This document shows positions 1 to 64,000 of a stretch of DNA of 64,000 nt, piece after piece (position 1 is the stretch's first letter; every line of letters starts with the position of its first letter). The notes under the pieces are model-generated. The model was not told the origin of the DNA. It was given only the letters and a program-made list of their open reading frames with translations, and did no database searches. Origin of the DNA: Chitinophagaceae bacterium (lineage in GTDB: Bacteria > Bacteroidota > Bacteroidia > Chitinophagales > Chitinophagaceae); contig CANLAE010000001.1 in the NCBI GenBank assembly GCA_947488765.1, positions 186,001 to 250,000 of the forward strand. The letters run 5' to 3'. The position numbers and the translations under genes are program-made.

Positions 1-107
1 ACTGCATTTTCAAAATTTTCATCAATAAAATATTGAAGAGAATTAATTGATTCTGCCTGCAGCCTAATAGATTCTATAGCAGATTTTATAATAGTTGATT
101 GTTCCAT
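1..107 (-). CDS. kdsD: Partial N-terminus of a KdsD/KpsF-type arabinose-5-phosphate isomerase
   Basis: Only the first 35 codons are inside the window; the gene runs off the left edge. An ATG (complement of 105-107) opens a frame with no stop to base 1. The peptide (MEQSTIIKSAIESIRLQ, then AESINSLQYFIDENFENAV) resembles the N-terminal helix of the SIS-domain isomerases KdsD/KpsF/GutQ, which interconvert ribulose-5-phosphate and arabinose-5-phosphate for KDO synthesis. The diagnostic SIS and CBS domains are outside the window, so the call rests on a short segment. It is divergent from recQ, with 171 bp between the two starts. The kdsB gene at 48.9 kb belongs to the same pathway, which makes the call reasonable but does not prove it. 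Confidence 0.55.
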   Translation of the reverse strand, partial: MEQSTIIKSAIESIRLQAESINSLQYFIDENFENA

Positions 108-278
108 ATTCAGCAAATGTATTGTATCAATATTTACGCTTGTTTATGTAAAAAAAAAATTTAAGTTTGTATTAAATAAAAAATTTAAATTGAAGATAGG
201 AATTGTAAATTTATTTGTATCTTTTCATAAATAACACAATAAACCGACCCAAAGGATAAGTAATTTTGATTTACAATC

Positions 279-2576
279 ATGGAAAAGACTAAAAAGAAAA
301 TTGTACTAACGAAAACCAATATAGCCGCTACAAAGATCAACAAACGAGACAGTTCAATCAAAAAAAAGCGCGTAGTTACTAAATACAACATTCACGATGG
401 CTTACAACGTTATTTTGGGTTTAAAGAATTTAAAGGAACACAAGAAAAATCAATCAACAGCCTTTTAAGTGGGCAAGACACTTTTGTTATAATGCCAACC
501 GGTGGCGGAAAAAGTTTGTGTTACCAATTACCCGCGTTAATAATGGAGGGGTGTGCAATTATTGTTTCTCCTTTAATTGCATTGATGAAAAACCAAGTTG
601 ATTTAGTTAGGGGTTACAGCGAACAAGATAATGTAGCTCACTTTTTAAACTCCTCATTAAACAAGGGGCAGATAAAGGTTGTAAAAGACGATTTGGTTTC
701 GGGAAATACAAAATTATTATACGTTGCCCCAGAAACATTAACAAAAGAAGAGAATCTTGAGTTTTTCAGTGATTTAAATATATCATTTTTTGCCGTTGAC
801 GAAGCACATTGTATTAGCGAATGGGGTCACGACTTCAGACCCGAATACAGAAGGCTCAGAGAAATGATGGACATTATTAATCCTGCAATTCCGGTAATTG
901 CATTAACTGCAACCGCAACACCAAAAGTACAAAGCGACATTATTAAAAATTTAATGCTGCGCAATCCAAATATTTATATTTCTTCCTTTAACCGAGACAA
1001 TCTTTTTTATGAGATACAACCAAAACAAGAAAAAGAAGCCACCATTAAACACATTGTAAAATTCATTACTTCCCACAAAGGAAAAAGCGGTATCATTTAT
1101 ACATTAAACAGAAGAACTACAGAGGAACTAGCCGATGTATTAATGGCAAATAATATTAAGGCTGTGGCATATCATGCAGGGTTAGACCAAAAATTAAGGG
1201 CAAGAAGACAGGACCAATTTTTGAATGAAGAAGTACAAGTAATTGTTGCAACCATTGCATTTGGTATGGGCATCGATAAGCCAGATATCCGTTTTGTAAT
1301 TCACTTCAACATTCCAAAATCGATAGAAAATTATTATCAAGAAACAGGAAGGGCGGGAAGAGATGGACTTGAAGGAATTTGTGTTTTATATTACTCATAC
1401 AAAGACGTCTCAAAGCTTGAACATCTAATGAGAGATAAACCACTTAGCGAAAGAGAGGTGGGGGCTCAACTTATTAACGAAACCGTTGCTTATGCTGAAA
1501 GTAGCGTATGCAGACGAAAGGTGTTGTTACATTATTTTGGAGAAGAATGGAATACTGAAAACTGTGGAAGTTGTGATAATTGCAAAAATGCGAAAGAAAA
1601 AATTGAAACAAAAGAGGAAGTAATAAAAGCTTTAAAAGTAATAAAAGCTTTAGACGAACGATTTGTTACAGATTATACGATTAATGTAATTATGGGTAAA
1701 CTTACCCCTCAAATTACAATGTTCAGACACGAAGGATTACCAGAGTTTGGAATTGGAAAAGATAAGGATGCGCACTTTTGGAATAGCCTTATCAGACAAA
1801 TGTTATTAGAAGACTTGATAACAAAAGACATAGAAGAATATGGGTTATTAAAGTTTACAGAAAATACAGAAAGCTGGATAAAAAAACCAAGCTCTTTCAA
1901 AATTGTATTAAATAATGTGATTAGTAGTGCTGATGATGATGACGAAGAGGACACAGAAAATAAACCCGAACCCGAAAAAACAGTAGACGAAGCATTATTT
2001 GAAATGCTAAAAGAGTTAAGACAAAAGGAAGCAAAGAAAAAAGCGCTTCCCCCGTTTGTAATATTTTTAGAAAACTCATTACAAGATATGAGTATTCTAT
2101 ATCCTACAACATTGGAAGAGTTGGATAAATGCCAGGGCGTAAGCAAAGGAAAAGCATTAAAGTATGGTAAACCATTTATAGAACTCATTTCTAAATATGT
2201 TGAAGAACATGAGATTGAAAAGCCGGATGATTTTATTATGAAAAGCGTTGCTAATAAAGCAAGCAACAAAATTTTTATTATTCAAAATGTAGATAAAAAA
2301 ATAAACCTAGAAACCATCGCTAAAACAAAGGGTTTAACACTAAGTGAATTGTTGGAGGAAATGGAAACAATAGCAGCTAGCGGAACAAAGCTAAACTTAG
2401 ATTACGCCATTGATGACTGGTTGGATGAAGTAGACCAGGAAGAAATTCTGGAATATTTTAAAAATTGTGAAACGTCTTCTTTGGATATTGCACAAAAGGA
2501 ATTGGCTGAATACGATTATAATTGGGAACAATTAAAAATTATGAGAATAAAGTTTCTGAGTGTTTATGGAAATTAA
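279..2576 (+). CDS. recQ: ATP-dependent DNA helicase RecQ
   Basis: This is a 765-residue superfamily 2 3'-5' DNA helicase of the RecQ family, acting in recombination and replication-fork repair. The Walker A motif TGGGKS is at residues 74-79, the DEAH box at 174-177 followed by the RecQ signature CISEWGHDFRP, and motif VI (QETGRAGRDG) lies near residue 358. A cysteine group (CRR, then CGSCDNC, about residues 412-435) is the RecQ zinc site. An HRDC-like segment follows at about 605-675, and then about 90 further residues resembling the helix-turn-helix C-terminal extension of bacteroidete RecQ proteins. It is longer than E. coli RecQ (about 610 residues). The first 35 residues are Lys/Thr-rich. 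It is divergent from the kdsD-like gene and shares a terminator with the convergent DUF2480 gene. Confidence 0.96.
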   Translation: MEKTKKKIVLTKTNIAATKINKRDSSIKKKRVVTKYNIHDGLQRYFGFKEFKGTQEKSINSLLSGQDTFVIMPTGGGKSLCYQLPALIMEGCAIIVSPLIALMKNQVDLVRGYSEQDNVAHFLNSSLNKGQIKVVKDDLVSGNTKLLYVAPETLTKEENLEFFSDLNISFFAVDEAHCISEWGHDFRPEYRRLREMMDIINPAIPVIALTATATPKVQSDIIKNLMLRNPNIYISSFNRDNLFYEIQPKQEKEATIKHIVKFITSHKGKSGIIYTLNRRTTEELADVLMANNIKAVAYHAGLDQKLRARRQDQFLNEEVQVIVATIAFGMGIDKPDIRFVIHFNIPKSIENYYQETGRAGRDGLEGICVLYYSYKDVSKLEHLMRDKPLSEREVGAQLINETVAYAESSVCRRKVLLHYFGEEWNTENCGSCDNCKNAKEKIETKEEVIKALKVIKALDERFVTDYTINVIMGKLTPQITMFRHEGLPEFGIGKDKDAHFWNSLIRQMLLEDLITKDIEEYGLLKFTENTESWIKKPSSFKIVLNNVISSADDDDEEDTENKPEPEKTVDEALFEMLKELRQKEAKKKALPPFVIFLENSLQDMSILYPTTLEELDKCQGVSKGKALKYGKPFIELISKYVEEHEIEKPDDFIMKSVANKASNKIFIIQNVDKKINLETIAKTKGLTLSELLEEMETIAASGTKLNLDYAIDDWLDEVDQEEILEYFKNCETSSLDIAQKELAEYDYNWEQLKIMRIKFLSVYGN

Positions 2577-2581
2577 AAAAG

Positions 2582-2617
2582 AAAACAAAAGCGTGTACAA
2601 TTACACGCTTTTGTTTT
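2582..2617. terminator. Bidirectional hairpin terminator between recQ and the DUF2480 gene
   Basis: A perfect 16-bp inverted repeat (AAAACAAAAGCGTGTA / TACACGCTTTTGTTTT) encloses the 4-nt loop CAAT. It is A-rich on the left and T-rich on the right, so it can end transcription in both directions. The right arm contains the stop codon and last codons of the minus-strand DUF2480 gene. Confidence 0.85.
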
Positions 2618-3110
2618 TATAAATCGGTACTGTGCTGCAGGGTTCACCGTACATTATACTTTTTGCAACAGGCCTTAGTTTATTGGTAATTGCAACATAA
2701 GCAGATTCCGGAATTTTCTTTTCTCCGCAACCTTTTACTACAATTCTTTTATCTGCAAATTGTGTTGGGTCAATTTCATTAATCTGCTCTAACATAATTT
2801 GTTCTACAATTTTTTCTTCTGTACCCATCATTACTTTTTTGGCAAATGGTTGTAAGTAGCTTGCAGCAAGCATATAAGCCCACATAGGAATAATTGCATC
2901 TACAGAACAAACAATCCCAACATATTTATTTTGATAAATAGAAAAATCTATTTGCAACAATGCAGCTCTGTAATCTTTTTCTTTTAAGATTAAGCCCATG
3001 AATAAAAATTCTTTTAAATCAAACAACATGGGCTCTTCTAAAGGAAAATAAGTTTCAAGATCTAAGCTGATTATTCCACTTTCTGAAACTTTATTTATAA
3101 TTTCTGCCAT
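2601..3110 (-). CDS. DUF2480 family protein
   Basis: This is a 169-residue soluble protein that I recognise as the DUF2480 family, which occurs mainly in Bacteroidota and has no established function. The sequence has an acidic N-terminus (SLDLETYFPLEEP), a central VCSVDAIIPMWAYM segment and a C-terminal half with VVKGCGEKKIPESAYVAIT, where Cys, Lys and Glu are clustered. There is no signal peptide or membrane segment. It lies 107 bp downstream of the foldase gene on the same strand, with that gene's own terminator in between, so it probably has separate transcription. Its 3' end is folded into the terminator shared with recQ. Confidence 0.8.
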   Translation of the reverse strand: MAEIINKVSESGIISLDLETYFPLEEPMLFDLKEFLFMGLILKEKDYRAALLQIDFSIYQNKYVGIVCSVDAIIPMWAYMLAASYLQPFAKKVMMGTEEKIVEQIMLEQINEIDPTQFADKRIVVKGCGEKKIPESAYVAITNKLRPVAKSIMYGEPCSTVPIYKNKSV

Positions 3111-3175
3111 AATATAATTGTTTATTAAAACTAAAACAAAGATGCAATTTTTGTTTTCGGTTTACGTAAAATAAA

Positions 3176-3200
3176 AACGCCACCCTAAAAGAGTGGCGTT
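3176..3200 (-). terminator. Hairpin terminator downstream of the PpiC-domain foldase gene
   Basis: The inverted repeat AACGCCAC / GTGGCGTT has a 9-nt loop. Read on the minus strand, the stem is followed by a T-rich run (TTTTATTTTA). It sits just past the stop codon of the foldase gene. Confidence 0.75.
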
Positions 3201-3217
3201 AAAAAATTGAAAGACTA

Positions 3218-5317
3218 TTAATAAAATTTACTTCTGTTATCTTTTATTGTTGCAGCTTTTCTTAATGCTTCAGAGCCTCTATATGCCGCATTTTTTTGTC
3301 CTTGTAATAACCCCTGTCTGATGCTTTCGTCATCTTGCATGCTTGGTTTTGCTCCCAGAGATTCAACTTTTAAAGAAATTACTCCGGAGCTTGCTGCGAT
3401 TGGTTCGGTTGCTTTTCCGGAATTGTCTTTATTAAAAGCAGCACCTAATACTTTTACATCATATCCTATGTTTGGAATTGATGGATTGGCAAAACTTAAA
3501 CTATCTGCTTTTTGTATTGTTGTACCAGAAGATGCAACAAAATTCTCTAAACTATTTCCTTTAAACTTAGATTCAATAATTTGTTTTGCTTTCTTTTCGT
3601 TTCTTACAAATGCTTCAACTCTAGGTCTTACTTCAGCAACATTAATTGAACCCTTTTTACCGATGTTGGTAATAATTGCAACAACGTATTTATCGCCCAC
3701 TTCTGTTGGTTCGCTTACTGCTCCAACTTTATTTTCATATACCCAACGTATAAAATTTCTTACTGGTGCTTGTCCAAAAGAAGGAATCGTAAAATCATTC
3801 TCTTTTACTTCTGTAAAAACTAGTGGCGTCAGATTTAATTTCTTTGCATTGTCATCAAAATCTTTTTTACTTTTTGCAGTAGATGCAAATTGTAAGGCCG
3901 CCGTTGTTGCTGCATTTGTTGTTTCATTGCTTGCAGAAATTGGCTTCGCTAAATAAGCTACCTTAACTGCTTCACCAATTGCTTTTTGATTCAATACTTC
4001 AATGTAATGGAATCCAGCATATTGATCATTTTCGACTTTTACAACTTTTTTATCCCCAGTTTTACCATAGAAAATTGCTTCTGCAAATTCTTTGCTAATT
4101 CCAGTAAATTGTTGTAATGTAAAATCGTATTCGCCTTTTGTTTTTTTACTGCCATCATCATCGCTGTATTTTTGAACAATACTATTAAAGTCTGCACCAC
4201 CTTTCAATAAAGCTTCAACACTATCCATTCTTTTTTTAGCAACGCTGTCTGCTAAAACTAGTTGACGCTTATCTTGTGTTTTAACCAATATGTGTCTCAC
4301 TTTTACACTATCCGGTAATACTCTTTTGCCCAACATTCTTGCTAAAGTATAGTTTGAAGCATCTAAATAAGGACCAAAAGTTTTTCCATCTGCCAATGCT
4401 TTAATGCTATCGGCTTTAGGCATTTTCAAGCCGCTTTTCATTACATAACCATCAAGGAAAGGGATTTCACTTCCTGATTTTGCAATGAAAGATTTTACAT
4501 CAGCTGTAGTTTCAAATTCTGATTGATAACTCATTACTTGATTCAATGCATTTAAACTATCAGTAGCGCTTGGTTTTGCATCAACGTTGATATAAGATAT
4601 TGCTCTTGTTTCTTCTTCTTTTTCAAATCCACTAGGATGCTTTTTTACATACGCTTCAATTTCATTATCACTAACATTTACAGTGCTGTCAGAAATTGTT
4701 GTGTAAGGAACAAATACATAAGAGATATTTGAAATAGCGCTGTTGTCTGCTTTTTGTTTTTCTACCAACCAAGATGGAACGTAAGCAGCATTTTGTGTAA
4801 GTGCCTGGTATTTCTTGCTTAATATTTGTTGTTGTGTTGGTTCAATATATCCTTGAATTACACCTTGTATTTGTTCAGTATTTTTAGACTTTTTTAATTG
4901 TGCAAATGCTTGTCTTGCTTCTTCTGCTTTAAACTGACCATTCTCATCAACAAATTGTTGTTCTCTGCTCAAAGGAGATTGTGGACCAAACAATACATCA
5001 GATAATTCTTTACCACTAACTTGTAAACCAAGTTTTTGGTATTCACTTTCCATCAATATTTTTTCTACTTCCATATTCCACAATTGAGGAATGATCGTAG
5101 ATTTATCCTGACCACGACTGTACATCGTTAATTTTTGATCAAAATCTTCTTTACTGATTGATGTACCATTAACAGTACCAACAGTATTAGAATTACCAAA
5201 AATACTACCGCCTCTGCGGCCCATTCCATCTTGTAAAATGAATGCAATTAATGCAATTGCAATTACAGCAAAAATGATCCAAGTTCCTTTATCACGAATT
5301 CTTTGAATAACAGACAT
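3218..5317 (-). CDS. Membrane-anchored peptidyl-prolyl isomerase, SurA/PpiD type
   Basis: This 699-residue periplasmic foldase probably assists outer-membrane protein folding. A single N-terminal membrane anchor (about residues 12-30, WIIFAVIAIALIAFILQ) follows a short basic cytoplasmic end, as in PpiD. A SurA_N-like helical region spans about 45-235, and a parvulin (PpiC) domain begins at about 338 (VKVRHILVKTQ) and ends near 445. The last 250 residues form a second, diverged periplasmic region. The length is close to PpiD (about 620) and the longer bacteroidete homologues. It has a well-formed promoter in the 5.3 kb gap and its own terminator, so it looks like a single-gene unit. Confidence 0.88.
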   Translation of the reverse strand: MSVIQRIRDKGTWIIFAVIAIALIAFILQDGMGRRGGSIFGNSNTVGTVNGTSISKEDFDQKLTMYSRGQDKSTIIPQLWNMEVEKILMESEYQKLGLQVSGKELSDVLFGPQSPLSREQQFVDENGQFKAEEARQAFAQLKKSKNTEQIQGVIQGYIEPTQQQILSKKYQALTQNAAYVPSWLVEKQKADNSAISNISYVFVPYTTISDSTVNVSDNEIEAYVKKHPSGFEKEEETRAISYINVDAKPSATDSLNALNQVMSYQSEFETTADVKSFIAKSGSEIPFLDGYVMKSGLKMPKADSIKALADGKTFGPYLDASNYTLARMLGKRVLPDSVKVRHILVKTQDKRQLVLADSVAKKRMDSVEALLKGGADFNSIVQKYSDDDGSKKTKGEYDFTLQQFTGISKEFAEAIFYGKTGDKKVVKVENDQYAGFHYIEVLNQKAIGEAVKVAYLAKPISASNETTNAATTAALQFASTAKSKKDFDDNAKKLNLTPLVFTEVKENDFTIPSFGQAPVRNFIRWVYENKVGAVSEPTEVGDKYVVAIITNIGKKGSINVAEVRPRVEAFVRNEKKAKQIIESKFKGNSLENFVASSGTTIQKADSLSFANPSIPNIGYDVKVLGAAFNKDNSGKATEPIAASSGVISLKVESLGAKPSMQDDESIRQGLLQGQKNAAYRGSEALRKAATIKDNRSKFY

Positions 5318-5345
5318 ACTATTATATATTTATTAATTAGGTTGG

Positions 5346-5376
5346 CAAAAATAGGGGAATAAAATTATTGAACAAA
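5346..5376 (-). promoter_or_regulatory. Bacteroidete-type promoter for the PpiC-domain foldase gene
   Basis: Read on the minus strand, TTTG (complement of 5373-5376) is separated by exactly 19 bp from TATTTTTG (complement of 5346-5353). This matches the −33/−7 (TTTG / TAnnTTTG) arrangement described for Bacteroides and Flavobacterium. Transcription would begin near 5340, giving a leader of about 23 nt. Confidence 0.65.
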
Positions 5377-5780
5377 TTGTGGAAAACATATACCAATCCG
5401 CACCACACTTATATTCTATTACTGCCAATTAAAAATAAAAGTAGCAGAATTAAAAATCACATGGCAGAAAAGCCAATTAAATTTTTATACACAAGCATTT
5501 ATGAATAACATACATTTTTCGGTGGAAAAGTACAATATCCTAAAAAAAAATGTGGATAGTTATAGAATAACTAAGCCGATTAAAGAATTTTTTTTCAAAC
5601 CATCAGAAAATTAAACAAATTACTTTCTGTTTATTAACAGTGGAAAACCGGTGGATTGACAATGTTGATATCTCACTTGTAAATAATAAACAGATGTTTG
5701 AAACTATTACATATCCTTTCTATTATTGAAAAGTATTTGTGTATTAATGTTTAATTAGCCGTTAATAAACCTTGCTTTAT

Positions 5781-5788
5781 TAACTTTG
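5781..5788 (+). promoter_or_regulatory. Candidate −7 element of the nadA promoter
   Basis: TAACTTTG matches TAnnTTTG exactly. I see no TTG at the usual upstream spacing, so support is partial. Initiation near 5794 would give a leader of about 84 nt that includes the TAGTATT repeats. Confidence 0.35.
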
Positions 5789-5831
5789 ACAATTGTTTAT
5801 AAATAACTTTTCACGATATACACACCCGTAA

Positions 5832-5872
5832 TAGTATTAGGTGTTTATATAAATAAGTAGTATTAAATACTA
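5832..5872 (+). promoter_or_regulatory. TAGTATT inverted repeat just upstream of nadA
   Basis: TAGTATT-A-AATACTA (5858-5872) is a perfect 7-bp inverted repeat ending 5 bp before the nadA ATG. An additional TAGTATT half-site lies at 5832-5838, 26 bp upstream of the first arm. The position downstream of the candidate −7 box suits a repressor operator for NAD synthesis. The regulator is not identifiable from this window. Confidence 0.4.
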
Positions 5873-5877
5873 TTACA

Positions 5878-6885
5878 ATGATTATTAACAATCCACAATT
5901 GCAAATTTTAGAAAAAGGTTTTTTAGATATTGATGTGCCGCCGACATTAGATTTGTTTGAAGCAATAAACGAGTTAAAGAAACAAAAAAAAATGATTGTG
6001 CTTGCACATTATTATCAGGAGCCCGATATACAGGATGTAGCAGATTATATTGGTGATAGTTTGGGACTTGCACAAAAAGCCGCAGAAACTGATGCCGAAA
6101 TAATTGTGTTTGCCGGAGTACACTTTATGGCAGAAACAGCCAAAATATTAAATCCCAATACTAAAGTATTATTACCCGATTTAAAAGCAGGATGCAGTTT
6201 GGCAGACAGTGCACCGGCAGATTTGTTCAAAGCATTCAAAGCTAAACATCCCGATCATTTGGTGGTAAGCTATATCAATTGCTCTGCCGAAATAAAAGCT
6301 TTGAGCGATATCATTTGCACAAGCGGCAATGCCGAAGCAATTATCAACAGCATTCCAACAAATCAGCCCATCTTATTTGCACCAGATAAAAATTTAGGAG
6401 CTTATTTGAACAAAAAAACGGGAAGAGAAATGTTGTTGTGGAATGGGGCCTGTATGGTACACGAAATTTTTAGTCTGCAAAAACTTATTCAGTTAAAAGT
6501 TCGACATCCCGAAGCGAAGTTTATTGCACATCCCGAATGTGAAGATGCTGTTTTAAACATTGCCGATTTTATAGGAAGCACTACTCAATTATTAAAATAC
6601 AGCAGCCAAAGCAATGCAAGTACTTTTATTGTAGGCACCGAAACCGGCATATTGCATAAAATGCAGCAATTAAGCCCCAATAAGACCTTTATTCCTGCGC
6701 CACCTACCAATTCCTGCGCTTGCAACGATTGTCCGCACATGAAGCTGAATACCCTCGAAAAAATTTATGTGTGTATGCAGTACGAGCAACCCGAATTAAC
6801 AATGGATGAAAATTTAAGACTTGCTGCCTTACAACCGATTAAAAGAATGATGGAAATAAGTAAGAAAGCTGGGTTGATTGGGTAG
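5878..6885 (+). CDS. nadA: Quinolinate synthase
   Basis: This 335-residue enzyme condenses iminoaspartate with dihydroxyacetone phosphate to quinolinate, the precursor ring of NAD. It needs a [4Fe-4S] cluster. The expected ligands are visible as Cys106 (KAGCSLAD), Cys192 (NGACMVHE) and one of the cysteines in [13 protein letters not shown] (280-285). The substrate motif VLAHYYQ is near the N-terminus (41-47), and the internal threefold repeat of the family is intact. The length matches the short-form NadA. No nadB or nadC is adjacent, so nadA is a stand-alone gene here, with an inverted repeat immediately upstream. Confidence 0.96.
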
Positions 6886-6931
6886 TTATTTAAAATTAAA
6901 AATTCTTTTTTACTAACACATTCAACTCCAA

Positions 6932-7765
6932 TTATTCTTTTTTTAAGTAACCAAGAGAAACCAAAAATTCATCAGCATCGTGAATTGTTTTTGCATAGTA
7001 CTCTGTATTCTTAAAATTAAAGAAACCATGTGCTGCTCCTTCATATAATTTAAAATCGCACCTGCTATTTACTTTTTCCATTTCTTTTTTATACAATAAT
7101 GCAGTTTCAACAGGAATGTGTTTGTCTTTTGTACCAAGAAAAATAATCGTAGGAGGAGCTCCTTTTTTAATATTATGAATCGGAGAAAAATAGGTATACG
7201 CTTCTCCAATTTTTTCAAAACCATAACCTCCCGGTCCATTGTCAATTACTGGGTTAAATAATACCAAAGCATTTGGAATACTACTAACCGACAAATCATC
7301 AGTATTTTCAAAACAACGATCCGTTAATGCAGCAGCAGCTGCAAGATGACCACCCGCCGATCCTCCTGAAGCAATAATTTTTCTTGCATCTATTCCAAAG
7401 GTTGTTGCATTTTTTCTGATAAATCTTATCGCAGATTTTGCATCTTTAAGCGATTCAAAAGGTGTTGTATTGTTGTTGTTTTTTGTTCTATAATCAACCA
7501 AAAAACAGGTTAAATCTCTTTTAGAAAAATAGTTAGCGTGGTTTACAAATTGAGATTTATCCCCGCCAACCCAACCACCACCAAAAAAGAAAATAATAGC
7601 CGGAAGAGCTATAGATGATTCTTTCTTTTCGGGATAATAAACTTCCACAAATAATTTAGTGGTATCAATTTGTTTGTATAAAATTTTTTCTTGCGCCAAG
7701 CAAATAGATGCTTGAAAAACAAGCAAAAAGAAAAGCGTAAAATATTTTTTTAAAGAAAAAGGCAT
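6932..7765 (-). CDS. Secreted alpha/beta hydrolase (esterase/lipase, BD-FAE-like)
   Basis: I chose the ATG at 7765 because it begins a clean signal peptide (MPFSLKKYFTLFFLLVFQ, cleaved near SICLAQ) and avoids overlap with the upstream gene. A longer frame reaches 7813. The mature protein is an alpha/beta-hydrolase. An oxyanion-type FFGGGWVGG loop replaces the more usual HGGG, the nucleophile elbow is GGSAGG (in ASGGSAGGHLAAA), and the catalytic His is probably in AAHGFFNF near the C-terminus. The family hydrolyses esters of sugars or small acids; the substrate is unknown. Its start is 8 bp from the stop of the pentapeptide-repeat gene, suggesting co-transcription. Confidence 0.83.
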   Translation of the reverse strand: MPFSLKKYFTLFFLLVFQASICLAQEKILYKQIDTTKLFVEVYYPEKKESSIALPAIIFFFGGGWVGGDKSQFVNHANYFSKRDLTCFLVDYRTKNNNNTTPFESLKDAKSAIRFIRKNATTFGIDARKIIASGGSAGGHLAAAAALTDRCFENTDDLSVSSIPNALVLFNPVIDNGPGGYGFEKIGEAYTYFSPIHNIKKGAPPTIIFLGTKDKHIPVETALLYKKEMEKVNSRCDFKLYEGAAHGFFNFKNTEYYAKTIHDADEFLVSLGYLKKE

Positions 7766-7772
7766 GGCGATT

Positions 7773-8348
7773 TTATTTTTCAATATCAATGTCGTATTTG
7801 TATAAAAGGCCAAGAATTCCTGATAAAGAAAATTTGGCTTTTTTAATTCGGTTTGTTTCCGGATTTATAGAATAATTGAAGGAAGTACGAAAGTCTGTGG
7901 TTTCAATAATCGTATTTTCAAATATTGCTCTAGAAAAGTCACAATTATCAAAAACACTTCCTGTTAAATCACATTCCACAAAATCCGCCTCATGAAAATG
8001 AGAATTTTTGAAGGTTGTCTTTTTGAGTTTTGTCTGGTAAAATGAAGCATGTGTCAAATTACAATCATCAACGCTGAATGATAATCCGAATTGACTGCAA
8101 TTTTCAAAGCGAAGCCCCAACATTTTACATTCTTTAAATTTTATTTCTCTAAATGCTGTTTTTGTGAGCTTAGCTAAACTTAAATTGCAAGATACAAAAG
8201 TGCATTCCGAAAAAATGATATCTGTAAGGTCAGAATTTGAAAAATCGCAAGCTATAAAAGTGCAGTTTTCATATTCTCCCTTCCTCAACGGATTTAGAGT
8301 AAAATCACTTTTATCATATATTTTATCTTCAATAAAAATCGTTTCCAT
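7773..8348 (-). CDS. Pentapeptide repeat protein, Qnr/McbG-like in size
   Basis: This 191-residue protein is made of pentapeptide repeats with Phe or Leu at the central position, for example CDFSNSDLTDIIFSECTF and HEADFVECDLTGSVFDNCDF. These form a right-handed quadrilateral beta-helix. The repeats run from about residue 25 to 160, interrupted around a SFSVDDCN segment, and the protein ends in a hydrophobic helix (LSGILGLLYKYDI). This helix resembles the C-terminal dimerisation module of the DNA-mimicking gyrase protectors Qnr and McbG. The length is near McbG. A gyrase-protecting role is possible but is not shown by sequence alone. It is the first gene of a two-gene unit with the esterase. 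Confidence 0.78.
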   Translation of the reverse strand: METIFIEDKIYDKSDFTLNPLRKGEYENCTFIACDFSNSDLTDIIFSECTFVSCNLSLAKLTKTAFREIKFKECKMLGLRFENCSQFGLSFSVDDCNLTHASFYQTKLKKTTFKNSHFHEADFVECDLTGSVFDNCDFSRAIFENTIIETTDFRTSFNYSINPETNRIKKAKFSLSGILGLLYKYDIDIEK

Positions 8349-8658
8349 TGTTTATATTCAAGGTTTGTTGTATGTTAAAATACTATTTCTGATAATATTA
8401 TATAATGCAGAATCGCTCTATTTTCAAATATAGTAACATTAATATACATTTTCAATCGGCTGTTTATATCAGTGCTTAAGTAACAACTTCGTAATAATGC
8501 TTTTCATTTTTCGGTATACTTTAAAAAAAGCAACGATTATTTTATTATTACCTGTCAATAAAACAGATTAGTCACCATGTCGCTCAACCGTACCCCTCAA
8601 CTTATTAAATCTTCAATTCGCAACTATTCGTTTACTTTTGTTTAATAATTTTTAAAGC
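8349..8658. other. 310-bp divergent gap upstream of obg
   Basis: No ORF or RNA gene is recognisable. The only feature I can support is a −7-like box next to obg. The rest is AT-rich with no clear repeat. Confidence 0.4.
8633..8640 (+). promoter_or_regulatory. Candidate −7 element of the obg promoter
   Basis: TACTTTTG matches TAnnTTTG. It lies 18 bp upstream of the GTG start of obg. A −33 TTG is not present at the usual spacing. Confidence 0.35.
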
Positions 8659-9663
8659 GTGTCAGAAAGAAATAATTTTATTGATTACATAAGAATTTTT
8701 TGTAGAAGCGGGCATGGAGGACCAGGCGCTAAACATTTTATGCGCAATAAACTCACCGCAAAGGGTGGCCCGGATGGTGGCGACGGCGGCAGAGGCGCAC
8801 ATATTATTTTGAAGGGAAATGCACAATTATGGACATTGCTGCATTTGCGTTATTATAAAAATGTATTGGCAGATGATGGTGAAGGCGGTAGCAAAAACAA
8901 CAGCACCGGACGAGACGGTCAAGATATTATCATTGAAGTGCCATTGGGAACAATTGCAAGAGATGAAGAAACAGGAAAAGTGTTGGTTGAAATTTTAGAA
9001 GATGGCCAAGAGGAAATATTGGTGAAGGGTGGTCGTGGCGGATTAGGTAATCAACACTTTGCAACACCAACCAATCAGGTTCCCGAACATGCACAACCCG
9101 GTGAGCCCGGAATAGAAGGCTGGAAACAATTAGAGCTGAAAGTATTGGCAGACGTGGGTTTGGTGGGTTTTCCCAATGCCGGAAAATCAACATTGCTGAG
9201 TGTCATTACTGCTGCAAAACCAAAAATTGCCAACTATGCTTTTACCACGTTAACCCCACAATTGGGTATGGTAGAATACAGAGATGGCAAAAGTTTTTGT
9301 ATTGCCGATTTGCCCGGAATTATTGAAGGTGCTGCCGAAGGAAAAGGATTGGGTCATCGTTTTTTAAGGCACATTGAACGAAATAGTTGTTTGCTGTTTG
9401 TAATTCCGGCGGATAGCGCCAACCATAAAAAAGAGTTTGAAATTTTATTGCAGGAACTAAAGGAATACAACCCTGAAATGCTGCAAAAAGACTTTTTAAT
9501 TGCTTTAAGCAAAAGCGATATGTTGGATGACGAATTGAAAAACGAAATCAGCAAAGAATTGCCACCAAACATTCCGCATTATTTTATTTCTTCTTTAACC
9601 AATAATGGTTTAGTGGAATTGAAAGATGCCTTGTGGCAAGTATTGACCAAGCCCGTAGCATAA
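8659..9663 (+). CDS. obg: GTPase Obg/CgtA
   Basis: This 334-residue GTPase is involved in late 50S ribosome assembly and stress control. The glycine-rich Obg fold occupies about residues 7-160, with the expected GGxGG clusters ([24 protein letters not shown]). The G domain follows, with G1 GFPNAGKST at 170-178 and G3 [19 protein letters not shown]. The C-terminal OCT domain found in some Obg proteins is absent, as is common. The start is GTG at 8659, because the Obg domain begins immediately and no ATG lies upstream in frame. A hydrolase gene follows 30 bp downstream. Confidence 0.95.
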
Positions 9664-9693
9664 AATAGTTCTTCAATTTATATTCTCTTGCTT

Positions 9694-10653
9694 ATGAAAA
9701 AAATAGTGAAAAGAATAGGTTTTACCGTTTTGGTATTGTTTGTTCTGCTGAACATCATGAGTGCATTTCATGCCTATAAGTTTACCCATTTTTATTCCGA
9801 TGCTCCCCCAATTAAAAAGCCCGAGCAAATGGGTTTTGGCGAAAAAGCATCAGCAATATTTTTTGGTGTTCAATACCCAAAAAGTAAAGTTGTAGATTCT
9901 TTGTTAATCCCACACGAAACGTTGGTTTTAAAAACAGAAGATAGTTTAAAATTAAGTGCATGGTTGATTAAAGAAAATATTACCACATCTTCCAGCTTTG
10001 TGCATAAGGGCACTATCATTATGTTTCATGGACACGGAAGCAGCAAAAGCGGAATGATTCGTGAAGCAAATGCATTTTATAGAATGGGCTACGAAGTGCT
10101 GATGGTGGATTTTAGAGCTCATGGAAATAGCGACGGAAATATGTGCAGCATTGGTTATTATGAAAGTAAAGATGTAAAAGCTGCGTATGATTTTGTAAAA
10201 AATAGAGGCGAAAAAAACATTGTGCTTTGGGGTGTTTCTTTGGGAGCATCATCGATTATAAAATCTATTCAGGATTACACTTTAACACCTAACAAAGTGA
10301 TTTTAGAAATGCCTTTTGGAAGTTTAAGCAATGCTATAAAAGGACGATTAAAAATTATGGGACTTCCCGTACAACCAATGGAAACATTACTAGGTGTTTG
10401 GGGTGGTGTTGAATTGGGTTTGAATGCGTTTAACCACAACCCAGGTGAGTATGCAAAAAAAATTACTGCACCGGTTTTATTGCAATGGGGCAAACAAGAT
10501 CCTCGGGTTACAGAAGCAGAAACAGATAGCATTTTTGCAAACATTTCAAGCAAACAAAAGCAGTTGGTAAAATATGAAAACTGCGGGCATGTTAGTTTGT
10601 GTAAGAATGAAAATACAAAATGGTTGGCTACGGTGGGTGCTTTTTTGAATTAA
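9694..10653 (+). CDS. Membrane-anchored alpha/beta hydrolase
   Basis: This 319-residue serine hydrolase of the alpha/beta fold resembles the BEM46/FrsA-like 'alpha/beta hydrolase' group. I start at the ATG at 9694 (MKKIVKRIGF) rather than the TTG two codons earlier. A basic N-terminus precedes one membrane helix (about residues 8-25), so the catalytic part is probably periplasmic. Visible motifs are the oxyanion segment MFHGHGSSKSG, the nucleophile elbow GVSLGASS, an acid in WGKQDPRV and the His in CGHVSLC. The substrate is unknown. It lies 30 bp after obg on the same strand and may be read through from it. Confidence 0.8.
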   Translation: MKKIVKRIGFTVLVLFVLLNIMSAFHAYKFTHFYSDAPPIKKPEQMGFGEKASAIFFGVQYPKSKVVDSLLIPHETLVLKTEDSLKLSAWLIKENITTSSSFVHKGTIIMFHGHGSSKSGMIREANAFYRMGYEVLMVDFRAHGNSDGNMCSIGYYESKDVKAAYDFVKNRGEKNIVLWGVSLGASSIIKSIQDYTLTPNKVILEMPFGSLSNAIKGRLKIMGLPVQPMETLLGVWGGVELGLNAFNHNPGEYAKKITAPVLLQWGKQDPRVTEAETDSIFANISSKQKQLVKYENCGHVSLCKNENTKWLATVGAFLN

Positions 10654-10735
10654 TAGATTTTTAACGCAACGAAGCAAAGAAAACAACGTATGCAAAGTGG
10701 TTGGTTATATAGCTAATTAGTTTTTAGTTTGGAAA

Positions 10736-10771
10736 GTTCAAGAGGTTCAAAAGGTTGAAGAAGTTCAAGAA
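10736..10771 (+). repeat. Tandem 9-bp repeat, four units
   Basis: Four consecutive 9-bp units read GTTCAAGAG, GTTCAAAAG, GTTGAAGAA, GTTCAAGAA, in the 292-bp gap before the GH2 gene. A pair of TGTCATCT octamers (10781 and 10801) follows. The gap has no ORF I can support. Confidence 0.7.
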
Positions 10772-10945
10772 GTTTTTTCCTGTCATCTGCCATCTAATCT
10801 TGTCATCTATTATCTCTTCTCCTTCATCTAAACCAACGTTTCATTAAACTTTTTTAACTAAGCTTTTCAATGCCAAATTAAAATCTTGTAGTTTTATTTT
10901 GGCTTAATTATTTTTACCCCAACTTTCACTCTAAAACAAACTGCT

Positions 10946-13399
10946 TTGTCAAATAAAAAATTATTGTTGATTGCCGTAATCATGATGAATTACACAATCG
11001 GAATTGCGCAACAAACAACAACACTTTCCAATAACTGGTCTTTCTTAAAATCTGATGTGGGTGGTATTTGGGAAATCGTTCGTTTGTACAATAAAAGCAA
11101 TCCGGAGAATGTTCCTGCATGGTCACCCGTTTCTTTGCCACATTGTGTCAATGCATTGGATGGCGTTGATCCAGATAAAAATTATTATCAAGGCCCGGCC
11201 TGGTACAAGAGTCAAATTAAAATCAACAATCCATACAATGGCGGACAAACCTTATTGTATTTTGAGGGTTCCGGGCAAAAAACAGACGTATATATTTATA
11301 CAACAAAAGTAGCTTCACACAAAGGTGGATATGATGAGTGGAATGTAAACATTACAGAGGCAGTTGAAGCATTCAAAAAAACCGATGTTGTTAAAACACA
11401 ATTCAATCAGCAGATACCAATTTCTATTCGGGTAGATAATACAAGAGATTTGGAAAGTATTCCATCACAGCTTTCTGATTTTAATATTTATGGCGGTATT
11501 TACAGACCCTTGCATTTGGTATATAATCCCAAAATGTATTTTGATAAATTGTTTGTGAAAGCAACCGTTGACAGCACTTTATCAAAAGGACAATTAGAAA
11601 TTTCTGCAAGAATTGTTCATCCAAAAGAAATTGCTTCAGCAAATATTGCAGTTGTAGTAAAAGATCCAAACGGAAAAGAAATCTTTAAAGACAAACTATC
11701 AAACGTTAGTTGTAATGGAGATGTTTTGGTTGCTAAAACAAACATCAAAAATCCAATATTGTGGCTCACAGAAAATCCCAAACTATATACCGTAGAAGCC
11801 TCTGTTATCAATAGTATGGATACTGCTACTATATCAGAAAAAGTAGGATTTAGGGGGTTTGAATTTTTAACGAAAGGTCCTTTTATTTTCAATGGAAAAA
11901 GATTGTTATTAAAAGGCACTCAAATTCACGAAGATCATGCAAATGTTGGTGCTGCAATGACCGAAGAAATGCAACGCACACAAATGATCATGATTAAACA
12001 AATGGGTGCCAACTTTATTAGATTGGGTCATTATCAGCAATCGAAAACCACTTTACATCTTTGTGATAGTTTGGGAATTTTAGCTTGGGAAGAAGCGCCT
12101 TGGTGCAGAGGCGGACTTGGAGGCGAAGGCTATCAAATACAAGCCAAAACAACGCTCACCAATATGATTGAACAACATTTCAATCATCCGTCAATTATTA
12201 TTTGGGGATTAGGAAATGAAAATGATTGGCCGGGAGATTTTGTTGAATTTGACAAAGAAAAAATTCGTGCATTTATGAGTCAGATGAATACGATTGCGCA
12301 CACATTGGATGCATCACGTAAAACAGCAATCAGGCGTTGTGATTTTTGCAAAGACATTGTTGATGTATATTCTCCTTCAATATGGGCGGGCTGGTACAGA
12401 GGAATTTTTACAGATTATAAAGCATTTACTAAATTAGACTTTGATAAAGTCAATCGTTTTTTTCATGCAGAATGGGGTGGCGATAGTCATGCAAAAAGAT
12501 TTTCTGAAATAACCGATAATGAATTGAAAAAAGTAGTTGATTCTAATACTTTGGAAATTAGACAAAACAATATTGAAGTGTATAAAACCGCAATCGGCAC
12601 CACAAAAGATGGTGATTGGAATGAGAATTATATTTGTAATTTGTTTGACTGGCATTTGAAAGAACAAGAAACAATGCCATGGCTATCAGGCAGTGCCCAA
12701 TGGGTTTTCAAAGATTTTGCAACTCCGCTAAGACCCGAAAATCCGGTGCCCTATATTAATCAAAAAGGTGTTGTAGAAAGAGACTTTACTAAAAAAGAAG
12801 GCTATTTTGTTTTTCAATCTTATTGGAGCAAAGAACCAATGCTGCGTATTTTTGGTCATAATTTCACAACACGCTGGGGTGCAGAAAATGAAGAAAAAAT
12901 AATAAAAGTTTATTCCAATTGTTTGCAGGTAGAATTGTTTTTAAATGGCAAATCTTTAGGTATTCATCAACGAAACAGCCAGGACTTTCCGGCTGCCGGA
13001 TTGCGATGGAATGCGGCATTTAAAAAAGGCATGAACACTGTTGTTGCAAAAGCATTAAACACTACTATTTCAGATACCGTTACGTTCATGTATCAAACAG
13101 ATGTTTGGGGTAAACCAAGTTATGCTACACTTGAAAAAATTGCTACTGCAAAAGATACTACAACTGTACAAGTAAAATTATTTGACAGCAAAGGAACCCC
13201 CTGTCTTGATGCAACCAATTGGGTAAGATATTCAATTGCAGGTGATGGACAATTGATTGAAAACCAGGGAACGTCATCGGGTTCGAGATATGTACAAATG
13301 ACCAACGGTACAAGTATCATCCGCATCAAAACGAACAAAGGAAAATCTGTTGTAAGTGCTGCTGTGAAAGGCGTTGAGACGGTATTGCTTACTTTATAA
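10946..13399 (+). CDS. Secreted glycoside hydrolase family 2 protein (beta-galactosidase-like)
   Basis: This 817-residue GH2 enzyme consists of a sugar-binding jelly roll (about 25-190), an immunoglobulin-like domain, a TIM barrel (about 305-600) and C-terminal beta-sandwich domains. The acid/base Glu is E425 in GLGNENDW. The probable nucleophile is E509 in FFHAEWGGD. The TTG at 10946 gives a normal signal peptide (MSNKKLLLIAVIMMNY, cleaved near GIAQQ); the next ATGs at 10982 would leave a truncated one. GH2 members hydrolyse beta-galactosides, mannosides or glucuronides, and the linkage cannot be read from the sequence. No SusCD pair or other glycosidase is nearby, so this is not a full polysaccharide utilisation locus. 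Confidence 0.88.
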   Translation: MSNKKLLLIAVIMMNYTIGIAQQTTTLSNNWSFLKSDVGGIWEIVRLYNKSNPENVPAWSPVSLPHCVNALDGVDPDKNYYQGPAWYKSQIKINNPYNGGQTLLYFEGSGQKTDVYIYTTKVASHKGGYDEWNVNITEAVEAFKKTDVVKTQFNQQIPISIRVDNTRDLESIPSQLSDFNIYGGIYRPLHLVYNPKMYFDKLFVKATVDSTLSKGQLEISARIVHPKEIASANIAVVVKDPNGKEIFKDKLSNVSCNGDVLVAKTNIKNPILWLTENPKLYTVEASVINSMDTATISEKVGFRGFEFLTKGPFIFNGKRLLLKGTQIHEDHANVGAAMTEEMQRTQMIMIKQMGANFIRLGHYQQSKTTLHLCDSLGILAWEEAPWCRGGLGGEGYQIQAKTTLTNMIEQHFNHPSIIIWGLGNENDWPGDFVEFDKEKIRAFMSQMNTIAHTLDASRKTAIRRCDFCKDIVDVYSPSIWAGWYRGIFTDYKAFTKLDFDKVNRFFHAEWGGDSHAKRFSEITDNELKKVVDSNTLEIRQNNIEVYKTAIGTTKDGDWNENYICNLFDWHLKEQETMPWLSGSAQWVFKDFATPLRPENPVPYINQKGVVERDFTKKEGYFVFQSYWSKEPMLRIFGHNFTTRWGAENEEKIIKVYSNCLQVELFLNGKSLGIHQRNSQDFPAAGLRWNAAFKKGMNTVVAKALNTTISDTVTFMYQTDVWGKPSYATLEKIATAKDTTTVQVKLFDSKGTPCLDATNWVRYSIAGDGQLIENQGTSSGSRYVQMTNGTSIIRIKTNKGKSVVSAAVKGVETVLLTL

Positions 13400-13421
13400 A
13401 CAATAAAATTAAAATTGCTAT

Positions 13422-14741
13422 TTAATTTTTTTCAATAACACCCACTAAGAATTGCTCAACAATTCTTCTGATTTCGCTTGCGCTAGATTGATGCTGATTT
13501 ACCAGCACCGAAAAAATAATTTCTTTTCCTTTTGCAGTGGTAATGTAACCGCTGAGGGTAACAACATTGCTTAAGGTGCCTGTTTTGGCAAATAATTTTC
13601 CGTTGATATTTTTATAGTATCCACCTAATGTTCCGGAGTTAGCTTCCTGAAAAATGGTACTTGTTCGTTGCCAGCCAAATTCTGTTTTTATTTGATTTAA
13701 CACCCAAACAAAATCTTGCGGAGTCATTAAATTATATCTGCTTAATCCGCTGCCATCAACCCATTTTGGTTTTTGTGGTAATAATTTAAAATCAGTTTTC
13801 AGCAATGTATCAATTGTTTTTCCATCATCCATTTTGCCTAATTTTTCATTGCCAATCATTAATAAACTTTGCTCTGCATAAAAATTATCACTTCGATGCA
13901 TCATAATTTTAAGCATGGAATCAGTTGGTTGCGAATAGTATTTTTTCCAGTTTGTTTTTTCGATTGTTGCATCAATATATGCTATCGGTTGATGCAAGCT
14001 ATCTTCCAATAATGTTATGGTCAATGGTTCAGATGTTATATACGGGATATCGTCTCCGGTAAATTTTTTATTACTTTTTTGAATTGAAAAATTATTCGAG
14101 GTATAATTTCTATCTACATAAAAATTATTGTTTTGCATGCTGCTGAAAATGGTAACAGAATCTTTAAAATATTTTGGAGTTACCCGCAGCTGATTTCCAT
14201 TTTTTGCAAATCCAACAACATTGCCAAATATAGGCGCAGCGCTACGTTCAGCCATATAGTCTGCATTATAATCATCCCACGCCCAACCTCTTCCCCAACG
14301 GTTACTTGAAAAATTACTTTTAATAACAGAGATATGATTGATGTGATTTTTCAAAAAATCCATTGCAGGATGTTGCTCAAAATCGGGATGTAAAAAAGTA
14401 GGATCACCACAAAACTGAACCACATAGTTGCTGTCTTCTTCCATATATTTTAAACCTACCAAGCTATCGCCTAAATTTTTCATTGCTGCATAACATGTAA
14501 ATATTTTAGTGTTGCTAGCCGGAATAAAAAACTTTTCACCTTGATAGTTGTACCAATATTTTTTGGTAACAGGCTCATAAATACTGATGCCTACATGTGC
14601 ATTGGCTAATTGGCTGTTGCCTAAAATAATTTGTTTGGCTTGTGTTTTTAATTTTTTTTCGATACTACATGAAGCACAAAAAATTATAATTGTACCAACA
14701 AAATAAATCTGATGCAACAACTTTTTTTGAATGAAATTCAT
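13422..14741 (-). CDS. dacB: PBP4-type D-alanyl-D-alanine carboxypeptidase/endopeptidase
   Basis: This 439-residue class C penicillin-binding protein trims or cleaves peptidoglycan cross-links. The three active-site motifs are present: SNTK (Ser76-Lys79), SDN (284-286) and KTG (386-388). The large insert between the first two motifs, typical of PBP4/R39 enzymes, is also present. I start at the ATG at 14741. The N-terminus MNFIQKKLLHQIYFV with CAS-C at residues 22-25 looks like a lipoprotein signal with Cys25 as the lipidated residue, although the lipobox is not canonical. It is 23 bp downstream of the arginase-like gene on the same strand and convergent with the GH2 gene. Confidence 0.9.
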   Translation of the reverse strand: MNFIQKKLLHQIYFVGTIIIFCASCSIEKKLKTQAKQIILGNSQLANAHVGISIYEPVTKKYWYNYQGEKFFIPASNTKIFTCYAAMKNLGDSLVGLKYMEEDSNYVVQFCGDPTFLHPDFEQHPAMDFLKNHINHISVIKSNFSSNRWGRGWAWDDYNADYMAERSAAPIFGNVVGFAKNGNQLRVTPKYFKDSVTIFSSMQNNNFYVDRNYTSNNFSIQKSNKKFTGDDIPYITSEPLTITLLEDSLHQPIAYIDATIEKTNWKKYYSQPTDSMLKIMMHRSDNFYAEQSLLMIGNEKLGKMDDGKTIDTLLKTDFKLLPQKPKWVDGSGLSRYNLMTPQDFVWVLNQIKTEFGWQRTSTIFQEANSGTLGGYYKNINGKLFAKTGTLSNVVTLSGYITTAKGKEIIFSVLVNQHQSSASEIRRIVEQFLVGVIEKN

Positions 14742-14764
14742 GGTTTGGTAATTATTGTGAATGA

Positions 14765-15898
14765 TTAACTTCTTTCTACAGCACGCATCCATCTTTCAGG
14801 AATTTCATTGCTTGCTGCAATTAAATAATCTTGTTTACTGCATGCGATGTATTTGCCATTTGGTAATTGAATCCACCAACGGCCGGTGCGTTTGCTTTGT
14901 AAAAAAGTAGTTTCCACATCTGCAAAGGCAAGGTGAAATTCGTTGAACTCATTATTATTATCCAAAGCAGCCTCTTGTTTTCCTTTATAAATTCCATCCA
15001 TCACATACCAAAGCATTTGGCTGATTTGTTTTGCGGTTAATTCATGCTCATCATAATTCGGAATATGTCCGTAAATACCGATGCTACTTATGTTTGGGCT
15101 CATGCCTGCATATTGCATCAGCGTACAAGCCTCTTCGCCTGTGAAGCCATTTGGTGTTAATCTGTTTGAGGGAGCATAAGCATGTTGAATAGCTGCAATA
15201 TCAAAACTCAGCATCTGTGAATTTCTTATTACAGGTTCCATCTCTTCCATGTTTTCTTTTACTTTTCCTACTCGAAAACAATCAAAATGCAATTTGTCAA
15301 TTGTTTCCAACATGCTTGGATGAACTAAGTAACTCTGAAAACCAATATGGTTGTAATGTCTGATATAATTGGGTGTTCCGCACAACATTTCAAGTAAAAA
15401 ATTATCACTAGGCAAAACGCTGTTCAGGTTTAAATCAATTCTTGCATCAACCCCAACAGATTCAATAATTTGATTGAGATTGCCATAAGCATGGTATTGT
15501 GCAAGGGAAACATCATGGCTGCCGCCTAAAATAATGACACGTTTATTTTGTTCTATTAGTTCACTCACAACGCTTTTTAAAGCTGCATAAGTATCTTGTA
15601 AAGTAGCGCCACATTTGATGTTGCCAACATCGGCAATATGTACATTTTTGTGCCAATGAAACAAACTGTAAAATTCTTTTCTGATTGCATTAGGAGCATC
15701 GGTGTGTGTATGTTCAAGCCCCGCCCCACGCATTTCTCCGCAGCCAATAATCACCATATCAATATTGGTGAGGTCGGGAAATGAGTCTTCGTTCAAAACA
15801 ATATGACTGCCTAATTGAGTATCTGCATAGCCCAGGTCATCGCTGAGTTCATAAATATTGATGGGCTCTAAAAAATCAACAAGGGTATCTAAACTCAT
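14765..15898 (-). CDS. Arginase-fold (ureohydrolase family) protein with incomplete metal site
   Basis: This 377-residue protein has the order of motifs of the arginase/agmatinase/formimidoylglutamase family: IIGCGEMRG near 50-58, GGSHD at 125-129, DARID at 151-155 and SFDIAAI at 231-237. In active enzymes these read GGDHS, DAHxD and SxDxDxxDP. Here the His of DAHxD is Arg and the second Asp of SFDxD is Ala, so the binuclear manganese site is probably incomplete. Similar proteins in Bacteroidota are commonly labelled formimidoylglutamase, which this sequence does not support strongly. No hut or arginine genes are nearby. It may have another hydrolase activity or a non-enzymatic role. Confidence 0.72.
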   Translation of the reverse strand: MSLDTLVDFLEPINIYELSDDLGYADTQLGSHIVLNEDSFPDLTNIDMVIIGCGEMRGAGLEHTHTDAPNAIRKEFYSLFHWHKNVHIADVGNIKCGATLQDTYAALKSVVSELIEQNKRVIILGGSHDVSLAQYHAYGNLNQIIESVGVDARIDLNLNSVLPSDNFLLEMLCGTPNYIRHYNHIGFQSYLVHPSMLETIDKLHFDCFRVGKVKENMEEMEPVIRNSQMLSFDIAAIQHAYAPSNRLTPNGFTGEEACTLMQYAGMSPNISSIGIYGHIPNYDEHELTAKQISQMLWYVMDGIYKGKQEAALDNNNEFNEFHLAFADVETTFLQSKRTGRWWIQLPNGKYIACSKQDYLIAASNEIPERWMRAVERS

Positions 15899-15997
15899 TG
15901 GGTAATGTTTGTAACAAACCTATAAAAAAAGAAGTTGCAGAAAATGCATGTTGAAAACGAGTTGAAAGAAGGCAGTTTTACCAACATCGTATAGCAT

Positions 15998-16792
15998 TTA
16001 TTTTGCCATATCCCCACCATCTTCCTCTTTTTGTAGTATTGGTTCTCTTAGTTCAACGGGCTTTGTGGTTCGTTTTCTTAATTGCATATTCAAAAGTTCA
16101 ACGCTGAATGAAAATGCCATTGCAAAATAAACGTAGTTTTTCAAATGCAATTGTTCGGCAGAACGAGGATCCCAGCCCTCTACTAACAGGGTCAATCCAA
16201 TCATTACCAAAAACGACAAAGCCAACATTTTAACTGTTGGATGTTGGTGAACAAACGTTGCAATTTTTACGCTAAACAAAAACATTACTACCATTGCGAT
16301 TACAACTGCGCAAATCATTATTTCAACAAATTTTGCAGTACCGCCGGCTGTAATAATACTGTCAAAACTAAAAATCATATCTATCAATATAATTTGAATA
16401 ACCGCATTGCCCAATGATAGCGGCTTTGGTTTTGGCCCATAGGTATTTTCTGATTCGCCTTCTAATTTGTGGTGAATCTCTTTTACGGTTTTATAAATTA
16501 AAAACAACCCTCCACCCAACATTACAATACTGGATAAATCAAAGTCTTTGTTAAATAATGTAAATAAAGATTTGCCTTTTTGATTAAGCAACCATGTTAA
16601 GCCAAACAACAAAAACGTTCTGGTGAATATGCCTGTAACCATCCAGATTATTCTTGCTTTGGGTTGTAAAGCTTTGGGAAGCCTGTTTAAAATAATGCTT
16701 ACAAAAATGACGTTATCAATTCCCAATACAACTTCCAAAATGATTAAAACGACAAGGCTGATGATGCTTTCTGAAGTAAACAAATGATTCAT
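15998..16792 (-). CDS. TerC family integral membrane protein
   Basis: This 264-residue multi-pass membrane protein of the TerC/Alx family is thought to export metal ions such as manganese. The family signatures are clear: an early LEVVLGIDNVIFVSIIL helix with Asp and Asn in the membrane and a second matching one, IQIILIDMIFSFDSIIT. About seven hydrophobic helices are visible, ending with a hydrophilic acidic tail. I use the ATG at 16792; a TTG at 16813 would add seven residues. It is a single gene between the arginase-like gene and pyrD. Confidence 0.88.
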   Translation of the reverse strand: MNHLFTSESIISLVVLIILEVVLGIDNVIFVSIILNRLPKALQPKARIIWMVTGIFTRTFLLFGLTWLLNQKGKSLFTLFNKDFDLSSIVMLGGGLFLIYKTVKEIHHKLEGESENTYGPKPKPLSLGNAVIQIILIDMIFSFDSIITAGGTAKFVEIMICAVVIAMVVMFLFSVKIATFVHQHPTVKMLALSFLVMIGLTLLVEGWDPRSAEQLHLKNYVYFAMAFSFSVELLNMQLRKRTTKPVELREPILQKEEDGGDMAK

Positions 16793-16886
16793 GCGGATTG
16801 CTTTGAACGACAAAGATAAACCTAGAGAGATGAAGTTGGAGAAGGTTTAAAAAGGGTAGGAGCTGAAAAAGTTGTTTCCTAAAATA

Positions 16887-17936
16887 TCATCCAACTATTT
16901 GCTTACAAATATGTTTTGCAATACCCGGACCTTCATATACAAAGCCGGTCCATACTTGAACCAAACTTGCACCGGCATTTATTTTTTCAATTGCATCATC
17001 ACCATTAAAAATGCCACCACTTGCAATGATCGGAATTTTTTGTTGTGTTTGTTGTGATAAATATTTTACAACCGATGTGCTTTTATCCGTAAGCGGTTTG
17101 CCGCTCAATCCACCCGCACCAATTTTTTCCAGCATCACTTGTGGCGTTTGTAATTGACCGCGATCAATAGTGGTATTGGTGGCTACAAGTCCGGACAATT
17201 GAACTTCAAAACATAATTCTACAATATCATTTAATTGAGTGGTAGTAAGGTCTGGAGCAATTTTTAACAACAAAGGTTTGGGATTTGTTTTTCCTTGATT
17301 GATATTTTGTAACTGACTCAAAATTTTTCTTAGAGAGTCTTTTTCCTGTAACTCCCGTAAGCCAGGCGTATTGGGGCTGCTCACATTCACCACAAAATAA
17401 TCTACATAGTCAAACAATTCTGTAAAGCAAATTTCATAATCCCTATAAGCCGTTTCGTTGGGCGTGATTTTATTTTTACCAATGTTTCCCCCAACAATAA
17501 TTGGGCTACCTCCGTTTTTACTTTTGTAATTATTCCACTGAAGCAATCTTTGTTTGATTGTTTCTACACCATCATTATTAAAGCCCATCCGGTTAATTAA
17601 TGCTTGGTCTTTTGGCAAACGAAACAACCTCGGCTTAAGATTACCAAGTTGTGCTTTTGGTGTTATAGTTCCTACTTCTACAAACCCAAAACCCAATGTA
17701 GACAACTCTCTTAGATAGGCTGCATTTTTATCAAATCCCGCACCAAGGCCAACAGGGTTTTTGAAGTGTAATCCAAACACATTTCTTTCTAATGAAGGGT
17801 TATCATATGAAAAATGTTTACGGATTGCTTGTTTCAATATTTCAAAATTGCAGGCTTCCTGCAAACAATTCATTGAAAAGTAGTGCGCATTTTCGGGCGA
17901 AACACAAAACAAAAGGTCTCTTAATAAGGGGTACAT
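16887..17936 (-). CDS. pyrD: Dihydroorotate dehydrogenase (quinone), class 2
   Basis: This 349-residue FMN enzyme oxidises dihydroorotate to orotate in pyrimidine synthesis, passing electrons to membrane quinone. The class 2 N-terminal helical extension is present (MYPLLRDLLFCVSPENAHYF). The FMN-binding NPVGLGAGFDKNA, the VEVGTITPKAQ segment and the catalytic serine region NVSSPNTPGLRELQ are intact, followed by KIAPD and VATNTT. The length matches the class. It starts 31 bp after the stop of the DUF7033 gene, so the three genes from the LutB-like gene to pyrD may form one transcript. Confidence 0.95.
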   Translation of the reverse strand: MYPLLRDLLFCVSPENAHYFSMNCLQEACNFEILKQAIRKHFSYDNPSLERNVFGLHFKNPVGLGAGFDKNAAYLRELSTLGFGFVEVGTITPKAQLGNLKPRLFRLPKDQALINRMGFNNDGVETIKQRLLQWNNYKSKNGGSPIIVGGNIGKNKITPNETAYRDYEICFTELFDYVDYFVVNVSSPNTPGLRELQEKDSLRKILSQLQNINQGKTNPKPLLLKIAPDLTTTQLNDIVELCFEVQLSGLVATNTTIDRGQLQTPQVMLEKIGAGGLSGKPLTDKSTSVVKYLSQQTQQKIPIIASGGIFNGDDAIEKINAGASLVQVWTGFVYEGPGIAKHICKQIVG

Positions 17937-17967
17937 AGTTTGCGAAGATAATTCCTGAATAGGTTGA

Positions 17968-19266
17968 TTAGTGTATGAGAAAATTATTTTTCAAAAAATC
18001 GAGATATACATTTCTCCACCGCAACCATTGAGGCTGTTTAGTTAAAAAATGATTGTGGTAAATAGTAATAAAAGTTCCGTTTACTTTTTTAACTATATCA
18101 TGATAGGCTTGCAATGAAATTGCAGCTTCTTCTGCAGTTAATTTTTCTTCAAAAAAAGCATTGGCATCCATGTAACAAAATGGATATAACATCAATGATG
18201 TGCTTTCGTTTTTTTCAAGGTCAAACCATTTAAATGGCAAAGTATAAGATGCCCTGAAACCATTGATACTACCATATCCCATGCTGTAATCGCTTGCAAT
18301 TTTATTATGTATCAACAAACGATAAGTATTGGGTAATTTCAATCTGATATAATGTTGCCGACTGTCTTTAATTTTATTGTTACAAACTTGCTGCAATGTT
18401 TGTATTTCTTCTCCTAATAATTTTTCATCTTCACCACTTTGCCAAGATGGATGAATACCAACTGAGTTTTTTGTTGTAATCTGTTGTATCAACTTTTTAA
18501 ACCCTAAACTATTTGTTGCAATGTTTCTATCGTATCCTTTTAATTTTTTTGCCATTAAAAAAAAGTAAACAGGATTTAGTTGATAGGTTGAATGAATCTC
18601 TTGCAACCAATCATATACATCGAAAGGGTCTTTGCTTTTGCCACTATATACCAACGCTCTTTCTGTAATTGATTCAAAATTGGCGGTTATAAAATCTTTA
18701 AAAAAACCACCGATATTTCTGAATACTGCATGATACCGATACCGAAAAGCAATATCAATATCATAAGTTGGGATGAAACAAAATCGAGAATTCAATAATT
18801 TAAAATCTACTATTTTTTGTTGGCAAATTTTTTCTAATTCCAGCAACCACAAGTTGACCATTGGTAAATGCAAAAAATTATTTTGAAATGCAACGCTGTT
18901 TGTATGAGCGTATCTGCCGTACATGTCTTTTTCATAAGGCAAGTATTCTTCGTACCGGGAAATCAAATAAAATGAAGCAGCAAACAAATCAAACGGAATG
19001 CTGCCATTGGTTTTAAAAAAAACCTGTAACCCTTGCCATTCAAAGCATTCCACAATTTGAGGCGAAATGTTTTTTTCAAATAAAATTTCGTGCGGAATAA
19101 TTTGAATTTCGTTTGTATCAACAGGAACTGATGAGTAGTTTATTTTAACACCACGATACTGCAAAAATTCTTCAGTACTATTGGTTGCTTTGTATTCTTG
19201 TTGAAACAATACTTGAAGAATATAAGTTAGTCTTTCGCTGCTATGTTGGTGGTAAACTAAAATCAT
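17968..19266 (-). CDS. DUF7033 / polysaccharide-deacetylase-like protein
   Basis: This 432-residue cytoplasmic protein is one I recognise as a bacteroidete family with an N-terminal DUF7033-like region and a diverged polysaccharide-deacetylase (NodB-like) barrel. The YDIDIAF motif near residue 172 matches the Asp-Asp position of the deacetylase metal site, and later segments GIHPSWQSG and YHNHF supply histidines where the family has them. There is no signal peptide, so it may act on a cytoplasmic intermediate or be a non-catalytic barrel. It begins 3 bp after the LutB-like gene stops, which implies translational coupling. The physiological role is unknown. Confidence 0.65.
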   Translation of the reverse strand: MILVYHQHSSERLTYILQVLFQQEYKATNSTEEFLQYRGVKINYSSVPVDTNEIQIIPHEILFEKNISPQIVECFEWQGLQVFFKTNGSIPFDLFAASFYLISRYEEYLPYEKDMYGRYAHTNSVAFQNNFLHLPMVNLWLLELEKICQQKIVDFKLLNSRFCFIPTYDIDIAFRYRYHAVFRNIGGFFKDFITANFESITERALVYSGKSKDPFDVYDWLQEIHSTYQLNPVYFFLMAKKLKGYDRNIATNSLGFKKLIQQITTKNSVGIHPSWQSGEDEKLLGEEIQTLQQVCNNKIKDSRQHYIRLKLPNTYRLLIHNKIASDYSMGYGSINGFRASYTLPFKWFDLEKNESTSLMLYPFCYMDANAFFEEKLTAEEAAISLQAYHDIVKKVNGTFITIYHNHFLTKQPQWLRWRNVYLDFLKNNFLIH

Positions 19267-19269
19267 GGG

Positions 19270-20646
19270 CTATAAGTCTGATCGGTATTCACGCCACATT
19301 TCATTGAATGTTTTTGGGCTGAAATCTAAATTGTTTCTATTGGTAGTCCAACCTTTAAATATTTTATTTACTACCCAGTTTTTCAGTTTGCCGCTACCCA
19401 AATTCATCATGTTTCTATTTAGCGAAGATTGCTTCCAAGTTTTCCATGCAATGCGTTCCGCCAATGAACTATTTCCTTGCAAAACAGCTTCGTGCCTATT
19501 GTCTAATAAGAGTTCGTGCAGGTTAATTCTCACCGGACAAACCTCCGTACAATTACCGCAAAGCGAAGAAGCGTAACTCAAGTGTTTGTAATCTTGCATA
19601 CCACTGAGGTATGGAGTAATTACTTTACCAATCGGCCCGCTGTAAGTGGTTTCATAACTGTGACCACCAATGTTTTTATACACCGGACAAGCATTCAAAC
19701 AAGCCCCGCAACGAATGCAATACAACGCTTCTCTTGAAGTGGGATTTGCCAACAAATTGGTTCTGCCATTATCTAATAAAATCACATACATTTCTTGTGG
19801 TCCGTCGGTTTCATTGGCTTGTCTCGGACCCGTAATAATGCTGTTATAAACGGTTACTTTTTGTCCTGTACCATACGTACCTAATAATGGCCAAAACAAA
19901 CTTAAATCATTAATAGAAGGCAATACTTTTTCAATTCCAACAACTACAATATGTGTATTCGGCATGCTGCAACTAAGCCTTGCATTGCCTTCATTTTCTG
20001 TAATAGCAATGCCGCCTATATCTGCCAAAATAAAATTGCCGCCGGTTACCCCAACTTCGGCCTGAACATATTTTTCCCGCAACAATTGTCTTGCAACCTG
20101 TGTAAGTTCTTCGGGCGATAAACCACTTGGAACGCCTAATTTATCGGCAAATAATTTTGCAACATCCTCTTTGCTTTTGTGCATTGCCGGCGTAACAATA
20201 TGGTAAGGCGGTTCGCCATCTAATTGCTGAATGTATTCCCCCAAATCTGTCTCTACACTTTCTATCCCCAAATCTTCCAAATATTGATTCAAGTGAATTT
20301 CTTCGGTAACCATGCTTTTGCTTTTCACCAAAGTTTTACAGTTTTTGGCAGCACAAATTTTTCCAATTTCATCCAAAGCCTGTTGTGTATTTTCAGCCCA
20401 GATAACTGTTGCGCCGCGGCTTGTAATTTTTTGTTCAAACTCCAGTAAATATTTATCTAAATGTTCTATAGCATCCCACTTAATATTTTTTGCACGTTCT
20501 CTTGCTTCAGGCAATTGGCTGAACTGTGCTTTACCCATTGGCACCACCGCATTGTATTTACCAATGTTGAAATTAATTTTTCTACGATGCTCTAAATCGG
20601 CAGCTTTAATAGTGCTTTTGGCAATAAAAGACGAGGCTGTACTCAT
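19270..20646 (-). CDS. lutB: LutB/LldF-type iron-sulfur protein with LUD domain
   Basis: This 458-residue protein has a LUD domain (about residues 70-300) and two [4Fe-4S] motifs: Cys310-x2-313-x2-316-x3-320 (CIRCGACLNACP) and Cys363-x2-366-x3-370 (CGNCTEVCP). The C-terminus matches LutB. In Bacillus, LutABC oxidise L-lactate. Here neither lutA nor lutC lies beside it; they may be elsewhere on the chromosome. It is the first gene of a probable unit with the DUF7033 gene and pyrD. The start ATG at 20646 has a TAnnTTTG box only 4 bp upstream. One copy of the dispersed 17-nt repeat lies in the gap shared with lysS. Confidence 0.88.
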   Translation of the reverse strand: MSTASSFIAKSTIKAADLEHRRKINFNIGKYNAVVPMGKAQFSQLPEARERAKNIKWDAIEHLDKYLLEFEQKITSRGATVIWAENTQQALDEIGKICAAKNCKTLVKSKSMVTEEIHLNQYLEDLGIESVETDLGEYIQQLDGEPPYHIVTPAMHKSKEDVAKLFADKLGVPSGLSPEELTQVARQLLREKYVQAEVGVTGGNFILADIGGIAITENEGNARLSCSMPNTHIVVVGIEKVLPSINDLSLFWPLLGTYGTGQKVTVYNSIITGPRQANETDGPQEMYVILLDNGRTNLLANPTSREALYCIRCGACLNACPVYKNIGGHSYETTYSGPIGKVITPYLSGMQDYKHLSYASSLCGNCTEVCPVRINLHELLLDNRHEAVLQGNSSLAERIAWKTWKQSSLNRNMMNLGSGKLKNWVVNKIFKGWTTNRNNLDFSPKTFNEMWREYRSDL

Positions 20647-20650
20647 GCTT

Positions 20651-20658
20651 CAAAGGTA
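20651..20658 (-). promoter_or_regulatory. TAnnTTTG box immediately upstream of lutB
   Basis: The minus strand reads TACCTTTG, ending 4 bp before the ATG. If used as a −7 element, the transcript would begin at or next to the start codon. No −33 TTG is present at the normal spacing. Confidence 0.3.
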
Positions 20659-20727
20659 AGCAGGATTGATAATTGAAGAGGATTGAATTTTTTTGTTACC
20701 AACAATATTTTTTCATGGCATCGCCTG

Positions 20728-20770
20728 TTGCGTCGCACACTTGTGCTGTAACTATTCTGTTGAACAATTA
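20728..20770 (+). repeat. Dispersed repeat, copy 1 (lutB/lysS gap)
   Basis: The core TTGCGTCGCACACTTGT (20728-20744) occurs exactly at 48773 and 59430 too. The similarity to the 48.8 kb copy continues to 20770 (35 of 43 positions by eye). CCTG just before the core is shared with the 59.4 kb copy. Confidence 0.75.
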
Positions 20771-20823
20771 ATACCAATAGTAGAATTAAATAGCAGTTTG
20801 CTGTTTTGATTGATTCAATTAAT

Positions 20824-20852
20824 TTGAATATCTGTTTCAAAACTTATCTTCG
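20824..20852 (+). promoter_or_regulatory. Candidate lysS promoter
   Basis: TTG (20824-20826), an 18-bp spacer, then TATCTTCG (20845-20852), one mismatch from TAnnTTTG. The lysS ATG is 18 bp downstream. Confidence 0.42.
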
Positions 20853-20870
20853 TGCCTTTAATAAACAGCT

Positions 20871-22385
20871 ATGAGCCAGCACTTAAGTGAACAAGAAATA
20901 ATCCGCAGAGAAAAACTAACAAAGCTTTCAGAAGCAGGAATCAACGCATTTCCGGCGCCTTTGTTTCCGGTAAGTCATTATTCTGAAGCCATTAAAAATA
21001 ATTTTTCAGAAGAAACCAAAGATTCCTTTACACAAGTTTGTGTTGCCGGAAGGGTAATGAGCATCAACGACAAAGGCAAAGTTTTTTTTATAAAAATTCA
21101 GGATGCACAAGGCGTTTTTCAATTGTATGTAAAAAGAGATGAACTATGCCCCGATGATGACAAAAGCTTTTGGGACAATGTTGTAAAACCATTAGACCTT
21201 GGCGATATTATTGGAGCTACAGGTTATGTGTTTGTTACAAAAACTGGCGAAACTTCTTTGCATACACAAACACTTACATTGCTTACAAAAAGCTTAAAAC
21301 CATTGCCTATTGTAAAGCGTGATGAAGAAGGAAATGTATTTGATGAAGTAACCGATCCCGAATTCAGGTATCGTCAGCGATATGTGGATTTAATTATTAA
21401 TCCCGATGTTAAAGACGTATTTGTAAAACGCACCAAATTGGTGAATACCATACGGGAGTTTTTAAATGCTCGTGGTGCCTTAGAGGTTGATACGCCTGTA
21501 TTACAAGCCATTCCGGGTGGTGCTGCCGCAAGACCATTTATTACACACCACAATGCTTTGGATGTTCCATTTTATTTAAGAATTGCCAATGAATTGTATT
21601 TGAAAAGATTGATTGTTGGTGGTTTTGATTGGGTATATGAATTTAGCAGAAACTTCAGAAACGAAGGAATGGACCGGACACACAATCCTGAGTTTACGGT
21701 ATTGGAATGGTACACTGCATACAAAGATTATTTTTGGATGATGGACATTACCGAGCAATTGATTGAAAAAATTGCAATGGCATTGCACGGTTCAACAGAA
21801 CTTCAGGTAGGCGATAAAACAATCAGCTTTAAAGCACCTTACAAACGCATCAGTATTTTAGATGCCATACAAGAAAACACAGGAATCGATGTAAGTAATT
21901 TGGACGAAGCAGGATTGCGTGATGTTTGTAAACAACTGCATATTGATGTTTCACCAACAATTGGTAAAGGAAAATTGATAGATGAAATTTTTGGTGCTAC
22001 AAGTGAATCAAAATATGTACAACCGACATTTATTATTGATTATCCGGTAGAGATGAGTCCGCTTACAAAAAAACATAGAAGCAAAGAGGGATTGGTAGAG
22101 CGTTTTGAATTGATGGTCAACGGAAAAGAAATTGCCAATGCATATTCTGAACTGAATGATCCGATAGACCAACGTGAACGCTTTGAAGAACAAGTGAAAT
22201 TAATGGAACGTGGTGATGATGAAGCGATGTTTATAGACTATGATTTTTTACGTGCTTTAGAATATGGTATGCCACCTACAAGTGGCATTGGCATTGGCAT
22301 TGACCGTTTGGTGATGATGATGACCAATCAACCAAGCATACAAGATGTATTGCTATTTCCGCAAATGCGACCGGAGAACTTCTAG
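20871..22385 (+). CDS. lysS: Lysyl-tRNA synthetase (class II)
   Basis: This 504-residue class II synthetase charges tRNA-Lys. An N-terminal OB-fold anticodon domain (about 55-155, with VCVAGRVMSINDKGKVFF) is followed by the catalytic core. Motif 2 is FRNEGMDRTHNPEF and motif 3 is GIGIGIDRLVMMMT near the C-terminus. The IPGGAAARPF and ELYLKRLIVGGF segments are characteristic of LysS. The length is standard. It is divergent from lutB and followed by two successive hairpins that end the transcript before the convergent amidohydrolase gene. Confidence 0.97.
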   Translation: MSQHLSEQEIIRREKLTKLSEAGINAFPAPLFPVSHYSEAIKNNFSEETKDSFTQVCVAGRVMSINDKGKVFFIKIQDAQGVFQLYVKRDELCPDDDKSFWDNVVKPLDLGDIIGATGYVFVTKTGETSLHTQTLTLLTKSLKPLPIVKRDEEGNVFDEVTDPEFRYRQRYVDLIINPDVKDVFVKRTKLVNTIREFLNARGALEVDTPVLQAIPGGAAARPFITHHNALDVPFYLRIANELYLKRLIVGGFDWVYEFSRNFRNEGMDRTHNPEFTVLEWYTAYKDYFWMMDITEQLIEKIAMALHGSTELQVGDKTISFKAPYKRISILDAIQENTGIDVSNLDEAGLRDVCKQLHIDVSPTIGKGKLIDEIFGATSESKYVQPTFIIDYPVEMSPLTKKHRSKEGLVERFELMVNGKEIANAYSELNDPIDQRERFEEQVKLMERGDDEAMFIDYDFLRALEYGMPPTSGIGIGIDRLVMMMTNQPSIQDVLLFPQMRPENF

Positions 22386-22386
22386 G

Positions 22387-22418
22387 GGTGTCAAGACCTT
22401 TTTAAAAGGTCAGACACC
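22387..22418 (+). terminator. Imperfect inverted repeat after lysS
   Basis: GGTGTC-aa-GACCTTTT pairs with AAAAGGTC-a-GACACC, with a single internal mismatch or bulge. It lies directly after the lysS stop. It has no T run of its own; the stronger hairpin follows 18 bp later. Confidence 0.5.
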
Positions 22419-22436
22419 TTAATTGTTTTATACTTG

Positions 22437-22468
22437 AAAAGGTTGAAGAAAACTCTTCAACCTTTTTT
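22437..22468. terminator. Bidirectional terminator between lysS and the M20 amidohydrolase gene
   Basis: A perfect 13-bp stem (AAAAGGTTGAAGA / TCTTCAACCTTTT) has an AAAC loop. It is followed by T residues on the plus strand and TTTTC on the minus strand. The right flank reaches the amidohydrolase stop codon. Confidence 0.85.
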
Positions 22469-23915
22469 AATCCCTATAATTCAATGCCGGTTTTCTATCA
22501 CCTAATAATGCTTTGTATTGGTAGCTTCCTTTGGCTTTAATAAACTCTTCTTTTGCCTGTTGTATTAGCGTTGCATTGGTAAATAAATCTATTGCACTCA
22601 ACGACATTGTTTTTGCTGCTACCATCATTCCTTTTGTACCAATTTCTGTTCCGCCACATGCAACTGCTTGCCAGCTATGTGCAGGCGTTCCGGGTACCCA
22701 TGTTGCAGTTCTGATTCCAACAGTAGGAACGGTATAGCTTACATCTCCAACATCTGTACTCCCACCACCCGAATTCATTTCAATTCTTAATGGGTTTACG
22801 GTACTTGCTTTATTGTAATCGGGATATTTAAAAGTAAATGTTGATTGAATTTTTTTGGCGTAATCAAATTCAGCATCTGTATAATTGATGCCTCCAACTT
22901 TTTCTAAATTTTGTTGCATTACTTTAGCCAGTGTTTTATTGAGCAACAAATCGTGTGTTCCGCCAATAATTTCATATTCCATTTTAGTTTCTGTTCCCAA
23001 AGCCGCACCCTGAGCGGCTTTCACCACTCTGTCAAATATCGCAACTACATCATCTTTTTTTGGATGACGCACATAATAATATACTTCTGCAAAATCCGGA
23101 ATTACATTTGGTGCTTTACCGCCATCGGTAATTACATAATGAATTCTTGTTTCCTGAGGCACATGTTCACGCATCATGTTTACCATATAATCCATACTCT
23201 CTACTGCATCTAAAGCACTTCGTCCTCTTTCAGGTGAAGCTGCTGCATGCGCACTTAAACCATAAAATCTAAACTTAGCTGATTTGTTTGCCAATGCACT
23301 TGTCATGGTAACGCTGTTTGCATCTCCCGGATGCCAATGAATAACTGCATCTACATCATTGAAAAAACCCGCACGAACCAAATACACTTTCCCGCTTCCG
23401 CCTTCTTCTGCCGGACAACCAAATACTTTAATTGTGCCCGTTAATTTTTTCTCTTCGATTAATTTTTTAATAGCAACTCCTGCGGCAACACTTGCTGTTC
23501 CAAATAAATGATGTCCGCAACCATGTCCGGCATCTTTACCCGCAGATTCTTTTTGCGGAGCATTGGTTTGTGATAAACCGGGCAATGCATCATACTCTGC
23601 AAGTATTGCGATCACTGGTTTTCCGGAGCCGTAGGTTGCAACAAAAGCAGTTGGAATTTCGGCTATTCCCGCTTGCACATTAAAGCCTGCATCTTTTAAT
23701 GTTTGTTGGTGTAATGCACTGCTCTTTACTTCTTTGTAACCCATTTCGGCATAGTCCCAAATGGTTAATGCTGTTTTTTTATACTGTTCATATTTCGATT
23801 GTAAATCGGCTGTTGCTTCTGATTTTAAATTATCAATAGTAGAACTTACCGTTTTTGTTTGTGCCTGTACAAACTGAGCAGTTAATAATGCAACAATGCA
23901 TACCATTTTTTTCAT
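22467..23915 (-). CDS. Secreted M20 family amidohydrolase (AbgB-like)
   Basis: This 482-residue metal-dependent amidohydrolase of peptidase family M20D resembles AbgB and aminoacylase-type enzymes. A signal peptide (MKKMVCIVALLTAQFVQAQ) sends it to the periplasm. Metal-binding features include AEYDALPG, GHGCGHHLFG with its His/Cys cluster, and PAEEGGSGK with the catalytic Glu pair. The dimerisation insert containing LSAHAAASPERGRSALDA is present, and a final His lies in PGTPAHSWQ. The substrate is probably an N-acyl or peptide-like amide, but which one is unknown. It is a single gene, convergent with lysS. Confidence 0.9.
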   Translation of the reverse strand: MKKMVCIVALLTAQFVQAQTKTVSSTIDNLKSEATADLQSKYEQYKKTALTIWDYAEMGYKEVKSSALHQQTLKDAGFNVQAGIAEIPTAFVATYGSGKPVIAILAEYDALPGLSQTNAPQKESAGKDAGHGCGHHLFGTASVAAGVAIKKLIEEKKLTGTIKVFGCPAEEGGSGKVYLVRAGFFNDVDAVIHWHPGDANSVTMTSALANKSAKFRFYGLSAHAAASPERGRSALDAVESMDYMVNMMREHVPQETRIHYVITDGGKAPNVIPDFAEVYYYVRHPKKDDVVAIFDRVVKAAQGAALGTETKMEYEIIGGTHDLLLNKTLAKVMQQNLEKVGGINYTDAEFDYAKKIQSTFTFKYPDYNKASTVNPLRIEMNSGGGSTDVGDVSYTVPTVGIRTATWVPGTPAHSWQAVACGGTEIGTKGMMVAAKTMSLSAIDLFTNATLIQQAKEEFIKAKGSYQYKALLGDRKPALNYRD

Positions 23916-23978
23916 AGGTCAAATTGAAGTTGAAAAGTATTGATTTCTTTTTATTATCAAACACAAAGGAGGAAATAA

Positions 23979-24716
23979 TTATTCATCCATACCATCACTA
24001 CCATCGGCGGTTTTGCTAGAGTTGGCAACCATTGCATGAATTGTTTCCATTTCTGCAGGAGTAAAATACCGCCATTTACCAACTGGCAAACCGGTGAGTT
24101 GTATGTTCATGATTCGGATACGTTGTAAGGATTCTACTTCATAATCCAAAGCTTCACACATACGTCTTATTTGTCTGTTCAAGCCTTGTGTAAGTATGAT
24201 TCTAAACCTTCTTTCTGTTTCTTTTTTTACAAAACACTTTTGTGTTACGGTCCCTAAAATTCTTACTCCGCTTCTCATTCGATTAATGAAATCAATATCA
24301 ATAGGCTTGTTTACACTAACCATATATTCTTTTTCATGCTGATTTCCTGCACGTAAAATTTTATTAACGATATTGCCGTCATTGGTTAAAAAAATAAGTC
24401 CTTCACTTCGTTTATCCAATCGTCCGATAGGAAAAATTCTTGTTTTGAAATTGATAAAATCAATGATGTTTGTTTTGTCTTTTTGATCGGTAGTACAGGT
24501 AACGCCTTTGGGTTTGTTCAGCATAATATAAACCGCAGCTTTCTTCTTTTTCAGCGGTTCGCCATCTATTAAAACCACATCTTTTTCGCCTACCCGATTT
24601 CCTTTGAAAGCATCTTTCCCGTTGATTGTTACACGACATTGCTCAATTAATTCATCTGCTTCTCTGCGTGAGCAAAAACCTGATTCGCTGATGTATTTAT
24701 TAAGGCTTGTGTCCAT
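23979..24716 (-). CDS. rluF: 23S rRNA pseudouridine synthase RluF
   Basis: This 245-residue RsuA-family pseudouridine synthase has an N-terminal S4 RNA-binding domain (about 3-60, with SGFCSRREADELI) and a catalytic domain. The conserved catalytic Asp is in GRLDKRSEGLIFLTNDG. The segment KILRAGNQHEKEYMV closely matches RluF, which modifies U2604 of E. coli 23S rRNA, more than RluB or RluE. The C-terminus carries a short acidic tail (SSKTADGSDGMDE). The gene stands alone, 63 bp from the start of the M20 gene on the same strand. Confidence 0.88.
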   Translation of the reverse strand: MDTSLNKYISESGFCSRREADELIEQCRVTINGKDAFKGNRVGEKDVVLIDGEPLKKKKAAVYIMLNKPKGVTCTTDQKDKTNIIDFINFKTRIFPIGRLDKRSEGLIFLTNDGNIVNKILRAGNQHEKEYMVSVNKPIDIDFINRMRSGVRILGTVTQKCFVKKETERRFRIILTQGLNRQIRRMCEALDYEVESLQRIRIMNIQLTGLPVGKWRYFTPAEMETIHAMVANSSKTADGSDGMDE

Positions 24717-24793
24717 TTTGTTGTGCTGTATTTTTAATTGTCAAAAGTAGCGTATTGTATATCTATTTATTGTAAACTTTATTCTCCAAAAAA

Positions 24794-24825
24794 AATCCCA
24801 AACTTCTCTGCAGAAATTTGGGATT
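24794..24825 (-). terminator. Hairpin terminator of rny
   Basis: AATCCCAAAcTTCT pairs with AGAAaTTTGGGATT with one mismatch and a 4-nt loop. On the minus strand it is followed by a run of eight T residues, a typical intrinsic terminator 22 bp after the rny stop. Confidence 0.88.
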
Positions 24826-24847
24826 GAAATAGGATTTAAAAAATAAT

Positions 24848-26413
24848 TTATCTCGCTAAGTTCACTGCTCTTTTCTCTCTGATTACGGTTACTTTAATTT
24901 GTCCCGGATAAGTCATTTCAGTTTGAATTTTTTGTGCAATTTCAAAACTCAATCTATCGCTGTCACCATCGGTTACTTTATCTGCTTCAACTATTACACG
25001 CAACTCTCTTCCGGCTTGAATAGCATAAGCTTTTTCAACCCCCGGATAAGAACAAGCAATATTTTCAAGGTCTTTGATACGTTGCAAATATTGTTGCATA
25101 ATTTCTCTTCTTGCTCCCGGTCTTGCGCCACTAATTGCATCACAAGCCTGAATAATTGGAGAAATTACAAACTGCATTTCCATTTCATCATGGTGAGCAC
25201 CAATTGCATTCACAACCGCTGGATTTTCGCCATATTTCTCTGCTAATTTAGCACCCAATAATGCGTGGCTCAATTCTGTTTCTTCATCCGGAACTTTACC
25301 AATATCGTGTAACAATCCGGCACGTTTTGCAAGCTTAGGATTCATACCCAACTCTGCTGCCATGATGCCGCAAAGATTTGCAGTTTCACGACTATGCATT
25401 AATAAGTTTTGACCATAAGAACTACGGAAACGCATTTTACCAACGATTCTTACCAATTCTTTATGTAAGCCGTGAATACCCAATTCTATTACGGTTCTTT
25501 CACCAATTTCAATAACCTGATCTTCTAATTGACGTCTTGTTTTTTCAACCACTTCTTCAATACGAGCTGGGTGAATACGACCATCGGCTACCAAGCGTTG
25601 CAAGCTAAGACGTGCAACTTCTCTGCGCAATGGATCGAATGAAGAAAGGATAACGGCTTCCGGTGTATCATCAACAATTAAATCTACGCCTGTAGCAGCT
25701 TCAATAGCCCTGATGTTTCTTCCTTCTCTACCAATAATTTGTCCTTTAATTTCATCTGATTCCAATTGAAAAACAGTTACGGTGTTTTCAATTGTTTGTT
25801 CAGCTGCGGTACGTTGTATAGATTGAATAACTATTTTACGAGCTTCTTTATTTGCCTTTTGTTTGGCATCTTCAATAATTTCCTGCTGTATAGCAAGGGC
25901 TTGCGTATGTGCTTCGCTTTTAAGGCTGTCTATCAATTGTTTTTTGGCATCTTCTGCACTTAATCCCGCAATTTTTTCCAGTTTGCGAATGTGTTCTTCC
26001 TGGTGTTTTTCCAGTTCGGTGCGTTTTTGATTGACTACTTCAATTTGACGGTTTAGATTTTCTTTGATAGCATCATTTTCTTTGGTTTGCTTATCTAGAT
26101 TGGCTTCCTTTTGTACGATTGAAGTTTCTTTTTGCTTGATTCTGTTTTCTGATTCGTTGATTTTTCTGTTGCGCTCTAACGCTTCTTTATCATGCTCAGA
26201 TTTTAATTGTACAAACTTTTCTTTTGCTTCAAGTTGTTTTTCTTTTTTAATGTTTTCTGCCTTTAATTCTGCTTCTTTGATGATGTTTTGCACCTGTGCC
26301 TCAGCATCAGCAACTTGTTTTTTGGTGTCTTTTGAGAAAACAAATTTACCTGCCAGTGTACCTGCAATTAAGCAAACAGAAGCGGTAATTATTAATAATA
26401 CAGTTGGTTCCAT
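24848..26413 (-). CDS. rny: Ribonuclease Y
   Basis: This 521-residue membrane-anchored endoribonuclease initiates mRNA decay in bacteria that use RNase Y. An N-terminal membrane helix (about 4-25) is followed by a long Glu/Lys/Gln-rich coiled coil (about 30-190), a KH RNA-binding domain with [19 protein letters not shown] (about 225-245) and an HD phosphohydrolase domain with [12 protein letters not shown] and GAHHDE. The order and length match the family. It lies 172 bp after zapA on the same strand and has its own strong terminator. Confidence 0.96.
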
Positions 26414-26585
26414 ATTGTTGGAATGTTTTTTAAGGGTTCAAAATCAGGTTCTCCGTTGCACAGTTCATTCTAATTTGTTGAATTTGCGTACAATACGTTG
26501 CGAAGATAATTAAATAGCTTAAAGAATTAGCGTTAAAATTAAACGGCAGATTATAGGGTAATTGGGGGCATTGTATTGCAGGGGG

Positions 26586-26879
26586 TTATAGGGTTTCTAT
26601 CGCCTTATCCAAATAATTTTCCAACGAAGCTAATTTTTTTGAAGTTTCAGTTAGTTGAATCATTTCTGCTCCGGTTTTATTTTGTTCGGTGGCAAACCAA
26701 AGTAATGCCATGCTTACGTAATCTTGCATGTCTTTGCCGGCAAAAACGTCTTTAAACTCTAAAATTTTATCGTTGATGATTTTTGCGGTTTTTCTAATCA
26801 GTTCTTCTTCTGCAGCTTCTACTTTTATGCGGTAGGTTCTGTCTGCAATTAGTATGTTGGCAATGATTAATTCGGACAT
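26586..26879 (-). CDS. zapA: Cell division protein ZapA
   Basis: This 97-residue protein stabilises the FtsZ ring. The N-terminal beta-strand segment (IIANILIADRTYRIKVEAAEE) and the following coiled-coil helix ending in LASLENYLDKAIETL fit the ZapA fold. It is the third gene of a pheT / coiled-coil / zapA unit, 27 bp after the coiled-coil gene. The clustering of ZapA with pheT and a small coiled-coil protein is familiar from Bacteroidota. Confidence 0.85.
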   Translation of the reverse strand: MSELIIANILIADRTYRIKVEAAEEELIRKTAKIINDKILEFKDVFAGKDMQDYVSMALLWFATEQNKTGAEMIQLTETSKKLASLENYLDKAIETL

Positions 26880-26906
26880 GGTTTTTAAATCTGGTAATTT
26901 CTGTGG

Positions 26907-27197
26907 TTAAATATTCAGCATTAATAAGCAACGGTCTATTTCTTTGATATACAGATCTATCTTTTTTTCCAAAGCAGCTTTGTCTTTTGAATCAAAGGCA
27001 GCTGTACCCATTTTCAAAATATCGACCTGTTGTTGTAATGCCTGAACTTGTTGTTGTTTTGTGGTTGCCTGAAGGGAATTTTCTGCTAATTGTTTTTTCA
27101 ACTGTTCGTTTTCTTTTACTACCAACCGGTATTGCTTCAACATTTGTTGAAGTTTGGTTTGTATATTTTTTAGTTGGTTGTCTATTGTATCATTCAT
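26907..27197 (-). CDS. Small coiled-coil protein between pheT and zapA
   Basis: This 96-residue protein is predicted to be almost entirely helical, with heptad-like runs of Leu, Gln and Lys (IQTKLQQMLKQYRLV, LQQQVDILK) and no membrane segment. The length and coiled-coil character recall ZapB, the ZapA partner, but I see no sequence signature that proves it. It lies 19 bp from pheT and 27 bp from zapA, so all three are probably co-transcribed and a division role is a fair inference. Confidence 0.72.
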   Translation of the reverse strand: MNDTIDNQLKNIQTKLQQMLKQYRLVVKENEQLKKQLAENSLQATTKQQQVQALQQQVDILKMGTAAFDSKDKAALEKKIDLYIKEIDRCLLMLNI

Positions 27198-27216
27198 GGC
27201 AGCCGGCTTACAATAT

Positions 27217-29643
27217 TTATTTTCTTATTTCTGCGGTTAATTCTTGTTCAAATGTTTGAATCAATTTATTAACCATCGTATCAATTTCCTTATCGGTTAA
27301 AGTTTTTTCTTCATCAATAAATGTAAAGTTAATGGCAATCGATTTTTTATCAATGCCTAATTTTTCACTTTCAAATACATCAAACAAACGAATACATTGC
27401 AGCTTGTTGTTTTTGGTTTTCTTCACCGCATTTTCAATAGCTGCGTAGGTAATGTTTTTGTTTACTACCATTGCAAGGTCTCTTTGTACGGGTTGAAATT
27501 TGCTTACTTCTGTATAAGAAATTTTTCTTTTGCTTACTTCGTCTAACAACATTTCATAGTTGATATCTATACAAAAAACTCCTTGTCTAATATCAAATGT
27601 ATTTAAAACTTTACTGCTAACCTGTTGCACAACACCCAATACTTTTTGGTGGTTGCTAATTTGAACAGTTGGATTTTCTTTCGTTGCATCGTTTTCAAAA
27701 TGTATTTGCTGAAGTCCTACCAAATTCAACAAAGCATGGGCAATTCCTTTGGCAGTATAAAAGCTGAATGCATGGCTTTTTTCATTCCATTGATCTTCGT
27801 GATTGGCACCTGTAATATACAAAACAATATGCTCCTGTTCGGAATAATTGCCAACGCCATTGGTATGATATGTTTTGCCAAACTCAAAAAACTGTAAATT
27901 GGTATTGCGTCTGTTAATGTTGTAAGATAAGGTTTCCAAACCCGTTTCCAACATACTCGGACGAAGCACGTCTAAATCGGCACTGAGGTTATTCATCATT
28001 TTTACCAATGTATCTTGTTCCGCTTCGGCAAAATATTTACTGTTGGTAATTGAGTTGGTGAAAATCTCATGAAACCCAAGTCCCACAAGGTAATTGGCAA
28101 TTTTTTCTCTTAGATTTTCTTTCAAACTCAATTCGTCAACCGCAGGGGTGATATTAATGTTCGCCGGAATTTCAATATTGTCTAATCCGTCTATTCTCAA
28201 AATTTCTTCCACAATATCTGCAGGCAAACTAATGTCGGGCTTACTGTAAGGAACGGCAACCCTTAGTTCATCCAATCCTTCTTTTAAGATCTCAAAACCA
28301 AGGCTCGATAAAATTCTTTTTACCGCATCTGCATGATAATTTTTACCGCTTAATTTTTTGAGGTAATGATTTTTAATGGCAATTTCTGTTTTAGGCTTTG
28401 GTGCCGGATATACATCAATTACTTCGCTGCTAAATGTTCCGCCGGCAACTTGTTGAATCAATTGTGCAGCACGTTTTAAAACATTTACCGCATTGCTAAT
28501 GTCAACCCCCTTTTCAAATCTTGTTGCGGCATCTGTTCTCAATCCATGATGTACCGAGCTTTTACGAATGGTAATAGCATTGAATACGGCACTTTCTAAA
28601 AATATATTCGTTGTTGTTTTTTTTACACCACTTGTGCTTCCACCAAAAATTCCGGCAATGCACATAGGCTTTCCGTTGCCATCACAAATCATTAAATCGT
28701 TGGTAGTTAATTTTCTTTCTTTATCATCTAAAGTTGTAAAGAGCGTGTCTTCTGTAGCTTTTTGGACAATAATTTTTTTACCTGCAATTTCATTTGCATC
28801 AAATGCGTGTAATGGTTGTCCACTTTCGTGTAAAACATAATTCGTAACATCTACAATATTGTTGATGCACCTTACGCCAATTGCAGTTAATTTATCTTTC
28901 AACCATTGCGGACTATCAGCAACTGTAATCCCCGAAATGCTGATGCCACTGTATCTTGGGCAATCTTCTGCATTTTCAATAGCCACCAGAATTGCACCGT
29001 TGTTGTTATCAGACTTTAAGCCATTTGAAAAAATATTTTGGGGCTTTATTTCTTTTTTCTGTTGATGGGTTAAATAAGCACAAACATCTTTGGCTACGCC
29101 ATAATGGCTCATCGCATCCATACGATTGGGTGTAAGACCAATTTCAAAAATGATGTCTGTATATGGTTTAAAATAATCTGCTACACTGGTTCCGGGGGCA
29201 ATATCATTTGGTAAAATCAATATCCCATCATGGTTAGCGCTCAATCCAATTTCATCTTCCGCACAAATCATTCCGTGGCTTTCTGTTCCTCTAATCTTGG
29301 CAACCCGCATGGTTAAGGGTTCTCCACTCATTGGATAAATAGTTGTGCCCGTTATTGCAACAACAACTTTTTGTCCTACAGCAACATTGTTAGCGCCACA
29401 AACAATTTGCAAAGGCAATTCTGCGCCTATATTTACTTTGGTAACTTTTAGTTTGTCGGCGTTAGGGTGTTGCTCGCATTCTATTACTTCTCCAACAACC
29501 AATCCTTGTAAACCGCCTTTGATACTTTCATATGTTTCCATGTGTTCTACTTCCAAACCAATAGAAGTAAGAATTTTAGAAAGTCTTTCCGGTTCAATGA
29601 TTTCAGGTAAATATTCACTTAGCCAATGATAACTAATCGTCAT
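27217..29643 (-). CDS. pheT: Phenylalanyl-tRNA synthetase beta subunit
   Basis: This 808-residue beta subunit of the heterotetrameric PheRS has the N-terminal tRNA-binding EMAP-like domain (about 40-150, with VVGEVIECEQHPNADKLKV), the B3/4 editing domain, the B5 domain and the C-terminal FDX-ACB anticodon-binding domain starting near KFQPVQRDLAMVV. The length is normal. The alpha-subunit gene pheS is not adjacent in this window, so the subunits are encoded apart, as in many Bacteroidota. It heads a unit with the coiled-coil gene and zapA. A −7-like box (CAAATATA on the plus strand, 29667-29674) lies 23 bp upstream. Confidence 0.96.
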   Translation of the reverse strand: MTISYHWLSEYLPEIIEPERLSKILTSIGLEVEHMETYESIKGGLQGLVVGEVIECEQHPNADKLKVTKVNIGAELPLQIVCGANNVAVGQKVVVAITGTTIYPMSGEPLTMRVAKIRGTESHGMICAEDEIGLSANHDGILILPNDIAPGTSVADYFKPYTDIIFEIGLTPNRMDAMSHYGVAKDVCAYLTHQQKKEIKPQNIFSNGLKSDNNNGAILVAIENAEDCPRYSGISISGITVADSPQWLKDKLTAIGVRCINNIVDVTNYVLHESGQPLHAFDANEIAGKKIIVQKATEDTLFTTLDDKERKLTTNDLMICDGNGKPMCIAGIFGGSTSGVKKTTTNIFLESAVFNAITIRKSSVHHGLRTDAATRFEKGVDISNAVNVLKRAAQLIQQVAGGTFSSEVIDVYPAPKPKTEIAIKNHYLKKLSGKNYHADAVKRILSSLGFEILKEGLDELRVAVPYSKPDISLPADIVEEILRIDGLDNIEIPANINITPAVDELSLKENLREKIANYLVGLGFHEIFTNSITNSKYFAEAEQDTLVKMMNNLSADLDVLRPSMLETGLETLSYNINRRNTNLQFFEFGKTYHTNGVGNYSEQEHIVLYITGANHEDQWNEKSHAFSFYTAKGIAHALLNLVGLQQIHFENDATKENPTVQISNHQKVLGVVQQVSSKVLNTFDIRQGVFCIDINYEMLLDEVSKRKISYTEVSKFQPVQRDLAMVVNKNITYAAIENAVKKTKNNKLQCIRLFDVFESEKLGIDKKSIAINFTFIDEEKTLTDKEIDTMVNKLIQTFEQELTAEIRK

Positions 29644-30157
29644 GTATTTAGGGTATTATATAGTTGCAAATATAATTGAAGCATTGCTCTTATACGAATA
29701 GGCTTTCAAATGCAGTGTTTCCTAGAGATATTTTACAAAAATTATTATCTGTGCTAGCTGCGAGAAAAGAAACATCCTTCTCTTAATACCCGGGAGAAAA
29801 ACCCGCAATACCCATGAAAATCTGTAAATAATTATAAACCCATTATTTACAACTTATTACCCAGGAACTCGTTTTTTTCTTTCAAAACTTTTGTGCACAC
29901 AAACTGTGAAATAAACCCGCTTTCAATAGTATAACTTTTGTAAATTGTGCATAATCCCTTTTTTTATGTGAATGAATTAGCTTTTTATGTGAATGAGCTT
30001 GTGAAATACTGTGGACTAAAATTATTAGAAAAAAATTTTTAAGTAACCATATTCTTGTTCATATTCGCTCCCCCATAATAGTTGATAAATTATGCTTCAA
30101 GCAAAAGTTAATTACTAAAATTGGGCACATTAATTTTCAAAATACCCAATTCATTAT
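29644..30157. other. 514-bp divergent gap between pheT and dnaB
   Basis: There is no supportable ORF or RNA gene. It contains the −7-like box of pheT, a direct repeat with 21-bp period at 29961-29996, and one GTGGA motif near 30011. The rest is AT-rich, with no other structure I can define. Confidence 0.5.
29961..29996 (+). repeat. 15-bp direct repeat with 21-bp period upstream of dnaB
   Basis: TTTTTATGTGAATGA occurs at 29961-29975 and 29982-29996. The 21-bp period equals two turns of the helix, so both copies face the same side of the DNA. It lies about 165 bp upstream of the dnaB start. Confidence 0.6.
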
Positions 30158-31738
30158 ATGGAAATCATTAATAGTACTAACCGAGACAAGAAAAGAAGAA
30201 AGACCAGCGTAGAACTTAATACGATGGTTTTTGGAAAACTTCCGCCACAAGCAAGAGAATTAGAAGAAGCAGTATTGGGTGCTATCATGCTCGAAAAAGC
30301 TGCGTTTGATAATGTGATCGACACCAATTTAAAACCGGAATGTTTTTATGTAGAAGCACACCAGATTATTTTTTCTGCCATGCGTGATATGCAACAAAGC
30401 GGAACACCTATTGATATTTTGACTGTTGTTGAAGAATTGAAAAAACAAGAAAAATTAGATGCTGTAGGCGGTGCATATTACATTACCAAACTCACCAATG
30501 TAGTGGTAAGCACGGCTCATATTGATGCACATGCAAGAATTATCTTACAAAAGTTTATACAAAGAGAATTAATCCGAATCAGTGGAGAAATTATTGGCGA
30601 TGCTTATGAAGACAGCACCGATGTTTTTGATTTGTTGGATGATAGCGAAACAAAAATGTTCAACATCACCAACAATTACCTGAAGAAAAATTTTGAAGAT
30701 ATCCGAGATGTATTGGCAAAAACAATCAATAAAATTGATTATTTAAGAACCCGTGAAGAAGATGTAAGCGGTGTGCCAAGTGGCTTTAGTAATTTAGATA
30801 GAATCACTTACGGCTGGCAGCCAACCGATTTAATTATTTTGGCCGCAAGACCATCAGTTGGTAAAACTGCATTTGCGCTAAACCTTGCACGTAATGCGGC
30901 ATTAAACCCTGTAAAGCCAGTAGGCGTTGGCTTTTTTAGTTTAGAGATGAGTGCTAGCCAGTTGGTACAACGTATTTTAAGTGCCGAAAGTGAAATCATG
31001 CTTGAAAAAATCAGCAGGGGAAAACTCGAAGATTACGAATACCAGCAATTACACACCAAAGGCATCAAACGTTTAGAAACTGCTCCTTTGTATATTGATG
31101 ATACGGCCGCATTAAACATTTTTGAATTTAGGGCAAAAGCAAGACGACTGGTAAACAAACACAATGTTGGATTAATCATTATCGACTATTTGCAATTGAT
31201 GAGCGGCAGTAATGAAAGAGGCGGCAACCGTGAACAAGAGATCAGTTCTATCAGCCGTAATTTAAAAGCATTGGCAAAAGAGTTGAACGTGCCAATTATT
31301 GCACTTTCTCAGTTAAACCGTGCGGTAGAAACCCGTAAAGAAAGCAAAATTCCGGTGCTTGCCGATTTGAGAGAATCCGGTGCTATCGAACAGGATGCCG
31401 ATATGGTAATGTTTATTTATCGCCCCGATTATTATGAAGTAAATACCAATGAACAAGGAGAAGATACCAGAGGCTTAACTGAAATAAAAATTGCCAAACA
31501 CAGAAATGGTTCACTCGATACCATACAATTAAGGGCAAATCTTTCTATACAAAAATTTGAAATTTGGGATGGCGATAACAGCAACGGTTTCAAGGCTCCC
31601 GGAGGCAACTGGAAAGCCGTTCCTCCAACAACCCCTACACCAGGAGGACAACCCAATGCCGGCGGTAAGTTTTTTGTACAAGGCAGTAAAATGAATGAAG
31701 GAGATTTTGATGCAGGATTTGAAGAACAACCATTTTAA
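30158..31738 (+). CDS. dnaB: Replicative DNA helicase DnaB
   Basis: This 526-residue hexameric helicase unwinds DNA at the replication fork. The N-terminal helical domain begins at PPQARELEEAVLGAIML (about residues 29-45). The RecA-like C-terminal domain has the Walker A RPSVGKTA at 231-238, Walker B IIIDYLQLM and the arginine-finger region VPIIALSQLNRAVE. No intein interrupts the usual insertion points. A 22-residue basic leader precedes an internal ATG (MVFGKL), so initiation could also be there. The C-terminal tail is rich in Gly, Pro and Thr and probably disordered. It stands alone, 90 bp from the convergent TonB receptor gene. Confidence 0.96.
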   Translation: MEIINSTNRDKKRRKTSVELNTMVFGKLPPQARELEEAVLGAIMLEKAAFDNVIDTNLKPECFYVEAHQIIFSAMRDMQQSGTPIDILTVVEELKKQEKLDAVGGAYYITKLTNVVVSTAHIDAHARIILQKFIQRELIRISGEIIGDAYEDSTDVFDLLDDSETKMFNITNNYLKKNFEDIRDVLAKTINKIDYLRTREEDVSGVPSGFSNLDRITYGWQPTDLIILAARPSVGKTAFALNLARNAALNPVKPVGVGFFSLEMSASQLVQRILSAESEIMLEKISRGKLEDYEYQQLHTKGIKRLETAPLYIDDTAALNIFEFRAKARRLVNKHNVGLIIIDYLQLMSGSNERGGNREQEISSISRNLKALAKELNVPIIALSQLNRAVETRKESKIPVLADLRESGAIEQDADMVMFIYRPDYYEVNTNEQGEDTRGLTEIKIAKHRNGSLDTIQLRANLSIQKFEIWDGDNSNGFKAPGGNWKAVPPTTPTPGGQPNAGGKFFVQGSKMNEGDFDAGFEEQPF

Positions 31739-31827
31739 TACAACATGCAATAATTTTATTTTTGAAGTTGTATTCAGTAGAAATTGGTAATATCAAAACT
31801 ACGCCAACCGGGTTTTAATTAAAGTAT

Positions 31828-34011
31828 TTAAAATTTTAGTTTGAAACCACCATTTATTACGAAGCCTTCTGTATGATTCCAAATGTCGTCAAACGTAGGA
31901 TTATTATGTGGTGGATTTACAACTGTTTTATATTTGCTTTGTCGCTGGTCAGTAAAATTTTCAAGATTTATAAATACTGAAACTTTTTTAAAAGTCTTTT
32001 GTGCCATAAAGCCAAATTCCCAAAAGGATGGTGTCCTATTACCATTATATAAATATTGCCTGTCAGTAAAATAACCTTCCAACCCAAATTTAAAATTGCC
32101 TTCCTTTTCGTACATCATTGTAAGGTTCAATTTATTTTTAGGCAATAATGGTAAAAACTGATTTGTATTTAAGTAAGTAGCTTTTGCATTTGTAAATGTG
32201 TAGCCTATAAAAAGTTTTAAATCCTCTTTGTATATAAGTTTAAGATTAGTTTCAGAACCATTGCTGACAATGGGATTTGAAGTATTAGCAAAAAAATAAT
32301 TTCCTGAAATGTCTGATTGTAAAACTAAAGGTTTACTAATGCTGGTATAGAAAAACAGTTGATTTATGCTAAACGACAAATTGCCAAATATAGTTGTCCT
32401 GTAATTTATGTCAGCCGTGCCGCCAATACTTTGTTCTGCTTTTACGTTGGCTAATGATAAGACGTTTTGATATTGCATACTTTCAGTTTGTTCTGTAAAT
32501 ATGGTTGGAATTTTGTAACCTAACCCACCGCCAATTCTGGAAGTAATTTTATCAGAAAGTTTAAACAGTGTTGAAATCTTGGGCAAAATAAAAGTTTGAT
32601 TTTTATTGTAGTTATTGTTTTTATAACTCACATTGTCAATCCTTAATCCGCTTTCAATTTTCACTTTTTCGGTAATATCCCAAGTGTCTTGGAAATATAT
32701 ACCACTAGAAAACAATTGTGCATTTTGGGTATTTGTACTTTTTTGTTTGAACCTGTCAAATATAAAGTTTACACCTGCTATCATTGTATGCTTTTGTTTA
32801 AAAAACATTAACGATAAATCTGTAAAGCTGTTTGTATTTATTCCTGAAAAACTATAAATTGGAATACTTATTTTTCTGTCAAAAATGCTAATGCTTTGTT
32901 TTAATTTTACACTGCTTTTATTGGCAAATATTTTATCAATTTCAAAAGTTGTGATATTTCTGATTGTGTTGTTCTTTTCAAAATACGTATGATTTAGACT
33001 TGGTTTATTTTTTATTACTTCCATATCGCCACCTGTGTTTGTTCCCTTGGTAAAACTGTTTCCTAACATTAAAGTAATTGAAGGGCTGATGTAATAAAAC
33101 AATCTTGGATTAATTGTAAAATTGTTGCTTTTGGGTATTTCCGAAAAGTCGTCTTTGTCAACGTCATAAGCTTTTTGAAGATTTATCAATCCTAAAAGTG
33201 AGTAGCCAAACTTGCCTTTCTTATGTGAAACGTAACCACCTAGATTAGTCTGTCCAATATTAGATTGATTTAAAATAAAATCTCCTTCAAATTTTTCTTT
33301 TGGTGATTTGCTTATAAAGTTTACAACCCCTGCAATAGAACCACCACCGTATAAGGTTGATGCAGGTCCTTTAATAACTTCTACTTGTCTAAGGTCCAAT
33401 GGCGGGATCTCTAAAACACTCAAGCCACTGGCAAAATTTCCAAAGTTTGGATAGCCGTCTTTTAGAAGTTGTGTATATCTTCCGTCTAAGCCCTGCACCC
33501 TTATGCTTGCATTTCCACTAGTTGCTGATGTTTGTTGCACTTGTAAGCCTGTACTTTCGTGCAATAGCATTGAAACATTTGCAGGCCGCATATTATTTTT
33601 TTCGTCTAATTCTTCACCGTCAATTGTTTCAATACGGGTGGGGGTGTTTTTAATGGTGCGGCTTGTTCTTGTTGATTGCACCACCACTTCTTCCAGTTCT
33701 TCTTCCGAAGCAGAGAGGGTAACAGTGGTGTTTTGCAAACTATCGGCAACTGGAAAAATAAATTCTTGTTCTAAAGTTTCAAAGCCAACAAAAGCAAATA
33801 CAATTGTCTGTTTACCATTGGGAATATTGCGTAAAGTAATTTGTCCTGAAGAACCTGAAACAGCAGTAATTGTTGTGCCTTTAATGAAAGCCGTAACACC
33901 TGTTAAGATTTCATTTTTTGTATTGTCTTTTACAATTATTTTAAAACAGGTTTGTGTATAAATATTTGTTGAAAAAAAGATTGCAACGATTGGTAAAATA
34001 TATTTTATCAT
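31828..34011 (-). CDS. TonB-dependent outer-membrane receptor
   Basis: This 727-residue receptor has a signal peptide (MIKYILPIVAIFFSTNIYTQ), a carboxypeptidase-regulatory-like domain (about 22-110), a plug domain from about 113 (with RIETIDGEEL and VIKGPASTLYGGGSIAGVVNF) and a 22-strand beta barrel ending in NGGFKLKF, where the final Phe suits Bam recognition. No SusD-like partner is present, so it is more like a siderophore, cobalamin or metal receptor than a SusC glycan transporter. No TonB, regulator or uptake gene is adjacent, and the ligand cannot be assigned. Confidence 0.9.
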   Translation of the reverse strand: MIKYILPIVAIFFSTNIYTQTCFKIIVKDNTKNEILTGVTAFIKGTTITAVSGSSGQITLRNIPNGKQTIVFAFVGFETLEQEFIFPVADSLQNTTVTLSASEEELEEVVVQSTRTSRTIKNTPTRIETIDGEELDEKNNMRPANVSMLLHESTGLQVQQTSATSGNASIRVQGLDGRYTQLLKDGYPNFGNFASGLSVLEIPPLDLRQVEVIKGPASTLYGGGSIAGVVNFISKSPKEKFEGDFILNQSNIGQTNLGGYVSHKKGKFGYSLLGLINLQKAYDVDKDDFSEIPKSNNFTINPRLFYYISPSITLMLGNSFTKGTNTGGDMEVIKNKPSLNHTYFEKNNTIRNITTFEIDKIFANKSSVKLKQSISIFDRKISIPIYSFSGINTNSFTDLSLMFFKQKHTMIAGVNFIFDRFKQKSTNTQNAQLFSSGIYFQDTWDITEKVKIESGLRIDNVSYKNNNYNKNQTFILPKISTLFKLSDKITSRIGGGLGYKIPTIFTEQTESMQYQNVLSLANVKAEQSIGGTADINYRTTIFGNLSFSINQLFFYTSISKPLVLQSDISGNYFFANTSNPIVSNGSETNLKLIYKEDLKLFIGYTFTNAKATYLNTNQFLPLLPKNKLNLTMMYEKEGNFKFGLEGYFTDRQYLYNGNRTPSFWEFGFMAQKTFKKVSVFINLENFTDQRQSKYKTVVNPPHNNPTFDDIWNHTEGFVINGGFKLKF

Positions 34012-34258
34012 TTAAAAAGAATAATAAGCAAAATAAAGGCTGTTGATTCAATATTAATTACGGCTGCCAATTTTTTGCTGTTTAAATATCGCACATTTAC
34101 TTCTCCCAAGTTTATTTATGTAGCAGCAACAAATTAAATAATACAAAATGGAAATTCATAAATAGGTATCATTGATAGTATCAAAGTAGTTATTAAATAA
34201 GCAATGAATGGGTTAAAAGTTAGGCTTAATCAATGAAACTGTAATAACTTGCACCTCT

Positions 34259-34729
34259 ATGATAATTCCACACGGTGACGAATATTTTATGCAGCAAGCT
34301 TTGAAAGAAGCCGAAGTTGCTTATGAAGCAGATGAAATACCTATTGGCGCTATTGTGGTTATGAACAATACCATCATTGCCCGTGGGCACAACCAAACTG
34401 AAATGCTGAATGATGCTACGGCTCATGCCGAAATGATTGCATTAACTTCTGCTTTCAATCATTTAGGATCTAAATATTTACCCGATGCTACTTTGTATGT
34501 AACTGTAGAACCTTGTTTAATGTGCTGCGGTGCTTTGTATTGGAGCAAAATTGGCAGAGTCGTTTTTGGAACAAGAGATACCAAAAGTGGCGGACTTCGG
34601 TTTTTTTTAGATGAAGACGGATTGTTGAAATCACAACATCCTTTTCATCCTAAAACACAATTGGCGCATGGCGTTTTACAGGAAAGTTGTGCAGGACTGA
34701 TGAAAAATTTTTTCAAAAACAAACGCTGA
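34259..34729 (+). CDS. tadA: tRNA-specific adenosine deaminase-like nucleoside deaminase
   Basis: This 156-residue zinc deaminase has the HAE motif at residues 56-58 and PCLMC at 85-89, the zinc ligands of the cytidine-deaminase superfamily. The early segment EADEIPIGAIVV and the DATLYVTVEPC strand closely match TadA, which makes inosine at tRNA wobble position 34. Guanine deaminase and related enzymes share this core, so TadA is the likely but not certain function. The start ATG at 34259 is well placed. It is a stand-alone gene 133 bp before the superoxide dismutase gene. Confidence 0.88.
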   Translation: MIIPHGDEYFMQQALKEAEVAYEADEIPIGAIVVMNNTIIARGHNQTEMLNDATAHAEMIALTSAFNHLGSKYLPDATLYVTVEPCLMCCGALYWSKIGRVVFGTRDTKSGGLRFFLDEDGLLKSQHPFHPKTQLAHGVLQESCAGLMKNFFKNKR

Positions 34730-34784
34730 TAAAGTAAAATACTAACTACAATCATCATAATTCCTTAAAAAGAAATTCAAATGA

Positions 34785-34818
34785 TTGATGTGTTATCAGT
34801 AAGCCCTAATTACCTTTG
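34785..34818 (+). promoter_or_regulatory. Candidate promoter of the superoxide dismutase gene
   Basis: TTG (34785-34787), a 23-bp spacer, then TACCTTTG (34811-34818), an exact TAnnTTTG. Initiation near 34824 would leave a leader of about 39 nt. Confidence 0.5.
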
Positions 34819-34862
34819 TAGCCTTACATTATAAAATAAAATTCAACCTTAAAAATCAATTT

Positions 34863-35468
34863 ATGTCGTTTACACTAGCACCTTTACCTTATGCACACGA
34901 AGCTTTAGAGCCGCATATTGATACATTGACCATGCAAATACATCATGGAAAACACCATCAGGCTTACGTTGATAATTTGAATAAAGCAATTGCTGGTACA
35001 GAAAATGAAAATAAAAGCATTGAAGAGCTGGTAAAATATGCAGGGTCTATTTCAGCCGCAGTTCGTAACAATGGCGGCGGACACTGGAATCATACTTTTT
35101 TTTGGGAAAGCCTTGCACCTAATGCAGGTGGCGTACCTACGGGTGAACTTGCAGATGCTATCAATGTTGCATTTGGAAGCTTCGATGAATTTAAAACAAA
35201 ATTAGCAACAGCAGGCGTTACACGTTTTGGTAGCGGTTGGGCTTGGCTAATTGTGAAAGAAGGCAAACTAGAAATTGTTTCTACACCCAATCAAGACAAC
35301 CCTTTGATGGATGTTGCTGAAGCAAAAGGAACGCCAATTTTAGGTGTTGATGTTTGGGAACATGCATATTATTTGAAGTATCAAAACAGACGCCCTGATT
35401 ATTTAGCAGCAATTTGGAATGTAATTAACTGGAGCAAAATTGCTGAGCGTTTTGCTGCTGCAAAATAA
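34863..35468 (+). CDS. sodB: Superoxide dismutase (Fe/Mn family)
   Basis: This 201-residue cytoplasmic enzyme converts superoxide to oxygen and peroxide. Metal ligands are in the expected motifs: [13 protein letters not shown] near residue 26, NHTFFWESL near 77, and [19 protein letters not shown] in the C-terminal half. GSGWAWLIV is the family strand before the last ligands. Whether it uses iron, manganese or either cannot be read from motifs alone; bacteroidete enzymes are often cambialistic. It has a fair promoter and a clear terminator, so it is a monocistronic unit. Confidence 0.95.
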
Positions 35469-35514
35469 TTATCTAACTTCTATTGGAGGTTTCTAACCAA
35501 TAACTATTAATTTT

Positions 35515-35547
35515 AAATCCTCTCCAAAAATTGGAGGGGATTTTTTT
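35515..35547 (+). terminator. Intrinsic terminator of the superoxide dismutase gene
   Basis: The stem AAATCCTCTCCAA pairs with TTGGAGGGGATTT (one G-T pair) around an AAA loop, followed by a run of T residues. Confidence 0.88.
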
Positions 35548-35567
35548 AATCTTACAAACCAACTGCA

Positions 35568-36188
35568 ATGCGCTTTTGTACAATTACCAACTGCTGTTTA
35601 TCTATACTGATTGTTTTATTAACCGCTTGTTCGGGCAATGAAAAAAAAGTAATGGTGTTGATAAAAGGTGATGCCGAAGTTGATGAAAAAGCAAAAATAG
35701 TTGTTGTAAAAAATGGAGTTGGCAACACCGAAAAGGAAATGAATTTTAGTACAGGCGATCCTGTAACAATTCAACTCACCACTCCCGAAACAAAGTCTGC
35801 TATCGCTATTCCGGAGAGTGGATATTATGTGTTAAATGCAAAAAATGATACGATTATCGGAAGCTATCAGAATTACGGTGCACCGGCTGCTAGTGCTGTT
35901 ATTATTACACAAGCCAAACTAAAACAAGGTATAGATTCTTTGAAACAATTGCTTGAAGGAAAAAACATTAGCGCAGCAAATCGTAATTATTTTATTCTTC
36001 CTTATACTGCTGCGAAAATTACAAACAATGCTAATGCTACAATTGTTGCTCCTTACCATCAAATGACTTCAATTGCAAGTACTGAAGATGGTAAAACCCC
36101 CGAAGTATATAGGTTTTGGAGCATCAAAGAAATCAGACAGACAATTGCAGACAGGGTAAAAGACACCCTTAGTTCGGATAAAAAATAA
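35568..36188 (+). CDS. Small lipoprotein of unknown function
   Basis: This 206-residue protein has a lipoprotein signal (hydrophobic LSILIVLLTA then Cys21). I do not recognise the mature part. It contains the segment VLIKGDAEVDEKAKIVVVKNG with mixed strands, then a helix with KLKQGIDSLKQLLEG, and ends in a charged tail (DRVKDTLSSDKK). It could sit on the inner face of the outer membrane or at the periplasmic side of the inner membrane. It follows the superoxide dismutase terminator and is convergent with yidD, 6 bp away. Confidence 0.75.
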   Translation: MRFCTITNCCLSILIVLLTACSGNEKKVMVLIKGDAEVDEKAKIVVVKNGVGNTEKEMNFSTGDPVTIQLTTPETKSAIAIPESGYYVLNAKNDTIIGSYQNYGAPAASAVIITQAKLKQGIDSLKQLLEGKNISAANRNYFILPYTAAKITNNANATIVAPYHQMTSIASTEDGKTPEVYRFWSIKEIRQTIADRVKDTLSSDKK

Positions 36189-36194
36189 ATTTTA

Positions 36195-36425
36195 TTAAGG
36201 AACGGGATCATATCCGCTGCTTCCGCCGGGGTGGCATTTACTGATGCGTTTTATAGCCAACCATGTGCCTTTGGTCAAGCCATATTTTTTTAATGATTGT
36301 TCTGCATATTGTGAGCAAGTGGGTGTAAATCTGCACTTAGGACCAATCAAAGGTGAGATGCCATATTGGTATATTTTAATTAATGCAAGGAAAGGAAAAC
36401 TGAGAATGCGTTGTATTATTTTCAT
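36195..36425 (-). CDS. yidD: Membrane protein insertion efficiency factor YidD
   Basis: This 76-residue protein carries the YidD signature: an N-terminal amphipathic helix ([17 protein letters not shown]), then [19 protein letters not shown] and [14 protein letters not shown] with its conserved cysteines. YidD helps the YidC insertase place membrane proteins. Its start overlaps the rnpA stop by 4 bp, so the two are translationally coupled. The usual partners rpmH and yidC are not adjacent here. Confidence 0.93.
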
Positions 36426-36808
36426 TGAATTAATTTAGTCAATTTATCAATGGCAACTGGCATTTTTATTTTTAGTATCTGCTGCTCGGGCATTGTTTTA
36501 TCTATGTACAAAAAGAATACTGCAATTTGTTTATTCGTAGCTGCAATCGTGGTGTGGAGTAATGCTTTGTTCAATCTATAATTTTCACGGAGTAATCTTT
36601 TAATTCTATTTCTGTCGGTTGCTTTTTTAAAATTTCTGCTGCTGCAACCTACGCCTATTTTAATTGGAAAATCAAGTGGTTCTTCTACTTCCAAATACAA
36701 CACTTTTACGGGAAATGCATTGAATGATTTTCCGGTAGCAAACAGTTGTTCCAACAGCTTTCTGCTTTTTAGCTTTTCTTCCTTGCTATATGAAAATGTT
36801 GTAGCCAT
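36422..36808 (-). CDS. rnpA: Ribonuclease P protein component
   Basis: This 128-residue basic protein binds the RNase P RNA and aids tRNA 5' maturation. The family RNR-type motif appears as [23 protein letters not shown] (split here as [10 protein letters not shown] and [12 protein letters not shown]), preceded by [11 protein letters not shown]. The N-terminal [23 protein letters not shown] is typical. It is slightly longer than E. coli RnpA (119). It overlaps yidD by 4 bp. rpmH, normally directly upstream, is absent: the next gene upstream is the LysE-type exporter. Confidence 0.92.
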
Positions 36809-36855
36809 AATGATGAAAAATCCATTTGAAATTAATCTTGCAAATTTTAAAACTA

Positions 36856-37512
36856 CTAATGACCCAAAGGTTTATGAAATACCAAACTCCAGATTAATAC
36901 TGCCCCAAACCCTATAAGTATTAATCCTGAAATTTTATTGATGATAAGAATATTGCGTGTTGTTAGTTTATCTCTGATTTTTCCGGCTAATAATACTTTG
37001 GCAACATCGGCTGTTAATACAAAAAGAAGACACACAATAAATACTGTATAAATAAAAGCCAACGGATTCATCTGGGTTTCGGCTTGTGCATGAATTTTTG
37101 CAGTTGCCGCCAACCAAAAAATAAATACGGCAGGGTTTAATGTATTCATTAAAAAACCTGAAATATAAATTCCCAATAATTCTCTTTTTCTAAACTGTTT
37201 GGGTACGTTTGAAACTTCATTTGCAACAGTAGCTTTTTTAAAAAACAAAGTATAAATACCGACCGCGATTAAAAAAATACTACCCGCTACTCCAATGGTT
37301 ACTTTGTTATCTATTGCTTTTTGAAAAACAGTATTTAATAAATTACATACCAAAACAATTGCAACATCGCTTGATGAAACCCCTGCTACAAAAGCATATC
37401 CGCCCTTGCGACCATTTGTGATACTTTGTTTGATAATGGCAAAAATTACCGGTCCTACCGAAATGGCAAGAAAAACACCCAAGGTTAAACCGCTGATAAT
37501 TGCTTCTATCAT
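36856..37512 (-). CDS. LysE/RhtB family exporter
   Basis: This 218-residue inner-membrane protein has about six hydrophobic segments. The N-terminus GLTLGVFLAISVGPVIFAIIKQSITNGRKGGYAFVAG (in pieces: SVGPVIFAII, NGRKGGYAFVAG) is the LysE signature. It is followed by an FLMNTLNPAVFIFWLAA helix with the conserved Asn-Pro pair. The family exports amino acids or related small molecules using the proton gradient; the substrate is unknown. It lies 47 bp before rnpA on the same strand. Confidence 0.88.
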   Translation of the reverse strand: MIEAIISGLTLGVFLAISVGPVIFAIIKQSITNGRKGGYAFVAGVSSSDVAIVLVCNLLNTVFQKAIDNKVTIGVAGSIFLIAVGIYTLFFKKATVANEVSNVPKQFRKRELLGIYISGFLMNTLNPAVFIFWLAATAKIHAQAETQMNPLAFIYTVFIVCLLFVLTADVAKVLLAGKIRDKLTTRNILIINKISGLILIGFGAVLIWSLVFHKPLGH

Positions 37513-37567
37513 TTAGATTAAAAAAGTAATTACTAAAAAATGTGTGGCTGTTTTTAGCAATCTTAAG

Positions 37568-39091
37568 TTAATTATTTTTTTTTAAAAATGTCTGCCAATC
37601 CTTTAGCATTTCTCCTTTTAACACCCTTGGAAATTTATGCTGACTGCCTATTTTTCCTTTTGATTTCATGAAATTTAAAAATTGTTCTTCCGACAAAACA
37701 TCTAAAAAAACTTCTTTCAATGCACTCTTTCTTTCTACCGCATAATCATCATTCAATGCATTGATTTTATTGTCAATCAATATTTTTAATTGCTCTTTAT
37801 CTAAAGTATCATTACAAGCAACGTACCAATGATGTGCAAAAAAATTGCCGAAAGGAACACCCGCAACTGTAAACTCCGGAATCGAAATATTTAATTCTCT
37901 GCTTGCTTCTTCTACAGCTTTATTCATATTCTCCACGCTCAAATGTTCGCCTACCAAACTTAAAAAATGTTTGGTTCTTCCGGTGATAACAATCTCACAT
38001 TCTTCTTTGTTTACAAAACGAATCGTATCGCCAATAAGGTATCGCCAAGTGCCACCAGATGTGCTGATTAATAATGCATAATCTTTGTTCTCTTCCACTT
38101 CGTGTATCATCAATGATTTTGGATTTTGAATCATCTCGCCATCTGCATCAAAATTTTTATCATCAAAAGGAACAAACTCTAAAAATATATGCTGGCTTGT
38201 AACCAACTTCATTGATTTAGAATTTTGCTTATTTTGATAAGCAATGAATCCCTCACTTGCAAGGTAGGTTTCAATGTAGTTAATTGGTTTGCCCAATAGT
38301 TTTTCAAAACCAATTTTGTAGGGTTCAAAACTTACACCACCATGCACATAAAATGCAAAGTTGGGCCACATTTCATGTATGTTGTTGAGCTTGTATTTTT
38401 TGATAATCATTTCTACTAGCATTTGAATCCATGCTGGAACACCTGCAATAAAACCAATATCCCATTGCGGTGCTTTTTCTACAATTTCTTCTAGTTTTTT
38501 ATTCCAGTCTTTTTGCTTTGCAATTTTTTTACCCGGCTTATAAAAAGGCTGAAACCAAAACGGCGCTTTCTTTTGGGAGATGCCGCTTAAATCACCTGCA
38601 TAATAATCCGAATTTTTTTGTAAATCGGTACTGCCACCCAGGGTAAGCCAGCCTTTACTTAAAGAGACAAAAGGCACATCTTCATAATTGCGTAGACTGA
38701 GCAATTGTTTAATCATTACCATTTTATTACCGCGCAATAAATCGTTGGTAATTGGAATGTATTTGCTTGCAGCTTCGCTTGTACCCGAAGAAAGTGCGTA
38801 ATATTTAATTTTTCCGGGCCAGCAAATATCTGCATTGCCCTCAATTGTTTTATGCCACCATTTTTGGTATATGCTGTTGTAATTAAAAGTGGGAACTAAT
38901 TCTTGAAATTTTTTACCTGGATGATTGCTCATCAAAATTTCATCAAACTTATATTGTTGTCCAAATTCGGTAAATCTTGCTTTACGCAACAATTTCTTCA
39001 ACACTTTCAATTGTTGTCTTCTGGGATTGTTTTCAGGCAAACCCAATGCTTTTGTAATTGTTTTTGGAAGCTTGATGTCTATAATTGGCAT
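37568..39091 (-). CDS. GH3-like acyl-adenylate/thioester family protein
   Basis: This 507-residue protein belongs to the GH3 family, the adenylating enzymes known in plants as auxin and jasmonate amino acid conjugases. Conserved blocks are visible: YYALSSGTSEAASKYIPIT for the phosphate loop, the WPNFAFYVHGGVSFEPY region, and YRYLIGDTIRFV with TGRTKHFLSLVGEHLS for the nucleotide-binding C-lobe. Bacterial members are common in Bacteroidota, and their substrates are not established. It is cytoplasmic with no signal peptide. It lies 55 bp before the LysE gene and 74 bp after the glycosyltransferase, all on the minus strand. Confidence 0.85.
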   Translation of the reverse strand: MPIIDIKLPKTITKALGLPENNPRRQQLKVLKKLLRKARFTEFGQQYKFDEILMSNHPGKKFQELVPTFNYNSIYQKWWHKTIEGNADICWPGKIKYYALSSGTSEAASKYIPITNDLLRGNKMVMIKQLLSLRNYEDVPFVSLSKGWLTLGGSTDLQKNSDYYAGDLSGISQKKAPFWFQPFYKPGKKIAKQKDWNKKLEEIVEKAPQWDIGFIAGVPAWIQMLVEMIIKKYKLNNIHEMWPNFAFYVHGGVSFEPYKIGFEKLLGKPINYIETYLASEGFIAYQNKQNSKSMKLVTSQHIFLEFVPFDDKNFDADGEMIQNPKSLMIHEVEENKDYALLISTSGGTWRYLIGDTIRFVNKEECEIVITGRTKHFLSLVGEHLSVENMNKAVEEASRELNISIPEFTVAGVPFGNFFAHHWYVACNDTLDKEQLKILIDNKINALNDDYAVERKSALKEVFLDVLSEEQFLNFMKSKGKIGSQHKFPRVLKGEMLKDWQTFLKKNN

Positions 39092-39165
39092 CGGCTACAA
39101 TATCTTTTGGTTAAGAATCATTCGGTTCAATATGAACTTCAAAAGTAAGCGTATAAAAGAAACTA

Positions 39166-41115
39166 TCAGCTACCTAAATTTTTGTACTGTTGTACTATGG
39201 TTTTAAAGTCCTGCATCCAGTCATAATCCCTTGCATAAATCATATCTAGTTTTTGCAAATTTTCTGATTTCATTTTCTCACGAGCAGCAAGGGGTAAATA
39301 GGTGTGGTTGAGAAAAGAAGGTTTTAAAGTAGGTAACATTTGATTGGAAAAAATATAGCCAACCCATGTTTGTTTTCCCAACAAAACACAGTAAGCTCTT
39401 GACAATACGATATAGCCTTTTTTTAAGAGCAATAAATGAATGGGAAATGAGATAAAAATAAGCAAAGAAAAAACAACATCTAGTAATCGCTTCATTCGTT
39501 TTTGATAAGGTTGTGCAATTTGGTAAAACCCTTCTGCAGTAAGTGTTTCGCCAGTAGTAGTTTTGCTGTCGCTGCTGATAATACTTTGTGAAATTCTCCC
39601 TTTGAATTTAAAATAAACCCCTTTGGGTAATGTTTGAATTTGTTGCAAAACTTCGCTGTAGGAAAGCTGACCGATACAAAATATTATTTCTTTAATGCGA
39701 TAATTTTTAATGAGAGTTTCTATCAGAGTAATAGGTCCAATTGCTTGGTCATCATCACCATTAATTTTAATACGACCCAAAACACGTTCTTGTAAATCGG
39801 CTTGTTGTAACAAATCCATCGTTTGATTAAATTCATCCAATGAACCTATAATTACCGTTTGCTGAAATTTTTTCTCTTCATCTGTTTCTTTAATCCAATT
39901 CAATTGTAAAAGAAACCATCGAACCAATGTAATTGCCAATCCTGCAGCAAAACCACCAATTAAAATTACGCCACGGGAAAACCGATACTGTTCGGGCAAC
40001 AAAGAATAGACTGCCAATAATATAATAATCGCTGAAAAGCTAGCCAACAAAGCCTTTGAAGGCTTGTATAAATTGTCGTAAATGCCCGAAAGCGCAGCAG
40101 ACAATAAAAAAAGTATTGTGAATCCCGGAATAAAAATTTGTAAAAATTTATCATCGAAATGTTTTCCGTCTCGAACATATTGTACCCAGGTTTTTTCTAC
40201 CAAATGTAAAGAAGAAAAAATGATGATAGAATCAACAATAATCAACCCCCATTTTGTTGCCAGTCCGCTGATGATTGCAATAATTGCTCGAATCCAAATA
40301 GCAATTTTTATTGAAGCTGAAAACACAGTTGCGGTGCTGCTTTTGTAATGTTTGGTTACAAAAATGCTCATTGCCTGATAAAACATTTTTACATAATTCA
40401 GGCTGCCTCTTTTCGTACTTTCTCCTTTAAAATGAATGATAGCACTTTCGGCAAAATAATAATTTTTATACCCTGCTTGTTGAATGCGATAACTCAAATC
40501 AACATCTTCACCGTACATAAAAAAAACTTCGTCAAACCCTTGGGTAGCTTCAATAATTTCTTTTCGAACCATCATAAATGCACCTGCCAAAACATCTACT
40601 TCATGGTTTTTATTTTCATCTAAATAGCCTAATGCATATTTATTAAAAACGGCAGAATTGGGAAATAATTTTGCCAGTCCTACCAACTTAAAAAATGCAG
40701 TCATCGGTGTGGGAAATGATCGTTTGCTCTCAGGTAAAAAATTACCACTGCCATCCAACATTCTGATGCCCAATGCTCCGCAATCATTGTTTTTTTCAAA
40801 AAAAGAAATACATTTTGTAAAGCAATCTTCGGGTACAATTGTATCGGGATTTAAAAATAAAACATAGTCTCCTTTTGCAATTGTCAATCCCTGATTATTG
40901 GCTTTTCCAAATCCTACATTTTCATTATTTGCAATAAATTGAACAAAGGGAAATCTTTCCTGCAAATAAGTAATACTTCCATCAGTAGAATGATTGTCTA
41001 CTACAATTACTTCTGCTTGTAAAGATGCAATTGCACTTTCTACAGAACAAAGACATTGCTCCAGAAAGTACTTAACATTATAATTTACTATGATAATAGA
41101 TAATTGCAAGGACAA
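39166..41115 (-). CDS. GT2 glycosyltransferase fused to a shortened polyprenyl sugar-transferase module
   Basis: This 649-residue protein has two parts. Residues 1-240 are a family 2 glycosyltransferase (VVDNHSTDGS at 38-47, the donor motif NPDT at 89-92, and GEDVDLSYR at 202-210). Residues about 265-405 hold four membrane helices. About 418-505 is a Rossmann-like region (VIIGSLDEFNQTM), and 537-642 resembles the ends of a bacterial sugar transferase: QKRMKRLLDVVFSLLIF, then GKQTWVGYIFS and YARDYDWMQDFKTI. The catalytic centre of such transferases, normally a longer segment with KFRSM, is absent. So only the GT2 part is likely catalytic. It probably acts on a lipid-linked surface glycan. Confidence 0.82.
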   Translation of the reverse strand: MSLQLSIIIVNYNVKYFLEQCLCSVESAIASLQAEVIVVDNHSTDGSITYLQERFPFVQFIANNENVGFGKANNQGLTIAKGDYVLFLNPDTIVPEDCFTKCISFFEKNNDCGALGIRMLDGSGNFLPESKRSFPTPMTAFFKLVGLAKLFPNSAVFNKYALGYLDENKNHEVDVLAGAFMMVRKEIIEATQGFDEVFFMYGEDVDLSYRIQQAGYKNYYFAESAIIHFKGESTKRGSLNYVKMFYQAMSIFVTKHYKSSTATVFSASIKIAIWIRAIIAIISGLATKWGLIIVDSIIIFSSLHLVEKTWVQYVRDGKHFDDKFLQIFIPGFTILFLLSAALSGIYDNLYKPSKALLASFSAIIILLAVYSLLPEQYRFSRGVILIGGFAAGLAITLVRWFLLQLNWIKETDEEKKFQQTVIIGSLDEFNQTMDLLQQADLQERVLGRIKINGDDDQAIGPITLIETLIKNYRIKEIIFCIGQLSYSEVLQQIQTLPKGVYFKFKGRISQSIISSDSKTTTGETLTAEGFYQIAQPYQKRMKRLLDVVFSLLIFISFPIHLLLLKKGYIVLSRAYCVLLGKQTWVGYIFSNQMLPTLKPSFLNHTYLPLAAREKMKSENLQKLDMIYARDYDWMQDFKTIVQQYKNLGS

Positions 41116-41189
41116 GTTTATAATCTACGAAGTAATCATTTTAACAAGATACCTCCAAATCATTTCATTTTTTTACTTAGGCTCTAGTT

Positions 41190-41197
41190 TATATTTG
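41190..41197 (+). promoter_or_regulatory. TAnnTTTG box directly before the inositol monophosphatase-family gene
   Basis: TATATTTG is an exact match to TAnnTTTG and ends 4 bp before the ATG at 41202. Used as a −7 element it would give a leaderless or nearly leaderless mRNA. No −33 TTG is at the usual distance. Confidence 0.35.
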
Positions 41198-41201
41198 CGG
41201 T

Positions 41202-41978
41202 ATGCTGAAACAATCACTTTTAAAGGCTACTGCCGCAGCCGGTATTATTTTGCAGGAAAATTTTGATAAAAAATTTACCATCTCCAACAAGGAAGGGATC
41301 AATAATCTGGTAACAGAAATTGATCATAAAAGTGAAGCTGCAATCATTTCCATTATCAAAAATGATTTTCCCGAGCATTTTATTTTGAGTGAAGAAGCGG
41401 GGGAAATAAAACAAGACAGCGAATTCAAATGGATTATTGATCCGATTGATGGCACCGTGAATTATGCCAATGGCATTCCAATTTGTTGTGTTAGTATTGG
41501 TATAGAAAAAGCTGGCAAAATGATTATGGGCGCTGTTTACAACCCATTTATCAATGAATTGTTTTTTGCCGAACTTGGACATGGTGCAAGCATGAATGAG
41601 AAAAAAATTAGTGTAACCGATACCTCTGAATTAGAAAAAAGTTGCTTGGTTACAGGTTTTCCATATACTTATTTAGATGAGCCTAATGGACCACTACAAG
41701 TATTTGAAAAATTTATCAGAAAAGGTGTGCCGGTAAGAAGATTGGGAAGTGCCGCAATTGATTTGTGCTGGGTGGCAGCAGGCAGATTTGATGGATTTTA
41801 TGAGCATAAACTAAGTGCATGGGATAGCGCTGCAGGTTTTATTATTGTAGAAGAAGCAGGTGGAAAAGTAACAGACATGAAAGGCGATTATTACAACCCT
41901 TATCAGCCTGGCATTGTAGCAACAAACGGAAAAATTCATGACGATTTATTGCGCATAGTGCAAGGTGGAAATTTATAA
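41202..41978 (+). CDS. suhB: Inositol-1-monophosphatase family protein
   Basis: This 258-residue magnesium-dependent phosphatase has the metal-binding motifs: LSEEAGE, DPIDGTVNYANGIP and the C-terminal WDSAAGFIIVEEAGG. It is probably an inositol-1-phosphatase, but the family also includes fructose-1,6-bisphosphatase, histidinol-phosphatase and 3',5'-bisphosphate nucleotidase (CysQ). The absence of a sulfate-assimilation neighbourhood and the GTVNYANG loop favour the SuhB/IMPase group. It is divergent from the glycosyltransferase and 55 bp upstream of thiL on the same strand. Confidence 0.87.
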   Translation: MLKQSLLKATAAAGIILQENFDKKFTISNKEGINNLVTEIDHKSEAAIISIIKNDFPEHFILSEEAGEIKQDSEFKWIIDPIDGTVNYANGIPICCVSIGIEKAGKMIMGAVYNPFINELFFAELGHGASMNEKKISVTDTSELEKSCLVTGFPYTYLDEPNGPLQVFEKFIRKGVPVRRLGSAAIDLCWVAAGRFDGFYEHKLSAWDSAAGFIIVEEAGGKVTDMKGDYYNPYQPGIVATNGKIHDDLLRIVQGGNL

Positions 41979-41992
41979 ATTGAATATTTAAC

Positions 41993-42013
41993 AGCTCAAA
42001 AAAATATTGAGCT
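41993..42013 (+). promoter_or_regulatory. Hairpin in the suhB-thiL gap
   Basis: The 7-bp inverted repeat AGCTCAA / TTGAGCT has a 7-nt A/T loop, between the suhB stop and the thiL start. It has no trailing T run, so it is not a clear terminator and may be an RNA processing or stability element. Confidence 0.35.
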
Positions 42014-42033
42014 AATGCAATTAATACATAACA

Positions 42034-43071
42034 ATGGAAGAAATACAACGTACAGAAATAGCAACACTTGGTGAATTTGGTTTGATAGATCACCTCACCA
42101 AAAACTTTGAAATTAAAAACGCCTCAACAATTGTAAGTGTTGGCGATGATGCTGCGGTAATAGATCATTTTGGAAAACAAACGGTTGTAACAACTGATAT
42201 GCTGTTGGAGGGCGTTCATTTTGATTTGATGTACACACCTTTAAAACATTTGGGTTATAAAAGTGTGGTAGTGAACCTGAGTGATATTTATGCAATGAAT
42301 GCAACGCCTACGCAAATAACAATCAGCATTGCTTTTAGTAACAGATTTAGTGTAGAATCTTTGGATGAATTTTATGAAGGTGTTTATGCTGCTTGTGAAA
42401 AATATGGCGTGGATTTGGTAGGCGGAGATACCTCATCTTCTTTAAAAGGATTTGTAATTTCGGTAACTGCTATTGGCGAAGTAACGCCTGATAAACAGGT
42501 ATTACGTAGTACAGCACAATCGGGTGATTTAATATGTGTAAGTGGAGATGTTGGCGGTGCTTTTTTAGGACTTACCATTATGGAAAGAGAAAAGAAAATT
42601 TATCTTGAAAACCCGAAGGTTCAACCTGACCTTGAAGGTGAAGACTATATCGTTGGGAGATTGCTGAAACCAGAAGCAAGAAAAGATATCATTGAGTTTT
42701 TTGCAAACAACAATATCACACCTACTAGTATGATGGATGTGAGTGATGGAATTAGCAGTGAAGTATTGCATTTGTGCAAACAAAGCAATCTTGGTTGCAG
42801 AGTGTATGAAGAAAAATTACCGATACATGATGATGCCCGCATGGCTGCATTTAAGTTTGGTTTAGACCCAACTGTTTGTGCATTGAATGGCGGAGAAGAT
42901 TATGAGTTGATATTTACTTTGAAACAAGAAGACTACGATAAAATCACTTTGAATGAAGAAATCAGCGTAATTGGCTATATGGCTGATATTGAAGAAGGCT
43001 GCAAATTTTTAACCAAAGGTGGTAATACGCATCCGATTACTGCACAGGGTTGGAATGCGTTTACTAAATAG
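42034..43071 (+). CDS. thiL: Thiamine-monophosphate kinase
   Basis: This 345-residue AIR-synthase-fold kinase makes thiamine diphosphate from the monophosphate using ATP. The metal- and phosphate-binding motifs are present: VGDDAAVI, TTDMLLEGVHFD, GGDTSSS and MMDVSDGISSE. The length is typical. No other thiamine gene or TPP riboswitch is nearby. It shares a strand with the upstream suhB and is convergent with nagA, 24 bp away. Confidence 0.95.
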   Translation: MEEIQRTEIATLGEFGLIDHLTKNFEIKNASTIVSVGDDAAVIDHFGKQTVVTTDMLLEGVHFDLMYTPLKHLGYKSVVVNLSDIYAMNATPTQITISIAFSNRFSVESLDEFYEGVYAACEKYGVDLVGGDTSSSLKGFVISVTAIGEVTPDKQVLRSTAQSGDLICVSGDVGGAFLGLTIMEREKKIYLENPKVQPDLEGEDYIVGRLLKPEARKDIIEFFANNNITPTSMMDVSDGISSEVLHLCKQSNLGCRVYEEKLPIHDDARMAAFKFGLDPTVCALNGGEDYELIFTLKQEDYDKITLNEEISVIGYMADIEEGCKFLTKGGNTHPITAQGWNAFTK

Positions 43072-43095
43072 CAATTAAGATTGGCTGGGAGGACA

Positions 43096-44160
43096 TTACT
43101 CCCAGTATGTAAATGCTGCCTGAAATCCTTTTTCAATTTTTCCAAGTTGTTGGTCCAAACCTAATACCATAGCGGGATACAAGCTGCACATTCTAATTGC
43201 TTCTTCTATTTCAATACTACAATAATTTACCAGATTAGTTACTGCTTTTTCCATGGTTAATGCGCTGCCGCTTAATATAAAATTGCTTTCGTATTTATCG
43301 CCCATCAAAGTATGTTGGTAATGTCCTTCTGTGGTATGTGTAACGGCATCTGTAATGACAAACAATCTGTTACCCATCATTCTTTTAGCAATTTTGATAG
43401 CAGCAAAATTTACATGGTATCCATCGGGAATAATACTAGCCATTACCTCACGATGATTGAATGCAGCACCAACCATTCCAGGTTCCCGATGCTGTAAACC
43501 ACTCATAGCATTGTATAAATGTGTAACCGTTGTAATCCCATTGTTAAAACTATTTATTGCTTGTTCGTAAGTAGCATTGCTATGTCCCGCAGAAATTACA
43601 ATTCCATAGCTTTTTATTAAATGAATAATGGCTGAATCACAAACTTCAGGAGCCAATGTAATCATCTTAATCACTCCTTTTCCGTATTCCAGTAGTTGTA
43701 AAACTTCTTCTTTTTTCGGCGAATGAATTAATGATTCAATATGTGCTCCTCTTTTTGATGAATGTATCCACGGACCTTCAATATGCAATCCCAAACAACC
43801 TTTGCCACCTTGTTGCCAGTATGTTTTAACTGCATCAATACAATCATACATTACTTGATAAGTATTGGTACCAATTGTTGGTAAATAAAAAGCTGTTTTG
43901 CCTGAAATACAGTATTTATAAAGCTTTTGCAAAGTTTCTGTATCCGGATAAATAGAAAACAACCGATTGGATGCGCCATAAATTTGCAAATCAATCAATG
44001 CAGGAATTAACGTATGGTATTCCTGATTAGGCTTTTCATTAAGTTGATGAGTAGGTAATAATTCAACAATAAAACCATTTTTTACAACAACAGAAAAATC
44101 ATATAACCAGTTTGTTCCAGTAAAAATTTTTTGTGCTGCATAAATTCCGTCTTGTTTCAT
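43096..44160 (-). CDS. nagA: N-acetylglucosamine-6-phosphate deacetylase
   Basis: This 354-residue amidohydrolase removes acetate from GlcNAc-6-phosphate, feeding amino sugars into glycolysis or cell-wall synthesis. Metal and substrate motifs are visible: HIEGPWIHSSKRGAH (the HxEGP motif), SAGHSNATYEQA, VTHLYNAMSGL and the catalytic VITDAV. It is somewhat shorter than E. coli NagA (382), chiefly at the N-terminus. nagB is not next to it. It is 19 bp after the nitrilase gene on the same strand. Confidence 0.92.
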   Translation of the reverse strand: MKQDGIYAAQKIFTGTNWLYDFSVVVKNGFIVELLPTHQLNEKPNQEYHTLIPALIDLQIYGASNRLFSIYPDTETLQKLYKYCISGKTAFYLPTIGTNTYQVMYDCIDAVKTYWQQGGKGCLGLHIEGPWIHSSKRGAHIESLIHSPKKEEVLQLLEYGKGVIKMITLAPEVCDSAIIHLIKSYGIVISAGHSNATYEQAINSFNNGITTVTHLYNAMSGLQHREPGMVGAAFNHREVMASIIPDGYHVNFAAIKIAKRMMGNRLFVITDAVTHTTEGHYQHTLMGDKYESNFILSGSALTMEKAVTNLVNYCSIEIEEAIRMCSLYPAMVLGLDQQLGKIEKGFQAAFTYWE

Positions 44161-44179
44161 GGCTCAATTTTTTTCATGG

Positions 44180-44977
44180 TTACATTGCCAAAATTGTAAA
44201 ATCATCTGCATCATGTAAAAAAGGAAATTTATTTCTTGTTTGCTGCAAACTTTCTTTGTGAAGTGTAATGGTAAAAACAGTTTCATCATCTGCCTGATGA
44301 AACAATACTTCTCCCAATGCATCTATTACCATACTATCTCCACTATGGTATATTTTATTGCCATCATTCCCCACTCTGTTTACACCAATTACATAAGCCT
44401 GATTTTCTATGGCTCTTGCGGTAAGCAATGTTTTCCAGGCATGTGCTCTTCGTTGTGGCCAATTAGCTACATACAATAAAATATCAAACTCGGGTTCATC
44501 GTTTTGTTGCTGCTGTCTTGCCCAAATTGGAAAACGCAAATCGTAACAAATTTGTAAATTAATTCTCCAGCCTTTTACACTTGCAATCAATCTTTTATTG
44601 CCCGATGAATAGTGTTTCTCTTCCTGAGCAAAAGAGAACAAATGTTTTTTATCATAATAGCCCAATTGCCCGTTGGGCAACATCCAAATTAAACGGTTGT
44701 AATAATTTCCATTTTCTTCAATCATCATACTTCCGGTAAGAATTACTTTTTTTTCGGTGGCAATTTTTCGCATCCAGCTTACAGAATTTCCATCCATCGT
44801 TTCGACCAATTCTTTTGGTTTCATACTAAAACCGGTAGTAAACATTTCAGGTAAAATAATTATTTCAGTGGGTTGATTGATGCTATTGATTTTTGCTTCT
44901 AACATAGTAAGATTAGCAGCTTTATCTTCCCAAAATAAATTGGTTTGAATAAGGGTTATTGTTAAGGGTGCATTCAT
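44180..44977 (-). CDS. Nitrilase-superfamily omega-amidase (YafV/NIT2-like)
   Basis: This 265-residue carbon-nitrogen hydrolase has the Glu-Lys-Cys triad in the usual contexts: ILPEMFTTGFSM (Glu near 45), YYDKKHLFSFAQEE (Lys near 115) and INLQICYDLRFPIWAR (Cys near 148). The ARQQQ-to-YVANWPQRRAHAW segment and TARAIENQAYVIGVNRVG resemble YafV, which hydrolyses 2-oxoglutaramate or related amides. The ATG at 44977 gives the full nitrilase fold. It lies between the LpxR-like gene and nagA, with short gaps suggesting one unit. Confidence 0.88.
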   Translation of the reverse strand: MNAPLTITLIQTNLFWEDKAANLTMLEAKINSINQPTEIIILPEMFTTGFSMKPKELVETMDGNSVSWMRKIATEKKVILTGSMMIEENGNYYNRLIWMLPNGQLGYYDKKHLFSFAQEEKHYSSGNKRLIASVKGWRINLQICYDLRFPIWARQQQQNDEPEFDILLYVANWPQRRAHAWKTLLTARAIENQAYVIGVNRVGNDGNKIYHSGDSMVIDALGEVLFHQADDETVFTITLHKESLQQTRNKFPFLHDADDFTILAM

Positions 44978-45001
44978 ATGATGAAGTTACTTTTTTAGTT
45001 T

Positions 45002-46051
45002 TTAATAACTGTAACCAATTTGTAAACGGATATAACTGCCTGGGTTTCGTTGAGTTGTTGCTTCTTGTGATTGAAGCACCATTTCAAAACGTCCTTGCCA
45101 CCTTCTTGTTGCGTAGAGCATTCCTAATTTTTGTTGAAATACGAATGCTTTTGGTGTTGCGGTAAATACAGTTGTATCTTTTGGTTGATTGAATAAATTA
45201 CCCTGTAGCGTTACGTTGTATCCTTGCAGGGTTAACTGCGGATAAGCGTAAACGAAAAATTCTTTTTTCAAAAATTCCGATTCTTTTTTGCTGCTTATTC
45301 TTGCATTGAATAAAACACTGTTTTCGTTTTTTTCAAACACACCCATACAGAAATAAGCACCTGCTTTTGCATTGATAAAAAAATTACCAAATGTAGCTTC
45401 AGCAATAGGAACAATTTTAAACAATTGATATTGTTTGTCGGAAGATGCCATGGTACTTGCATATCTTGCTGTAACATTCATACCAAAAGAATTGGGAATT
45501 TGCATTGCCCAATATTTAAAATTATTAACCCCAATATTTCCATGATACCAAGATTGAAATTGTTCGCCAAGTGACCATTTGCCGGTAACGCCAGCCTCAA
45601 TATCATAGCCTAACAATTGATTGGAATTGATAAATTTCTCTCTGGTATATTTTGTAAATAAATAGCCGCAATAAGGTCTATCTGCATCTTCTAATTGACG
45701 AATAATAGAAAGGCGGTCTCTGCTATTGTACAATGCCTGTCCGACTTCTATTCGTTTGATAATTTTTAAATTCTTTTTATCAAAAGCTTTACTGAACTGA
45801 AAAAATATTCCATTTGTATAATAACCATCTTTTGAGGTAAACAAGTACGCATCATTGTCTGTTGTAATAGTAAAAGTATTTTTATAAACTTTATTGATTT
45901 GTGCTTTACATGTACTTACAAGAAGACTAAAAAATAAAATAAATAAATATTTTATACTGAATAATTCATGAAAATATACTTTACAATTGTTTTGTAATTT
46001 TTCTGCATAAATATGTTCGAGTAGTTTTTTATTTAGACTGGATATTTGCAA
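45002..46051 (-). CDS. LpxR-like lipid A deacylase (DUF2219) family protein
   Basis: This 349-residue outer-membrane-type protein resembles LpxR, the calcium-dependent lipid A 3'-O-deacylase. The N-terminal strand FTITTDNDAYLF carries the Asn-Asp pair, YYTNGIFFQFS gives the Tyr-Thr-Asn block, DADRPYCGYLF is a family landmark, and LGEQFQSWYHG followed by YWAMQI places the probable catalytic His. A hydrophobic segment (YLFILFFSLLVSTCKAQ) is the signal sequence. The only in-frame standard start is a TTG at 46051, which overlaps recX by 23 bp and leaves an unusually long leader before the signal core, so the start is uncertain. Lipid A remodelling is inferred from homology. Confidence 0.78.
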   Translation of the reverse strand: MQISSLNKKLLEHIYAEKLQNNCKVYFHELFSIKYLFILFFSLLVSTCKAQINKVYKNTFTITTDNDAYLFTSKDGYYTNGIFFQFSKAFDKKNLKIIKRIEVGQALYNSRDRLSIIRQLEDADRPYCGYLFTKYTREKFINSNQLLGYDIEAGVTGKWSLGEQFQSWYHGNIGVNNFKYWAMQIPNSFGMNVTARYASTMASSDKQYQLFKIVPIAEATFGNFFINAKAGAYFCMGVFEKNENSVLFNARISSKKESEFLKKEFFVYAYPQLTLQGYNVTLQGNLFNQPKDTTVFTATPKAFVFQQKLGMLYATRRWQGRFEMVLQSQEATTQRNPGSYIRLQIGYSY

Positions 46052-46502
46052 TTGCTTCTTTTATTAAATTTAATTCAAACCCTTTTTGTAATAAATAATT
46101 TGTTGTTTTTACCTGACGATTGATATACTGTTCTTGTTTTAAACTGTTCCATTTGGTAATGGTTAATTTTTTTAAAGTTGTCGTATAGTCTAACTCATCA
46201 ATTTCTTTGAATGCTTTTTTAATTACGTAATCATTAATTTTTTTTTGCTTCAGTTCATATTTTATTTTAATTCTTCCCCATTGCTTCATTCTAAATTTAC
46301 CACCTGCAAATTGTTGTGCATATCGTTCTTCGTTCAAATAATCTTCCTCAATTAATCTGCTCAGCAGCATCTCTACCTCTTGTTTATTTAAGCCAAATCC
46401 ATATAGTTTTTCCTTTACCTCTGTATGACAGCGCTCCTGGTAACTGCAAAAATGCTTTCCTTTTTGATATGCCTGCTCGACTGTAAGATGTTGTTTAAAC
46501 AA
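46029..46502 (-). CDS. recX: Regulatory protein RecX
   Basis: This 157-residue helical protein limits RecA filament growth. RecX repeats are visible: CSYQERCHTEVKEKLYGFGL, IEEDYLNEERYAQQFAGGKF and KQWGRIKIKYELKQKKI. The start is TTG at 46502, because an in-frame stop lies just upstream and no ATG precedes the first repeat. recA is not in the window. It is divergent from dnaN with 205 bp between, and its stop is inside the start of the LpxR-like gene. Confidence 0.88.
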   Translation of the reverse strand: MFKQHLTVEQAYQKGKHFCSYQERCHTEVKEKLYGFGLNKQEVEMLLSRLIEEDYLNEERYAQQFAGGKFRMKQWGRIKIKYELKQKKINDYVIKKAFKEIDELDYTTTLKKLTITKWNSLKQEQYINRQVKTTNYLLQKGFELNLIKEAIANIQSK

Positions 46503-46676
46503 AATGAATTTTTACTTACAAAAGTAACCAAAGGATACAATTTTTCTTTGTTTGTATTACTAATCTGCGGTTTTCAAAAAAACGATAATATCTACGTCCA
46601 ATTCACAAGTCATCAACAATTTTGACATTAACGAATTTGTGTAAAATTTGTATGGTGTAATCTTAACATTTTACAG

Positions 46677-46684
46677 TACGTTTG
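46677..46684 (+). promoter_or_regulatory. Candidate −7 element of the dnaN promoter
   Basis: TACGTTTG matches TAnnTTTG and lies 23 bp upstream of the dnaN ATG. The nearest upstream TTG (46648-46650) is 26 bp away, slightly beyond the usual spacing. Confidence 0.4.
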
Positions 46685-46707
46685 TCATAATCTTAAAAAA
46701 CAGAACA

Positions 46708-47823
46708 ATGAAGTTTATTGTTTCATCATCTTCCCTTTTAAAGCACCTGCAACAAATTAGCGGTGTTATTAATGCCAATACGGTATTGCCAATTTTAGAA
46801 GATTTTTTATTTGATATTCAGGATAAAAAATTAAGTATTACTGCAACCGATTTAGAAACGGTAATGCGTGTGCAAATGGATATTGAAAGTAAAGTAAGCG
46901 GTAAGGTTTGTATACCTGCAAAGATTTTATTGGACTCTCTTAAAAACATTGCAGACCAACCATTAACTATTAGTATTGACAAAAATTATGGCATAGAAAT
47001 CACAAGTGATAATGGTAAGTATAAATTGATGGGTGAAAATCCGGATAATTTTCCAAAAGAACCTACAGCAGATGACGCTACAGGGTTTACCATGTCAAGC
47101 GGAGCTTTGGTAACTGCAATTAACAAAACAATTTTTGCTGTAAGTAACGACGATTTACGTCCGGCAATGACTGGTGTATTTTTTGAATTAACACCAGAAA
47201 GTGTTCAGTTTGTTGCAACAGACGCTCACCGATTGGTTCGTTATAAAAGAACCGATGCAAAAGCAACAAAAGCCGATTCCTTTATCGTTCCTAAAAAACC
47301 ATTGAACCTGGTAAAAAATGCATTACCTGATAATGACGATGAAATAAAAATCAGCTACAACAAAAATCATTTGTTTGTAAGTCATGGCGACGTACAAATG
47401 ATTTGCAGATTAATTGATGCAAGATTCCCGGATTATAAAGTGGTAATCCCTGCAGATAATCCGTATCATTTGGTTGTAAATAAAAATGATTTTCAAAATG
47501 CATTACGCCGCATCAATGTTTTTAGCAATAAAAGCACCAATCAGGTTGCATTACATATTAACGGCAGCGAATTGCAAATGACAGCTCAGGATGTAGATTT
47601 TAGTAATGAAGGGAATGAACGGATGAGTTGCCAATATAATGGTGAAGATTTACAAATTGCTTTCAACGCAAAATTTTTAATTGAAATGTTGAATGCTGCA
47701 GATACAAATGATGTTCGTTTAGAACTTTCAACACCTACAAAAGCAGGGTTGGTAAAACCTACTGAACAAGCAGAAGGCGAAGATTTATTGATGTTGGTAA
47801 TGCCTTTGATGTTGAATAATTAA
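46708..47823 (+). CDS. dnaN: DNA polymerase III beta subunit (sliding clamp)
   Basis: This 371-residue clamp tethers the replicative polymerase to DNA. I start at the ATG at 46708 (MKFIVSSSSLLKHLQQ), which restores the standard length; a frame opens 20 codons earlier but reads through the promoter. The three clamp domains are visible, with FVATDAHRLVRYKR in the second and the C-terminal MLVMPLMLNN matching the conserved end of the clamp. dnaA is not next to it, so this is not the classic dnaA-dnaN origin locus. It is divergent from recX and followed by a hairpin terminator. Confidence 0.96.
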   Translation: MKFIVSSSSLLKHLQQISGVINANTVLPILEDFLFDIQDKKLSITATDLETVMRVQMDIESKVSGKVCIPAKILLDSLKNIADQPLTISIDKNYGIEITSDNGKYKLMGENPDNFPKEPTADDATGFTMSSGALVTAINKTIFAVSNDDLRPAMTGVFFELTPESVQFVATDAHRLVRYKRTDAKATKADSFIVPKKPLNLVKNALPDNDDEIKISYNKNHLFVSHGDVQMICRLIDARFPDYKVVIPADNPYHLVVNKNDFQNALRRINVFSNKSTNQVALHINGSELQMTAQDVDFSNEGNERMSCQYNGEDLQIAFNAKFLIEMLNAADTNDVRLELSTPTKAGLVKPTEQAEGEDLLMLVMPLMLNN

Positions 47824-47846
47824 AATATTCTCAAGTAATAAATAGC

Positions 47847-47877
47847 ATCCCCTTGCACTTGCAAAGGGATTTTTTTG
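47847..47877 (+). terminator. Intrinsic terminator of dnaN
   Basis: The stem ATCCCCTTGCA pairs with TGCAAAGGGAT around a CT loop with one bulged A, followed by seven T residues. It ends 32 bp before the next ATG. Confidence 0.8.
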
Positions 47878-47908
47878 TTTGTATATTCACGTTTCAAAAA
47901 CGATTGCA

Positions 47909-48733
47909 ATGCTTGAAAACATCATTCAACATTTCTCAACTTTAGACCAACGCCCTATAGAAAGATTGGCTTTTTTAGTAGGTGGTCTATTGATTTTTTG
48001 GATAATTGAAGGCGCAATTCCTTTGTTTCAAAATCAATATAAAAAAACAAAGCTTCGTCATGCTGTAGTTAATTTTTCATTTACACTCATTCATTTGCTC
48101 ATTCATACTTTTTTGGCAATTGTCATCATTCAACTAAGTGATTGGTGCAAAGCAAAACAATTTGGATTGGTGTATTGGCTGCAAGCTTCCATTGTTTCAA
48201 CTATTCTTATTTCTTTTTTAGTATTGGATTTTTTTGGCGGATGGTTGGTACACATTACCGAGCATAAAGTAAAATTTTTGTGGCAATTTCATGTAGTGCA
48301 TCATGCAGATAATAATGTTGATGTTACTACAGGCCTTAGGCATCATCCAATAGAAAGTATTTTGCGAGGATGCTTCTTTTTTATGGGTATCTTACTCAGT
48401 GGTGCACCCATGTATGCTGTAATGATTTTTCAAACAATATTAATTGTTGCAACAGCATTTACACATGCCAATATTCGTTTACCAAAATGGTTAGATACTG
48501 CCTTAAGTTATATTTTAGTTAGCCCCAATATGCACAAAGTACACCATCATTGGAAACAACCTTACACCGATACCAATTATGGTGCAATATTGAGTATTTG
48601 GGACAGACTTTTGGGAACATTTGCACACCTCGATGCTCAGCAAATTAAATACGGATTGGATAGATATTATCCCAATGAAAAAGATGAAGACTTTCTGTTA
48701 TTATTAAAAAAGCCTTTTACTAAAATGGAATAA
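47909..48733 (+). CDS. Fatty acid hydroxylase / sterol desaturase family membrane protein
   Basis: This 274-residue integral membrane di-iron protein has several hydrophobic helices and the histidine clusters of the superfamily: HVVHHADNNVDVTTGLRHHP and MHKVHHHW. These bind two irons for C-H hydroxylation of a lipid. I use the ATG at 47909 (MLENIIQHF), since the TTG ten codons earlier lies in the dnaN terminator. The substrate is unknown; bacteroidete members include carotenoid and sphingolipid-type hydroxylases. It is 120 bp upstream of kdsB, with one copy of the dispersed repeat between them. Confidence 0.85.
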   Translation: MLENIIQHFSTLDQRPIERLAFLVGGLLIFWIIEGAIPLFQNQYKKTKLRHAVVNFSFTLIHLLIHTFLAIVIIQLSDWCKAKQFGLVYWLQASIVSTILISFLVLDFFGGWLVHITEHKVKFLWQFHVVHHADNNVDVTTGLRHHPIESILRGCFFFMGILLSGAPMYAVMIFQTILIVATAFTHANIRLPKWLDTALSYILVSPNMHKVHHHWKQPYTDTNYGAILSIWDRLLGTFAHLDAQQIKYGLDRYYPNEKDEDFLLLLKKPFTKME

Positions 48734-48772
48734 TTTGATGTTACAAGCTTTTGAATAAATATTGGGCAATTA

Positions 48773-48815
48773 TTGCGTCGCACACTTGTACTGCAACAAT
48801 ACTATGTAACAACTA
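48773..48815 (+). repeat. Dispersed repeat, copy 2 (upstream of kdsB)
   Basis: The 17-nt core TTGCGTCGCACACTTGT at 48773-48789 is identical to copies at 20728 and 59430. The following 26 nt resemble copy 1. It lies 65-81 bp before the kdsB ATG. Confidence 0.75.
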
Positions 48816-48853
48816 TTTCATTTTCAAACTGCATCTTTGTAAAAATAAATCTG

Positions 48854-49573
48854 ATGAAAAAAGTTGCAATGATTCCTGCACGCTATGCTGCTACTCGTTT
48901 TCCTGCAAAGCTGATGCAATTACTAGGTAACAAAACTGTTATCAGACATACCTATGATAATACTGTTGCTACAGAGTTGTTTGATGAAGTTTGGGTGGTA
49001 ACAGATAGCAGCATTATCTATGATGAAATTGTAAATAATGGCGGCAATGCAATCATGAGCATTAACCCACATGAAAGCGGTAGCGATAGAATTGCAGAAG
49101 CAATTGCAACTATGGATGTTGATATTGTTGTTAATGTGCAAGGTGATGAACCTTTTGTACAACCAGCCCCACTTGAAAAACTGTTACAAACTTTTGAAGA
49201 CGCTTCTGTACAGGTAGCAAGTTTGATGCAGGTTTTAACCGATGCAAAATCAATAGCAGACCCTAATTATGTAAAAGTTGCAGTAGATAAAAATTGGAAT
49301 AGTTTGTTATTCAGCCGCAGCCCAATTCCCTATCACAGAGATCAAAATATTGTTCCTATTTATTACGAACATATTGGTGTGTATGCATTTCGTAAAGAAG
49401 CACTACTGAATTTTTCTTCTTGGTCCATTACACCATTGGAAGCTGCAGAAAAAATAGAATGTTTGCGCTACCTTGAAAATGGTATTCCATTAAAAATGGT
49501 TGTTACCGAATACATGGGGGTAGAAATAGACACTCCCGAAGATTTGGAAAAAGCAACACAGTTGTTGAAATAA
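48854..49573 (+). CDS. kdsB: 3-deoxy-manno-octulosonate cytidylyltransferase
   Basis: This 239-residue enzyme activates KDO as CMP-KDO for lipopolysaccharide inner-core synthesis. The N-terminal AMIPARYAATRFPAKLM is the nucleotide-binding signature. Other landmarks are DIVVNVQGDEPFVQP with the metal-binding Asp, YYEHIGVYAFRKEAL, and CLRYLENG near the end. I take the ATG at 48854: an upstream TTG in frame begins inside the dispersed repeat. A CATCTTTG box (one mismatch from TAnnTTTG, 48832-48839) precedes it. It pairs functionally with the kdsD-like gene at the left edge. Confidence 0.95.
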   Translation: MKKVAMIPARYAATRFPAKLMQLLGNKTVIRHTYDNTVATELFDEVWVVTDSSIIYDEIVNNGGNAIMSINPHESGSDRIAEAIATMDVDIVVNVQGDEPFVQPAPLEKLLQTFEDASVQVASLMQVLTDAKSIADPNYVKVAVDKNWNSLLFSRSPIPYHRDQNIVPIYYEHIGVYAFRKEALLNFSSWSITPLEAAEKIECLRYLENGIPLKMVVTEYMGVEIDTPEDLEKATQLLK

Positions 49574-49582
49574 AAAGCTTTT

Positions 49583-50545
49583 TTAATTGCTGATTTTTTC
49601 GTTTTTAATTGGTGAGTAATCTGTTTTGTTTATTCCATTAACCATTATCCTTTCAAAATAACATTTTACGCCTGTTGCAATATTCATGTCTTCTACATTT
49701 TGTATATGGAAATGCAAATGTGGTTCTGATGAATTTCCTGAATTGCCGCAAAGCCCTAAAACCTCCCCCTGTATTACCTTTTGTCCTTGTTTTACTACAA
49801 TAGAATGTTGTTTGAAATGAGCAAAAAATAAATATTCATTGTTTTTTGTCTTAATAATAACGGTATTCCCCGGAACATAAATGGGGTTTGAATCTCCCGG
49901 AACATTATCTTTTATTCCATCAACTACCAATACAATTTCACCATCACAGGGAGCCAATAATTCTTTTCCAAAAGCATAATAATCTTCATTATTAATGCCA
50001 TCAGTTTTATATGATTTTCCTTTTTCGTTTTTTATTACAATATCAAAAGCATTTTTTTGTGCTTCACTTTCAACATGGTAATTCAATTCTTTTGTATCAC
50101 CACCCCAAACTACTGTCCAATCGCCTTTAAAAGGAAGTTGTAATTTGGTGATGTTGCGTTCTATTTTTGGTAAATTATTTTCTTTAAATGGTTTTACAAA
50201 AAGTCCATTAATCTTCGAATCATTATCCACTGAAATATTTATTGCAAACAAAGCCCTTTCAAATGTTGTCTTATATGACGCATATTTTTGTTCGTATTTT
50301 ACAAAGGTTCTTTTGGTAATTTTCCCCGCCTGATTTTTCAATCCTTCTAAAAACTCTTTTGTTTTATCAAGCGGTAATGCTTTCTGCAATACGTTTGAAA
50401 ATGAAGCAAATATTGAATCGAAATTATTTGCATTATAATTTTTTTCAAAGTTGTCTGCAACTATTTTATAGGTTGATTTTTCTGTCTGAGCAAAAGAAGA
50501 AACAGATAAAGAAATGATGGAAATTAAAATTATTATTTTTTTCAT
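49583..50545 (-). CDS. Secreted M23 (LytM-like) peptidase with DUF3887-like N-terminus
   Basis: This 320-residue secreted protein has a signal peptide (MKKIIILISIISLSVSSFAQ), an N-terminal domain of about 110 residues similar to DUF3887 (NFEKNYNANNFDSIFASFSN), and a C-terminal M23 domain. Within the M23 domain, GEVLGLCGNSGNSSEPHLHFHIQN carries the HxH zinc motif. The first zinc-binding motif appears to be degenerate: YYAFGKELLAPCDGEIV has no clear HxGxD. So zinc binding may be incomplete, and it could be an activator type rather than an active endopeptidase. It is convergent with kdsB (9 bp) and divergent from polA. Confidence 0.82.
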   Translation of the reverse strand: MKKIIILISIISLSVSSFAQTEKSTYKIVADNFEKNYNANNFDSIFASFSNVLQKALPLDKTKEFLEGLKNQAGKITKRTFVKYEQKYASYKTTFERALFAINISVDNDSKINGLFVKPFKENNLPKIERNITKLQLPFKGDWTVVWGGDTKELNYHVESEAQKNAFDIVIKNEKGKSYKTDGINNEDYYAFGKELLAPCDGEIVLVVDGIKDNVPGDSNPIYVPGNTVIIKTKNNEYLFFAHFKQHSIVVKQGQKVIQGEVLGLCGNSGNSSEPHLHFHIQNVEDMNIATGVKCYFERIMVNGINKTDYSPIKNEKISN

Positions 50546-50682
50546 TTGTCACGTATTTAATCAAATTTAAATTAATGTATTTTAAGTAAGTAATTTTATT
50601 TTTTGAAAGGAATCGTTATAATTTTAGCAACTTATCTTGTATTCTATTTGCTTAAACATCAACTGTTACCTACCTTAGCCAA

Positions 50683-53535
50683 ATGCAAAAAAAGTTGTTT
50701 TTATTAGATGCATATGCACTTATTTTCAGAGCATATTATGCATTAATACGTAGCCCAAGAGTAACTACAAGTGGCAAAAATACCAATGCCCAATTTGGCT
50801 TTACCAACGCATTGGTAGAATTGATGAACAAAGAGAAACCTACACATCTTGCCGTTTGTTTTGATATGGATGGCAAAACAGAAAGACACACTGATTTTGC
50901 AGATTATAAAGCCAACCGTCAAGAAACACCCGAAGATTTATTGGCTGCTGTTCCCGATATCAAAAAAATCATTGAAGGTTTTAATATTCCCGTGATTGGT
51001 GTAAGAGGTTATGAAGCAGATGATGTAATTGGCACACTGGCTTGGGAAGCACATGATGCGGGTTATGATGTATTTATGGTAACTCCCGATAAAGATTATG
51101 GACAGTTGGTTCGAGATGGTATCAGCATTTATAAACCCGGTTATCAAGGAGGCGATGTAGAAATTTTAGGACCAAAAGAAGTTTGTGCAAGATGGGATAT
51201 TGAAAGAGTAGATCAGGTTGTGGACATGTTGGGATTGATGGGCGATGCGGTAGATAATATCCCAGGCATTAAAGGTGTAGGTGAAAAAACGGCTGCTAAA
51301 TTATTGAAGGAATATGGCACATTGGAAAATGTATTGGCGAATGCCGATAACATCAAAGGTTCAATTGGTGAAAAAGTAAGAGCCGGTAAAGATGGAGCAA
51401 TCATGAGCAAAAAACTGGCCACCATTATTACCAAAAGCCCAGTTGTTTTTCATGAAGAAGATTTCAAATTGAAAGATTGGAATAAAGAAGCATTGAAGGA
51501 AGTATTTACGGAGTTGGAATTTAAAACAATGGCTAAAAGAATTTTGGGCGAAGACATTGTAGTAGCTCCCAAACAAACAACGGGTGTACAAACTGATTTG
51601 TTTGGAAATATTGTACCTCAAAAATCAACTACTATTCATCGCTCTGAAAATGAACCGGTGGTTGCATCACAATTTACAGAAGCACCAACACAAGCAGATA
51701 ATACAATTGCAGATAACAATATTTCTACTGTTGCGCACAATTATATTTTAGCCAATACACCGGAATTAATTCAACAAATGATTCAGGTTTTAATGCCGCA
51801 TCAGGAAGTTTGTTTTGATACCGAAACAACAGCTTTAGATGCCAATGAGGCCGAACTTGTTGGAATGAGTTTTGCTTGTCAGGCACATGAAGCTTATTAT
51901 ATTCCTTGTCCTGCAGACAAAACTGAAACAATAGCTATTTTGGCGCTATTGCAACCTTTGTTTAATGATGTTTCTAAAGTTTGGATTGGACAAAATATCA
52001 AGTACGATTTGTTGGTTTTAAAATGGTACAATATTGCATTGAAAGGAAATGTTTACGATACAATGCTTGCGCATTATGTATTAGAACCCGAAGGCAAAAG
52101 AAGCATGGATGTACTGAGTGCAAAATATTTAAATTATCAGCCTGTTTCCATTACTGAATTAATTGGCAAAAAAGGAAAACAGCAAGGCAATATGCGGGAT
52201 GTGGAGTTAGATATTATTAAAGAATATGCAGCTGAAGATGCAGATATTACCTTTCAATTAAAACAAAAACTACATCCGCAATTAGAAGAGAAAAAAGTAA
52301 GCAAAGTATTTTATGAAGTAGAAAATCCTTTGGTGAAAGTGTTGACAGACATGGAGTTTGAAGGCGTGAAAATTGATGAGGCGTTTTTAAATGATTACAG
52401 CAAAACCTTAGAAACAGAAGCCAATCAGGCAGAAGAAAGTGTGTATCAACAAGCCGGTGTTCGTTTTAATTTGGCTTCTCCAAAACAATTGGGCGAAGTA
52501 TTGTTTGATAAATTACAATTAGATCCATCTGCTAAAAAAACAAAAACCGGACAATACCAAACCGGTGAAGATGTGCTTTCTAAATTGGCTGTGAAAGGAC
52601 ATAAAATTGTTGATGATATTTTAATTTTTAGAGAGCTCACCAAATTAAAAAATACCTATGTAGATGCTTTGCCCTTGATGATCAATAGTAAAACTGGCAG
52701 AGTGCATACCAGCTATTCACAAGCTATTGCAGTTACCGGAAGATTGAGTAGCAACAACCCCAATCTTCAAAACATTCCTATACGAACAGAACGTGGAAAA
52801 GAAATAAGAAAGGCATTTATTCCAAGATCGAAAGACAGGGTTTTGGTAAGTGCCGATTACTCTCAAATTGAGTTACGTATTGTTGCTGCAATGAGTGGTG
52901 ATATTAATATGTGTGAAGCATTCAGAACCGGAAAAGATATTCATACAGCAACAGCTGCAAAAGTGTACAATGTAGCAGATACAGAGGTTACGAAAGAAAT
53001 GAGGTACAAAGCTAAGAGTGTAAATTTTGGAATTATATACGGACAAGGTGCATTTGGATTGGCAGATAATTTGGGTATTTCAAGAACGGAAGCAAAAGAA
53101 ATTATTGAAAATTATAAACGTGAATTTAGCAGTATTCAAAAGTACATGGATGCAACAATAAATTTTGCAAGAGAACATGGTTATGTAGAAACATTGATGG
53201 GAAGAAAAAGATGGTTGGCTGATATCAATTCTAGCAATTTTACGGTACGTGGATTTGCAGAACGAAATGCTATCAATAGTCCGATACAAGGTACTGCAGC
53301 TGATATGATTAAATTAGCAATGATTAAGATTCATGCAGCAATGCAACAAGCAAATTTGCAAAGCAAAATGATTTTACAGGTACATGATGAATTGGTATTT
53401 GATGCAGTGCCCGAAGAGCTGGAAGTATTAAAGCCATTGATTCTTGACAACATGAAGTCTGCTTTAATTTTACCAAATGAAGTTCCGGTAGATGCTGAAT
53501 TAGGTTTTGGTGAAAATTGGTTGTTGGCACATTAA
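50683..53535 (+). CDS. polA: DNA polymerase I
   Basis: This 950-residue polymerase has all three domains. The 5'-3' exonuclease occupies about 1-290 (with RGYEADDVIGTLAW and GLMGDAVDNIPGIKGVGEKTA). The 3'-5' proofreading domain keeps its DxE motif (Asp379, Glu381 in CFDTETTALD). The polymerase fills the C-terminal half, with DYSQIELRI and QVHDELVFDA holding the catalytic carboxylates. Residues about 290-355, between the first two domains, form a low-conservation linker rich in Thr and Ala. Length and layout are normal for Bacteroidota. It is monocistronic, divergent from the M23 gene. Confidence 0.97.
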   Translation: MQKKLFLLDAYALIFRAYYALIRSPRVTTSGKNTNAQFGFTNALVELMNKEKPTHLAVCFDMDGKTERHTDFADYKANRQETPEDLLAAVPDIKKIIEGFNIPVIGVRGYEADDVIGTLAWEAHDAGYDVFMVTPDKDYGQLVRDGISIYKPGYQGGDVEILGPKEVCARWDIERVDQVVDMLGLMGDAVDNIPGIKGVGEKTAAKLLKEYGTLENVLANADNIKGSIGEKVRAGKDGAIMSKKLATIITKSPVVFHEEDFKLKDWNKEALKEVFTELEFKTMAKRILGEDIVVAPKQTTGVQTDLFGNIVPQKSTTIHRSENEPVVASQFTEAPTQADNTIADNNISTVAHNYILANTPELIQQMIQVLMPHQEVCFDTETTALDANEAELVGMSFACQAHEAYYIPCPADKTETIAILALLQPLFNDVSKVWIGQNIKYDLLVLKWYNIALKGNVYDTMLAHYVLEPEGKRSMDVLSAKYLNYQPVSITELIGKKGKQQGNMRDVELDIIKEYAAEDADITFQLKQKLHPQLEEKKVSKVFYEVENPLVKVLTDMEFEGVKIDEAFLNDYSKTLETEANQAEESVYQQAGVRFNLASPKQLGEVLFDKLQLDPSAKKTKTGQYQTGEDVLSKLAVKGHKIVDDILIFRELTKLKNTYVDALPLMINSKTGRVHTSYSQAIAVTGRLSSNNPNLQNIPIRTERGKEIRKAFIPRSKDRVLVSADYSQIELRIVAAMSGDINMCEAFRTGKDIHTATAAKVYNVADTEVTKEMRYKAKSVNFGIIYGQGAFGLADNLGISRTEAKEIIENYKREFSSIQKYMDATINFAREHGYVETLMGRKRWLADINSSNFTVRGFAERNAINSPIQGTAADMIKLAMIKIHAAMQQANLQSKMILQVHDELVFDAVPEELEVLKPLILDNMKSALILPNEVPVDAELGFGENWLLAH

Positions 53536-53687
53536 TCCCTGTATTGATTATAAACAGTCTACAATAGTATTATATCTGAAATTTTAGTTTGAATTTAAGA
53601 TATTATAATGACCCTATTATTATTTGATCATTTAATTTCGGATATTGACTAATGCAAAGTTTGGCAATTAAACAATTGGGTATTAAA

Positions 53688-54308
53688 ATGAATTTAAAAT
53701 CAATATTTTTTTCGTTCTTATTGTTGAATATTTTATTAATTGCATGTACCAAAAGCAATAATTCGGTAGACATCCAAATGGGTGGGGGTTTTGATATTCT
53801 TACACCTGCAGATACGCCCAAGTTTATCACCTATACAATCAAAAAAGGGGAGCAATTCGCAGATTTAAACAACTATATTTCTGTAAATTATACCGAACAA
53901 AAATTTATTGTAAAGTTTGATAGTAGCGCTATTTATACGAATATAAATCCTGCAAATCAAGGAGACATCAACAAGTTGTATGGCTTTTCTGATAATGATA
54001 GTGCGCACCACTCATTTAGTGCAAGATTCGGCTGGAACTGGATAAACAATGCGCTTTGGTTGTATGCATATGTTTACAATAAAAGCGTTGTCTTTTTTCA
54101 ACCGCTAAGAACTGTACCTATTGGATCCGAAATTAATTGCAGCATTAAAGTGGATGGCAATAAATATGTTTTTACTGTAAACGGCAACCCTGTAAATATT
54201 CCCAGATCAAGTACCACAACTACCGGAAGGGGATATAAATTATATCCTTATTTCGGAGGCGATGAGTTGGCGCCTCATAACGTTACGATTACGATTAAAG
54301 AACTTTAG
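53688..54308 (+). CDS. Lipoprotein of unknown function
   Basis: This 206-residue protein starts at the ATG at 53688, which produces a lipoprotein signal (MNLKSIFFSFLLLNILLIA then Cys20). I do not recognise the mature part. After a Ser/Asn-rich linker and a glycine cluster (MGGGFD), it appears to be a beta-rich domain with aromatic strands such as FGWNWINNALWLYAYVY and a Lys-rich end (NVTITIKEL). It might be a concanavalin-like or surface-binding domain, but there is no motif to prove this. It lies 152 bp after polA and 95 bp before the M3 peptidase gene. Confidence 0.72.
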   Translation: MNLKSIFFSFLLLNILLIACTKSNNSVDIQMGGGFDILTPADTPKFITYTIKKGEQFADLNNYISVNYTEQKFIVKFDSSAIYTNINPANQGDINKLYGFSDNDSAHHSFSARFGWNWINNALWLYAYVYNKSVVFFQPLRTVPIGSEINCSIKVDGNKYVFTVNGNPVNIPRSSTTTTGRGYKLYPYFGGDELAPHNVTITIKEL

Positions 54309-54347
54309 ACTTAACAATTCCTTTATAATAATTAGTTATTAATCATT

Positions 54348-54384
54348 GTACTTGAAAATCTTCATTTTTGTTCAAGTACCTTTA
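54348..54384 (+). promoter_or_regulatory. Inverted repeat overlapping the M3 peptidase promoter
   Basis: GTACTTGAA (54348-54356) and TTCAAGTAC (54371-54379) form a perfect 9-bp inverted repeat with a 14-bp spacer. It overlaps a candidate −33 TTG (54352-54354) and a −7-like TACCTTTA (54377-54384), spaced 22 bp, 19 bp upstream of the M3 ATG. It could be an operator or a terminator of the preceding lipoprotein gene; no clear T run follows. Confidence 0.45.
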
Positions 54385-54403
54385 CCTTACAAAAAATAAA
54401 TTC

Positions 54404-56128
54404 ATGACATTAAGTGCTGATATTCAAAAATTACAAAGACATTTTATCCCCGCAGATTTTGTAGTAACTACCTGGGATAATTTAGAACCCTTTTTTAAAG
54501 AATTATTGGATAGAACTATTGCAAGCAAACAAGATTTGGAGCAATGGTTAAAAGACATGAGCGAGTTAGAAGCTATTGTAAGTGAAGATGCATGCTGGCG
54601 CCAGATAAAAATGACTTGCGACACGACAGATAAAACATTAGAAGATGCATTTACTTATTTCTGTATGCAGATTCAGCCGCAATTACAACCTTATGCCGAT
54701 GCATTGAATAAAAAATTAATTGCTTGTCCATTTACCCAAGAACTGGATCAGCAAAAGTTCTTTACTTACTTGCGTAGCGTGAAAAAAAATATTGATTTAT
54801 TCAGAGAAGAAAATATTTCCATTCAGGCTGAAATGAGTGTGCAACAACAACAATATGGTGCTATTGCAGGTAAGATGTCTGTAGAATTACACGGAAAAGA
54901 ATATACTTTACAACAAGCCGCAAAATTTTTAGAAAATGAGGATAGAAGTTTACGCGAAGAAGTATATATCAAAATTAATGAACGCAGGTTGCAAGATGCG
55001 GAAACTATGCAAGATTTATATTCTGCACTTATTGCCAAGCGCCATGCAATAGCTGTCAATGCGGGGTTCGAAAATTACGTTGATTATAAATTTGCAGAGT
55101 TGGGCAGGTTTGATTATACCAAAGAAGATTGTTTTAATTTTCATGAAGCGGTAAAATTGCATGTGCTTCCATTAATTGAAAAAATTTATGAAAAGAAAAA
55201 AAATAAATTAGGCTTAAGCACTTTAAAACCCTGGGATACAGAAGCAGAACCATCGGGGATTAAGCCCCTGAAACCTTTTACAACTGGCAAAGATTTATTT
55301 GAAAAAACGGTGGCTTGTTTTAAACAATTACATCCATTTTTTGCAGACTGTTTGGTAAAAATGAATGAACTAAAACATTTCGATTTGGAAAGTCGCAAAG
55401 GCAAAGCTCCGGGCGGTTACAACTGTCCGTTAACCGAAAGTGGTGCGCCTTTTATTTTTATGAATGCTGCCGGGCAAATGAGCGATGTAACAACAATGGT
55501 TCATGAAGGGGGGCATGCAATTCATTCTTTCTTAAGTCATAATTTAGAATTAAGTGCGTTTAAAGAATATCCAATGGAAATTGCCGAAGTTGCAAGTATG
55601 GCAATGGAATTATTTAGCATGAACCATTGGGAAAGTTTTTTTGATAATGCACCGGATTTAAAGAGAGCCAAAGAACATCAGCTAGAACGCACTATAACTA
55701 TTTTCCCATGGATTGCTACTATTGATAAATTTCAGCATTGGGTATATGGTAATCCTACACATACTGTAGAGGAACGCACTAGCAAATGGCTTGAAATTAT
55801 TCAGGAGTTTTCTCCTGCAACTATTGATTATGCAGGGCTTGAGCGATACAGAGCAATCAGCTGGCAGAGACAATTGCACTTGTTTGAAGTGCCGTTTTAT
55901 TATATTGAATATGGCATTGCACAATTAGGTGCTATTGGTTTATGGATGCAATACCAACAAGACAATGAAACTGCGTTAAATAATTATATCAATGCTTTGA
56001 GTTTAGGAGGTACTAAAACATTGCCTGAACTATATGCTGCTGCAGGATTGAAATTTAATTTGTCACCTGCCCACATTAAAACATTAATGGAATTTACAAG
56101 TAAAGAAATGGAAAAAATAATTTCATAA
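54404..56128 (+). CDS. pepF: M3 family oligoendopeptidase (PepF-like)
   Basis: This 574-residue zinc metallopeptidase of family M3 degrades short peptides in the cytoplasm. The HExxH zinc motif appears as MVHEGGHAIHSF, and the third ligand Glu follows in MEIAEVASMAMELF. An N-terminal helical half and the C-terminal IEYGIAQLGAIGLWMQY are typical of PepF-like oligoendopeptidases. I start at the ATG at 54404, which gives a family-like N-terminus; an upstream in-frame start lies inside the inverted repeat. It is convergent with the PfkB kinase gene, and a bidirectional terminator lies between them. Confidence 0.9.
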   Translation: MTLSADIQKLQRHFIPADFVVTTWDNLEPFFKELLDRTIASKQDLEQWLKDMSELEAIVSEDACWRQIKMTCDTTDKTLEDAFTYFCMQIQPQLQPYADALNKKLIACPFTQELDQQKFFTYLRSVKKNIDLFREENISIQAEMSVQQQQYGAIAGKMSVELHGKEYTLQQAAKFLENEDRSLREEVYIKINERRLQDAETMQDLYSALIAKRHAIAVNAGFENYVDYKFAELGRFDYTKEDCFNFHEAVKLHVLPLIEKIYEKKKNKLGLSTLKPWDTEAEPSGIKPLKPFTTGKDLFEKTVACFKQLHPFFADCLVKMNELKHFDLESRKGKAPGGYNCPLTESGAPFIFMNAAGQMSDVTTMVHEGGHAIHSFLSHNLELSAFKEYPMEIAEVASMAMELFSMNHWESFFDNAPDLKRAKEHQLERTITIFPWIATIDKFQHWVYGNPTHTVEERTSKWLEIIQEFSPATIDYAGLERYRAISWQRQLHLFEVPFYYIEYGIAQLGAIGLWMQYQQDNETALNNYINALSLGGTKTLPELYAAAGLKFNLSPAHIKTLMEFTSKEMEKIIS

Positions 56129-56150
56129 AATATCGGAATTATAACAAAAC

Positions 56151-56182
56151 AAAAATGCCACCGAATTTTCAGTGGCATTTTT
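56151..56182. terminator. Bidirectional terminator between pepF and the PfkB kinase gene
   Basis: A perfect 11-bp stem (AAAAATGCCAC / GTGGCATTTTT) has a 10-nt loop. It is A-rich on one side and T-rich on the other, so it serves both convergent genes. Confidence 0.88.
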
Positions 56183-56200
56183 ATTATATTTTACAAAAGA

Positions 56201-57121
56201 TTATACCAAGTTGATATCAAAATTCACCAACTCTACAAACTGACTAAGTCTGCTGTCAATATCTGCTTGACTCAATTCTCTTAATCTTTCTGTACCAAAT
56301 TTTTCTACACAGTAACTTGCCATTGCACTGCCAATAATAATAGCAGTTTTCATGTTTTCAAAACTGATGTCTTTTGTTTTGGCAATATGTCCAATAAATC
56401 CACCTGCAAAGGTATCGCCAGCTCCTGTTGGGTCAAATACCTCTTCCAAAGGTAATGCCGGTGCAAAGAATACATTGTTTTCATGAAACAACAAAGCACC
56501 ATGTTCACCTTTCTTGATAATCAAATATTTGGGTCCCATTGCCATAATTGTTTTGGCAGCACGCACCAAACTGTAATCACCACTCAGCTGTCTTGCTTCA
56601 CCATCATTCACCATCAATACATCCACTTTAGCAATTACTTTTTTCAAATCATCCATAGCAACTTCCATCCAAAAATTCATGGTGTCTAACACAATTAATT
56701 TTGGTTTGGTTTTCAATTGCTCTATTACACTTAATTGTACTGCAGGCACAAGATTACCCAACATTAAAAATTCGCAATCCTGAAAATTATCAGGAACAAC
56801 GGGCTGGAAGTTTTCTAATACATTTAATTCTGTAACTAAGGTGTCTCTAGAGTTCATGTCCATGTGGTATCTACCACTCCAGAAAAATGTTTTTTCATCT
56901 TTCTTTATTTGCACACCTTCTAAATCTACATTTCTTGCAGCAAGAGCATCTAATTCAGATTGTGGAAAATCCCCACCTACTACACTAATTTGCTTAATTG
57001 GAGTAAAGTTACTTGCACACCAAGCAATGTAAGTACCCGCTCCACCAATAATTTTGTCGCTTTTTCCAAATGGAGTTTCAATAGCATCAAACGCCATTGA
57101 ACCCACTACAACTAAACTCAT
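56201..57121 (-). CDS. PfkB family carbohydrate/nucleoside kinase
   Basis: This 306-residue ribokinase-fold kinase has the substrate-side N-terminal motif GGAGTYIAWCASNF and the C-terminal PfkB signature DPTGAGDTFAGGF with the catalytic Asp. Members phosphorylate sugars, nucleosides or fructose phosphates. The central AVQLSVIEQ region and its length are compatible with adenosine- or sugar-kinase relatives, and I cannot choose among them. It is cytoplasmic, convergent with pepF, and preceded upstream by a small membrane protein gene. Confidence 0.88.
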   Translation of the reverse strand: MSLVVVGSMAFDAIETPFGKSDKIIGGAGTYIAWCASNFTPIKQISVVGGDFPQSELDALAARNVDLEGVQIKKDEKTFFWSGRYHMDMNSRDTLVTELNVLENFQPVVPDNFQDCEFLMLGNLVPAVQLSVIEQLKTKPKLIVLDTMNFWMEVAMDDLKKVIAKVDVLMVNDGEARQLSGDYSLVRAAKTIMAMGPKYLIIKKGEHGALLFHENNVFFAPALPLEEVFDPTGAGDTFAGGFIGHIAKTKDISFENMKTAIIIGSAMASYCVEKFGTERLRELSQADIDSRLSQFVELVNFDINLV

Positions 57122-57570
57122 AAAATAGGTTTTGATTATTGGCGGCGAAACTAAAGCATTACTAGGAGATAAAGGAAAAATATTGAAAAAAGAACCCCCT
57201 CCTTAGCACTATTTAAGTATGAAACGGATTGGCAACATTTACAAATCAAAGCATTATTTGTATATTATGCCTTGATTTTTCCGGTAATAAGCAAAACTGC
57301 AATAATCACTAAAGCTGTAATCATTACAACAGACATTGCAATTGCAAATGTTTTGTCTTGTTTTTTGTAATTTGTTTCGCGTGAACCCATGGCAGAAGTT
57401 TTAGTTTAGAAAATGAAATTATAATTTGTAAAACCAAACTAATGAATGATTGTAGTCATATAAACTACTCAAGTACTTATGAATATATCCTTGCTGTCAA
57501 TCGTTGAATGTAAATTTAAATTAATTATTCTGAAAAGTAAATTTTTTTAAAAAGTTAGGAGAAACGCTAA
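57122..57570. other. 449-bp gap containing a small ORF
   Basis: The gap between the PfkB kinase gene and the acyl-CoA dehydrogenase gene holds one good short ORF (57265-57390, minus strand). The flanks are AT-rich. A TAGTTTCG box (one mismatch from TAnnTTTG) occurs on the minus strand at 57146-57153, before the kinase gene. I see no other feature. Confidence 0.5.
57265..57390 (-). CDS. Predicted 41-residue single-pass membrane microprotein
   Basis: A 41-residue ORF starts at ATG (complement of 57388-57390) and ends TAA. The N-terminal 14 residues are polar and basic (MGSRETNYKKQDKT). They are followed by a continuous hydrophobic stretch of about 22 residues (FAIAMSVVMITALVIIAVLLIT) and a GKIKA end. 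By the positive-inside rule the N-terminus would be cytoplasmic. It matches no family I know. It lies in a gap between same-strand genes, about 180 bp after the acyl-CoA dehydrogenase gene. Its hydrophobic pattern is unlikely to be chance, but coding status is unproven. Confidence 0.6.
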   Translation of the reverse strand: MGSRETNYKKQDKTFAIAMSVVMITALVIIAVLLITGKIKA

Positions 57571-59361
57571 TTAAAAACAATAATTGTTTTCAGTAAGCAT
57601 TTTATTGCAAATTCTTCTTCTAGCTTCTTTGGTATTAAATGGCTCTACTTTAGTAAATCTTTTTAAGCCAATGTGCATCATTCTTAATTCATCGCCTTCT
57701 GCAAAACTGTTTAAAGCATCTTTTCCTACTTTATTAATTTTGTCGGCAGCATCGTATAAATAAGTCCGCATTATATCAATTTCTAAGGCAGTTGCATCCT
57801 CACCTTGTTTTTCTACTAGTTTCATTACACGTAACAAAGCACTTTCGGTATGATAGGTTTCAATTGCCATATCAGCAATATTCATCAACACTTCCTGTTC
57901 CTTATCCAAACTCATCATGAGCTTTTGCACAGCAGCACCGGCAGTCATTAAAATGGCTTTTTTAAAGTTCTTGATGTACTTTATTTCTTTTGCAAATGCA
58001 CCTTCATCATCACTTCCAAAATCAGGAATGCTCATTAATTCTTTCTGCACATTCATGGCCGGTGTCATTAAATCTAATTTCCCTTTCATAGCACGTTTCA
58101 ACACCATATCTACAGTAAGTAAACGATTGATTTCATTGGTTCCTTCATAAATCCTATTGATGCGAGAATCTCTATAGGCCTTGCTGATAAGGTATTCATC
58201 GCTGTAACCATTACCACCATGTATTTGTACACCTTCATCTACTACATAATCCAATACTTCACTTCCAAAAACCTTTAACATAGCACACTCAATTGCAAAC
58301 TCTTCGGCAGCACCCAATAACGCTTCATTAAAAGGTTTTCCATCTTCAATCATTTCATGTTCTTTATCATCAATCCATTTAGCTGCTCTATATAAAGCAC
58401 TTTCGCCTACCCAAATACGAATTGCCATTTCTGCCAGCTTATGTTTGATGGCACCAAATTTTGCAATAGGTAATTTAAATTGTTCTCTTGTATTGGCGTA
58501 TTGTACACTTATGGTAGTTGCTCCTTTGCTGCCTCCCAATGCTGCGGCGCATAATTTTAAACGACCAATATTTAAAATATTAAATGCTATTATGTGTCCT
58601 TTACCAACTTCTCCTAAAATGTTTTCTACAGGTACTTTACAATCTTGAAAATACAACTGAACTGTAGATGAACCCTTAATGCCCATTTTGTGTTCCTCGG
58701 GTCCCTGTGTAAATCCTTCCATTCCTCGTTCTAAAATGAATGCAGTAAATTTATCGCCATCAATTTTAGCAAATACAGTATATACATCTGCAAAACCCCC
58801 ATTGGTAATCCAGCATTTTTGCCCATTTAATAAATAATACTTTCCATCATCACTTAATATGGCAGTAGTTTTTGCACTCAACGCATCGCTACCACTATTG
58901 GGTTCTGTCAATCCGTAAGCGCCTTTCCATTGACCGCTTGCTAATTTTGGAATGTATTTTTGTTGTTGTTGTGTTGTACCAAAATATAAAATTGGCAAAG
59001 TTCCAATACCGGTATGTGCTGCAACGGCAACGCTAAAACTATGACCTCCACCCAATCCTTCGTTCACAATTGTGCTGGTAATAAAGTCTTTCCCCAAGCC
59101 GCCCAAATCCTCCGGAAATGAAGTAGAAAGTAATCCTTGTTCACCTGCTTTTTCCAGTAATGATGGCATTAAGCCGGGTTCTAGTTGATCAATTCTGTCA
59201 ACAATTGGAAGTATCTCATTTTGTAAAAACTGATGACACATATCCAATACCATTCGTTGTTCTTCATTGAAATCTTCCGGAATAAAAGTATCAGAAGCAT
59301 TGCTTTCTTTAATAATCCATTCGCCACCTTTTAATGCCGTTGTTTGTTGTGTAGTATTCAT
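57571..59361 (-). CDS. Acyl-CoA dehydrogenase
   Basis: This 596-residue flavoenzyme oxidises acyl-CoA at the alpha-beta bond, the first step of fatty acid beta-oxidation. The FAD region AYGLTEPNSGSDA and WITNGG is present, followed by the catalytic Glu loop RIYEGTNEINR. The C-terminal extension of about 170 residues beyond the core resembles the very-long-chain class (VLCAD-like). It is longer than the short-chain type (about 380). No other beta-oxidation gene is adjacent. Its upstream gap holds a dispersed repeat copy, and a MarR gene lies 119 bp upstream on the same strand. Confidence 0.93.
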   Translation of the reverse strand: MNTTQQTTALKGGEWIIKESNASDTFIPEDFNEEQRMVLDMCHQFLQNEILPIVDRIDQLEPGLMPSLLEKAGEQGLLSTSFPEDLGGLGKDFITSTIVNEGLGGGHSFSVAVAAHTGIGTLPILYFGTTQQQQKYIPKLASGQWKGAYGLTEPNSGSDALSAKTTAILSDDGKYYLLNGQKCWITNGGFADVYTVFAKIDGDKFTAFILERGMEGFTQGPEEHKMGIKGSSTVQLYFQDCKVPVENILGEVGKGHIIAFNILNIGRLKLCAAALGGSKGATTISVQYANTREQFKLPIAKFGAIKHKLAEMAIRIWVGESALYRAAKWIDDKEHEMIEDGKPFNEALLGAAEEFAIECAMLKVFGSEVLDYVVDEGVQIHGGNGYSDEYLISKAYRDSRINRIYEGTNEINRLLTVDMVLKRAMKGKLDLMTPAMNVQKELMSIPDFGSDDEGAFAKEIKYIKNFKKAILMTAGAAVQKLMMSLDKEQEVLMNIADMAIETYHTESALLRVMKLVEKQGEDATALEIDIMRTYLYDAADKINKVGKDALNSFAEGDELRMMHIGLKRFTKVEPFNTKEARRRICNKMLTENNYCF

Positions 59362-59425
59362 AGCAAACTTGTTTTAAATTAATGTTTTGTTTGTTTTTAC
59401 CAGCCTGTAGAATATCAATTGAATA

Positions 59426-59446
59426 CCTGTTGCGTCGCACACTTGT
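59426..59446 (+). repeat. Dispersed repeat, copy 3 (marR/acyl-CoA dehydrogenase gap)
   Basis: CCTG followed by the core TTGCGTCGCACACTTGT (59430-59446), identical to copies at 20728 and 48773. CCTG is shared with copy 1 only. Downstream flank similarity is weak. Confidence 0.75.
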
Positions 59447-59480
59447 AAGTTTGGAACTTTATTAAGCAAGACAAATAAAC

Positions 59481-59924
59481 TTAACTCGATAAATTATCAT
59501 ACACTTTTTGCAATACGGTTTTCACTGTTTCAATTTCAGATTTTGTAACCCCCACCAATGCCTCATCCATCGTTTGATTTGCCAATTCAATTGTTTGATT
59601 TTGTAATTCTCTTGCAGTATTTGTTAGTGAAACAAGATTAATTCTCCTGTCGTTTTTACTGGCACTTCTTATAACTAATTTTTGTTTTTCTAAATTGTCT
59701 ATAAGTCTTGTGATGCTTGGTTTATCTCTGAATGTTCTGTTACATAATTCTTGCTGGCTAAGGTGATCTTCTTTCCATAAATGGTATAAAATACTCCATT
59801 GTTCTATGGTAATATCTAGTCCTGCATTTCTAAAATTCTTCTGCATGCGTCTTGCAATAGCAGCAGCAGCCATTGCATTAATGACGCTGTATAATTCTCC
59901 TCGTTTAAATTGGTTGTTTGGCAT
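59481..59924 (-). CDS. MarR family transcriptional regulator
   Basis: This 147-residue winged-helix dimer of the MarR family starts at the ATG at 59924 (MPNNQFKRGELYS). The DNA-recognition part is visible as LSQQELCNRTFRDKPSITRLIDNLEKQKLVIRSAS and then DRRINLVSLT for the wing (shown here as LSQQELCNRTF and DRRINLVSL). MarR proteins usually bind small aromatic or lipid ligands and repress nearby genes. It lies directly upstream of the acyl-CoA dehydrogenase gene on the same strand, making fatty-acid-related control a possibility. A palindrome overlaps its own promoter. Confidence 0.88.
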   Translation of the reverse strand: MPNNQFKRGELYSVINAMAAAAIARRMQKNFRNAGLDITIEQWSILYHLWKEDHLSQQELCNRTFRDKPSITRLIDNLEKQKLVIRSASKNDRRINLVSLTNTARELQNQTIELANQTMDEALVGVTKSEIETVKTVLQKVYDNLSS

Positions 59925-59945
59925 ATAGTTGTTTATGCAACTATT

Positions 59946-59975
59946 CAAAGTTACGCATGTTTTGTATTTGTACAA
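59946..59975 (-). promoter_or_regulatory. marR promoter with an overlapping candidate operator
   Basis: On the minus strand, TTG (complement 59973-59975) is followed after 19 bp by TAACTTTG (complement 59946-59953), a good −33/−7 pair. The palindrome TTGTA-tttg-TACAA (59962-59975 on the plus strand) covers the −33 element, placed as an autoregulatory operator would be. Confidence 0.55.
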
Positions 59976-60163
59976 TAAAAGTTTTGTAAAAAGTTACTGT
60001 TATTTTTATTACAGATTTTTTGATTTATCAGTACCCCGTTACAATAACTTATTTTTAAAGTTAGTTTTTCACTTTAATGTTGCAATTTCGCTCAAGATTT
60101 TTGCACTATTGTGTTGTTATATAAAATTTTATAGAAGCACACGACCTACTTATTGTATCATTA

Positions 60164-60796
60164 ATGAATGTATCTTATTTTACCCAGCAATTTATTACAG
60201 GGATACAGCAAACAAGCTGGTATGAATTTGTTGCTGTAATTGCAGGCGTAGTAAGTGTTTGGTTCAGCCGTAAAGAAAATATATTGGTGTATCCAATTGG
60301 TTTAATAAATACAACTATCTATATTTTCATCAGTTTTAAATATCATTTGTTGGGCGAGGCAAGTGTAAATTTTTATTATACAATAATGAGTATTTATGGC
60401 TGGTTTTTATGGTCCAAAAAAGACAAACACAACCAAAAAAGCGTTTTACAAATTACCTACAGTACTAAAAGAGAGTGGGTATGGCAGCTATTGTTTTTTG
60501 GTTCATTTTATATAGTTATTTTTTTTGTATTAACCCTTGCTAAAAAAAGCTTTGCCGAGGGAGCAATTCCATGGGCAGATGCTTTTGCGAGTGCTACGGC
60601 TTATACTGGTATGTGGTTAATGGCAAAAAAGAAGGTAGAAAGTTGGTGGTGGTGGATTGCTACAAACATTGCATCTATTCCATTATACTTTGTAAAATCT
60701 TTGGTATTTACTAGTTTTCAATATTTGTTATTATTAATACTTGCCATTGCAGGATTATATTCTTGGATGCAAAAAGCAAAATATGCAAAATCTTAG
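60164..60796 (+). CDS. pnuC: Nicotinamide riboside transporter PnuC
   Basis: This 210-residue membrane protein of the PnuC family imports nicotinamide riboside for NAD salvage. About seven hydrophobic helices are present. The family elements SVWFSRKENILVYPIGLIN, SIYGWFLWSKKDK and, near the C-terminus, WWWIATNIASIPLYFVK fit PnuC, where aromatic and Asn residues form the substrate path. Its end overlaps the next gene, a riboside kinase, by 14 bp. This is the import-then-phosphorylate pairing expected for vitamin B3 salvage. Confidence 0.93.
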   Translation: MNVSYFTQQFITGIQQTSWYEFVAVIAGVVSVWFSRKENILVYPIGLINTTIYIFISFKYHLLGEASVNFYYTIMSIYGWFLWSKKDKHNQKSVLQITYSTKREWVWQLLFFGSFYIVIFFVLTLAKKSFAEGAIPWADAFASATAYTGMWLMAKKKVESWWWWIATNIASIPLYFVKSLVFTSFQYLLLLILAIAGLYSWMQKAKYAKS

Positions 60797-61355
60797 AAAA
60801 GTTGTAATCATTGGACCCGAAAGCACAGGCAAAAGCAGTTTGTGTAAGTTACTGGCAGAACATTATAATACAGAATGGTGTCCTGAATTTGCAAGAGATT
60901 ACTTGCTATATCATGGAAAAAAATATAGTTATGATGATTTAGAAATCATAGCAAAGGGACAAATTGAATTGGAAGAAAAAGTTGCTTCAATTGTTCAGGG
61001 GGCACCACAAAATTTAGCTGATAATCAAACAGCAAAAAAACTACTTTTTGTAGACACAGACATGTATGTAATGAAAGTTTGGTGTGAATATGTTTTTGGG
61101 AAATGTCATCAATTGATATTAGATGAAATAGTTACCCGCAAATACGACTTGTATCTATTGTGTAACACCGATCTGCCCTGGAAGCAAGATGAATTAAGGG
61201 AATACCCCGATGAGCAACCCCGCCTCGAGCTATTCAATATTTATAAAGATATTTTGATTCACCAAAATGTTCCTTGGGTTCAAATCAATGGTGATTATGC
61301 AGAAAGATTGCAAACAGCAATTGAAACAATTAATGAAACATTTGCTATTCATTGA
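60783..61355 (+). CDS. nadR: NadR-type nicotinamide riboside kinase
   Basis: This 190-residue P-loop kinase has the Walker A IIGPESTGKSSLCKLL near the N-terminus, a WCPEFARDYL segment, and LLFVDTDMYVMKVWC as Walker B. It matches the C-terminal ribosylnicotinamide kinase domain of NadR, without the adenylyltransferase or repressor domains. It phosphorylates imported nicotinamide riboside to NMN. I start at the ATG at 60783, since the longer frame would extend into pnuC without added domain signal. The 14-bp overlap with pnuC points to translational coupling. Confidence 0.9.
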   Translation: MQNLRKVVIIGPESTGKSSLCKLLAEHYNTEWCPEFARDYLLYHGKKYSYDDLEIIAKGQIELEEKVASIVQGAPQNLADNQTAKKLLFVDTDMYVMKVWCEYVFGKCHQLILDEIVTRKYDLYLLCNTDLPWKQDELREYPDEQPRLELFNIYKDILIHQNVPWVQINGDYAERLQTAIETINETFAIH

Positions 61356-61402
61356 AATATGACCTAAAGTGGGTTCCTTTAATTGGCTCTGTAAAATAAA
61401 AA

Positions 61403-62248
61403 TTATTCTTCTTTTTGATTGATTAATTGTACATGAGTAGAATGAATATTTTTACCAAAAAACTTGGTGGCTTGCACATCAAAAAACTCAGTAGCATCGG
61501 TAGTGAAGAAAGAAATGTTGCTGTTTTCTTGCAAACACAGGTTTTCTAATTCGGGATGTCGTTGTAAATAATCTTCCAAACTCTTAGCCACAATGGATCC
61601 TTGCGTAATAATATTAATGTGCGATGGAGTATGCTTTTTAATCTTATTCAGCAACAAAGGATAATGGGTACAAGCCAATAAAAAAGTATCAATTTCGGGA
61701 GATTGTTGTAAAAGTTCCTGTATGTATTTCTCAACAAAATAATCAGCACCATCGGCTTCGTATTCGTTGTTTTCAATTAACGGAACCCACATTGGACAAG
61801 CCTGTTGATACACTTTTATATCCGGAAAAAACTTTTCAATTTCTAATATGTATGAATTGGATTGTACGGTTCCATTGGTGGCTAATATGCCTATTTGTTT
61901 GCTTTTGGTAGAATTACCTACCGTTTCAGAAGTTGGTCTTATTACACCTAGTACTCGTTTGTGTGGATCTAATTGTGGTAAATCATTCTGCTGAATTGTT
62001 CTCAAAGCCTTTGCAGATGCAGTATTACAAGCTAATATTACCAATGGGCAACCTTGTTGAAATAACCACCGAACACTTTGCAATGTGTATTGATAAACGG
62101 ATTCAAAACTTCTTGTTCCGTAAGGTGCACGGGCATTGTCGCCCAAATACATGTAGTTATATTGTGGTAGTTGCTGTACAATTTCTTTCAAAACGGTTAA
62201 GCCGCCATAGCCACTATCAAATACACCAATTGGTCCTTTTGTTTGCAT
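61403..62248 (-). CDS. murI: Glutamate racemase
   Basis: This 281-residue racemase makes D-glutamate for peptidoglycan. The two catalytic cysteines are in VILACNTASAKALR and FLLACTHYPLLLN, and the N-terminal IGVFDSGYGGLTVLKE holds the general acid-base Asp-Ser. I use the ATG at 62248 (MQTKGPIGVF), as the longer frame adds a weak eight-residue leader inside the preceding hairpin. It is the last gene of the bamA-skp-skp-murI run, although a strong hairpin separates it from the second skp gene. Confidence 0.94.
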   Translation of the reverse strand: MQTKGPIGVFDSGYGGLTVLKEIVQQLPQYNYMYLGDNARAPYGTRSFESVYQYTLQSVRWLFQQGCPLVILACNTASAKALRTIQQNDLPQLDPHKRVLGVIRPTSETVGNSTKSKQIGILATNGTVQSNSYILEIEKFFPDIKVYQQACPMWVPLIENNEYEADGADYFVEKYIQELLQQSPEIDTFLLACTHYPLLLNKIKKHTPSHINIITQGSIVAKSLEDYLQRHPELENLCLQENSNISFFTTDATEFFDVQATKFFGKNIHSTHVQLINQKEE

Positions 62249-62260
62249 TGTATAAAAATA

Positions 62261-62292
62261 AGAAACCATCACACTAAATGGTGATGGTTTCT
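62261..62292 (-). terminator. Hairpin between the second skp gene and murI
   Basis: A perfect 12-bp stem (AGAAACCATCAC / GTGATGGTTTCT) has an 8-nt loop. On the minus strand it is followed by TTATTTTTAT and then the murI ATG 12 bp away. It can terminate the skp transcript, and its base also sits where murI translation starts. Confidence 0.7.
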
Positions 62293-62319
62293 AAAATATT
62301 TAATTATTTTGAATAAAAA

Positions 62320-62919
62320 TTATCCTTTTTTAGCTGGAGCTTTTGCAGGAGCCTGAGCACCTTGAGCTGCACCACCTAAAGCTTTTATTTGTTCTTCAAC
62401 ATCTCTAGGTACAGGGATTTTTAATTTTTGAATAACTCTTAACATTAACTCATCTGATTTGTCGGCATAAATAAACACATCTTTCTTAAAAACGTGTGTA
62501 TATTTTTGCTCTTGCAATACTACCTGTAAGGCAGCATAAATTTTTTCTAAGTATGGTCTTAAATACTCTTGTTGTTTCGCTTGCAACATTTGTTGTTGGT
62601 ATTGTTGCCAATTTTGAATTTTTGCTAAATGCTGACCAATTTCTTTTTTTACAATTGCTTTTACAGAGCTATTCATATTAGCTGAATCTCTTTTAAAAGT
62701 GCTGTCTTTTGTTTGAAACTGATAGATTTCATACTCATACTCCGGTTTTAAAGAATCGGCAACGTATTTCTGTAAAAGGGTATCTACTTTTTGAATACCG
62801 GGCATTAAAGATAAAATGGCTTCTTCATCAAATGTTCCAATTTTTACCTGTGCGTTTGTTTGTGTTGTAGCAAAAAGGCTTAATGCAAAAGCCATGCTTA
62901 CGAATAGGAGTTTTTTCAT
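62320..62919 (-). CDS. OmpH/Skp-like periplasmic chaperone, copy 2
   Basis: This 199-residue chaperone has a signal peptide (MKKLLFVSMAFALSLFATTQTNA) and a long helical body with Gln/Lys/Tyr-rich heptads (IQNWQQYQQQMLQAKQQ), matching the OmpH/Skp family that holds unfolded outer-membrane proteins. It ends with a low-complexity Ala/Pro/Lys tail (GAQAPAKAPAKKG) not seen in typical Skp. It is one of two adjacent Skp-like genes and lies 29 bp after the first. Confidence 0.85.
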   Translation of the reverse strand: MKKLLFVSMAFALSLFATTQTNAQVKIGTFDEEAILSLMPGIQKVDTLLQKYVADSLKPEYEYEIYQFQTKDSTFKRDSANMNSSVKAIVKKEIGQHLAKIQNWQQYQQQMLQAKQQEYLRPYLEKIYAALQVVLQEQKYTHVFKKDVFIYADKSDELMLRVIQKLKIPVPRDVEEQIKALGGAAQGAQAPAKAPAKKG

Positions 62920-62948
62920 TGTTTGGTTTATTTAAAAAATCTAATTAA

Positions 62949-63464
62949 CTAAATTTTTATTCCTAATTCCTTCAAGATATCGTCGCTCTTGTCAATTTTA
63001 GGGTCGGCAAATATAACGGTAATTCCTTCACTTTTATCCAATATGAAATCATATCCGCGGCTAGTTGCAATTTTTTGAATGGCTGTAAATATTTTGTCTT
63101 GTATTGGCTTTACTAATTTTTGTCTTTCTTTAAACAAATCACCCTCGTAACCAAAGCGCTTTTTTTGCAAATCCCTCAGCTCTTTTTCTTTGTTAAACAA
63201 TTCATCTTCTCGTTTCTTTTTTAGCTCATCGCTTAGCATAAATTGTTCTGCTTCGTAATTTTTATACATTTTATCCAACTGAATTTGCTGGTCGTCTATT
63301 TCTTTTTGCCATAATTCTGTAGTTGCCTGTAATTTTTTATCTGCCTCTTTGTATTCGGGCATTTTGTTCAAAATATATTTTGTATCTATTACCGCATATC
63401 GTTGGGCATTGGCTGAAACCATTATGAATAATAGGCTGCAGAAAAGCAAAGCAAATTTTTTCAT
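62949..63464 (-). CDS. OmpH/Skp-like periplasmic chaperone, copy 1
   Basis: This 171-residue chaperone of the OmpH/Skp family has a signal peptide (MKKFALLFCSLLFIMVSANA). It continues with YAVIDTKYILNKMPEYKEADKKL, the conserved start of bacteroidete OmpH proteins, and a Glu/Lys-rich coiled coil (FMLSDELKKKREDELFNKEKELRDL, here quoted as KREDELFNKEKELRDL). It ends with the beta-rich SRGYDFILDKSEGITVIFA. It lies 35 bp after bamA, in the standard bamA-skp-skp order of the phylum. Confidence 0.92.
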   Translation of the reverse strand: MKKFALLFCSLLFIMVSANAQRYAVIDTKYILNKMPEYKEADKKLQATTELWQKEIDDQQIQLDKMYKNYEAEQFMLSDELKKKREDELFNKEKELRDLQKKRFGYEGDLFKERQKLVKPIQDKIFTAIQKIATSRGYDFILDKSEGITVIFADPKIDKSDDILKELGIKI

Positions 63465-63499
63465 GTTAAATATGTTTAGTAGTTTGTCTTGTTTAAATA

Positions 63500-64000
63500 C
63501 TATTCCGGTTCAAAACCTAACATAAAGGTAAACCTTGCAGCATCTTTAAATTTATTATTAGGTGTAAATCTATCCAATCCTACGCCATAATCAAAACCAA
63601 GTAATCCAAACATTGGCAAGAAGAAACGCATACCTACACCAACTGATCTGCGTAATTGAAATGGGTTGTATTCTTTAAAGTTGAACCAACCATTTGCTGC
63701 TTCAAAAAATGTTAAAGCATAAATAGTGCTGCTAGGATTTAAGCTTAAAGGATAACGCAACTCCAAAACATATTTATTAAACATGGTAAAATATTCTGAC
63801 GCACCTTGCTGATCTGGATTAATTTTTGGATTGGAATTTTGATAAACTGGATAACCACGTTGAGCAATGATATCATAACCCAATAAAGCAAACTGGTTAC
63901 TTAAACCTGCATCACCCACTTGAAAACGCTCAAACGGTGATATTTTCAAGTCGCTGTTGAATCTGCCTAAGAAGCCAAATTTTGCAGCAACTTTCAAAAC
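63500..64000 (-). CDS. bamA: C-terminal end of outer-membrane protein assembly factor BamA (partial)
   Basis: The 3' end of a gene runs off the right edge with no start inside the window. The 167 residues visible are beta-barrel sequence: ALLGYDIIAQRGYPVY, YVLELRYPLSLNPSSTIYALTFFEAANGW, and the final strands VGVGMRFFLPMFGLLGFDYGVG and FTFMLGFEPE. These resemble the C-terminal Omp85 barrel of BamA, which inserts outer-membrane proteins. The position directly before two skp genes supports the call. The POTRA domains are outside the window. Confidence 0.85.
   Translation of the reverse strand, partial: VLKVAAKFGFLGRFNSDLKISPFERFQVGDAGLSNQFALLGYDIIAQRGYPVYQNSNPKINPDQQGASEYFTMFNKYVLELRYPLSLNPSSTIYALTFFEAANGWFNFKEYNPFQLRRSVGVGMRFFLPMFGLLGFDYGVGLDRFTPNNKFKDAARFTFMLGFEPE

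Follow-up and report, generated by a model that had tools for sequence, protein, structure and literature searches.

The usual view of short repeats in bacterial genomes is that they are parasites of a RAYT transposase. CGTC-tagged REPs are described as a CGTC tag with a stem of 8-9 bp and a loop of 4-5 nt, CGTC repeats are said to occur in Bacteroidetes among other phyla (Di Nocera et al. 2013, PMC3733652), and a Bacteroidetes subclass of RAYTs with atypical structures is listed (PMC6006769). Titles and beginnings of abstracts in the open-access literature yielded no description of the repeat reported here, and the open-access papers that contain its exact core strings are, by their titles, not about bacterial repeats.

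The element and its distribution

The window, by which we mean the whole stretch of 64,000 nucleotides that was analysed, belongs to a 2.5-Mb draft genome (the host genome, G000). The initial annotation had reported that a 17-mer, TTGCGTCGCACACTTGT, is present exactly at 20728, 48773 and 59430, each time on the plus strand, and had considered this triplication to be beyond chance. Indeed, no further match within 3 mismatches was found in the window, and the mean for shuffled sequence was 0.07. The count of 35 identical positions out of 43 between copies 1 and 2, which had been made by eye, was confirmed, and CCTG does precede the core in copies 1 and 3. This observation is correct but understated, since the 17-mers are the centres of an element of about 78 bp. 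The elements and the neighbouring open reading frames (ORFs) are located as follows.

20688..20768, plus strand: element copy 1 (T-tract, left boxes, core, right box), R1 model 57.3 bits
20728..20744, plus strand: core of copy 1, 17 nt, exact match
48733..48812, plus strand: element copy 2, R1 model 53.5 bits
48773..48789, plus strand: core of copy 2, 17 nt, exact match
59391..59469, plus strand: element copy 3, R1 model 59.7 bits
59430..59446, plus strand: core of copy 3, 17 nt, exact match
19270..20646, minus strand: ORF for a LutB/LldF-like L-lactate oxidation iron-sulfur protein, TIGR00273, 301 bits
20871..22385, plus strand: lysS ORF, name from the initial annotation
48854..49573, plus strand: kdsB-like ORF, from its N-terminal sequence
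57571..59361, minus strand: acyl-CoA dehydrogenase ORF, NF058590, 458 bits

After the three copies, the next-best match to the R1 model in the window scored 8.7 bits. The T-tract ends of copies 1 and 3 lie near the start codons of leftward ORFs, at 41 bp from that of the lutB-like and 28 bp from that of the acyl-CoA dehydrogenase ORF, respectively; copy 2 sits between a rightward ORF (47879-48733) and the kdsB-like ORF. The view that all three copies are outside genes holds provided that the latter ORF starts at the ATG at 48854; the ORF list instead begins it at a TTG inside the repeat. Among the gene names proposed earlier, those of the LutB-like protein and the acyl-CoA dehydrogenase are backed by family matches, with scores below the whole-protein cut-offs (445 for TIGR00273 and 600 for NF058590) because only the first 300 amino acids were scanned. 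The name lysS goes back to the initial annotation, the ORF having a strong match in 10 of 10 genomes of the genus, and the ORF at 48854..49573 is presumably kdsB-like, as judged from its N terminus.

When copies taken from 3-kb stretches around the matches were aligned on the core, the information content was at background outside about -42 to +37, and the element extends from -40 to +37 around the core. One end is formed by a T-tract at -40..-36, followed by two left boxes (ACCRRC at -32..-27 and TATTCARC at -15..-8), the nearly invariant core GTTGCGTCGCACACTT(GT or CA)AC at -3..16, and a right box, TTATTCARC, at 27..35. A degenerate box thus ends in C at the four positions -27, -8, 16 and 35, with a spacing of 19, 24 and 19 bp. 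This spacing of C residues is also favoured in G013, G032 (9 copies) and UBA4407; in G033 the boxes show a one-base ambiguity or shift, and in Limnovirga the outer boxes are weak. The left and right arms have a common consensus at a spacing of 43 bp, and the likeness of the two arms of one copy does not clearly exceed that of arms from different copies (0.387 versus 0.371, SE 0.012). Core positions -3 and 16 co-vary (59 G-C, 10 T-G), and neighbouring positions in the left and right blocks account for most of the mutual information, a pattern expected from shifts by one base. In two copies of G033 (L420 and L421), the bases just before the core are replaced by a different palindrome, CCCGAAACTTCGGG; these loci look as if one repeat had entered another.

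A search of the host genome for the 17-mer, as the initial annotation had suggested, returned 33 exact matches and 44 more within 3 mismatches, and none for the reversed control. These 77 sites comprise 37 on the forward and 40 on the reverse strand, and the exclusive plus-strand orientation is thus a property of the window and not of the genome. The nine-base core GCGTCGCAC has 88 copies on both strands versus 3 matches of the reversed control. A profile search gave 100 matches at E values up to 1 among the 150 candidates scored, which implies that copies with a decayed core are few in this genome. Of 59 relatives, 28 contain at least one match to a 15-mer (within one mismatch); the numbers range from 0 to 852 copies within the window's own family, with the maximum in G033, and three genomes outside the family have single matches. 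A class-wide sample of 395 genomes contained 10 with matches, namely 6 of the 9 members of the window's family and 4 of the 386 others. The counts in this sample were 61 for the host genome, 153 for G013, 1,538 for G333 (probably Limnovirga soli) and 1 to 9 for the three other family genomes, and the four genomes from outside the family carry 1 or 2 matches each. Of at least 119 named loci, the 80 listed are from genera that we take to be Chitinophagaceae, or from metagenome-assembled genomes filed as Chitinophagaceae, Chitinophagales, Sphingobacteriales, Bacteroidota or Bacteroidetes; it is from these loci that we take the window's family to be the Chitinophagaceae. The earlier suggestion of a dispersed family is borne out by the copy counts in the host, against 0 to 3 matches for its reversed controls, and in its relatives. 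The same counts, together with the shuffled sequences, refute a chance repeat without meaning, the probability of which we regard as practically nil.

Two further observations concern the distribution. One genome of another family (G304, 71% complete) contains a convergent pair with 120 bp between the copies (C129:4239-4373), which represents either transfer or contamination. An apparent run of plus-strand copies in G013, of the kind that a replichore bias would give, turned out to be an artefact, as minus-strand copies, including L329, are present in the same range.

Pairs, age and mobility

Among neighbouring copies less than 250 bp apart there were 31 convergent and 2 divergent but no tandem pairs, a count that includes at least 2 pairs twice, once for each sister genome. 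Close neighbours are thus almost always convergent pairs, as in REPINs. In G033, 18 pairs and 36 single copies were found in 178 kb; most copies of the host genome are single. Scanning of 52 pairs for a target-site duplication gave only one 2-bp excess (39% versus 21%) among many lengths and offsets. The arms of these 52 pairs were hardly more alike than the arms of different pairs (39.4% versus 37.3%). In G013, the middles of several pairs (L329, L350, L352, L357 and L359) carry other common inverted repeats of the GGCTCCGTAGGAGCC and CAGCGCCGTCAGGCGCTG types.

Outside the core the copies are strongly diverged, with a mean body identity of 0.42 in the host genome (87 copies, maximum 0.80), 0.49 in G013 (44 copies, maximum 0.82), 0.37 in the named loci (146 copies, maximum 0.88) and 0.40 in G333 (20 copies, maximum 0.72). 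Recent copies were not found among those compared in these four sets. Judged by this divergence, the copies compared appear to be old, although their number varies between genomes in the manner of a mobile repeat.

Two 20-kb stretches of G333 that lie side by side contain no copy of the element, while the 60 kb before them contain 20. These stretches (L443 and L444, C1:60001-100000) have a GC content of 34-35% and encode IrrE-like, DUF6443 and coupling-protein-like proteins and a serine recombinase. They are probably an integrated mobile island: in this one case, 40 kb of AT-rich DNA with coupling-protein-like and serine-recombinase genes seem to have been acquired and to have stayed free of the element.

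The numbers and the arrangement of the copies bring to mind a REP/REPIN family mobilised by a RAYT, a Y1 tyrosine transposase, in which case the conservation of the core would reflect recognition by the transposase. The high copy number, the mostly intergenic location, the convergent pairs and the lineage-specific copy number are all in line with this explanation, and one weak Y1_Tnp match lies 2.2 kb from a copy in the host genome. However, when Pfam PF01797, the only Y1 model used, was searched in 59 genomes and the 36 of the family were compared, the number of Y1 genes was unrelated to that of element copies (Spearman 0.02). A Y1 match was present in 8 of 10 genomes with at least 30 copies, but also in 8 of 11 with none, and G032 and G005, with 276 and 68 copies in this comparison, each had no Y1 match. 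Likewise, four of six Y1 loci of other genomes had no copy within 5.5 kb, while 3 copies were found at a locus of G033 and 1 at a locus of G035, and the repeats at both Y1 loci of G013 are unrelated to the element. Single copies also form no consensus hairpin, and recent copies were lacking among those compared. We therefore rejected a RAYT as the mobiliser on the strength of the comparison of copy numbers with Y1 matches in the 36 family genomes and of the six Y1 loci, and we consider the explanation as a whole to be quite unlikely. The palindromic repeats that adjoin a Y1 transposase gene in G013 (L325:3065-3204 and 3113-3156) and are unrelated to the element are perhaps the own REP family of that RAYT.

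Maintenance in place and gene context

The sister genome G005, whose flanks are about 91.5% identical to those of the host genome and which has 81 copies, allowed a comparison site by site. For 75 of the 88 host copies an orthologue with an exact core was found in G005, and 4 more (L074, L060, L062 and L073) have one changed core base there. The exact core has thus been kept at 75 of the 79 sites that still hold the element in G005, whereas the rate of the body predicts about 26%. Since the copies had been collected by the exact 9-mer, the edges of the core (-2, -1 and 10-12) were used instead for an unbiased comparison. In the 72 pairs with a defined context, changes were seen at 12 of 360 core-edge sites versus 445 of 3,096 sites of the body (-33..-9 and 17..34). 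The core-edge changes numbered 11 in 245 sites beside starts and 1 in 115 beside stops.

Insertions and deletions are also rare in the element. Over 75 pairs, with events counted in both directions, the interval -33..34 (68 bp) had 13 events, the equally long interval 43..110 had 74 and the shorter interval -70..-43 (28 bp) had 25. Indels are therefore about 5-fold rarer inside the element than just outside, which is about the level of coding sequence. The largely coding far left flank (-250..-101, 150 bp) had 17 events in the 75 pairs, corresponding to 1.5 per 1,000 site-pairs compared with 2.6 inside the element, so that the constraint on length holds relative to the intergenic neighbours only. 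The divergence between the two genomes is 11-17% in segments of the body, 7-10% in the outer flanks and 12% in the bases just right of the element; the body thus evolves faster than its flanks (11-17% versus 7-12%). Altogether, these comparisons show that the copies hold on to their core at each site, and less strictly to their length, whereas the sequence of the body drifts. An unchanged core amid such drift suggests that the element is still in use.

The 13 host copies without an exact-core partner include, besides the 4 with a changed base, one whose counterpart is cut off by a contig end (L051), one that is only partly matched (L058) and two for which the search gave no match in G005 (L042 and L043). 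At L067 and L078 the homology to G005 stops before the element, and L080 aligns to G005 at 85% identity with no recognisable element there, so that the element is gone in G005 at these three sites. Conversely, the host counterpart of the G005 copy L274 has a changed core, and the G005 copy L313 had no match in the host genome on search. None of the aligned unpaired copies of the two genomes (L081 and L024 left out) presented a clean empty site, and thus no sign of a precise insertion or excision was seen in this pair of genomes.

The initial annotation had considered a function unlikely if copies fell inside genes as often as in gaps. This is not so in the host genome, where a simple ORF caller placed 3 of the 88 copies inside ORFs. 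Other genomes have more copies within called ORFs, for instance 18 of 128 among the named loci. The T-tract end points towards a start codon in 57 of 85 placed host copies, at a median distance of 37 bp, and the bias is also present between co-directional genes (<< 37 versus >> 19, p 0.02). In G003 and G006, all 14 copies examined, of 39 counted there, face a start. This bias is absent from G033 (24 starts, 35 stops), G013 (18 and 18), Limnovirga (5 and 11) and the named loci (50 and 60). Stop codons precede the copies at a short distance in G033 and Limnovirga (medians of 4 and 13 bp).

These positions raise the possibility that the element is a cis-regulatory part, either of the promoter or of the 5' leader, of housekeeping genes and has spread for that role. 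NCBIfam models matched 42 of the 50 start-facing genes that were scanned, out of 57, with their first 300 residues, a shortened query that left many scores below the whole-protein cut-offs. Many of the matched genes are housekeeping genes, including those for GltX, MetG, SecA, GroEL, EF-Tu (tuf), AtpA, NuoD, NuoF, NuoI, CarB, PyrG, AccA, Der, Map and LpxC, a frequency that was counted without a background set. Further support comes from eight sites at which both flanking genes are common to other genomes, since the element has the same orientation and faces a start at all eight (three in G004 of the same genus, one in G033 of another genus and four in named records). Two of ten such matches, L151/L028 and L397/L001, were dropped for protein identities below 45% on both sides, and their orientation agrees too. 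Matches of a single flank with more than 45% identity were consistent in side and direction in 12 cases and inconsistent in 12, and matching of single flanks alone therefore proves little. Nevertheless, a cis-regulatory role as the reason for the spread seems unlikely to us: the bias towards starts is missing in G033, G013 and Limnovirga, the core is equally constrained beside stops, and the Bacteroidetes box TAnnTTTG is placed inconsistently. Separate copies were seen just upstream of nuoD-, nuoF- and nuoI-like genes (L086, L074 and L028) of the host genome, and one respiratory gene set may thus carry several copies.

A small RNA or structured RNA element, which the initial annotation had also proposed along with a palindrome, would account for a length that is kept despite the drift of the sequence and for the correlated variants at -3 and 16, and the mean folding z-score of single copies is slightly below zero on the antisense strand (-0.30, SE 0.11). 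The mean for the sense strand is, however, -0.03 (both by an approximate swap shuffle), and the three window copies range from -1.8 to +2.2 over both strands. RNAalifold placed 0 consensus pairs in 87 copies, so that single copies are not palindromes as had been suggested. The proposed check for covariation of a stem gave the same picture, as the correlated substitutions between orthologues of the host genome and G005 reveal no helix. No Rfam 15 covariance model, the mark of a known structured RNA, matched the window at the gathering threshold, and for 12 of 90 loci searched at E values up to 5 there were two matches, both far below the gathering scores. The arms of paired copies are, as mentioned above, hardly alike either. 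An RNA function is thus highly improbable.

Interpretation and comparison with known systems

A core that is constrained whatever the gene context, the resistance to indels and the lack of RNA structure point to a DNA site bound by a protein, and the way in which the degenerate boxes are spaced suggests that the contact is extended or oligomeric. From the REPIN-like pairs and the range of copy numbers we take the element to be an old repeat, the copies of which are now kept, those facing starts having lived longest in this genus. The reading that we prefer, with about as much confidence as doubt, is that of an old, Chitinophagaceae-specific repeat in REPIN arrangement, the copies of which are retained at their loci, probably as phased sites for a putative protein. 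The protein-binding site that the initial annotation had listed among its options thus fits the in-place constraint and the spacing best, the protein itself being putative on the sequence evidence. Each copy would be a DNA site on which such a protein, probably as an oligomer, assembles at the core and the phased flanking boxes. The copies may have arisen in old bursts through some mobilising activity, and a copy inserted immediately upstream of a gene in one orientation would have been more likely to be kept in this genus. Candidate outputs are chromosome organisation, transcription or the 5' ends of mRNAs. Against this reading stand the faster evolution of the body than of its flanks, a feature left unexplained by a simple binding site, the shifted or weak outer C boxes in G033 and Limnovirga, and the loss of the element at three sites in G005.

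A bolder version, which we put forward tentatively and think rather doubtful, is that these repeats form a new, Chitinophagaceae-specific class of nucleoprotein sites, with a 17-nt core and four phased boxes in about 78 bp, kept at almost all copies whatever gene adjoins and bound by a putative family-specific protein. If so, the role of the up to about 1,500 sites per genome would lie in chromosome organisation or in transcription as a whole, and not in the regulation of single genes. In contrast to parasites of a RAYT, the family combines about 1,500 copies per genome with non-palindromic single copies and cores that are apparently selected in place, and no link to a RAYT was found. It therefore lends itself to the question of when an old repeat between genes turns into a working part of the chromosome, and it is open to study in cultured soil bacteria such as Limnovirga soli.

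Among known systems, MITEs and solo terminal inverted repeats share with the element the convergent pairs with outward T-tracts and a short variable middle. They differ in that MITEs have terminal inverted repeats with a target-site duplication, of which the 52 pairs gave no signal, while the pair arms of the element are hardly alike and most host copies are single. With the CGTC-tagged REPs the element shares the letters CGTC and inverted dimers, and both lack a dedicated transposase; its CGTC is located within the core with no conserved stem after it, whereas theirs is an end tag followed by a stem-loop (PMC3733652). The element also resembles the REP/REPINs, that is, GTAG REPs with their RAYTs. 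Like these, the element is short, mostly extragenic, dispersed in high and lineage-specific numbers (88 copies in the host genome and up to 1,538 elsewhere), arranged in close inverted pairs and, in some high-copy genomes, located near stop codons. Unlike them, it is about 78 bp long, has no GTAG foot in its consensus, has bodies that are on average 37-49% alike around an invariant core, forms no consensus hairpin as a single unit, and shows neither a link to Y1 genes nor a copy number that follows theirs. As it fails the tests for a hairpin and for linkage to a RAYT, we regard the element as a variant related to the REP/REPINs rather than as a standard member.
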